DNA of 30,056 nt, from positions 1 through 30,056 of IMG/VR virus record IMGVR_UViG_3300008629_000021, one strand, 5' to 3'. This document shows, in pieces, positions 1-30,056 of this stretch. The DNA is from a virus. The number at the start of each line of letters is the position of its first letter. Position 1 is the stretch's first letter. A program made the position numbers and the translations under genes. A model generated the notes under the pieces. The model had not been told where the DNA came from and made no database searches. It saw only the letters and a program-made list of their open reading frames with translations.

Positions 1-954
1 CACAATGCCGGAAGCCAAGTATCTTATATTCAACTTGACGCAAGTGAAGATATGATTCATTACGGTGGAAGTGGAGTCAACCAAATAATATATGCAGGCG
101 GTTATGAACGCCTACGCATCGACTCCTCTGGCAACGTAGGTATTGGCACATCATCCCCATCACAAGAACTTGATATCTCTTCAGCCAACCCAGCAGTAAG
201 ATTAACAGATACCTCAACTTCAGGACTGTACCACGAAGTAGTGTCTTACGGTAATGATTTGAGATTTAGCGCAGACGGTGGGAATGTTGAGGGTAGCACA
301 AATATCGAGTTTTTTATTGATGGTGATGAGAAGATGCGTATCGAGTCAAATGGAAGGATTCATACAAATGGTACTGTTAATAGGACTGGTGCTTTAAATT
401 TAGTTGGTGAAAAAGGAAATAGTTATAGAGCGGTTGTATTTGAACATACAAATAATGGTGGAGAAGTTGGAACTATAATAACATCGAGTTCATCAACCGC
501 TTACAACACATCCTCAGACTACCGCCTAAAAGAGAACGTAGTACCAATGACAGACTCTATCGATAGGCTCAAGCTACTCAATCCAAGTCGATTTAACTTT
601 ATTAAAGATGCTGATACAACAGTCGATGGATTCCTAGCACACGAAGCACAAGAGGTTGTTCCTGAAGCTGTTACTGGTGAGAAAGATGCTATGACTACCG
701 AGGAGTATGAAGTCACCCCAGCGCAATATGAAACAATTACTATTCCAGCAGTTGAAGAAGAATTAGACGAAGATGGTAATGTAGTTGTTGAAGCACAAGA
801 AGAACGCACTGAAGAACAATTGGTTACGGAAGCTGTAATGGGTGAGAGAGAAGTCGAGGACTACCAAGGAATTGACCAATCAAAACTTGTACCTTTATTA
901 GTGGGTGCGTTACAAGAGGCGGTGGCTCGTATCGAGCAACTAGAAAACGCATAA
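1..954 (+). CDS. Tail fibre / tailspike C-terminal part with peptidase S74 chaperone domain (5' truncated)
   Basis: The frame is open from base 1, so the true start lies upstream of the window; the first internal ATG is at 52. The visible 317 residues hold a beta-rich fibre stalk with repeats of the type RIDSSGNVGIGT followed by an S74 intramolecular chaperone. The chaperone hallmark SSDYRLKENV is near residue 170 and DGFLAHEAQEVVPEAV follows. In characterised S74 proteins this domain trimerises the fibre and then cuts itself off at the Ser of the SSD motif, which is present here. The end (ALQEAVARIEQLE) is the usual short C-terminal coiled coil. It is probably the receptor-binding fibre or spike. 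The domain call is firm; the identity of the upstream part is unknown. Confidence 0.92.
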   Translation, partial: HNAGSQVSYIQLDASEDMIHYGGSGVNQIIYAGGYERLRIDSSGNVGIGTSSPSQELDISSANPAVRLTDTSTSGLYHEVVSYGNDLRFSADGGNVEGSTNIEFFIDGDEKMRIESNGRIHTNGTVNRTGALNLVGEKGNSYRAVVFEHTNNGGEVGTIITSSSSTAYNTSSDYRLKENVVPMTDSIDRLKLLNPSRFNFIKDADTTVDGFLAHEAQEVVPEAVTGEKDAMTTEEYEVTPAQYETITIPAVEEELDEDGNVVVEAQEERTEEQLVTEAVMGEREVEDYQGIDQSKLVPLLVGALQEAVARIEQLENA

Positions 955-971
955 CAACAACAGGAAAGAAG

Positions 972-1199
972 ATGTCTAAAAAAACAAAAGAACAGACAAT
1001 CACAATTGACGATAAAGAATACAACGTAGATGATTTAACACAAGAGCAAGTAGCTTTGGTTAATCACGTTACAGATTTGGACAGAAAGATTAGTTCAAGT
1101 CAATTCAACCTAGACCAGCTAAACGTAGGCAGGAATGCCTTTATGTCACTTCTAACAGAGAGTCTGAAAGAAGAAGTAGTAGCTGAAAAAGTAGCATAA
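972..1199 (+). CDS. Small conserved phage protein downstream of fibre (DUF6447-like)
   Basis: 75 residues starting ATG, with AGGAAAGAAG upstream as a plausible ribosome site. The N-terminus TITIDDKEYNVDDLTQEQ followed by one long helix with a VxDLDRKI heptad pattern resembles the small DUF6447-type proteins often found near fibre genes of environmental phages. That assignment is from memory of the family pattern and not tested. There is no signal peptide or membrane segment. It is co-directional with the fibre and the lysis-like genes. Function unknown; a structural accessory or chaperone role is possible. Confidence 0.7.
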   Translation: MSKKTKEQTITIDDKEYNVDDLTQEQVALVNHVTDLDRKISSSQFNLDQLNVGRNAFMSLLTESLKEEVVAEKVA

Positions 1200-1207
1200 G
1201 GGATATT

Positions 1208-1465
1208 ATGGCACAAGAGAAATGGCACGTCAGCAAGGCAATAAGCCTATCGCATATAGCAACAACAGGTGTTCTCATTTTGAGTGCCATAGTTTACATA
1301 ACTGGAATTGAGAAGGATGTAGCAGTTCTTCAAGCACAGCAGGCAAATATGCAAGAACAGATTGTTCAGATGCAGAATGATAACAAAGAGATGTTCAACA
1401 GGATTGACGAGAAGCTGGACAAAATGATTGACATCATTCACAACTACCAAACAAAGTATAAATAA
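1208..1465 (+). CDS. Single-pass membrane protein with periplasmic coiled coil (spanin- or holin-accessory-like)
   Basis: 85 residues. A hydrophobic segment at about 11-33 (HIATTGVLILSAIVYITGI) is followed by a heptad-rich coiled coil rich in Gln, Asn and charged residues up to the C-terminus. This topology (short cytoplasmic N-terminus, one membrane helix, long coiled coil outside) matches inner-membrane spanins and small holin-associated proteins. No partner outer-membrane lipoprotein was found next to it. It lies just before a holin-like gene, so a lysis role is likely but inferred from context. The start follows GGGATATT, a weak ribosome site. Confidence 0.65.
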   Translation: MAQEKWHVSKAISLSHIATTGVLILSAIVYITGIEKDVAVLQAQQANMQEQIVQMQNDNKEMFNRIDEKLDKMIDIIHNYQTKYK

Positions 1466-1477
1466 GGAATAGACTGG

Positions 1478-1909
1478 GTGATTAATCTTCTAGTAAACAT
1501 AGTACCAATTATCTTAGGATTCCTAGGTAAGTTACTAGCTCTAAAGTCTCAGGCTCAGAGCGATATGATGAAGTTGTCTATCATTCGTAGTGACCAGAAT
1601 ATGAAGGCTATTGCAGAGGCGGTAGAACAGTCAAACAAAGAATCACCACAGGCGGCTTGGAACAGACGTTTCATTATTGTGGTTATCCTTGGTTTGATTA
1701 TCTTTACTCAGGTAGCACCAGTGGTATGGGATATACCTACGGTTATTCCTACGGTAAAGGAAGGATTTAAATTATTAGGAATAGAGTTTGTACCAGACGT
1801 AGTTGAGTACATCTCTGTAGAAGGTATGCTGAAGTTCGATGAGATATTCGCTTGGGCTACTATGATTGTAGAATTTTATTTTGGAGCGCAATTAGCTAAA
1901 GGCAAATGA
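1478..1909 (+). CDS. Holin-like protein with several membrane segments
   Basis: 143 residues from a GTG start preceded by AAGGAAT. Hydrophobic stretches lie at about residues 2-20, 65-88 (RRFIIVVILGLIIFTQVAPVV) and near the C-terminus (FAWATMIVEFYFGAQLAKG). A charged amphipathic segment sits between the first two. The arrangement resembles three-helix holins such as the GTA_holin_3TM type, but I cannot confirm the family. With the preceding coiled-coil protein it would form the membrane part of the lysis module. The muralytic candidate is far away, at 10184. The stop overlaps the next start as ATGA. Confidence 0.6.
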   Translation: MINLLVNIVPIILGFLGKLLALKSQAQSDMMKLSIIRSDQNMKAIAEAVEQSNKESPQAAWNRRFIIVVILGLIIFTQVAPVVWDIPTVIPTVKEGFKLLGIEFVPDVVEYISVEGMLKFDEIFAWATMIVEFYFGAQLAKGK

Positions 1910-2661
1910 AGGTTGGAATTGTTATTCCCGATCAGCACTTCCCGATCCACGATAAGAAGGCTTATTCGGTAGTATTACAGGCGATAGAACACATAAAGCC
2001 ACAGACTTTTATTAATTTGGGTGATGTTGGTGAATGGTCTAGTGTCAATGGACACAGATACAAGAGAAGAAAAAGACCACCACTAGAGTACCAACTACCG
2101 CTTATTGATAAAGACATTAAGTCAGTCAACAAAGAGATAGACAAGGTTGATGCTGTGTTGGATAAGATAGGTTGCAAAGAGCGTTATATATGTGCTGGCA
2201 ACCATGATGAATGGCTTGATGCGTTTGTAGAAGAAAACCCATACCTTGATGGATATACATTTAGAAAGGCGTGTAAATGGGATGAGAGAGGTTACAAGTA
2301 CCTACGATATAACGAGGTTCTAAGCCTTGGTAAAGCAAACTTTATACACGGTGCTTACTGTGGACTTAATCATGCCAAGAAACATTTGGATGCTTACGGA
2401 GTTAACCTAATTTATGGACACACACATGACATCCAGAGATACTCAGCCACAAGGTTACAAGATGGCAACATCTCTGCTTGGTCGATGGGTTGTTTAAAGG
2501 ACATGAGTGCTGAGAAGAATAGATGGCTTAAAGGCAGACTCCATAACTGGAATCATTGTTTTGGCATTATCACCTGGTTTAAAGACAAAACCTTTCAGCT
2601 AGACGTGATAGATATTATTAAGGGCAAGGCCAACGTACATGGTGAGATTATTAAAGGATAG
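1906..2661 (+). CDS. Calcineurin-like metallophosphoesterase
   Basis: 251 residues with the metallophosphoesterase motifs in order: PDQHFP (D9, H11), GDVGEW (D40), GNHDEW (N99, H100, D101), an intermediate His at 148 (FIHGAYC), and GHTHD (H172, H174). All metal ligands of a two-metal phosphodiesterase site appear to be present, so it should be active. The substrate cannot be told from sequence: nucleic acid, cyclic nucleotide and protein phosphoesters are all possible. It sits in the virion/lysis operon, overlapping the holin-like gene by ATGA and 3 bases before the head-tail adaptor gene. It is therefore expressed late, which is unusual for an enzyme of nucleotide metabolism. Confidence 0.88.
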   Translation: MKVGIVIPDQHFPIHDKKAYSVVLQAIEHIKPQTFINLGDVGEWSSVNGHRYKRRKRPPLEYQLPLIDKDIKSVNKEIDKVDAVLDKIGCKERYICAGNHDEWLDAFVEENPYLDGYTFRKACKWDERGYKYLRYNEVLSLGKANFIHGAYCGLNHAKKHLDAYGVNLIYGHTHDIQRYSATRLQDGNISAWSMGCLKDMSAEKNRWLKGRLHNWNHCFGIITWFKDKTFQLDVIDIIKGKANVHGEIIKG

Positions 2662-2664
2662 ATT

Positions 2665-3333
2665 ATGACTTTTAGAGAATTGATTAACGAAGTATTAATT
2701 AGACTCAGAGAGGAAACTATTGCTACCGATTGGTCTGGCAATATCAATGACTCTACTACAGTGACGGATTATCAAAAAGTGATTGGTGCTTTAGTGAATG
2801 ATTCTAAACGCAGTATCGAGGCTTATCACGACTGGTTAGTTCTTAGAGAAACAGTTGATGTAACTACAGTAGATGGCACAAAGAATTACAACCTAAGTTC
2901 TGGTCAAGAGATCAAGATTGTGGATGTCATAAACAACACTACAGGCATTAATTTGTCTCAGGTAAGCCGACAGTACATGAACAGCATAAAGTACCCCACA
3001 GATGCATCTGGCGAGCCTCTATACTATGCTTTTAATGGGGCAGATTCCTCTAATAATCTAAAGGTAGATTTATCCCCCGTTCCTAACTCTGCTCAGACCC
3101 TCTCATTTGATATTGTAAAGTATCAAGACGAATTAAAAACAGCCTCTACAACAATCAAGATTCCAAGTAAACCTGTGGTCTTGGGTGCTTGGGCAAGGGC
3201 CATTGCTGAGAGGGGGGAAGATGGTGGAACACAAGCCTCTATCGCAGCAGAAGAAACCAATCAAGCCGTGAAGCAAGCCATTATGCTTGACTCGGGCAAT
3301 ACACAATTTGAGTCGGAGTGGTACGTTGCCTAA
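2665..3333 (+). CDS. Head-to-tail adaptor protein
   Basis: 222 residues, ATG start 3 bases after the phosphoesterase stop. The N-terminal helical part (FRELINEVLIRLREE...ALVNDSKRSIEAYHDWLVLRETVDV) followed by a beta-rich middle is typical of gp4/gp11-type head-tail adaptors of short-tailed phages, which form a ring under the portal. A second helical part near the C-terminus (VVLGAWARAIAERGEDGG) is also typical. The next gene is the long beta-rich stopper/tail-hub-like protein, which is the usual order. No catalytic motif is seen. The overlap with the next gene depends on which TTG is used there. Confidence 0.75.
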   Translation: MTFRELINEVLIRLREETIATDWSGNINDSTTVTDYQKVIGALVNDSKRSIEAYHDWLVLRETVDVTTVDGTKNYNLSSGQEIKIVDVINNTTGINLSQVSRQYMNSIKYPTDASGEPLYYAFNGADSSNNLKVDLSPVPNSAQTLSFDIVKYQDELKTASTTIKIPSKPVVLGAWARAIAERGEDGGTQASIAAEETNQAVKQAIMLDSGNTQFESEWYVA

Positions 3334-4951
3334 ACCAATTACATATCAACCATTAGATGACATTGGGGTTAATGGACTCAACACCCAGAATAACCCATCA
3401 ACCTTAGACCATACTTGGTTAACTAAGGCAGAGAATGTCGTACTAAGGGAATCAGGAAGAATATCTTTTAGGAAGGGTTTTAAGCAACAAGTGTTAAAGA
3501 CCTCTGCTAAGATTGGATCGCTAACAGAGCATAACGACCAAGGTACGAATAAGATATTTGCATCCTCTGGTGATACTATCTATACGATAGATTTCACAAC
3601 ACCTGATGCTGCCTTCCCTTCTTCGGGTGCAGATGTTAAGAGAACGGTATCTGGTACAACTGGAGATTGGCAGTTTGTTAATTTTAATAAGAGACTTCAT
3701 TGTTTCCATGCTGGAGCAACACCACAAAGATATGATGGTTCACTGGCCTCTGGTTCTAGGTGGACAGCACACGCAACACAACCTACTGGGATAACAACCT
3801 TTGACCCTTCTTGTGGCATGGGATTCTACGGTAGAGTATGGTGTGGTGGTGTCGCAGAGGAAAAAAGTGTTGTATTCCATTCTAATCTTTTGGATGGTGA
3901 TGATTGGACAGGTGGTGATGCCAGTTCAATTAACCTAAATAAAGTTTGGGGTAATGACGAGATAGTAGCCCTAGCCCCCTTCTATGGTAAGTTGGTTATC
4001 TTTGGTAAGAACAATATTGCTATCTACAACAATCCTACCGATGTTACCACCCTAGCATTAGACGAGGTAATTAGAGGTATTGGTTGTGTATCAAGAGATT
4101 CTGTACAAGCGATTGCTGATGACCTGGTATTTTTGTCTGACACAGGCCTTAGATCACTAGCTAGAACCACAGAGAAAGACAAGTTACCCCTAACTGATTA
4201 TTCAGTCAATATTAAAGACACACTGATTAGAAATATTGGCAATAGCACCAACGTAAAGTCAGTCTATGTCGAGAACGAGGGTATATACATAATGTCCTTT
4301 GTTGATAAGAACATTTCTTATATATTCGACATGAAACACGTCACCCCTAGCGGTGTACCTAGAATAACCACTTGGTCATTCGACTCCGACAGAGAGCCAG
4401 CAAGCCTTGCCTACACAGAATTATACGGTTTGCTTATTGGACAACAGGAGGGAAGTATAGCTACTTATGAGGGGTACTTTGATAAGGATTATGCTAGTGG
4501 TGGTAGTTATTCCAACAACTCTTATACTGGGAGTTTTGCAACAATCTGGGTAAACCTTGGTGAGAATGTATCAGCCTCACTTTTAAAGCGTTTATTTATG
4601 ATTATTGAGGGAGGTTCTGGTGCAACATTGGGATTGAAGTGGTATCGAGATTTCTCCTTAACACCATCTAAAACAACCTCTATTACATTAAACCCAGCCA
4701 CCACAGGCTCAACCTCTCTATGGGGTTCGTCAACCTCTTTATATGGAGCAACAACAGCAACACACACACATACTGCATCACTTCATCCATCTTCATCTAC
4801 TTACAAGCCTGTATATGGATTGAAAGAATACAAGACACATCTAACAGGTAGTGCCAAGAATTTGAAGTTAGCAATAGATATAGAGAGTAATGGGTTTGAT
4901 ACCTCCTTACAAAATTTAACCATTCTACACAAACAAGGAAAGATACGATGA
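3326..4951 (+). CDS. Tail tubular / DNA-stabilisation protein (beta-propeller-like hub)
   Basis: The frame runs 541 residues from TTG 3326. This codon is preceded by GGAG at 3315-3318 with a 7-base spacer, so I prefer it to the upstream TTG codons at 3287 and 3308, which would enlarge the overlap with the adaptor gene. The N-terminus (DIGVNGLNTQ, then LTKAENVVLRESGRISFRKG) and the repeated beta/GW-rich body match tail-nozzle or DNA-stabilisation proteins of podoviruses (P22 gp10 / T7 gp12-like architecture). Such proteins close the portal and anchor fibres. Placed between the adaptor and fibre genes it fits well. The exact family is not proven. The stop overlaps the next ATG as ATGA. Confidence 0.75.
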   Translation: MPKPITYQPLDDIGVNGLNTQNNPSTLDHTWLTKAENVVLRESGRISFRKGFKQQVLKTSAKIGSLTEHNDQGTNKIFASSGDTIYTIDFTTPDAAFPSSGADVKRTVSGTTGDWQFVNFNKRLHCFHAGATPQRYDGSLASGSRWTAHATQPTGITTFDPSCGMGFYGRVWCGGVAEEKSVVFHSNLLDGDDWTGGDASSINLNKVWGNDEIVALAPFYGKLVIFGKNNIAIYNNPTDVTTLALDEVIRGIGCVSRDSVQAIADDLVFLSDTGLRSLARTTEKDKLPLTDYSVNIKDTLIRNIGNSTNVKSVYVENEGIYIMSFVDKNISYIFDMKHVTPSGVPRITTWSFDSDREPASLAYTELYGLLIGQQEGSIATYEGYFDKDYASGGSYSNNSYTGSFATIWVNLGENVSASLLKRLFMIIEGGSGATLGLKWYRDFSLTPSKTTSITLNPATTGSTSLWGSSTSLYGATTATHTHTASLHPSSSTYKPVYGLKEYKTHLTGSAKNLKLAIDIESNGFDTSLQNLTILHKQGKIR

Positions 4952-5283
4952 GTAACTACACAATAGCAGTATCTTGGTCAGGTAAAGATGCTCTAGCCGA
5001 CTCAGATGCTAATAAGGTAATATCAGGAGCAGACTTTAATACTGAATTCACAGCAGTACAAACAGCAGTCAATTCAAAGGCAGACAAGAACGGCTCTACC
5101 TCTGAGAGCTTCAGTGCTTCAACAGCAGCAGCCGATACGAATACAACACAGGTGGCAACGACTGCTTATGTCCAAACAGAAATAGGCAACTTAGGCACTA
5201 ATGGTGATGGTGCTAGAACAGTTAGTACGTCTGCCGCAAGCGGTGGTTCTAATGGTGATATTTGGTATCAGGTATCAAGCTAA
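4948..5283 (+). CDS. Short fibre / virion protein with fibre-type TNTTQVATTAYV motif
   Basis: 111 residues overlapping the previous gene by ATGA. The motif AADTNTTQVATTAYVQTEIG is a common hinge in phage tail fibres, often just before the trimeric stalk. The protein is Ser/Thr/Ala-rich with few charges, as in fibre stalks. The C-terminal end SGGSNGDIWYQVSS also resembles motifs at the ends of fibre modules. It is short for a whole fibre, so it may be an adaptor piece working with the glycine-rich protein that starts 3 bases later. Virion role likely; exact job inferred. Confidence 0.65.
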   Translation: MSNYTIAVSWSGKDALADSDANKVISGADFNTEFTAVQTAVNSKADKNGSTSESFSASTAAADTNTTQVATTAYVQTEIGNLGTNGDGARTVSTSAASGGSNGDIWYQVSS

Positions 5284-5286
5284 ACA

Positions 5287-6141
5287 ATGAGTATAAAGAT
5301 AAAAGATTCTGGAACTTTTAAAGAACCTACAAAGGTGTCTGTTAAGGACGGTGGTTCTTGGAAAGAGGTAATTACTGGGAGTGTTAAGGATGGTGGTTCT
5401 TGGAAAACTTTTTATCAGAGAAAATTTACTTATACAGTTTCTAGTAATGTTAATAAATTAGACTTAGATACTGTACTAACTTCAGACAATAAGTTAGGCG
5501 ATGTAGATGTTATCATCAACTCAGGTGTTTATGTTTATTCAGATGCTACTGGCACATCTGCACTAAGAACTGGCAATGGTGTAGCAGGCACTTTAACTAT
5601 CATTAACAATGGTTATATTTACGGTGCTGGAGGGCTGGGAGGTAACGGAGGCGGTTCTGCTGCAAATGGTTCAGCAGGTGGTAATGGTGGCACTGCTTTG
5701 CTCTTAGAAAAAGATATTACTTTAGACAACAATGGCGAAATCCTCGGTGGAGGTGGAGGCGGTGGAGGAGGCGGTGGTTCAACTGATGACCAAAGTTTCT
5801 CTGACCGTGACCACGCTGGAGGTGGCGGTGGCGGTGGAGGTCAGTCCTTCGGTACTGCTGGTTCAAGAAACTCTACTTGTAGTGGCTCTGGTTGTATCTC
5901 ACAATCTGTTGATGGTGGAGCAGGAACTTTAACTGCTGCTGGTTCAGGAGGTGCAGGTGCGGTTGCAGGTGGTAGCCGAGGAACAACAACTGCTGGAGCA
6001 GGTGGCTCTGGTGGTTCGGTAGGTAATAACGGTTCTTCTGGACAAAGTGGTCAATCAGGTGATGGACTAGGCTCTGGTGGTTCAGGTGGTAGCGCAGGAA
6101 CAAATATTGACAACAACGGATTTACAAGAACAGATGTTTAA
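5287..6141 (+). CDS. Glycine-rich tail adhesin candidate
   Basis: 284 residues. The N-terminus has two copies of VKDGGSWKE/T and a related IKDSGTFKEP, a short tandem beta repeat. A beta-rich part (FTYTVSSNVNKLDLDTVL...TIINNGYIYGAGG) follows. From about residue 115 there are dense glycine tracts, including runs of 11 and 8 glycines, split by loops with Cys (CSGSGC), Asp/His (DRDHAGG) and Ser. Glycine tracts forming a polyglycine-II bundle with variable tip loops are known from the T4-like S16 gp38 adhesin, so a receptor-tip role is plausible. Sequence identity to gp38 is not claimed. The DNA is locally repetitive, which favours recombination or assembly error. Confidence 0.65.
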   Translation: MSIKIKDSGTFKEPTKVSVKDGGSWKEVITGSVKDGGSWKTFYQRKFTYTVSSNVNKLDLDTVLTSDNKLGDVDVIINSGVYVYSDATGTSALRTGNGVAGTLTIINNGYIYGAGGLGGNGGGSAANGSAGGNGGTALLLEKDITLDNNGEILGGGGGGGGGGGSTDDQSFSDRDHAGGGGGGGGQSFGTAGSRNSTCSGSGCISQSVDGGAGTLTAAGSGGAGAVAGGSRGTTTAGAGGSGGSVGNNGSSGQSGQSGDGLGSGGSGGSAGTNIDNNGFTRTDV

Positions 6142-6162
6142 AGGAAGCAAGGGAGAATAGAG

Positions 6163-6996
6163 ATGGCACAAAGTTATTTAGACAAAGGTTATCAAGATGC
6201 GGCTTACGGTAATACCAATCGTGCTTATGTAAAAAATAGAGATGGCACAAAGGGTTGGAAATTTGACCATGGTGGGACAACTAAAAAAGTGCAACTTCCA
6301 CTTGGCATGCTTGGTGGTCGTGGCAGAGGCGGTGCTAGATACGCAGAAGAAGATTTCGAGCGTCAAAAGGAATTAGACAAGCTGGCATGGGAACGCTCTA
6401 CTCCTGAAATTACAGGTGTTGGTGGTCAGGTTCGTTGGGATAGAGATAAGAATATGATGACCTCTACCCTATCTCCAGAGAATCAGGCTATCTATGATGA
6501 CTATTACGCAAGACAAAAAGTGCTTGCTGATCAAACCGATGGTCTTATTGGTGGCGGATGGCGAGGTGCTAGAGACGAACTTTACCAAGACACACTTAGG
6601 TCTTTTGCATCTCAAGATGATAGGCAAGATGCAGCCAGACGTGCTAGGCAAGTAGCTACAGGTGCTGGTGATTATGCGATAGGCACAGAAGATAGGAGAG
6701 AGGCTGCAATACGCGACCAAAGAAACCTAGATGCCTATAACAATGCATTTGCTCAAAGCCAAGCCTTGATAGATTCAAGCCTAGCTAGACAAAGAGGTGA
6801 GGTGAGCATGATGACAGATGTGGGCAATATTGCCAACTCAATGATGAACCAGCCTGCTCCATACACACCAGGCAACATTAATAACGTCAGTCTAGCATCT
6901 ACTCGTTGGGCTGATAACTTAGCAATGGAATCAGCTAAAAAGTCAAAAGCTAAGAGTGATTTTTGGGGTTCACTCGCAAGCAGTATTTTTTCATAG
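6163..6996 (+). CDS. Unrecognised virion-associated protein, first of the internal-protein block
   Basis: 277 residues, ATG 22 bases after the adhesin stop, with the purine-rich AAGGAAGCAAGGGAG upstream. The N-terminal 60 residues are Gly/Tyr/Arg-rich (GYQDAAYGNTNRAYVKNRDGTKGWKF). The rest is helical, with many Arg/Gln/Asp/Ala and no membrane segment. It heads a run of three large helical proteins followed by a transglycosylase, the position of internal virion (ejection) proteins in podoviruses. No family recognised; an internal virion role is inferred from position and composition. Confidence 0.65.
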   Translation: MAQSYLDKGYQDAAYGNTNRAYVKNRDGTKGWKFDHGGTTKKVQLPLGMLGGRGRGGARYAEEDFERQKELDKLAWERSTPEITGVGGQVRWDRDKNMMTSTLSPENQAIYDDYYARQKVLADQTDGLIGGGWRGARDELYQDTLRSFASQDDRQDAARRARQVATGAGDYAIGTEDRREAAIRDQRNLDAYNNAFAQSQALIDSSLARQRGEVSMMTDVGNIANSMMNQPAPYTPGNINNVSLASTRWADNLAMESAKKSKAKSDFWGSLASSIFS

Positions 6997-7005
6997 GAGA
7001 TAAAG

Positions 7006-8067
7006 ATGGCAGTTAATTACCCAAGTATGTTTGATGTTAGAGCCGACATGGATAGGCAGATAGTTGATGATGCTTATAAGGCAGGCCAACTACCTCTGGG
7101 TGGTGGAATGATGTACGCCTCATCTATGGCTGGTGATATGTATGGTCAAGGACTACAACAACTCTCAGGTATGTTGGGTGGTACACCTGACCCTAGAATA
7201 GCCAAACAACAAGCCCTTGAAGAAATACAACAACAGTTTCCTAATCCTGAAAGCTATGAAGATTTTATGGATTTAGCTAATGCCCTAAGAGGTGCTGGTT
7301 TTTATGATTATGCTGAACAAGCAATGGGTTGGGCGAAGGATTTAAAACCAACAGCCACATCAAAAGGATATAACACTGGTACTGATATAGGTGATTACGA
7401 GTATTGGAAAAAAACAAAACCAGGGTGGACAGACGAAGAAATATTTGAACACATGCGTTATCTGAGTTCTGGCGATCCCAATGTCAAAGTTGATGCAGAA
7501 AACATTGGCGCAAGACAGGTTAAATTTGCTGAATGGGGTGATACAGCTAGAGAGGATATACGACAAATTAGAGAAATGAATAGAATTCTCGACAAGGGTG
7601 TCTACACTGGTTGGGGTGGTGATTTCGCCACACAAGCTGGAAAGTTCTTTGGTCAAGATGTTGCCGATAAAGAATTATTTGCATCATTATCTGTAGATAG
7701 AGTTTTGGCTTACACATCACAAACCAAAGGTGCTATATCTGACAGAGAGATGAGCTTGTTTGAGGGCGCTGCCACATCATTGAGTAAGTCTGTAGATGGC
7801 AACAGGTTGCTTCTCAAGTATTCAGAATTGTTCTCTCAAAATGTTTTAAAACTTAAAGCACACATGATGAATTGGAGGACAAAAAATCCAAAAGCAACAT
7901 TTGCAGAGTATTCAATTGAGGAAGAAAGATGGAGGAACGACCCAGAGAATGAACTTGGCATTGCCACAGACCCTGATTTTGCAAAACTTGCTTCTGAAGG
8001 TGCTGGCACACAAGTTGATCAAGACTTTGTTAAGAATAAGCAAAAACTACTAGATATAGGAAAATAA
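7006..8067 (+). CDS. Unrecognised internal-virion-like protein
   Basis: 353 residues with a good ribosome site (AGGAGATAAAG) before ATG 7006. The N-terminal part has a hydrophobic Gly/Met-rich stretch (LGGGMMYASSMAGDMYGQGLQQLSG), then a helical body with acidic C-terminus (AKLASEGAGTQVDQDF). The middle part (IGARQVKFAEWGDTAREDIRQI...LDKGVYTGWGGDFAT) looks like a coiled helical bundle similar to phage DNA-injection proteins, but I cannot name the family. It is 9 bases after the previous gene and 2 bases before the next, so co-translated. Confidence 0.65.
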   Translation: MAVNYPSMFDVRADMDRQIVDDAYKAGQLPLGGGMMYASSMAGDMYGQGLQQLSGMLGGTPDPRIAKQQALEEIQQQFPNPESYEDFMDLANALRGAGFYDYAEQAMGWAKDLKPTATSKGYNTGTDIGDYEYWKKTKPGWTDEEIFEHMRYLSSGDPNVKVDAENIGARQVKFAEWGDTAREDIRQIREMNRILDKGVYTGWGGDFATQAGKFFGQDVADKELFASLSVDRVLAYTSQTKGAISDREMSLFEGAATSLSKSVDGNRLLLKYSELFSQNVLKLKAHMMNWRTKNPKATFAEYSIEEERWRNDPENELGIATDPDFAKLASEGAGTQVDQDFVKNKQKLLDIGK

Positions 8068-8069
8068 GT

Positions 8070-10184
8070 ATGGCCTCAGAAACAAAAAAGCGTTTTGAGC
8101 AATATCGTGAAAATGAAGGGTTAAGGCAAGAGGCCAAGCAACTCTTTAACCAGGCTATGAGCAAGGAAAAATATGACCTTGCAAAGCGTTATTTGGAATT
8201 CATTGAGAATGACATGGCTTATGAGTACCAAGAATTGCCATTTAACTCACAATATGTAAACCTCCTTAAAGAGAATTACGAGGGCGAGAAAGGAAAGCCA
8301 TTTGAGGGTGATATTAGAGAGTTAATCGAGAAAGATTTTGGTAATTGGAACTTTGTTGAGAGTAATTTGACCTTTGGTGCTGGCAAGGAAACACTAGACT
8401 ATTACACAAACAAGTCTGACGAAGAAAAAGAGAACGCCCTTCAGAGATATGAGACTTTTTCAAAAATAAGCCCTTGGGGTTCTGGTTCAAGAGACTTTAT
8501 TAAGTTTACTGGCGATGATGCTTGGGATTTTTTAAACCCCTCACATTGGACTGGGCAAGCGCCCGATGTAATCAAGGGTATGGCAACAGACCCATTCACC
8601 TATTTAACTGGTGGACTTGCCGCCCTTATGAGTAAGAATATGGTTAAGAAAGGAGTAAGTAAAGAACTTGCCCCTAGACTTGCCACTAGCACAACAAGTG
8701 CTGGTTACACAGCAGCAGCAGATGCAGAAAGACAGGTTATGAAACAAGCAATGGGTTCTGATGAGGAATTTTCTCCATCACAAACAATGACTTCGGCAGC
8801 AATAGGATTTGTTGCACCCAGAGTGTTAGAGCCATTTGGAACTGTTACAGGAAAGATGATGAGGGGGGTCACGCATCCAGGACAAACAATAGGTACTATT
8901 ACAAAAACCCTCGCCTCAAGCAAGGGCAAGGAGGCCGCACAAAGGGGAGTAGCACAAGAAGTTGCAGAACAACTAGCAAAACATGGTGATGACTTTTCCT
9001 CAAGTTCACTCAAATTGCATGAATCAATTAAAGGGATTTTTAACTCGGTAGAGCAAACATTTAAATCTCGGTATGAAAAATTAAAAGCAGCACCAATAAA
9101 AACAGAATCCATACTTGGTTTCTACAATAAGTGGTTAGATGTTTCTCAAATAGTACGAAATGGTCAAAAATTACCAGGACTACCCATACCGTCTTCTGTA
9201 GACAGGGTAATAGCCAAGCTTGAGGCTGGACAAATAACACCAATCATAGCAGCAAGAGAAATTAGAGAGGCTATCAACCTTGCCAGAGGTGATGCGGTAA
9301 AAAGTAAGAATGGATATGCAAAATCAGACGTTCCTCAATTAAAGCAGTTCCATAAAACCCTAACCAACATAATCAACAAAGCCACAAAAAAAGCATCCAG
9401 AGAAGATACAACCAAACTTGACAAACAATACTCGGCTTTTAAGTCTATTCCTAGTGGTAAATATGGAAAGTTATTGTTTCAAGCATCTCAAGATCAAGAG
9501 GCTGCTGGTAGGTTGGTTCAATCAATGCTTAAAAAAGATTTTAACTGGAACGCTTGGAATACAACCATAAATCATATCAAGAAACTAGAAGCTACCACTG
9601 GCTTGCCTCAAGGATCATCAAATGTAATAAAGATGATTCAAGCAACCGTTTCCCCAGCACTAATGTCTAACGATGGAAGGTTGTTGGCACAAATGGTCAA
9701 AACAAAAACAGGATTAAACACACTAAAAGGTATGTTTCCAAACCTATCAAAACAGTGGGACAATATCGCTGAAGTTAGCAAAAAACTAGGCAATTTTGAG
9801 TCCTCTGCTAGTGTTGTTGCTAATATGTCAATTGCACGACTAGGTGGTTATGCTGGCGCATCACTTGGTGGTGATGTTGCTGGACAGAGTGTTGGTGCTG
9901 TTGGTGGTTTGAGCTTGTTTAATAGATTGATGGACAGTAAGTTCTTTAGAAGCGCCATGGTACACGCCTATAAAAGACAGGGTGGCAGACTAACCACAGC
10001 AACAAGAAATTGGATGAGGAAACAAGGCTTATCAATTAAGGAAATTAACATTGTCCAGGACACTATGTGGGGCATGACAGCCACTGGCTTTGCCATTAAA
10101 GGCGAGGATATGTTATCTGATACAGGTAATATGGCTAGAGATAAATTAAACAACCTAAAAGCAGGTTTTAACTTTGGTGATTAA
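8070..10184 (+). CDS. Large internal virion / DNA ejection protein candidate
   Basis: 704 residues, the largest protein in the window. It is mainly helical with weakly hydrophobic Gly/Ala-rich stretches at about 168-185 (FTYLTGGLAALMSKNM), near 240 (SAAIGFVAPRVLEPFG) and about 605-640 (GGYAGASLGGDVAGQSVGAVGG). Such amphipathic segments are common in ejection proteins that insert into the host envelope (P22 gp16/gp20, T7 gp15/gp16). No enzymatic motif is seen; the lytic activity seems to be in the separate next gene. The stop overlaps that gene as TAATG. The role is inferred from size, composition and place. Confidence 0.65.
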   Translation: MASETKKRFEQYRENEGLRQEAKQLFNQAMSKEKYDLAKRYLEFIENDMAYEYQELPFNSQYVNLLKENYEGEKGKPFEGDIRELIEKDFGNWNFVESNLTFGAGKETLDYYTNKSDEEKENALQRYETFSKISPWGSGSRDFIKFTGDDAWDFLNPSHWTGQAPDVIKGMATDPFTYLTGGLAALMSKNMVKKGVSKELAPRLATSTTSAGYTAAADAERQVMKQAMGSDEEFSPSQTMTSAAIGFVAPRVLEPFGTVTGKMMRGVTHPGQTIGTITKTLASSKGKEAAQRGVAQEVAEQLAKHGDDFSSSSLKLHESIKGIFNSVEQTFKSRYEKLKAAPIKTESILGFYNKWLDVSQIVRNGQKLPGLPIPSSVDRVIAKLEAGQITPIIAAREIREAINLARGDAVKSKNGYAKSDVPQLKQFHKTLTNIINKATKKASREDTTKLDKQYSAFKSIPSGKYGKLLFQASQDQEAAGRLVQSMLKKDFNWNAWNTTINHIKKLEATTGLPQGSSNVIKMIQATVSPALMSNDGRLLAQMVKTKTGLNTLKGMFPNLSKQWDNIAEVSKKLGNFESSASVVANMSIARLGGYAGASLGGDVAGQSVGAVGGLSLFNRLMDSKFFRSAMVHAYKRQGGRLTTATRNWMRKQGLSIKEINIVQDTMWGMTATGFAIKGEDMLSDTGNMARDKLNNLKAGFNFGD

Positions 10185-10687
10185 TGAAATCTGAAGGACT
10201 ATTATCAGGTGGCCTAGACACCTTTAAAAAAGGCATAGCCTTCGTAGAGAGCAGTAATGGGGTTAATCTGTTTAATCCTAATTCAAGTGCTACAGGGATG
10301 TTTCAGATACTCTATAACGATGTAGATGATAACTATGCTAAAGGTTTAAGCAGAGAAGAATTTGCCCTTAATCAGAAGTTACAAGATGAGATTATAGCCA
10401 AGAGGTTTAATGGTAAAGGTGGGTTCTCAGACCCTAATGAGATGAACATTGTCTCTTATGTTAAACGCTTAAAGAAAGAATACAAAGACCCTATTGGGGC
10501 AAAAGGTTACACAGACCAAGACTTGGCTGCCCTTAACTGGTATCTAGGCAAACAAGGTACTCGTAAATACCTTGGTTATGTGATTAGAGATGGTAGACCT
10601 CTACTTGAGGTATTCCCCCATTTAGACGGTAAGATTAACAAGACCCCTGATGATTATATTAGGGCATTTAGAATAGGCGCAAGTTAA
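10184..10687 (+). CDS. Lytic transglycosylase-like muralytic protein
   Basis: 167 residues. FKKGIAFVESSNGVN (Glu22 in an ESS motif) followed by ATGMFQI at about 36-42 matches the catalytic core of SLT/goose-lysozyme-type transglycosylases, where Glu is the acid/base and the GxFQI motif lines the cleft. The later part has the Tyr-rich LNWYLGKQG pattern often seen in this fold. There is no signal peptide. In podoviruses such an enzyme is often carried in the virion to open the peptidoglycan during entry. Its place directly after the ejection-like proteins favours that over a lysis endolysin, though lysis use is possible. Confidence 0.75.
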   Translation: MKSEGLLSGGLDTFKKGIAFVESSNGVNLFNPNSSATGMFQILYNDVDDNYAKGLSREEFALNQKLQDEIIAKRFNGKGGFSDPNEMNIVSYVKRLKKEYKDPIGAKGYTDQDLAALNWYLGKQGTRKYLGYVIRDGRPLLEVFPHLDGKINKTPDDYIRAFRIGAS

Positions 10688-10688
10688 T

Positions 10689-11288
10689 ATGCACGAAAGA
10701 TCAGAAACTATCCAAAACAAGAACGGCAAATGGGTTAATGTCTATGGCAAGGGTTTGCTTAAACAAGGCAAGGTCTTACCTATCCTCTACCCTTGGTTCG
10801 AGCAAGAAGAATACGATACAGAGAAACAAGCTGTTGCTGCTGCCAAGCAGAGAAGTGACCTATACAAAGAGGACGAACCAGAGAAGCCTGTAGGCACTAG
10901 AACAAAGCCTGTAGATGATGATGCACCCAAAAAGATGAGGAACACAGAAGAAAAAGGTATGTTCTCATCTGGCAATAAGATTATTGATGTTTTTGCTTTA
11001 GATAATAAAGTAAGAGAGCAATTATCTAAAAAGAAAAAATACGAAAGGAATCCAAACAAACCTACAGGACACCCTTCTGAGATTGTAGAAGAAAAGCAAG
11101 AAGTTAAGCCAGGATATAAACTAGCTAAAGGTGGTGGTTTCTGGTCTGTTGATACCAAGAGTCCTCATTGGCAAACAGAGAAAGGTTATAAAGAGGCTGT
11201 TAAGTTATATGGTTATAAGCCAGCTTGGGTTAACAAACCAAAAGAGAAAGAGGAATTTGTTAATCTCAAGAAACGACCTAGCCTTTAA
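10689..11288 (+). CDS. Hypothetical hydrophilic protein at end of the virion operon
   Basis: 199 residues, one base after the transglycosylase stop. The first 55 residues form a compact domain (ENGKWVNVYGKG-type start, WFEQEEYDTEKQAVAAAKQRS). Next comes a Lys/Glu/Pro-rich low-complexity linker and a C-terminal part with KGGGFWSVDTKSPHWQT and repeated KxYGYKPAWVNKPKE. No membrane segment or catalytic motif. It is the last rightward gene before the convergent replication operon and overlaps its last gene tail to tail by 11 bases. Virion association is a guess from operon membership. Confidence 0.65.
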   Translation: MHERSETIQNKNGKWVNVYGKGLLKQGKVLPILYPWFEQEEYDTEKQAVAAAKQRSDLYKEDEPEKPVGTRTKPVDDDAPKKMRNTEEKGMFSSGNKIIDVFALDNKVREQLSKKKKYERNPNKPTGHPSEIVEEKQEVKPGYKLAKGGGFWSVDTKSPHWQTEKGYKEAVKLYGYKPAWVNKPKEKEEFVNLKKRPSL

Positions 11289-11646
11289 ACATAACTAGGT
11301 TGTAATCCTCACCCCTTGGAAGTTTCACACCTAATTCATCTGCAAGAGTCTCAATCTCTCTAAGATAATCTACAAACTCAACCATTGTTAGTTCTTTGGT
11401 TGACCCCCCATCTAGGAAAGTGTTTTTAAGAAGCCTATGGGTTTCCTCTTTACTATTACCTAAAAACTCCCCAATCAAATCCCTCCATTTAAAGTACAAC
11501 CTAGATTGTGCTTCTGATCTTAATGGCTTGCCCCTACTTATGTGAATGGTAGCTACGTTATCGTTTGGATTTGCATTAAAGTGTTCTGTAATTAAAGATA
11601 TGCAAGCATCTTGCTTGGGTTTGTCTCTGTAAAGAATCTTATGCAC
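11278..11646 (-). CDS. ninB: NinB-like recombination protein
   Basis: 122 residues. The core SRGKPLRSEAQSRLYFKWRDLIGEFLG, then KELTMVEFVDYLREIETLADELGVKLP, matches the pattern of lambda NinB (Orf), a single-strand DNA-binding recombination mediator acting with annealing proteins. The match is by motif spacing (RSxxQxRLYFKW and the EFxxYLxxIE helix), so the name is tentative. It is slightly shorter than lambda NinB. It ends the leftward replication/recombination operon and overlaps its neighbour by 8 bases. A Sak3-type annealing protein elsewhere in the phage is a sensible partner. Confidence 0.7.
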   Translation of the reverse strand: MHKILYRDKPKQDACISLITEHFNANPNDNVATIHISRGKPLRSEAQSRLYFKWRDLIGEFLGNSKEETHRLLKNTFLDGGSTKELTMVEFVDYLREIETLADELGVKLPRGEDYNLVMFKG

Positions 11647-12019
11647 TACCCCACTCCTTGTTTATATCCTTTTGAGTCTCAGAGTTATAGTCATCTAACA
11701 TAGAGTCTATGCTTACCTTCTTAGGCACAAGTTCAACATCTGTGAACATATCGTCTATTTTCTCATTGTACTTCGCGTGTTGCTTCGCAACCTCAACCAA
11801 GTCTTTGTCTAGAAATATACCTCCGTGTCTACATACTTTTTCAAACTCGGTGAATAATCTGTCGAACTTACGTTGGTATAGGTACTCCAGTCCAATCAAT
11901 ATGTTGGACATCTCATCCTCACTCATAGGCTCGTCTGAGTCTAGGTGTTCTTCATAGACCAACTTAATATCACTGGTTATCTGCCAGCAATCCATAATTC
12001 TTTCTTCTAGTCTAAACAT
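11639..12019 (-). CDS. Hypothetical protein in replication operon
   Basis: 126 residues from ATG 12019. GGAG at 12029-12026 with a 6-base spacer fixes this start; the longer TTG reading at 12031 would use the ribosome site itself as codons. The ATG overlaps the preceding mini-gene as TAATG. The protein is acidic and helical (DEPMSEDEMSNILIGLEYLYQRKFDRLFTEFE) with no recognised motif. Positioned between replication genes and the NinB-like gene. Confidence 0.75.
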   Translation of the reverse strand: MFRLEERIMDCWQITSDIKLVYEEHLDSDEPMSEDEMSNILIGLEYLYQRKFDRLFTEFEKVCRHGGIFLDKDLVEVAKQHAKYNEKIDDMFTDVELVPKKVSIDSMLDDYNSETQKDINKEWGSA

Positions 12020-12162
12020 TATTTTCTCCAATCACTTTTCCAGAAGGGTCGCTTCTCTTTAGCCTTCCTTTTCTTCTTATCAGCTTCCTCTCTACGCTTG
12101 ATGTCGGCAGGGTTTTCACCGCCCTGCCTTATACGCCCACTAATGAGGTCTAGCTTACTCAT
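12019..12162 (-). CDS. Mini-protein of 47 residues, strongly basic C-terminus
   Basis: A 47-codon gene from ATG 12162. Start and stop both overlap neighbours (ATGA with the upstream gene, TAATG with the downstream gene), so it fills the space exactly and is almost certainly translated. The N-terminus is MSKLDLISGRIRQGGENPAD and the rest is packed with Lys and Arg, ending RPFWKSDWRK. Such basic tails often bind nucleic acid. The pattern SGRIRQGGENPAD also recalls short phage proteins of unknown role. No function can be named. Confidence 0.7.
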   Translation of the reverse strand: MSKLDLISGRIRQGGENPADIKRREEADKKKRKAKEKRPFWKSDWRK

Positions 12163-12404
12163 ACACCCCTCAAAGATTTTTCCCTAGCACCAAGTTTCTT
12201 CATCTTCTTGAGAAACTCTCCTCGGGATAAATATTTAAACCTTGGATCACCCTTTCTCATCTTATTCAACTCAAACAAAGCTAGAAAAGACTCACTGTTT
12301 AGGATTATGTCAACCATCTCCCCCACATCAGTATCCATGCTCTCTTTCCTTAGATAGTTAAGACACCAATGTGGATTCTTGCTTCTTATTATTTTTTCTT
12401 TCAT
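12159..12404 (-). CDS. Hypothetical 81-residue basic protein
   Basis: ATG 12404 overlaps the stop of the upstream 24-residue gene (ATGA) and its own stop overlaps the next start (ATGA). It is Lys/Arg-rich at both ends with a helical middle (GEMVDIILNSESFLALFELNKMRKG). No motif is recognised. Likely an accessory protein of the replication operon. Confidence 0.65.
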   Translation of the reverse strand: MKEKIIRSKNPHWCLNYLRKESMDTDVGEMVDIILNSESFLALFELNKMRKGDPRFKYLSRGEFLKKMKKLGAREKSLRGV

Positions 12405-12475
12405 CTTTTGACCAATAAAATAATGACACCTATCGCTATAATAATTGTTGCTAGATTGTGAATAATTGCTGCCAT
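12401..12475 (-). CDS. 24-residue single-pass membrane micro-protein
   Basis: ATG 12475 overlaps the stop of the 58-residue gene (TAATG), and the TGA overlaps the start of the next gene (ATGA). The product is nearly all hydrophobic helix (HNLATIIIAIGVIILLVKR), with two basic residues at the end, as expected for a one-pass membrane peptide. Translational coupling on both sides makes it credible despite its size. Function unknown; possible roles are a membrane-acting regulator, an exclusion peptide, or a cryptic holin or antiholin. Confidence 0.6.
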   Translation of the reverse strand: MAAIIHNLATIIIAIGVIILLVKR

Positions 12476-12651
12476 TACAACCCTAGCCAGTTACCAATCA
12501 CCAAGACCACTACTAAGCCTACAAACACAACCAGGCTTTTCTTGCTCTTTAGTAGATTCTTAAGTTCTTCCATACTATCTCCTTTTATTGTTGTCGCTTG
12601 TTGTTCAACTGCGTCAGCGACTTTCCACAGTTTCTTTGTTAGATTACTCAT
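12475..12651 (-). CDS. 58-residue membrane-anchored small protein
   Basis: ATG 12651 overlaps the stop of the YbcO-like gene (ATGA). The first 40 residues are helical and charged (LTKKLWKVADAVEQQA...). A C-terminal hydrophobic helix (KSLVVFVGLVVVLVIGNWLGL) ends the protein, so it is probably a tail-anchored membrane protein. An internal ATG at residue 27 with AAAGGAGATAGT upstream (strong ribosome site) could also give a 32-residue form made mostly of the membrane helix, a dual-start arrangement typical of holin/antiholin pairs. It directly precedes a second membrane peptide. Confidence 0.65.
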   Translation of the reverse strand: MSNLTKKLWKVADAVEQQATTIKGDSMEELKNLLKSKKSLVVFVGLVVVLVIGNWLGL

Positions 12652-12953
12652 GCTTTCAACACCCCTTCTTTAGCCATTAATCTCATATAAGAAACCGTCC
12701 CTCTTAGGTGGGAAAGTTCCATCCATTCTCTTTCTAAAGGTGGGTCTGCTTGGGTTCTACCATCTACCAGGTTGTGACAGTTAAAACAAGCTGGGCAGCC
12801 GAAGTCGACATCCCCTACCCTGTTTTTCATACCCATTGCTGATATAGGTAAATGAGCAAATACAGTGGTCTCATTTTGACCCCCAGATAAGCAGTTTTGA
12901 TCTAGGCGTAAATAGCAAGGTTTTCCCCTCGCAAGTTCTGTCATTTTTGACAT
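12648..12953 (-). CDS. YbcO/DUF1364-like HNH-type nuclease
   Basis: 101 residues with a zinc/HNH-like arrangement: C13 and C21 in the first knuckle, an AHLP histidine at 34, then CPACFNCHNLVDGR (C53, C56, C59, H60, D64, R66). This order matches DUF1364 proteins such as E. coli prophage YbcO, predicted nucleases found in the nin-like part of lambdoid operons. Metal ligands look complete. Overlaps neighbours as ATGA on the downstream side. DNA processing during replication or recombination is the likely role, not demonstrated. Confidence 0.75.
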   Translation of the reverse strand: MSKMTELARGKPCYLRLDQNCLSGGQNETTVFAHLPISAMGMKNRVGDVDFGCPACFNCHNLVDGRTQADPPLEREWMELSHLRGTVSYMRLMAKEGVLKA

Positions 12954-13252
12954 TATTCTGACCCCTTTTTTAGTTTTCTTAACTTACCCTCTAATAACAC
13001 ATCAATCTCCTTGCATAATGCCTTCACAGATTGGCTAGAATGTTGCTTAAAGGGGAGGTATTCACTTAGGTCTACCTCACCCCTAGCTATGGCATCTTTT
13101 CGCAGTCGGTTGACTATAGATAAAGTCATATGTTCTAACTTTCCGTAATAGCTAAGACCACGATTATCGCCCTTCTCTTTGTCGTGCAAAATCCAGTTAT
13201 ATTTATCTACACCAACTGAGAATCTATCATCGATTTTTAAGTATTTACTCAC
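12953..13252 (-). CDS. Hypothetical 99-residue protein
   Basis: GTG start at 13252, overlapping the end of a short upstream reading frame. The N-terminal half (FSVGVDKYNWILHDKEKGDNRGLSYYGKLEHM) has the beta-hairpin pattern of small phage proteins of the DUF5405 type, a weak resemblance. The C-terminal half is a basic helix. The stop shares a base with the start of the YbcO-like gene. No function assigned. Confidence 0.65.
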   Translation of the reverse strand: MSKYLKIDDRFSVGVDKYNWILHDKEKGDNRGLSYYGKLEHMTLSIVNRLRKDAIARGEVDLSEYLPFKQHSSQSVKALCKEIDVLLEGKLRKLKKGSE

Positions 13253-13373
13253 TACATTTTCTACCTAGGTTTAAATTGGGTTTAGAATATGCTTCATAAT
13301 GTGGCCTTAGAGTGTCATATAATCTACTACAGCGACTTTTATTAAAATTTGATACTCTGAGTTGCCTAAACAT
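13245..13373 (-). CDS. Possible 42-residue basic mini-protein
   Basis: ATG 13373 to TAA 13245 fills most of the gap between the helicase and the 99-residue gene and overlaps the GTG start of the latter by 8 bases, in the style of other coupled genes here. The product is basic and aromatic (MFRQLRVSNFNKSRCSRLYD). The ribosome site is weak (AAGGG about 10 bases upstream), so this call is tentative. An unrelated 12-codon frame precedes it. Confidence 0.4.
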   Translation of the reverse strand: MFRQLRVSNFNKSRCSRLYDTLRPHYEAYSKPNLNLGRKCSE

Positions 13374-13407
13374 TTTTAATAGCCCTTAATCGCTTATTAT
13401 TCATTTT

Positions 13408-14631
13408 TCATAAATCACTAAATCTTGAGTATTCACCCTCGAATTTCACATCAACCCAAGAGGTCATACCCATTCTGTTTTTAGCCACTATTAGGTTGGC
13501 TATACCTTTGTTGTCCATACTTTCTTTGTTGTAGTATTCGTCTCTATAAACAAAGAGAATTACATCGGCATCTTGCTCAATCTCACCAGAGGCTCTTAGG
13601 TCAGACATTAAGGGGTGTTTGTTCTCTCTCTGCTCTACCGCCCTACTCAACTGAGATAGGAGAATAATGGGTATTTCTAGTTCTTTGGATAACGACTTTA
13701 ACTCTCTGGTTATTGTTCCAAGTTCAGATATTTCTCTGCCTTTGTCGTATTTCATTAGTTGCAGATAATCAATCACCACAAAGTCAAGACCCTTGGAGTT
13801 CTTGGCAGCACGACACTTACTAATAATGTCCTGGACTGTTAAGCCACCTTTATCAACAATGTTGAGTTTCTTATCACCAATGGCAGATAAACCCTTCATA
13901 TAGGTTTCATACTCTTTTTCTGAGAGTGACTGCCTATCGAGTTTAGTCATGTGGGTTTTGGTCGCAGAGCAAGCCATCTTCATAGCTAATTGAACTTGGC
14001 TCATCTCCAAGGAGAAGAACAGGACGTTTTTATCATCAGCAATATTAGAAGTAATATTGAGAGCAAGTGTTGACTTACCCATCGATGGCCTACCCGCAAG
14101 GACTGTAAGCGAACCAGGTCTGAATCCATTGATCAAACCATCTAACGCATAAAAACCAGAAGCAATACCTGTTCCGTTCTTACTTACATCCTCCATATAA
14201 TCAACCGTCTTACCAACGATTGAATTCATTGATGTTTCATCTTTATTCTCAAGTTCTTCTTGGAGAAGTGAGACCTCTCTCTTAACTTCCTCAGAATTTT
14301 CAAAGGTGATAGATTTTTTTCTAGCCTCAATCTGTTCTTTTAAAGATTTGGATCGTATGTGATTGGCATAGACTGCCACATTATTAACAGATGGCGTGTT
14401 GTCTGCTATCATTGCTAGATAATCAAAGTTAATACCCTTACCTTTTGTGTGGTTTTTAACTGTGATAATATCAATCTTCTCATCATCATGGTGCATCGCC
14501 AGGATGGTGTCATAGACATAACCAAGGTGTTCATTAGAGAAGTCCTTTGATGTTAGGCCAGTTGACAACACCTTATCAACAACAGGTGCTACCATTAAAC
14601 TACCAACGACACTTTCTTCACTTTCAATCAT
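13408..14631 (-). CDS. dnaB: Replicative DNA helicase, DnaB family
   Basis: 407 residues. The N-terminal DnaB domain starts ESEESVVGSLMVAPVVDKVL, and a central linker helix precedes the RecA-like domain. Walker A is GRPSMGKST (180-188), Walker B is FVVIDYLQL (about 284-292), and H4-type motifs LLSQLSRAVEQR and DLRASGEIEQDADVI follow. It is slightly shorter than bacterial DnaB (about 470), as in many phages. The hexamer unwinds the fork and recruits primase; no phage primase gene is seen, so host DnaG is presumably used. Overlaps the initiator gene as ATGA, the classic initiator-helicase pair. Confidence 0.95.
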   Translation of the reverse strand: MIESEESVVGSLMVAPVVDKVLSTGLTSKDFSNEHLGYVYDTILAMHHDDEKIDIITVKNHTKGKGINFDYLAMIADNTPSVNNVAVYANHIRSKSLKEQIEARKKSITFENSEEVKREVSLLQEELENKDETSMNSIVGKTVDYMEDVSKNGTGIASGFYALDGLINGFRPGSLTVLAGRPSMGKSTLALNITSNIADDKNVLFFSLEMSQVQLAMKMACSATKTHMTKLDRQSLSEKEYETYMKGLSAIGDKKLNIVDKGGLTVQDIISKCRAAKNSKGLDFVVIDYLQLMKYDKGREISELGTITRELKSLSKELEIPIILLSQLSRAVEQRENKHPLMSDLRASGEIEQDADVILFVYRDEYYNKESMDNKGIANLIVAKNRMGMTSWVDVKFEGEYSRFSDL

Positions 14632-15335
14632 ATTGCCTCCGCATTGAATTTTTCTCCGTATGGGTTTTTAGATTGTGGTTGGGATTCACCCATCTCCCAA
14701 AGACGGTTGTTAATAAACTTTGCTAACATTGGAACGTATTTCTTTTCAGAAGCACCAAGCCAATCTAATGTTGGATTGATCATCACTAGGATGTCTAATA
14801 CTTCTTCCCAATCTTTGTGTTTTTTAATAAGGTTTTCTAACTCAGTATCTAACCCTCTTTTCTTTCCTGGGTATTTGAGTCTGAATGTGTCGAATTTGGA
14901 TTTGTTTTCAGGGGATATATTGAATATATTCTTACTATTGAATCTATTATTATTAATACGTGTGGATTTTCCCTTCTTGGGGTTTTCCCTTCTAGGGGAA
15001 TCCCCGTTTTGGTGTTCTGAAGCCATATCAGGGTTTTCCTGTTTAGGCTCTACATAAGCCTTTAGGGTGTAAATCCCACTTCCATCAGTTTGCTTTTCAT
15101 ACGTCAACCAACCACTTTTGCGTAACTCTTGTAAACCTGAACGAATAGAATCCTCACCATCCTTCATTTGTTTAGCCATTGATCTGATTGTAAAGTTCCA
15201 ATTCTTATTTGCACCAACCCGATAAGCCATGAACAAAAACAACCCTTTAGCTTTGAGAGAAACACCTATATCCATAATCAATTCGTTTGGAGCGATGGTG
15301 TAGTTAACACCCTCTTGTAAGATAATGTTCTTCAT
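14628..15335 (-). CDS. Replication initiator with winged-helix domain (lambda O / DnaD-like organisation)
   Basis: 235 residues. Residues about 8-95 form a winged-helix domain (LSLKAKGLFLFMAYRVG..., SMAKQMKDGEDSIRSGLQELRKSGWLTY). A polar linker (about 95-140) is followed by a helical C-terminal part (DTFRLKYPGKKRGLDTELENLIKK) that resembles helicase-loading parts of phage replication proteins. The gene directly precedes the DnaB-type helicase and overlaps it. The linker coding region carries tandem repeats next to an AT-rich block, as in lambda O, where the origin lies inside the initiator gene. The exact family is not proven. Confidence 0.8.
   Translation of the reverse strand: MKNIILQEGVNYTIAPNELIMDIGVSLKAKGLFLFMAYRVGANKNWNFTIRSMAKQMKDGEDSIRSGLQELRKSGWLTYEKQTDGSGIYTLKAYVEPKQENPDMASEHQNGDSPRRENPKKGKSTRINNNRFNSKNIFNISPENKSKFDTFRLKYPGKKRGLDTELENLIKKHKDWEEVLDILVMINPTLDWLGASEKKYVPMLAKFINNRLWEMGESQPQSKNPYGEKFNAEAI
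14915..15047. other. Candidate replication origin inside the initiator gene
   Basis: An AT-rich block (14915-14960) with TATTGAAT twice (14918, 14936) lies next to tandem 16-base repeats TTTTCCCTTCTNGGGG at 14967-14982 and 14983-14998, differing at one base. A third, degenerate copy is TTTTCCTGTTTAGG at 15033-15046. A short palindrome GGGGAATCCCC (14995-15005) follows the second repeat. Iterons plus an adjacent unwinding element within the linker-coding part of the initiator gene is the lambda ori arrangement. Confidence 0.6.
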
Positions 15336-15736
15336 GCAGACTCTTTTATTGGTGATTGTTGATATTCAATACGCCCATCCAATGACCAAAACTTTCTTGC
15401 TCTGATCATTACCACTTGGCTATCGTTTTCGTAATAACGCCCTTCGCAACTATCAAGAACGGCTTTAATGTAGTTATCAACGTCTGCGTTGTTGTCACAA
15501 TACTTACCGTCTTTTTCTGCTTTTTTCTTCTTTGTCCAGGACTTTGGAATCTGACAATAAAAATCCATCTTGACGTAGATAAGTTCACTGCTCGGAGTAA
15601 GACAGTAGCCATCAAGTAGCTTGCCTAATTGCTCTCTAAATTTAGTATATTTTTTGGGGAAGTAGGTGGAAAACCTAGTTACTCTTGGCCTAGAAGCTGG
15701 AACGGGTGCAATATTGAAAGTTGCCCTGTGTTCCAT
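15332..15736 (-). CDS. rusA: RusA-type Holliday junction resolvase
   Basis: 134 residues. The N-terminus PVPASRPRVTRF and the acidic core ADVDNYIKAVLD (D85, D87, D95) followed by GRYYENDSQV (D105) match RusA, a dimeric endonuclease resolving four-way junctions. The catalytic Asp residues and the basic segment SWTKKKKAEKDGK are present. Length is close to E. coli RusA (120). No clear ribosome site precedes the ATG, and a short upstream frame ends 1 base before it, so coupling is possible. It is the first clear gene of the leftward operon, and overlaps the initiator gene by 4 bases. Confidence 0.92.
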   Translation of the reverse strand: MEHRATFNIAPVPASRPRVTRFSTYFPKKYTKFREQLGKLLDGYCLTPSSELIYVKMDFYCQIPKSWTKKKKAEKDGKYCDNNADVDNYIKAVLDSCEGRYYENDSQVVMIRARKFWSLDGRIEYQQSPIKESA

Positions 15737-15737
15737 C

Positions 15738-15821
15738 TTAGGGTAAGATGGGGTAGTTGTTGCAGCAAGGAATTTCTAAAGGGTGCTGTAAATCTGGGGA
15801 TTTCTTTTTATGTGGGGGCAT
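15738..15821 (-). CDS. Possible leader mini-ORF of 27 codons before rusA
   Basis: ATG 15821 to TAA 15738, ending 1 base before the rusA start. The product begins MPPHKKKSPDL and contains a CC pair. There is no good ribosome site before either gene, so coupled or leader translation is conceivable. Support is only from position. Confidence 0.25.
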   Translation of the reverse strand: MPPHKKKSPDLQHPLEIPCCNNYPILP

Positions 15822-15853
15822 AAATTAAAGGTTTTTTTTGAAACTTGAATTCG

Positions 15854-15887
15854 ATTATACACATTTAATACTTATTTGTACACAAAT
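15854..15887. promoter_or_regulatory. Divergent control region with leftward promoter and operator-like repeats
   Basis: On the minus strand TGTACA (15883-15878), an 18-base spacer and a perfect TATAAT (15859-15854) form a promoter for the rusA-initiator-helicase operon. Two similar half-palindromic sites, TTTGTACACAAA (15876-15887) and the related TTATACACATTT (15855-15866), overlap the -35 and -10 boxes. They lie 9 bases from the regulator gene start and are the natural operators for it. Confidence 0.6.
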
Positions 15888-15895
15888 TTAAAATT

Positions 15896-16276
15896 ATGAA
15901 TTTAGCTGAGAGGGTTAAAGAATTAAGAAAGGAGGTTGGCCTATCTCAAACCGACCTTGGTAAAATAGTGGGCGTTCCTTACCAGTCTATCCAGAATGTT
16001 GAACTTGGTCGGGTTAAGAATCCACGATATATGAAACAGTTGGCAGATGCCCTTGAAACATCAATTGATTATCTAGTTAATGGTGTGACTAAGGCTGATC
16101 CGAAACCAGTGGCCCATGATATTGCTCACATTGTTGCTATTGATAAAAACATCGAACCACAACTCGAAAAAGACTTTTATGTAGTATCTATTAACAGAGG
16201 AAAAAAACTTTTTTTAACCGATGGTGCTGTTGAGGAGGCCAAAATAACCCAAACCTATAAGTCGCACAAGGCATAG
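15896..16276 (+). CDS. HTH transcriptional regulator, Cro/CI (HTH_3) family
   Basis: 126 residues. A HTH_3 domain fills residues 5-60 (AERVKELRKEVGLSQTDLGKIVGV, then SIQNVELGRVKNPRYMKQLADAL), with the recognition helix around YQSIQNVE. The C-terminal half is short and lacks the Ser/Lys dyad of LexA-type self-cleaving repressors, so RecA-triggered cleavage is not expected. It may be the lysogeny repressor of an SOS-independent switch, or a Cro. It is divergent from the replication operon and 36 bases after the operator-like repeats. No ribosome site is visible before ATG, so translation may be weak or leaderless. Confidence 0.85.
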   Translation: MNLAERVKELRKEVGLSQTDLGKIVGVPYQSIQNVELGRVKNPRYMKQLADALETSIDYLVNGVTKADPKPVAHDIAHIVAIDKNIEPQLEKDFYVVSINRGKKLFLTDGAVEEAKITQTYKSHKA

Positions 16277-16295
16277 ATAGGTTTTATGGGTTAGC

Positions 16296-16324
16296 TTGCA
16301 ACTTAATTATTTTAAATGTATAAT
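16296..16324 (+). promoter_or_regulatory. Sigma70-type promoter
   Basis: TTGCAA (16296-16301), a 17-base spacer and TATAAT (16319-16324), placed after the regulator stop and about 65 bases before the next ATG. It would drive the small gene at 16391 separately from the regulator. Confidence 0.6.
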
Positions 16325-16390
16325 TATGCACTTTAAATAAATTAATACAACGGTTTGATCAAATCCATTTCACCCCCCACCAACACAGTT

Positions 16391-16588
16391 ATGGTTTGGC
16401 AACAAACCATTGAGCCAACATTAAATCTCTTAAAATCCTATATCATTAATGGCAACGTCTCTGTCATTAACACTTGTAACGCAGCGACATTAATCTACGA
16501 CATTTACGATATGTCTAGGGCTTTTGAACACGAAGGCCAAACCCATAATTTCTCTATCCAAGCAGAGTCTTTAATATCCAATTTGTAG
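16391..16588 (+). CDS. Hypothetical 65-residue protein
   Basis: Frame open from TTG 16355; ATG 16391 is the better start codon, though neither has a good ribosome site. The product is a helical protein (VWQQTIEPTLNLLKSYIINGN... NAATLIYDIYDMSRAFEHEG) with no recognised motif. It has its own promoter and is followed at once by an AT-rich inverted repeat, so it may be a monocistronic early gene. Confidence 0.5.
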   Translation: MVWQQTIEPTLNLLKSYIINGNVSVINTCNAATLIYDIYDMSRAFEHEGQTHNFSIQAESLISNL

Positions 16589-16616
16589 TATATATACCCA
16601 TATATTGGTATATATT
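16589..16616. repeat. AT-rich inverted repeat after the 65-residue gene
   Basis: TATATACC (16591-16598) and GGTATATA (16607-16614), 8-base spacer, extendable by one base pair outward. It begins right at the stop codon of the preceding gene and ends about 15 bases before the -35 box of the next promoter. It could be a weak terminator (followed only by TTTG) or a protein-binding site. Confidence 0.5.
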
Positions 16617-16628
16617 TGCAAATTTAGT

Positions 16629-16657
16629 TTGCATTTCTAATTAATTTCCTGTATTAT
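16629..16657 (+). promoter_or_regulatory. Promoter of the rightward early operon
   Basis: TTGCAT (16629-16634), a 17-base spacer and TATTAT (16652-16657), upstream of the gene cluster 16715-19114. A perfect inverted repeat begins at the last base of the -10 box, so the promoter is probably repressible. Confidence 0.6.
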
Positions 16658-16677
16658 TAACAATAACACGTTGTTAA
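16657..16677. promoter_or_regulatory. Operator-like perfect inverted repeat
   Basis: TTAACAA and TTGTTAA separated by 7 bases, with a nested TAACA/TGTTA pair (16664-16668, 16672-16676). It covers the transcription start area of the early promoter. The Cro/CI-like regulator at 15896 is the obvious candidate ligand, although the repeat differs from the sites in front of that gene. Confidence 0.6.
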
Positions 16678-16714
16678 TTCGTATTGAATTACGCGTTTAT
16701 TGCAGGAGAAGCAA

Positions 16715-17065
16715 ATGTACCAAGAACTAGAAAATCACATGGTGAAGCCACACTGGACTCCAATGGAGTACGAGTTGGATGCGCCTGAACCTGACCACAA
16801 TTTCATGCTTGAGGCATGGGATAACTTTGCCTACTTAAATAGCAAGGAACTTGATTACCTAATTAAGACCAAGCGTTTCCAAGTAGATTCCGAAAAATTC
16901 AATATTGACACCCTTGATTACGTCAACTACGAGGCATTAAAGCAATCGATTGTTGATCGCCTAGCCACGTTTGAAAATCTTTACTTTAAAGCTGAGACCT
17001 TTGAACACGAAGGTGTTGATGTCAACCTTGGCCCTATGGTGTACCAATGGTGGGTAATGCTATGA
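16715..17065 (+). CDS. Hypothetical early protein
   Basis: 116 residues from ATG 16715, fixed by AGGAG at 16704-16708 with a 6-base spacer; the earlier in-frame TTG at 16700 would read through the ribosome site. Acidic and aromatic (HWTPMEYELDAPEPDHNFMLEAWDNF). No motif recognised. First gene of the rightward early operon; the stop overlaps the next start as ATGA. Confidence 0.75.
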   Translation: MYQELENHMVKPHWTPMEYELDAPEPDHNFMLEAWDNFAYLNSKELDYLIKTKRFQVDSEKFNIDTLDYVNYEALKQSIVDRLATFENLYFKAETFEHEGVDVNLGPMVYQWWVML

Positions 17066-17157
17066 CCAAAAGAGAATGGATCGAAGAAGTTTTGTTTTCA
17101 GTGATTTTCGTTGTTGGAATTTTCACAATGCTAATCTTAGGAGTCGCAATCATATGA
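17062..17157 (+). CDS. 31-residue single-pass membrane peptide
   Basis: ATG 17062 and TGA 17157 overlap the neighbours on both sides as ATGA, so the frame is locked into the operon. A charged N-terminus (MTKREWIEEV) is followed by one hydrophobic helix to the end (LFSVIFVVGIFTMLILGVAII). It is too short for usual gene callers. Function unknown. Confidence 0.65.
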   Translation: MTKREWIEEVLFSVIFVVGIFTMLILGVAII

Positions 17158-17375
17158 ACTTAGTCACAAAACAAAACCGTAAAGAATATCTAAACGCCAA
17201 GCAAAAACTTTCACCTGCCTATGTAATTGGTTGGTTAGCAGCCGAATCAAATGGTTGTGAGAGTATCAGCGCAGACCCTAAAACAATGTATTACTACGAG
17301 GCTGGCTATAACGATTGTAAGTCTAATGAGTTTACGATAGATGGTCAACCAACTGCCCAGGAGAAAAGCGCATGA
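17154..17375 (+). CDS. Hypothetical 73-residue protein
   Basis: Start chosen at ATG 17154 because it overlaps the stop of the membrane peptide (ATGA). The longer frame from 17076 only shadows that peptide. Contains YVIGWLAAESNGCESISADPKTMYYYEAGYNDCKSNEF, an Ala/Trp helix followed by Tyr-rich and two Cys. Overlaps the next gene as ATGA. No family recognised. Confidence 0.7.
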   Translation: MNLVTKQNRKEYLNAKQKLSPAYVIGWLAAESNGCESISADPKTMYYYEAGYNDCKSNEFTIDGQPTAQEKSA

Positions 17376-17641
17376 TTAAATCAGTTACTAAATGGAGTGA
17401 ACTAGATACATCAGAAGTTGAATTGCACGAATGTGAATTAGATGGGTGCAAGTTATACGGTTTTCAAATGTCTGGTTTTAAATTTAAAGACGGCACACCA
17501 TTACCTCCACTTTGTTCTGTTGAAAGAGATACCTGGGAAGAAGAAATAATGGGTAATTTTGATTCTGAAACATACGAACTTGCATACGAATTGATAGATT
17601 GGTCAGGAGGAGATTATGAACAAGAAGCGTTACGTTGTTGA
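17372..17641 (+). CDS. Hypothetical acidic 89-residue protein
   Basis: ATG 17372 overlaps the previous stop. The product is acidic (VELHECELDGCKLYG..., TWEEEIMGNFDSETYELAYELIDW) with three Cys in the first half and last residues. It overlaps the next gene by 26 bases. No motif recognised. Confidence 0.65.
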   Translation: MIKSVTKWSELDTSEVELHECELDGCKLYGFQMSGFKFKDGTPLPPLCSVERDTWEEEIMGNFDSETYELAYELIDWSGGDYEQEALRC

Positions 17642-17804
17642 AATGGATTTTTATATCTACGCTGATTCTGATGATGAAGCTGTAGAGAAAGCTGAGAACT
17701 TTAGTATGTTGGTTGATAAGGAAGATAACCAGCCTAAAGTCCACGAGTTGCATGAAGTACCCTATGGTCAGATTGCAGCAAGAAAGGTGGAATTGTTTAA
17801 CTGA
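17616..17804 (+). CDS. Hypothetical 62-residue protein
   Basis: ATG 17616 with a perfect AGGAGG (17605-17610) 5 bases upstream, one of the best ribosome sites in the window. The sequence RYVVEMDFYIYADSDDEAVEKAENFSMLVD has a beta-strand plus DDEAVEKA helix, a common pattern of small phage proteins of unknown role. It ends 13 bases before the Sak3-like gene. Confidence 0.7.
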   Translation: MNKKRYVVEMDFYIYADSDDEAVEKAENFSMLVDKEDNQPKVHELHEVPYGQIAARKVELFN

Positions 17805-17817
17805 TGGAGGAAGTGTA

Positions 17818-18447
17818 ATGGCTACCAAAAAGAAAAGCGTTTTTGAAGTCCTTAATGCGATAGATGTGAATGAGCATACTGAGCAGAAAGGCAAACTAAC
17901 CTACTTGTCCTGGGCATGGGCTTGGCAGACAACCAAGCAGCATTACCCAGAGGCGTTCTACACGGTGTATGAGAATGAGTTTGGTATGAACTACCACAAC
18001 GACAATCGTACAGCTTGGGTTAAAACTGGGGTTACTATCGAGGGCCTTGAGCATATTGAGTATCTACCTGTTTTGAATTATCAGAACAAGTCTATTCCAA
18101 TTGACTCAATCACCTCTTTTGATATTAACACAGCGATTCAGCGTAGCTTGACAAAGGCAATTGCCCGTCATGGACTTGGCCTATATATCTATGCTGGTGA
18201 GGATTTACCTGACACACCTGTTTGGGATGATGCTGAACAAAAAGATCGCTATGTTGATGCAATCACACAGCACTGTGCTGACCAGGAAGATAAAGAGGCA
18301 GCCAAGCTATATCGTGAGATGGGTGGTCAGAAGAATAAGGTGAGAGGCACAAAACAAACCCAACAGGTTTGGAGTGCGCTTGATCCAGCTACACAGAGAT
18401 ACTTAAAAGCCGCTTTAAGTGGTGAAAAAGAGAAAGTTTCCGCCTAA
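17818..18447 (+). CDS. Sak3/DUF1071-type single-strand annealing protein
   Basis: 209 residues from ATG 17818, preceded by GGAGGAAGTGTA; the longer frame from 17713 only shadows the previous gene. The core FEVLNAIDVNEHTEQKGKLTYLSWAWAW, LPVLNYQNKSIPID, and SFDINTAIQRSLTKAIARHGLGLYIYAGEDLP are hallmarks of DUF1071 proteins, the Sak3 group of phage annealing recombinases. It would anneal complementary strands during replication-linked recombination. No exonuclease partner is recognised next to it, but an SSB-like gene follows, which is the usual functional companion. Strong call on motifs. Confidence 0.88.
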   Translation: MATKKKSVFEVLNAIDVNEHTEQKGKLTYLSWAWAWQTTKQHYPEAFYTVYENEFGMNYHNDNRTAWVKTGVTIEGLEHIEYLPVLNYQNKSIPIDSITSFDINTAIQRSLTKAIARHGLGLYIYAGEDLPDTPVWDDAEQKDRYVDAITQHCADQEDKEAAKLYREMGGQKNKVRGTKQTQQVWSALDPATQRYLKAALSGEKEKVSA

Positions 18448-18481
18448 TTTCTAACGCCTGACTGGGGCGTTTAATACCAGC

Positions 18482-18530
18482 GCGAGTTTGCCTGTACTCG
18501 TTGGTGAAGAACAGGCAATTTTTTAATTTG
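18482..18530 (+). promoter_or_regulatory. Possible H-type pseudoknot or attenuator in the leader of the SSB-like gene
   Basis: Stem 1 is CGAGT (18483-18487) with ACTCG (18496-18500). The 8-base loop between them, TTGCCTGT (18488-18495), is perfectly complementary to ACAGGCAA (18511-18518). The two helices can coexist as a pseudoknot with about 10 bases crossing stem 1. Alternatively the second helix alone, followed by TTTTTT (18519-18524), is a terminator with a 15-base loop. An unstructured AU-rich stretch, AGGAG (18532-18536) and ATG 18543 follow. A separate hairpin AACGCC/GGCGTT lies at 18453-18471. Confidence 0.55.
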
Positions 18531-18542
18531 CAGGAGCAAGAA

Positions 18543-18845
18543 ATGAGTAAGATGGGTATAAACATCTCTATAGATGTAACCAAAATTGATAAAACTAGAT
18601 TGTTTCAAGGAAAAAAAGGAACATACCTAAGTCTAACAACTTTTATTGATTCAGATAATCCTGATCAATATGACAACCACGGCTTTATCAGTCAATCAAC
18701 AGATAAAGAAGAAAGAGAGGCTGGTGTTAAAACTCCGATCCTGGGTAACTGTAAGGTGTTCTTTACAGAGACAAAAGGTGGTGAAAGACACAACGGTGTT
18801 CCAGCTATGGCTCACAACACACCTGAAGACGATATTCCTTGGTAA
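18543..18845 (+). CDS. Single-stranded DNA-binding-like protein
   Basis: 100 residues from ATG 18543 (AGGAG 18532-18536, 6-base spacer); the longer frame from 18501 runs through the leader structure and is rejected. The body has a beta-rich OB-like pattern (INISIDVTKIDKTRLFQGKKGTYLSLTTFID... ILGNCKVFFTETKGG). The very last residues are EDDIPW, closely resembling the acidic DDDIPF tail by which bacterial SSB recruits partners. It directly follows the Sak3-like gene. I infer a phage SSB; the OB fold is not proven. Confidence 0.7.
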   Translation: MSKMGINISIDVTKIDKTRLFQGKKGTYLSLTTFIDSDNPDQYDNHGFISQSTDKEEREAGVKTPILGNCKVFFTETKGGERHNGVPAMAHNTPEDDIPW

Positions 18846-18853
18846 TTAACCTT

Positions 18854-18890
18854 ATATGGCTGACTCATTGGGGGGGTGGGTCGGCCGTAT
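18854..18890 (+). repeat. 14-bp hairpin with seven-guanine loop before the xis-like gene
   Basis: Arms at 18854-18867 and 18877-18890 pair over 14 positions (with G-T pairs), enclosing a 9-base loop TTGGGGGGG. It starts 8 bases after the SSB-like stop and ends 8 bases before ATG 18899, exactly where a ribosome site should be. No T-run follows, so a terminator is unlikely on this strand. Confidence 0.7.
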
Positions 18891-18898
18891 CTTATTAT

Positions 18899-19114
18899 AT
18901 GAAAGAAAAAACAATAAACTTAAATAAAGACTATTTAACCAGTAAAGAAGCGCAGCTATATATGGGTATGTCCCAAACTGGTTTTGATCGCCTAGTTAAG
19001 CGATATAACATTCCATCATCTAGGCCACCAGGTGCAAAGATAGTCTATAGACGTTCTGACTTATCACAGCTTGCAGAGATGTTTTTCGACCAAGAGGCTA
19101 TTCGCCTAGCTTGA
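18899..19114 (+). CDS. xis: Excisionase-like small HTH protein
   Basis: 71 residues from ATG 18899; the longer frame from 18839 would translate the hairpin and is less likely. A winged-helix/MerR-like pattern (DYLTSKEAQLYMGMSQTGFDRLVKRYNIPSSRPPGAKIVYRRSDLSQL) is typical of Xis and AlpA-type proteins. It is convergent with the integrase gene and overlaps its end by 17 bases, so the two messages are antisense to each other there. It probably bends attachment-site DNA for excision. Start lacks a normal ribosome site. Confidence 0.7.
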   Translation: MKEKTINLNKDYLTSKEAQLYMGMSQTGFDRLVKRYNIPSSRPPGAKIVYRRSDLSQLAEMFFDQEAIRLA

Positions 19115-20069
19115 AATTCTTAACCTCATTCTGTAGATGGGAAGGCGATAAATGTGCATATCCCATCGTAGTACGAATATCTTGATGTCCCATAATCTCT
19201 TTAACGGCTGCAATATTAGCACCACTCATCATAAGGTATGAACAAAACGTATGCCTTAGACAATGAACACCCCATTTAGATTTATCTATTTCAGCTTTTT
19301 CACATATCCGCCTAAATCTCTTTTTAATCGATTCAATCTTATAGGGCCTTGGTAATAGATATTGTGAACTCATATCAAAATCATTCAAACATTCTTTAGC
19401 TATTGGGGTTAATGGCACATACCGCCACTTGCCAGATTTGGTTCTATTTTCGCCTGAAAGCACATATATAGAGTCATGCTTGATATTTTCAGTTTCAAGC
19501 CAATAGAACTCAGCCAACCTTAAACCCGTATTAGCCAAGAACAACCACCAATGCGAAGTCTCATTGTCGTTATCAAGTATTTTGTCTATTTCAGCCTTAG
19601 AATATAACTTAGGCGGTTTAGAGGTATTATCCTTAACATTCTCAATAATTATATTGGGGGTTCTATAGCCATCTACCTTGGCCCTGGTTATTAATCCTTT
19701 AAGATCGGCCAGTTTCCTATTAATAGTTGCAGGTTTGTTGTCGCTGCATGATTGTTTAAACCGTTCAATATCCCTATTGGTTATTAAATCAATCCTGATA
19801 TTAGCGAATATAGGCTTAACAAACTTATTGACGTTCAATTCCTTGGTTCTATAGGTTGATGGGTAATTCTCATTAAACCATTTAAGATATATAGGGATAT
19901 AATCGGAAAATTTGATATGATCAAAACCAAATAAAGAATCATTCTCTATTTGTTTTAATCTGACTTTTGCCAGGTGTTCGGATATTGGCCCCAGGTTTTC
20001 CCGTTGTCGTTTACCGCCAATATAATAATCAATCTGCCAGGATTTACCGCGCTTTCTTAGACTTGCCAT
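19098..20069 (-). CDS. int: Tyrosine recombinase / phage integrase
   Basis: 323 residues. An N-terminal arm-binding part (KRGKSWQIDYYIGGKRQREN), a SAM-like core-binding domain (about 55-145) and the catalytic domain follow. Catalytic residues are R184 (NTGLRLAEF), K near 211-214 in the beta hairpin, H269 and R272 (HCLRHTF), H295 (IMGHQD) and Y304 (TMGYAHLS). All are present, so it should be active. The gene starts 3 bases from the first arm-type repeat of the adjacent attP and 138 bases from the tRNA-like core. Confidence 0.96.
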   Translation of the reverse strand: MASLRKRGKSWQIDYYIGGKRQRENLGPISEHLAKVRLKQIENDSLFGFDHIKFSDYIPIYLKWFNENYPSTYRTKELNVNKFVKPIFANIRIDLITNRDIERFKQSCSDNKPATINRKLADLKGLITRAKVDGYRTPNIIIENVKDNTSKPPKLYSKAEIDKILDNDNETSHWWLFLANTGLRLAEFYWLETENIKHDSIYVLSGENRTKSGKWRYVPLTPIAKECLNDFDMSSQYLLPRPYKIESIKKRFRRICEKAEIDKSKWGVHCLRHTFCSYLMMSGANIAAVKEIMGHQDIRTTMGYAHLSPSHLQNEVKNFKLGE

Positions 20070-20071
20070 TA

Positions 20072-20092
20072 TGTGACCAAATTGTGACCAAA
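20072..20092. repeat. Left arm-type integrase binding repeats
   Basis: TGTGACCAAA twice (20072-20081, 20083-20092), 11 bases apart, just outside the integrase start codon. A related pair lies at the other side of the core. Also close by, TTTATACTG is repeated at 20102-20110 and 20112-20120 with 10-base period, possible Xis or host-factor sites. Confidence 0.6.
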
Positions 20093-20206
20093 CAGTACTA
20101 TTTTATACTGCTTTATACTGTTTATTGGCCTTTTTAGCGGTTCATTAAGATATATAGATAACCCCATATTATCCATATAAGTCATTGATATATAAGGTTT
20201 TATTGT

Positions 20207-20254
20207 TGGTCGGGGCGATAGGATTTGAACCTACGACAACCACACCCCCAGTGT
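20207..20254 (-). other. attP core: 3' half of a tRNA-Pro(GGG)
   Basis: Read on the minus strand, this is the anticodon loop CTGGGGG, the 3' anticodon arm TGTGG, a 5-base variable region, the T-arm GTAGG-TTCAAAT-CCTAT, the acceptor strand CGCCCCG, discriminator A and CCA. The 5' half is missing: no CGGGGCG, D-arm, or complete anticodon stem precedes it. It is therefore a fragment, not a working tRNA. Such 3' tRNA pieces are the typical crossover core by which a phage restores the host tRNA on integration. Confidence 0.85.
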
Positions 20255-20292
20255 TATAGAATGCCTTGTTAGAGTAGGCTTATAGAGGATAT

Positions 20293-20313
20293 TGTGACTA
20301 TTTTGTGCCTATT
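20293..20313. repeat. Right arm-type integrase binding repeats
   Basis: TGTGACTATT (20293-20302) and TGTGCCTATT (20304-20313), spaced 11 bases like the left pair and sharing TGTGNCYA. Their position about 40 bases beyond the tRNA-like core mirrors the left side. Confidence 0.55.
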
Positions 20314-20341
20314 TGCTTATATAGACTATTGCACATATAGG

Positions 20342-20524
20342 CTAAAACTTATCGTTAATATGCCAGTATTCATAATCTTCTAGCAGATCACCAAACACCT
20401 CATTAACTTCATTAATAACACCCTGCAAATCGTTGTCCATTGCTTCATATAGAATGGCCCTTGCTCTATCTTGCGAGCAATTTAAATCATTAACTTCATT
20501 AATTAAATCTTCGGAACGGCTCAT
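20342..20524 (-). CDS. Hypothetical acidic 60-residue protein
   Basis: ATG 20524. Contains LINEVNDLNCSQDRARAILYEAMDNDLQGVINEVNEVFGDLLEDYEYW, a two- to three-helix acidic protein with a pattern (NCSQDRARAILYEAMDNDLQGVI) reminiscent of UBA-like bundles. It is downstream of the Arc-like gene and next to attP. No function assigned. Confidence 0.6.
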   Translation of the reverse strand: MSRSEDLINEVNDLNCSQDRARAILYEAMDNDLQGVINEVNEVFGDLLEDYEYWHINDKF

Positions 20525-20536
20525 ATAAAGATGTTT

Positions 20537-20719
20537 CTATATTCTATCCAGAAGGCCCTTTATTTTGGCGATGTTGGTATCGCCTGGCAATTGCTGCCAT
20601 TTTTCAAAATAGGCATTATCGGACGGCTTGAAGCTAATTACAATCTTATTAATTGTTTTATTCCATTTGGCCGCGTATTCAATTCTTATTTTTTTAGAAT
20701 GTTCGGTATATTTTCTCAT
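20537..20719 (-). CDS. Small protein with Arc/ribbon-helix-helix-like layout
   Basis: 60 residues. A basic N-terminus (MRKYTEHSKKIRIEYAAKWNKTINKIVISFKPSD) is followed by a helix and a C-terminal helix (NIAKIKGLLDRI). This layout (RKYTExxRKAxxKY, a beta strand IxISFKP, then two helices) matches small RHH-type phage and plasmid proteins related to Arc. It may regulate the adjacent accessory or integration genes. The match is by pattern only. It lies 13 bases upstream of the next gene. Confidence 0.6.
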   Translation of the reverse strand: MRKYTEHSKKIRIEYAAKWNKTINKIVISFKPSDNAYFEKWQQLPGDTNIAKIKGLLDRI

Positions 20720-20792
20720 TGTTATATTGTACTATAACTGGCCCAAATTTAAAAGATTATTTTAATCTGATAGGGAAATATTACAGGCAATA

Positions 20793-20818
20793 AAAAACCC
20801 CCAATTAAGGGGGTTTTT
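20793..20818. terminator. Bidirectional intrinsic terminator
   Basis: AAAAACCCCC (20793-20802), 6-base loop, GGGGGTTTTT (20809-20818). The arms are perfect complements, with the A-tract giving a T-tract on either strand. It closes the leftward operon that begins at 21746 and can also block any rightward transcript. Confidence 0.9.
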
Positions 20819-20829
20819 GTTGTGTGTTA

Positions 20830-21018
20830 TCAATCAAGCTTATTATAGTTATCGGCATAATACCTTTCAATATCCGACCAGCAAGATTCATAATTATTCA
20901 AGTTTTCAATAGACCCAGAAGGATCAATTACAGAACACGGCAAAAACATTCCGCCGCTTCTATTGTTTTTAATAAATATATCAATTAAATTTTTTTGTTT
21001 TTTGTTTAATTTTCTCAT
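20830..21018 (-). CDS. Hypothetical 62-residue protein
   Basis: ATG 21018 with GGAAGG (21031-21026) upstream, a good ribosome site. The N-terminal half is basic (MRKLNKKQKNLIDIFIKNNRSGG); the C-terminal half is acidic and aromatic (NYESCWSDIERYYADNYNKLD). Last gene before the terminator. No family recognised. Confidence 0.7.
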   Translation of the reverse strand: MRKLNKKQKNLIDIFIKNNRSGGMFLPCSVIDPSGSIENLNNYESCWSDIERYYADNYNKLD

Positions 21019-21030
21019 TGCACACCTTCC

Positions 21031-21207
21031 TTAATAGTTAATCAAAATATCAAACTCAATATTTATTTCGTCATCGCTCATTTGCTCGTAAATTTCCCAC
21101 AGCTTTTTATATTGAGCGTCGGAAAATTTCTCTCTCATGTTACGAGTTGACAATATAAAAGCTATTTTGTTGTTTCTCGGCTCTTTTTCAATTTCATGCA
21201 TATTCAT
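21031..21207 (-). CDS. 58-residue small protein
   Basis: ATG 21207 overlaps the stop of the acidic 179-residue gene (TAATG) and the frame ends 12 bases before the next gene. The product is mixed-charge (MNMHEIEKEPRNNKIAFILS, then MREKFSDAQYKKLWEIYEQMSDDE) with an acidic tail. It fills the gap exactly and is clearly co-transcribed. No function known. Confidence 0.7.
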   Translation of the reverse strand: MNMHEIEKEPRNNKIAFILSTRNMREKFSDAQYKKLWEIYEQMSDDEINIEFDILINY

Positions 21208-21746
21208 TACACGCCCCTTTTTTCAAGTAACACAATATCAGCCCAGATTTGATCGAAAAAATACTCCATGTCATCTTTATGCTGCTCACTAATATAATCA
21301 GTGTAATACATCATAAACACGGCTTTATTTTCCTTCACTTGGTCGAAACCCACATACCAAGAGTGAAAACCGTCATAACTTTGTGAATTTTCGTCAAGCC
21401 ACTCGACAAATTCCCAATTATCCTGCAAAGTATTAATTAAGTCATCAACCTTTTTTTCGCTTATCCTGGCAGTGATCTTATCTGTTTCAAAATTGTAATA
21501 ATCAGGTGAGTCAATACGAACAAAACCAACCCCGAAAGGTATCACCTCTTTATACAATTCTAACCATTGTTGTGCATAATCATCTTGCATGGCTTTAATA
21601 TCAACCTGGTCAATGAGATTTTCGTCAACGTCGTAAATATCATCGCAATCAAAATAATTTGCAATTGCTGTATCAATTATGTGACTATGAATTGATTCGT
21701 AAAAACCGCCAAAATTTATATTAAATTCTACTATTTTGTTTTCCAT
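21207..21746 (-). CDS. Strongly acidic 179-residue accessory protein
   Basis: About 39 Asp/Glu against 12 Lys/Arg, net charge near -27, spread along the chain, with many Tyr, Trp and Phe. The N-terminus is MENKIVEFNINFGGFYESIH, and the middle and end contain FDCDDIYDVDENLIDQVDI and KDDMEYFFDQIWADIVLL. No catalytic motif or family is recognised. Highly acidic compact phage proteins are sometimes DNA mimics that block restriction or other defences, but there is no sequence match to ArdA or Ocr that I can see. First gene of the accessory operon with its own regulated promoter. Confidence 0.75.
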   Translation of the reverse strand: MENKIVEFNINFGGFYESIHSHIIDTAIANYFDCDDIYDVDENLIDQVDIKAMQDDYAQQWLELYKEVIPFGVGFVRIDSPDYYNFETDKITARISEKKVDDLINTLQDNWEFVEWLDENSQSYDGFHSWYVGFDQVKENKAVFMMYYTDYISEQHKDDMEYFFDQIWADIVLLEKRGV

Positions 21747-21772
21747 TTTTCTAACCCCTGGTTATTGAATTC

Positions 21773-21829
21773 TGTTCTACTATATTAGAACATTAGTGAC
21801 ATAGTATATTAGAACATTGCAAAAGTCAA
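21773..21829 (-). promoter_or_regulatory. Leftward promoter with palindromic operator
   Basis: On the minus strand TTGACT (21829-21824), a 17-base spacer and TACTAT (21806-21801), with TATACT as an alternative -10 at 15 bases. Downstream lies the palindrome TGTTCTA-ctatat-TAGAACA (21773-21792). TATATTAGAACATT occurs twice (21781-21794, 21805-21818), 24 bases apart, so two operator copies flank or cover the start site. Confidence 0.65.
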
Positions 21830-22428
21830 GAAAAATATTCAGATAATCGCCTAAATCAATAAAAACTATAAAGACAGGCCAATATATAAGAATGTAATAA
21901 AGTAACCCACAGTGGAATATATGCAAGTTTAAAGAGGTATATATATAGGTATGAATGTCAGGCTTTGAAATCCGCCTAAACTATTAATAAAATAAAACAA
22001 ATGTATATAAGACAATACAACTATATATAGATAGTCGGATCCGATTATTGTTACAGCTTGATAGGTTAATATAAATATCTCTAAAATTGCTTATGGGTTT
22101 ACTATCCTTCGCATATTTTCCCTTACATATCCCTCAATTGATCAACCGTAATTATCCCTGTAGCCCTTTATTATCAAGGGTTTGTTGTATAGGCTTGCTG
22201 ATGTGTCCAGGGATTAACCCTGCTTTCTGTGTGGGTTTTGTTGACCCATAGGGGGGACCCGTTTCTTGCTCGGGGAATTATTGTTATACCCTCCAAATCA
22301 CAAAAAATCAACTTTTGAATCCTCTTAACCCCCAAAAAGAGTAAAAACATTATCTTTCTTCTATACTACTCCTGTACACACTTATATTTCTTTCTTTAAT
22401 CTAGGTGGATATTCAGAATAAAGATAAA

Positions 22429-22450
22429 AACGTCCATATAACGTCCATAT
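22429..22450. repeat. Perfect tandem 11-base repeat
   Basis: AACGTCCATAT twice in a row, 4 bases before the TGTACC/GGTACA hairpin. The 11-base period places both copies on the same face of the helix, as for cooperative protein binding. Possible regulator or terminase recognition site. Confidence 0.65.
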
Positions 22451-22538
22451 CACTGTACCAAAAAAGGTACATTTTAGGCAATATCTAGAAAAGCCTATTG
22501 TAGCGCGGTTTATTAAGGATAAATAGTTTCACATTAAT

Positions 22539-22568
22539 CCACACTATCTGTGTGGTTACTCTTATAAT
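22539..22568 (+). promoter_or_regulatory. Possible late promoter with palindrome at the -35 position
   Basis: A perfect TATAAT (22563-22568) has no usable -35 box. Instead CCACAC-TATCT-GTGTGG (22539-22555) occupies that place. This is what an activator-dependent late promoter would look like; the start would lie about 110 bases before the small terminase gene. Confidence 0.45.
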
Positions 22569-22633
22569 ATACCTAAGTTTGATCTGTCTTATCTCAATGT
22601 AGATAACACCTCGTACATGCAGACCAACTTATT

Positions 22634-22662
22634 GGTGGTTGGGTCTCCTCCACTCAACCACC
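22634..22662. repeat. Inverted repeat just before the small terminase gene
   Basis: GGTGGTTG (22634-22641) and CAACCACC (22655-22662), loop of 13 bases. An overlapping alternative fold pairs AGACCAAC (22621-22628) with GTTGGGTCT (22638-22646) through one bulge. The two folds exclude each other. No ribosome site is seen before ATG 22685. Confidence 0.6.
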
Positions 22663-22684
22663 TCCCTCCTAACTTACCATAATC

Positions 22685-23074
22685 ATGGCTGACAAGAAAA
22701 GAAAGGGTAATCCCGCCCTCTACAAAGGGATGAAACCACTTAACCCAGCAGGGAGACCTAAAGGCTCTGTAAACAAATATACGGCTCTTGCTAGAGAAGT
22801 AATGAGTGCTAAAGGGCCTGAGATAGTGAACAAGGTAATCGAGAAGGCGATGGATGGAGATGTCCATTGTCTGAAGATGTGTATGGATAGGATTCTTCCT
22901 GTTCATAAGGCGGTTGACCCAAATAGAACGAAAAGTGACTCCCAGGTGATTATCAATGTTGCCTCAATTGACTCTATTGAACAGAAGGCTGCCTCCACCC
23001 CTAAAGAGAAGCTGGTTAATCCTAAAGAGAAGGATGACGATGAAGTGATTATTAATATTGCTGAAGATGGATAA
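22685..23074 (+). CDS. terS: Small terminase subunit candidate
   Basis: 129 residues. The N-terminal segment PAGRPKGSVNKYTALAREVM is the DUF5681/GPKGSxNK-type motif common in small terminase and terminase-associated proteins. A helical part (GPEIVNKVIEKAMDGDVHCLKMCMDRILP) follows, then a charged tail (KEKDDDEVIINIAEDG). It is upstream of the large terminase and separated from it by the PAPS-reductase-like and methyltransferase genes. It would recognise the packaging site. Stop overlaps the next start. Identity is from motif and place. Confidence 0.7.
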   Translation: MADKKRKGNPALYKGMKPLNPAGRPKGSVNKYTALAREVMSAKGPEIVNKVIEKAMDGDVHCLKMCMDRILPVHKAVDPNRTKSDSQVIINVASIDSIEQKAASTPKEKLVNPKEKDDDEVIINIAEDG

Positions 23075-23918
23075 ATTATTGATCTGTATGAGTGGTGGTC
23101 GAACCTCTGCTTATATGACAAAGAGAATTCTTGATGAATACTCTGATCAATACGAGATAGTTGTTTGTTTTGCTAATACGGGACAAGAGAATAACGAAAC
23201 TCTTGATTTTGTAAAAGAATGCGATGAGCGTTTTGGGTTTAACACTGTTTGGATTGAATCTGTAGTTAATGAGGGTCGTGTTGGTAGCACCCACAAGATT
23301 GTTGATTATGAATCAGCAAGCAGAGTTGGAAAACCTTTTGAGGACGTGGTTGCTAAGTACGGAATACCCAACATCTCCTATCCACATTGCACCCGTGAAC
23401 TAAAAGAAAACCCAGTTCACTCCTACATTAAGTCGATTGGTTGGAAAAAAGGTGAATATTACACCGCCCTGGGTATTAGAGAAGATGAACCCAAAAGAAT
23501 AAGAAAAACCACCAATAACCAGAACCGTATTTACCCCCTTGTTGATTGGTTTCCTAGTGATAAGCAAGATGTAATGGATTTTTGGTCTGAGCAAGAGTTT
23601 GACCTCCAACTACACGACTATCAAGGTAATTGTAAGTGGTGCTACAAGAAGTCAATCAAGAAGTTGTTTCAGATTATGGATGACGATATTCATACCTTTG
23701 ACTTCCCCAAGATGCTTGAAGAAAAGTATGGGCGTGTTGGCAAAAACAAGGTTAAGGGGGTGTTATCTGATGAGCCAAGAGCCTTTTTTAGAAATTACCT
23801 CTCAACAGAAAAACTAACCGAGTTATTTAATGAAACAAATTATAAGCAAATCAGTTTTGTCTTTGATGATTACGAACCTGAAGGATGTGCTGAATCATGT
23901 GAGGCGTTTGTAGAATGA
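23067..23918 (+). CDS. PAPS-reductase-like PP-loop protein
   Basis: 283 residues from ATG 23067 (the upstream TTG at 23058 is less likely). The PP-loop is SGGRTS (9-14). Then come a FANTGQENNETLDFV motif, a Cys-Thr-Arg-Glu-Leu-Lys motif (HCTRELK), GIREDEPKR, and a likely metal-binding CKWCYKK plus late Cys (CAESCEAF). This is the adenine-nucleotide alpha-hydrolase fold of CysH/DndC relatives. Such phage proteins activate a substrate with ATP; here sulfur or modified-base chemistry is possible. It is locked to the methyltransferase gene by an ATGA overlap. Confidence 0.85.
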   Translation: MDKLLICMSGGRTSAYMTKRILDEYSDQYEIVVCFANTGQENNETLDFVKECDERFGFNTVWIESVVNEGRVGSTHKIVDYESASRVGKPFEDVVAKYGIPNISYPHCTRELKENPVHSYIKSIGWKKGEYYTALGIREDEPKRIRKTTNNQNRIYPLVDWFPSDKQDVMDFWSEQEFDLQLHDYQGNCKWCYKKSIKKLFQIMDDDIHTFDFPKMLEEKYGRVGKNKVKGVLSDEPRAFFRNYLSTEKLTELFNETNYKQISFVFDDYEPEGCAESCEAFVE

Positions 23919-25060
23919 ACACACTTAGCCTATTCGATGGAATGTCCTGTGGACAGATTGCGCTGCAAAAGATGGGTATTAAGGTTGACAACTACTATGC
24001 CTCTGAGATTGACAAATGGGCAATTCAGATAGCCAAAAAGAATTTCCCAGACACCATCCATATTGGTGATGTTACTGAGGTCAGAGCAGAGGACTTACCC
24101 AAGATTGATCTATTGATGGGTGGTAGTCCATGTCAGGGTTTCTCGTTTGCTGGTAAACAGCTTAACTTTGATGACCCAAGGTCTGCCTTATTCTTTCAGT
24201 TTGTCAGGCTATTAAGGGATTGTAAACCTAAGTATTTCTTACTGGAAAACGTAAGAATGAAAAAGGAATATCAAGCGGTTATCAGTGAGCATTTGGGTGT
24301 TGAACCCGTGATGATTAATTCTGCTTTGGTATCTGCCCAGAATAGAGTGAGACTGTACTGGACGAATATACCTGGCATTGAGCAACCAGAGGATAAAGGC
24401 ATTGTTCTAAAGGATATTCTTGAGGAGTCTCCAGAAGATTGCACTTTTATGTCCGATAAGTTTGTAAATCGCAACAAAGACGCTGGCTGTCTTATTGATT
24501 CAAACAAACCCAAGGCAAGTAATCTTTCAGCAATGGAATATGTCAAGAATGGTAGACAAGGGGATTACATATTGTGTGGTCGTATTGTGGGAAGAAAGAT
24601 TAACCCAGAAACAGGCAAGAGAGATGACTACAACCCAAACCTAAAAACAGAGCAAAGGATAGAAGCCAGACCAGATGAGAAAAGTGGCTGCCTAACAACT
24701 GTTCAAAAAGACAATGTTTTGATCGTTCCAGAAGCCACCAAAAAAGGTTACACAGAGATAAATGAGGGGGGGTGCTTCGACCTAACCTTTCCAAACAGCA
24801 AAACAAGGAGGGGTAGGAATATGAAAGATAAAAGCAACTGTCTTACTGCTGCCAATTACGACTTTATGAGGTATGAACACCCTACCTATAGAAAACTCAC
24901 CCCAGTTGAGTGTGAGAGGCTTCAAACCGTGCCTGATAACTATACCGAGGGGGTTTCAAACACCCAAAGATACAAGATGCTTGGCAATGGTTGGACTGTG
25001 GATGTTATTGCTCATATTCTACAAGGTGTTAAAGAGCAACAAATGAGGGAGGTGGCTTAA
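23915..25060 (+). CDS. dcm: C5-cytosine DNA methyltransferase
   Basis: 381 residues with motif I SLFDGMSCGQIAL, IV GGSPCQGFS (catalytic Cys73), VI LLENVRMKKEY (Glu111), VIII AQNRVRLYWT, and C-terminal IX/X with RKLTPVECERLQTVP and MLGNGWTVDVIAHIL. The target-recognition part is between about 155 and 335. All catalytic residues are present. The phage presumably methylates its own DNA against host restriction; the target sequence cannot be read. Position between terminase subunits suggests late expression. Starts as ATGA overlap with the PP-loop gene and ends as TAATG with terL. Confidence 0.96.
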   Translation: MNTLSLFDGMSCGQIALQKMGIKVDNYYASEIDKWAIQIAKKNFPDTIHIGDVTEVRAEDLPKIDLLMGGSPCQGFSFAGKQLNFDDPRSALFFQFVRLLRDCKPKYFLLENVRMKKEYQAVISEHLGVEPVMINSALVSAQNRVRLYWTNIPGIEQPEDKGIVLKDILEESPEDCTFMSDKFVNRNKDAGCLIDSNKPKASNLSAMEYVKNGRQGDYILCGRIVGRKINPETGKRDDYNPNLKTEQRIEARPDEKSGCLTTVQKDNVLIVPEATKKGYTEINEGGCFDLTFPNSKTRRGRNMKDKSNCLTAANYDFMRYEHPTYRKLTPVECERLQTVPDNYTEGVSNTQRYKMLGNGWTVDVIAHILQGVKEQQMREVA

Positions 25061-26310
25061 TGGCAACCCTTGACATAGACCTCCACCCTGCTCAACTGGA
25101 GATATTCCACTCCGATAAACGATTTAAGGTTGTTGCTGCTGGTCGTAGGTTTGGAAAGTCTAGGCTGGCTGCTTGGATTCTTTTAATTAAGGCGATCCAA
25201 TCAGAGTCTAAAGACGTATTCTATATTGCCCCTACCTTCCAGCAAGCGAAAGATGTGATGTGGGGGATGTTAAAGGATTTAGGCAAAGACCTAATTGCCA
25301 ATGCCCACGAAAATACAGGTGTTCTTACCCTTATTAACGGCAGAAAGATATTCCTAAAGGGAAGTGACCGTCCTGATACCCTTCGTGGTGTTGGTTTGAC
25401 CTATGTTGTGCTTGATGAGTACGCCAGTATGAAAGCGGTTGTATGGGAGCAAATCATACGCCCTACTCTTGCTGATGTTAAAGGTGGTGCTTTATTCATA
25501 GGTACACCTGCTGGCAAAAACCACTTCTACGACCTCTATATAGATGCTCAAGAGGATGACCAGTGGGAGGCTTTTCAGTTTAACTCAACTGATAACCCCT
25601 TTATCCCCAAGGAGGAGATAGAAGCTGCAATGAAATCTATGTCCTCGATGTCTTTTAGGCAAGAATTTGAGGCATCGTTTGAGACTTTTTCAGGTGGAAT
25701 CTTTAAAGAAGAATGGTTTAAAACCTCTGAAGAACCTACTGAGGGAAATTATGTTATTGCTATTGACCCTGCTGGCTTTGAGGCGGTGGAAACAGAGCGT
25801 AATTTAAAGCGAAGTCGCTTAGACGAAACAGCCATTGCCATCGTGAAGATAGACAGAGATAAGTGGTGGGTCAAAGATATTCTTCATGGTCGATGGAATA
25901 TCAAGGAAACCGCCAAGAAAATCCTTAAATCCGCCATTCTATGTGAGTCCTCTACCGTTGGTATCGAAACAGGCTCTCTAAGGAACGCCATATTACCCTA
26001 CTTGGAAGATGAAATGAGAACTGAGGGGCAGTACCTCACTATCATCGAAATGAGGCATGGGGGGAAAAAGAAGAATGACCGTATTACTTGGTCATTACAA
26101 GGAAGAATGGAGCATGGACAAATCACCTTTAACGAGGATAAAGATTGGCGTGTGTTTACCTCACAAATGTTGGACTTTCCTAACCGATTAAGCCATGACG
26201 ATATGCTCGATGCCCTAGCTTATATAGATCAGGTGTCTGTGGCAGACTTTGCCCACTCGATAGAACTGGAAGATGATTGGTCTCCTATGGATGCGGTCAG
26301 TGGTTATTGA
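25060..26310 (+). CDS. terL: Large terminase subunit
   Basis: 416 residues. ATPase domain with Walker A AAGRRFGKS (26-34), Walker B YVVLDEY (D119, E120), and coupling motif LFIGTPAGKNHFYDLY. The nuclease domain starts about 230 with IAIDPAG, has IGIETGSL-type strand (TVGIETGS) and ends with HDDMLDALAY, the RNase H-fold acidic residues. Drives DNA into the prohead and cuts the concatemer. Overlaps the methyltransferase gene by one base (TAATG). Length is typical of this group. Confidence 0.96.
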   Translation: MATLDIDLHPAQLEIFHSDKRFKVVAAGRRFGKSRLAAWILLIKAIQSESKDVFYIAPTFQQAKDVMWGMLKDLGKDLIANAHENTGVLTLINGRKIFLKGSDRPDTLRGVGLTYVVLDEYASMKAVVWEQIIRPTLADVKGGALFIGTPAGKNHFYDLYIDAQEDDQWEAFQFNSTDNPFIPKEEIEAAMKSMSSMSFRQEFEASFETFSGGIFKEEWFKTSEEPTEGNYVIAIDPAGFEAVETERNLKRSRLDETAIAIVKIDRDKWWVKDILHGRWNIKETAKKILKSAILCESSTVGIETGSLRNAILPYLEDEMRTEGQYLTIIEMRHGGKKKNDRITWSLQGRMEHGQITFNEDKDWRVFTSQMLDFPNRLSHDDMLDALAYIDQVSVADFAHSIELEDDWSPMDAVSGY

Positions 26311-26486
26311 TGAAAGTCGATATAGATGACGCTATCGTTGCCTGTAAGTTACTGAAGAAGTCCTCTCTCCACACAGAGTCGTTTTGGGTACATCATTCAC
26401 AGCTTGTTGTACTCAATTTTTTAAAAAAAATCGGCTTCAAAGCCGTTTCATTAGTAAAGGAAGAAAATGTACCGAAATCTAAATGA
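26310..26486 (+). CDS. Hypothetical 58-residue protein
   Basis: ATG 26310 shares a base with the terL stop (TGATG), so I use it instead of the longer frame from 26277. The product is basic (MKVDIDDAIVACKLLKKSSLHTES, then FLKKIGFKAVSLVKEENVPKSK). A perfect CGGCT-TCAA-AGCCG hairpin (26432-26445) lies inside its end. Overlaps the next gene by 20 bases. Function unknown. Confidence 0.6.
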   Translation: MKVDIDDAIVACKLLKKSSLHTESFWVHHSQLVVLNFLKKIGFKAVSLVKEENVPKSK

Positions 26487-26703
26487 CCTAGACGATGATG
26501 AATTCGATGATGTCGTTGAATATAGCGATACTACAGATAATGTAGTAACTAGATACGCTATTGCCTGTCAAGTAATCGCCAATTTGATTGAAGATGTTAA
26601 CCCAGGCATTAAATCTAACGATGATTTGGTTGATTTAACCATTTGTAAGATGATTATGGATGGCATTATCGAGATTCAAGATATAAGTGATATAGTTCAC
26701 TAA
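26467..26703 (+). CDS. Hypothetical acidic 78-residue protein
   Basis: ATG 26467 with AAAGGAAGA upstream. Very acidic (LNDLDDDEFDDVVEYSD, EDVNPGIKSNDDLVDL), helical in the middle (TRYAIACQVIANLIEDV). It is between terminase and portal and ends directly in a terminator, so it closes the terminase transcription unit. No family recognised. Confidence 0.65.
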   Translation: MYRNLNDLDDDEFDDVVEYSDTTDNVVTRYAIACQVIANLIEDVNPGIKSNDDLVDLTICKMIMDGIIEIQDISDIVH

Positions 26704-26728
26704 AAACCTTACACTTTATGTGGTTTTT
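26702..26728 (+). terminator. Intrinsic terminator after the terminase unit
   Basis: AAAAACC (26702-26708) pairs with GGTTTTT (26722-26728); an inner ACA/TGT pair and a CTTTA loop extend it past a two-base bulge. It starts at the stop codon of the acidic protein. Portal expression must then come from a promoter within 26729-26855, where TAAAAT boxes are seen but no clear -35. Confidence 0.65.
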
Positions 26729-26858
26729 GTGGTAAAATACGCCTCATAAAATAGATATCTGTTTTACGCATTTCCATCGCCATAACTGTCCTTTCTGGAT
26801 AGCGGTAATCCCACTGGAACAGCACCTCTGCTGACAATTCCATTCAAACAATACTTTG

Positions 26859-28805
26859 ATGGATAAAGAAACCCAATACCAGGCACTCGCTAGTTGGCTT
26901 AACTACCGACTTGAAAGCTGGAGAACTCACCGAGACATTAATTACACACCTAAATGGGACGAATACTATCGTCTATGGCGTGGTATATGGATGGCTGGTG
27001 ATAAAACCAGAAACTCAGAAAAATCAAGACTCATTGCCCCTGCGCTACAGCAAGCGGTAGAGTCCAGTGTTGCTGAATTAGAAGAAGCAACCTTTGGCAG
27101 AGGCAAGTGGTTTGACATAAAAGATGATATGTTAGACCAAGACCCCTCAGATGCTGAATATTTAAGGAACTTGTTACAGGAGGACTTAGAACATACGGGT
27201 GTCAAAGACGCTGTATGTGAAGTTTTCCTTAACGGTGCTGTCTATGGCACGGGTATCGGTAAGATTGTTGTCGATCAGACAATTACTCGCTCTCCTGCAC
27301 AAGTCCCCGTTGAGGGGACTCTTACTTCCACTCGTCAAATAGTGGAATATCCCTCCATAGATGTTCGTGTTGAACCCATCTCACCTAAAGAATTCCTAAT
27401 CGACCCCTCCGCTAATTCAATCGATGAAGCTCTAGGTGTTGCCCATGAGGTTATCAAGCCTCGATACCACGTTGTAGAGGGAATTCAGTCAGGTATCTAC
27501 CGTGATGTTCCTCTTGATGGTGATTATGACGTGGTGAGAATGGGCTTCGACCCAGAAACCAAACAAGCAGATGAATCTGACTCTGTAAAGATATGTGAAT
27601 ATTGGGGCAAAGTACCCAAACGCTTCCTTAAACCGAAAGCAGACAAAGATGACTTTGAATATACTAAGAGTGATGAACTGGTAGAGGCTGTTGTTACGAT
27701 ATGTAATGACGAATACATCCTAAGAGTAGAAGAAAACGCTTTTATGATGGAAGATAGACCTTTCATCTCTTATCAGCACGACATTGTTCCTAATAAATTC
27801 TGGGGCAGAGGTGTTTGTGAGAAAGGTTACAACCCTCAGAAAGCCTTAGATGCTGAAATGAGGGCGAGAATAGACTCTCTTGCTCTAACAACCACGCCAA
27901 TGATGGCTGCCGATGCCACCAGACTCCCTAGAGGTATCAAGTTTGAGGTAAGACCAGGCAAAACAGTCCTAACAAATGGCTCACCTAGAGAAGCTATCAT
28001 GCCTTTGGATATGGGTTCTACCGATCCATCTACTTTTAACCAAGTAGCTGCCCTACAGAACATGATTCAGATGGGTACAGGCTCTACCGATACAGGTACG
28101 GCAAATGATACCGCCTCTGGTATGTCGATGATGCAATCGGCTGCGATTAAACGCCAGAAACGCACCTTAATGAACTTCCAAAACACCTTCTTAATCCCAA
28201 TGATTAATAAGGCAATGTGGCGCAAGATTCAGTTCGATGTTGACCGATACCCAGTGTCAGATTACAAGTTTATTCCTTACTCAACAATGGGGATTATGGC
28301 TAAAGAGTTGGAGATGACACAGATGGTGCAGATGCTCCAAGCCATACCCAAAGATTCACCAGCCTTCAATGTTATTCTCCTCGCCTTATTCCAAAACTCC
28401 TCAATCCACAACAGAGACCAAATTGTCCAAGCACTTGTACAGGGTAATCAGCCTAATCCAGAAGCACAGCAGATGCAACAGATGGGTATGCAACTCGAAA
28501 TACAGAAAGCTCAAGCAGACATACAAAAGACTCTAGCTGAAGCAGAGGAAGAAAAAGCCAAGGCGGTCAAGTGGACAGCAGAGGCCCAGAAAGATGCGCC
28601 TAGTGAAATCCAAGTCCAGGAGAAGATTCTTAAATTACAAAAAGATGCCCTTAGTCTGGAGAAAACTAAAGCAGATATTCTCAATAAGAACTCTGAGACT
28701 GCTAGAAATGTTCCAGAGGTAGATCACCTTAAATCAGAAACCATACTCAACCTCGCCAAAGCAAGAGCAGAGGGTGAGAAAACAACTATTCCAACTTATA
28801 ACTGA
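26859..28805 (+). CDS. Portal protein
   Basis: 648 residues from ATG 26859; a TTG directly before it is the only other start, and no ribosome site precedes either. The sequence has the portal pattern of podoviruses: WDEYYRLWRGIWMAGDKTRNSEKSRLIAPALQQAVESSVAELEEATFGRG near the start, FWGRGVCEKGYNPQKALDAEMRARIDSL in the middle, and a long C-terminal helical barrel (LEIQKAQADIQKTLAEAEEEKAKAVKW). Twelve copies would form the DNA channel. It follows the terminase unit and precedes scaffold and coat, which supports the call. Confidence 0.88.
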   Translation: MDKETQYQALASWLNYRLESWRTHRDINYTPKWDEYYRLWRGIWMAGDKTRNSEKSRLIAPALQQAVESSVAELEEATFGRGKWFDIKDDMLDQDPSDAEYLRNLLQEDLEHTGVKDAVCEVFLNGAVYGTGIGKIVVDQTITRSPAQVPVEGTLTSTRQIVEYPSIDVRVEPISPKEFLIDPSANSIDEALGVAHEVIKPRYHVVEGIQSGIYRDVPLDGDYDVVRMGFDPETKQADESDSVKICEYWGKVPKRFLKPKADKDDFEYTKSDELVEAVVTICNDEYILRVEENAFMMEDRPFISYQHDIVPNKFWGRGVCEKGYNPQKALDAEMRARIDSLALTTTPMMAADATRLPRGIKFEVRPGKTVLTNGSPREAIMPLDMGSTDPSTFNQVAALQNMIQMGTGSTDTGTANDTASGMSMMQSAAIKRQKRTLMNFQNTFLIPMINKAMWRKIQFDVDRYPVSDYKFIPYSTMGIMAKELEMTQMVQMLQAIPKDSPAFNVILLALFQNSSIHNRDQIVQALVQGNQPNPEAQQMQQMGMQLEIQKAQADIQKTLAEAEEEKAKAVKWTAEAQKDAPSEIQVQEKILKLQKDALSLEKTKADILNKNSETARNVPEVDHLKSETILNLAKARAEGEKTTIPTYN

Positions 28806-28811
28806 TAACCG

Positions 28812-29036
28812 TTGAAAACAGACGAACAGTTCATCAAGGACAGGTTAGAGATGATGCAGTCAGATGGCTGGCTAGACTTCATTAACGACCTAGAAACTAT
28901 CGAGCAAAGTGCCAGAAACATCGACACTATGGACGATGAAAAAGACCTTTGGGAAGCCAAGGGTCAGTCACGAATTCTGAATTTTATATTGAATTTAGAG
29001 AATGTGACGAAACTCAGCTTAGAGCAATCCGACTAG
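28812..29036 (+). CDS. Small protein between portal and scaffold
   Basis: 74 residues from TTG 28812, or 61 from ATG 28851 (AAGGA at 28836). I keep the longer form because similar small phage proteins begin with a helix of the type FIKDRLEMMQSDGWLDFINDLE. The rest (DDEKDLWEAKGQSRILNFILNLENVT) is a second helical hairpin. It is acidic. Probably a head-assembly accessory; not a named family. Confidence 0.6.
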   Translation: MKTDEQFIKDRLEMMQSDGWLDFINDLETIEQSARNIDTMDDEKDLWEAKGQSRILNFILNLENVTKLSLEQSD

Positions 29037-29086
29037 GACTCTAAATCTTATAACTTCACAATCCCATTCGGGACGGAGAGACCAAT

Positions 29087-29902
29087 ATGACAGTAGTAGT
29101 AGATGACGTGACACACGTTGAAACCGACCAGGTAACAGAAACTCAGGAGATAGCAACAGAAGAAATACAGGCAGAGGCTTTAACAGAGTCAGAAGCCAGT
29201 GTAGAGGCTGAATATGAACCCCCTGAGAAGTATGCTGGAAAGTCTTTGCAAGATGTGATTGAAATGCATCAAAACGCAGAGAAAGCAATAGGTAAACAAG
29301 GACAGACCGTTGGTGAGCAACGACAACTGATAGAAAGTTTACTAGAAACACAGAAGGCTACAGAAGCTACAGCACCGACTGAAGAACCTGTAAGTTTTGA
29401 AGATCAATTCTATAACGACCCTGCTTCGGCAGTTAACTCAGCTATAGAAAATCACCCAGAACTTATTAAGGCAAGAGAAGAACGGGCAACTTTAGAACAA
29501 CAAAATCAATTGGGGATTCTTGAAAAATCCTATCCAAACTGGCAAGAAAGGGTCGCTGACTCTAAATTCCAAGATTGGCTAGGTGAAAGTGAGATTCGCC
29601 AAGAGATATTCCGCAAGGCAGATACCGAATATAGACCTGACTATGCGATTGAACTTTTTGATATGTATGACAAGATCAATATGCTTGACAAGACTCAAGA
29701 GGTACAAGAGCAAGAAGCGTCTAAACGCGAACAAGCCTTAAAGAAAACCAGTTCTGAAACTCGCTCCTCTGGAGACGCTGTTGGTGGCAAGAAGATGTAC
29801 CGTAGGGCTGATTTAATCAACCTACAGGTCACAGACCCTTCCAGATACGAGGCATTGTCTGATGAGATTCAGCAAGCCTACGCAGAAGGTAGGGTGAGAT
29901 AA
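29087..29902 (+). CDS. Scaffolding protein
   Basis: 271 residues, acidic and helical, Glu/Gln/Thr-rich at the start (ETQEIATEEIQAEALTESEASVEAE). The signature parts are PPEKYAGKSLQDVIEMHQNAEKAIGKQG, FEDQFYNDPASAVNSAIENHPE, and a basic C-terminal helix (GGKKMYRRADLINLQVTDPSRYEALSDEIQQAY). This order matches scaffolds of podoviruses, where the basic C-terminus binds the coat. It lies directly before the coat gene. Confidence 0.85.
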   Translation: MTVVVDDVTHVETDQVTETQEIATEEIQAEALTESEASVEAEYEPPEKYAGKSLQDVIEMHQNAEKAIGKQGQTVGEQRQLIESLLETQKATEATAPTEEPVSFEDQFYNDPASAVNSAIENHPELIKAREERATLEQQNQLGILEKSYPNWQERVADSKFQDWLGESEIRQEIFRKADTEYRPDYAIELFDMYDKINMLDKTQEVQEQEASKREQALKKTSSETRSSGDAVGGKKMYRRADLINLQVTDPSRYEALSDEIQQAYAEGRVR

Positions 29903-29921
29903 ACTTTAACGGAGTATAAAA

Positions 29922-30056
29922 ATGGCTTTAGGCACAAACCATAGTACGACTACAACCTCCGCTAACTTTATCCCAGAACTCTGGTCAGATGAAGTTATTG
30001 GAGCGTACAAATCAAATCTAGTTGTAGCAAACGTGGTAACAAAGTTATCACACAAG
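29922..30056 (+). CDS. Major capsid protein, N-terminal part (3' truncated)
   Basis: ATG 29922 with GGAG (29911-29914) 7 bases upstream. 45 codons are visible before the right edge. The motif NFIPELWSDEVIGAYKSNLVVANVV is typical of coat proteins of podoviruses and related phages. Order scaffold then coat supports it. The rest lies outside the window; if the molecule is circular it may continue at the left edge region after further genes. Confidence 0.85.
   Translation, partial: MALGTNHSTTTTSANFIPELWSDEVIGAYKSNLVVANVVTKLSHK

What the first reader, a model, noticed from the sequence alone, without database searches (positions are those of the whole stretch)
18482..18545. Pseudoknot-like leader in front of an SSB-like gene, reminiscent of T4 gene 32 autoregulation
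Seen: stem CGAGT/ACTCG (18483-18487, 18496-18500) whose 8-base loop is perfectly complementary to ACAGGCAA at 18511-18518. Both helices can form together as a pseudoknot, followed by an AU-rich single-stranded stretch, AGGAG and ATG 18543. Known: T4 gp32 mRNA has an upstream pseudoknot followed by an unstructured AU-rich region on which gp32 nucleates to repress itself. Inference: this SSB-like protein (tail EDDIPW) may control its own translation the same way. The alternative is a transcription attenuator, since helix 2 is followed by six Ts.
Basis: partly seen in the sequence, partly recalled or inferred. Interest (0 to 1): 0.75.

Follow-up and report, generated by a model that had tools for sequence, protein, structure and literature searches.

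The report
Phage pseudoknot before ssDNA-binding genes
The mRNA just ahead of a putative single-stranded-DNA-binding gene in this marine phage folds into a knotted shape that related phages keep, by paired mutations, ahead of unrelated genes for the same job, so it is a real and apparently undescribed RNA element, though whether it lets the protein switch off its own production, as in phage T4, is unproven.

Summary
The pseudoknot is real. The window's near neighbours are identical or lack the leader, but a homologous element with compensatory changes exists in about 50 other viral contigs. Consensus: GGCRAGGG hairpin, CAAGU/ACUUG stem, its loop paired to a downstream strand, A-rich last loop. 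Rfam, including STAXI, has no match. In seven records (window, L107, L125, L207, L311, L335, L365) the element lies 24-30 nt before the start codon, followed by U6-9 (interrupted in L207), ahead of three non-homologous gene families: canonical SSB (4), a PHROG ssDNA-binding family (2) and the window's orphan DDIPW protein. That fits the T4 gene 32 idea. Against a simple version, sister phages carry the same element at the 3' end of the early operon, not before an SSB gene, and its sequence is conserved in front of unrelated proteins, so the ligand may be a shared factor. Autoregulation, attenuation and other roles remain open. Verdict: a newly seen structured RNA family; interpretation partly supported.

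The parts
17818..18447 (+). sak gene (single-strand annealing protein) upstream of the leader
   Evidence: Pfam PF06378 SSAP_Sak E 5.6e-41, phrog_659 E 5e-62
18453..18471 (+). upstream hairpin AACGCC/GGCGTT, probably the counterpart of hairpin P2 (GGCRAGGG..CCCTTTT) of the relatives
   Evidence: read from sequence; P2 of relatives: RNAalifold and pair counts. The equivalence in the window is inferred; CTGG/CCAG (18463-18466/18477-18480) is a rival pairing.
18476..18505 (+). possible outer extension of stem 1: ACCA 18476-18479 with TGGT 18502-18505
   Evidence: read from sequence; no comparative support in the window's own lineage
18483..18500 (+). pseudoknot stem 1 (S1): CGAGT 18483-18487 / ACTCG 18496-18500
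   Evidence: relatives have CAAGT/ACTTG, i.e. an A-U to G-C compensatory change; L365 has a U-G wobble
18488..18518 (+). pseudoknot stem 2 (S2): TTGCCTGT 18488-18495 / ACAGGCAA 18511-18518
   Evidence: 5 of its 8 pair positions covary across members
18501..18510 (+). loop L3 TTGGTGAAGA, A-rich at its 3' end as in the relatives
18519..18529 (+). U6 run and AU-rich spacer TTTTTTAATTT; U6-9 follows S2 in all leader-class members (interrupted in L207)
18532..18545 (+). Shine-Dalgarno AGGAG (18532-18536) and start codon ATG 18543-18545, 24 nt after S2
   Evidence: spacing 24-30 nt in all leader-class members
18543..18845 (+). 100-aa protein with acidic tail EDDIPW, putative ssDNA-binding protein
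   Evidence: homologues in Vibrio, Marinomonas, Methylophilales and Flavobacterium phages, mostly next to Sak/ERF/Rad52/YqaJ genes; no Pfam, NCBIfam or PDB family; weak match to PHROGs of unknown function; only the D-D-I-P-F/W tail aligns with SSB profiles
18854..18890 (+). terminator-like hairpin after the gene
18902..19114 (+). HTH_17 / excisionase-like gene in the same slot as in L207, L311, L335
   Evidence: PF12728, TIGR01764 weak, synteny

Best explanation
The leader is a member of a so far undescribed family of phage cis-acting RNAs: an H-type pseudoknot (S1 5 bp, S2 6-9 bp, A-rich L3), in most members set in a three-way junction with an upstream hairpin. In the temperate branch to which the window belongs it is the 5' leader of the gene for the phage's ssDNA-binding protein and most likely controls expression of that gene at translation: the knot ends 24-30 nt before the start codon and hands over to a U-rich, unstructured stretch that leads into the ribosome-binding site. 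The likeliest form is feedback as with T4 gp32: once ssDNA is saturated, surplus protein coats the U-rich stretch from the knot downward and blocks ribosomes. Shown: structure, conservation, gene association, spacing. Inferred: control of translation. Not shown: that the protein binds, or that the loop is autogenous.
For: Compensatory changes in S2 (pairs 4-8 take 2-3 types each) and one in S1; the structure beats all 500 shuffles and all slid versions on covariation score. Of the 56 R1 hits examined, all 55 that carry the S1-type core keep 6 or more S2 pairs, although the model holds no S2 pairing and the scan that found most of them asked for only three. A model trained without the window finds it as the window's best hit, E 0.001. 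The element precedes PF00436 SSB genes in L207, L311, L335 and L365, and a PHROG ssDNA-binding gene in L107 and L125; L365 was found through its SSB gene, not through the motif. S2-to-AUG distance 24-30 nt and U6-9 in all leader-class members, interrupted in L207. In L207, L311 and L335 the order [Cro-like HTH]..[element + SSB]..[HTH/Xis]..[convergent integrase] matches the window. The pseudoknot-plus-AU-rich operator of T4 gene 32 is established (PMC535899, PMC3014915).
Against: The same element lies at the 3' end of the early operon in sister phages, with no SSB gene next to it. The core sequence (CAAGU, UGUACUUG, ACA) is conserved ahead of non-homologous proteins, more than a merely structural nucleation site for the downstream protein would need. 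Most homologues of the window protein (L002-L005, L007, Vibrio and Methylophilales phages) have no such leader. The window protein is not shown to bind ssDNA. U6-9 right after S2 also suits a terminator. Nearly all members come from metagenomes; none has been tested.
Confidence: 0.4

Rival explanations
1. Transcription attenuator: S2 followed by U6-9 is an intrinsic terminator between the recombinase gene and the ssDNA-binding gene; S1 and the upstream junction set how efficiently S2 forms while polymerase is at the U-run, so the element limits expression of the downstream genes.
For: A U-run abuts S2 in all seven leader-class members. In the 3'-end class the element lies where an operon terminator is expected and its P2 hairpin is followed by U4-6.
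Against: S2 as a plain hairpin is weak (-7 to -10 kcal/mol) with a 14-15-nt loop and is not called by the terminator scan. 3'-end members mostly lack the U-run after S2 although they keep S1 and S2. Terminators do not need the conserved core sequence. Spacing to the start codon is tight.
Confidence: 0.25
2. A recognition or stability module of early phage transcripts: the structured RNA is bound by a host or phage factor common to these phages, or resists RNases, and acts on the early mRNA whether it lies in an SSB leader or at the operon's 3' end; the SSB association is secondary.
For: One element per record, tandem in L125; strong sequence conservation across unrelated downstream genes; two alternative positions, both just after an early gene; a further conserved hairpin precedes it in the 3'-end class.
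Against: Does not explain why three non-homologous ssDNA-binding or SSB-like gene families follow at a fixed 24-30 nt, nor the U6-9 run special to that class.
Confidence: 0.25
3. The element works as folded single-stranded DNA, for example in replication or recombination, as was once considered for the STAXI motif.
For: One copy per genome near recombination and replication genes; tandem copies in L125.
Against: The geometry (0-2-nt L1 across S2 in nearly all members, 9-10-nt A-rich L3 across S1) works only on the coding-sense strand (inference), which is the sense strand of the early operon in both contexts; the ribosome-site spacing is conserved.
Confidence: 0.05
4. Chance pseudoknot in this genome, with no relation to the family in other phages.
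For: The window member is the most divergent (48-58% identity to other leaders); chance sites picked for the core motif can reach 25 bits with the model.
Against: 0.05 expected per genome, best model hit in 30 kb without training on it, same slot, same U-run, same spacing, compensatory S1 and S2 differences.
Confidence: 0.05

Closest known systems
T4/T2/RB69 gene 32 translational operator
   Different: Unrelated phages and proteins; the spacer is 24-30 nt and led by poly-U (over 40 nt with UUAAA repeats in T4); an extra hairpin and junction lie upstream; the sequence is conserved ahead of non-homologous proteins; a second location exists at operon 3' ends; autoregulation untested.
STAXI motif (Rfam RF01728)
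   Same: Pseudoknot, repeated in tandem, near SSB, integrase and other DNA-handling genes (PMC2864571). L125 has two tandem copies.
   Different: STAXI is reported from Enterobacteriales with two or three repeats and frequent UUCG loops; no STAXI match at or near any element, none in cmscan.
Intrinsic terminators and leader attenuators
   Same: Stem followed by a U-run in the leader class.
   Different: Weak long-loop stem, conserved pseudoknot partner strand and core sequence, no U-run after S2 in most 3'-end members.

Membership tests
T4-type gene 32 autoregulatory operator | Pseudoknot 5' of the SSB start codon supported by comparative evidence | tested here: met
   covariation in S2, one compensatory change in S1
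T4-type gene 32 autoregulatory operator | Unstructured A/U-rich stretch with UUAA(A) repeats between the knot and the ribosome-binding site | tested here: inconclusive
   24-30 nt, 71-89% A/U, led by U6-9; shorter than in T4, no repeated UUAAA
T4-type gene 32 autoregulatory operator | The gene controlled encodes an ssDNA-binding protein | tested here: inconclusive
   Met in relatives (PF00436 in L207, L311, L335, L365; PHROG ssDNA-binding in L107, L125); in the window only tail and context
T4-type gene 32 autoregulatory operator | The SSB protein binds the leader and represses its own translation | not testable with these tools
   Needs binding and reporter assays
T4-type gene 32 autoregulatory operator | Homologous to gene 32 and its leader (same family) | tested here: not met
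   No T4-like phage among the matches of the window protein and no PDB sequence match
STAXI (RF01728) | Match to the Rfam covariance model | tested here: not met
   only a 6.9-bit match far from any element; none
STAXI (RF01728) | Pseudoknot repeated at least twice in tandem | tested here: not met
   Single copy in every record checked except L125 (two)
Intrinsic terminator | Stable GC-rich hairpin with short loop directly followed by a U-run | tested here: inconclusive
   U-run met; stem -7 to -10 kcal/mol with 14-15-nt loop; not called by the scan
Any Rfam 15 family | Match at or near the gathering score | tested here: not met

The most novel reading that the evidence does not exclude
A new family of pseudoknotted phage RNA that has been kept as the leader of the ssDNA-binding gene while the protein itself was exchanged among at least three non-homologous families: an SSB control device of T4 gene 32 type, evolved independently of T4, that works for any ssDNA-binding protein because it relies on generic single-strand coating.
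Probability: 0.3. Interest if true: 0.85.

Novelty: new variant of a known kind. Interest (0 to 1): 0.62.

Why it matters
[quoted passage not shown] A second, unrelated pseudoknot in front of phage ssDNA-binding genes, with natural swaps of the protein behind a conserved leader, would make it directly testable whether such control depends on the particular protein or on generic single-strand coating. Whatever its mechanism, it is a covariation-supported RNA family with no entry in Rfam 15, in marine phages.

Tried and rejected
Direct homologues of the window protein as a source of leader variants: they mostly abut the upstream recombinase gene and have no such leader; the only near relative, L001/L091/L096, is identical over 13.8 kb. 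Genome-contig scan for an SSB-type pattern: five chance hits without S2. Phage collection with two element sequences: only chance matches. AlphaFold of the window protein: mean pLDDT 54; the Foldseek results are meaningless. hhalign of the window family against two SSB families: only the acidic tail aligns. SD sequestration by TTGCCTG pairing with CAGGAGCAA in the window: possible there but not seen in the other leaders looked at, rejected. Minus-strand reading of the 3'-end class: a 0-1-nt loop would have to cross 7 bp of minor groove, rejected. An exact-pattern set biases S1 and the three inner S2 pairs towards conservation, and the first filter asked for S2 of 6 or more; so the covariation claim rests on S2 pairs 4-8 together with the later check of model hits, on P2, and on L365 and the window, which were not found by the pattern. 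Early scans gave mostly chance hits and were filtered by pairing.

Full report
Observation. It is the only such site in the window; whole-genome dinucleotide shuffles give 0.05 per genome. The leader is the 95-nt gap between a sak recombinase gene and a 100-aa protein with tail EDDIPW.

First test, direct homologues. Homologues of the window protein in Vibrio, Methylophilales and marine metagenome phages mostly follow an ERF, Rad52 or YqaJ gene without a gap and have no such leader. L006, L115 and L130 have unrelated leaders. The only close relative is identical over 13.8 kb. So the protein's own family cannot test the structure.

Second test, relatives of the phage. Loci fetched through the terminase contain two (L107, L125) with an analogous leader in the same slot, after an ERF gene and before a different small protein with tail NDSIPF. 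The L125 leader reads CAAGT-C-TAACCTGT-ACTTG-TGCTGAAAA-ACAGGTTA-T7: S1 and S2 both kept through paired changes against the window. L125 has a second copy just upstream.

Third test, the family. Two pattern scans of viral contigs, filtered for pairing, gave over 30 distinct sites. A covariance model without S2 (R1) finds about 50 loci; of the 56 hits examined, all 55 that carry the S1-type core keep S2 of at least 6 bp. Pair counts: S2 pairs 4-8 vary with both sides changing together, P2 likewise at three positions, and covariation exceeds all 500 shuffles and all slid registers. An outer helix P1, GGC(AA)/(TT)GCC, encloses P2 and S1 in all members but the window; it is kept through a double change in L316 (AATC/GATT). 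In the window P1 is not clear. A model trained without the window (R2) still finds it first, E 0.001; chance sites preselected for the core can score as high, so this alone is not proof. The case for the window rests on score, slot, U-run, spacing and paired differences taken together.

Gene association. In L207, L311, L335 and L365 the next gene is a canonical SSB (PF00436; tail DIPF read in the first three); in L107 and L125 it is a PHROG ssDNA-binding family protein. L365 was reached through its SSB gene and only then found to carry the element. L207, L311 and L335 share the window's order: Cro-like HTH, small genes, element with SSB, HTH/Xis-like gene, convergent integrase. In all leader-class members the start codon lies 24-30 nt after S2 and a run of U6-9, interrupted in L207, follows S2. 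The three protein families are not alignable with one another beyond the tail. The window protein itself remains an orphan: no named family, no solved relative, no usable model.

The complication. In most other members the element lies elsewhere. In record G001 (35.6 kb) it sits at the 3' end of one long early operon that contains ERF and the ssDNA-binding gene 5 kb upstream, facing the late genes; about a dozen further loci show the same context (partly cut). There it is preceded by P2 with U4-6 and mostly not followed by a U-run. Each record that has it holds one element (two in tandem in L125), wherever it lies. So the element is not tied to SSB genes as such, and its conserved core suggests a shared ligand.

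Mechanism. Translation control of the ssDNA-binding gene in the leader class is the best reading (0.4), with gp32-like autogeny its likeliest form; attenuation (0.25) and a general early-transcript module (0.25) remain. Steps shown: structure, conservation, association, spacing. Steps inferred: translation control. Not shown: protein binding.

Known relatives. The T4 gene 32 operator works in the way proposed but is not homologous. STAXI, a tandem pseudoknot near SSB genes, was tested and not met. Rfam 15 has no match at the elements. Literature searches found no description of this element in the open library, which does not cover most subscription journals.

Noticed in passing
window 20210-20249 (- strand): 3' half of a tRNA (GGTTCAAATCC..CCA-like end, weak Rfam tRNA match) just upstream of the integrase start: probable attP core; similar tRNA-end matches lie in L107 4774-4933, L335 8539-8668 and L365 5865-5998.
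   Followed up: partly
L311 7688-7796 (+): Cobalamin riboswitch above the Rfam gathering score (38.7 vs 31.5 bits) in a viral contig, in the early region just after the Cro-like gene; L335 4019-4103 has a weak counterpart.
   Followed up: no
L125 3048-3147 (= L336 4484-4618): Two tandem copies of the hairpin-pseudoknot module in one leader; only the second is followed by a U-run and the gene.
   Followed up: yes
L274, L182, L342 and other 3'-end loci, about 20-45 nt before the element: A further hairpin GTTGAT-gtgggtatgtaca-ATCAAC with paired variants GTTAAT/ATTAAC and TTTGAT/ATCAAA and a nearly invariant loop; not seen in the leader class. Could be an operator or part of the RNA.
   Followed up: partly
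window 18854-18890: Long terminator-like hairpin with a run of seven G right after the DDIPW gene, just before the HTH/Xis-like gene.
   Followed up: no
window 18528-18539: TTGC-AGGA-GCAA mini-hairpin holds the Shine-Dalgarno in its loop; not seen in the other leaders.
   Followed up: partly
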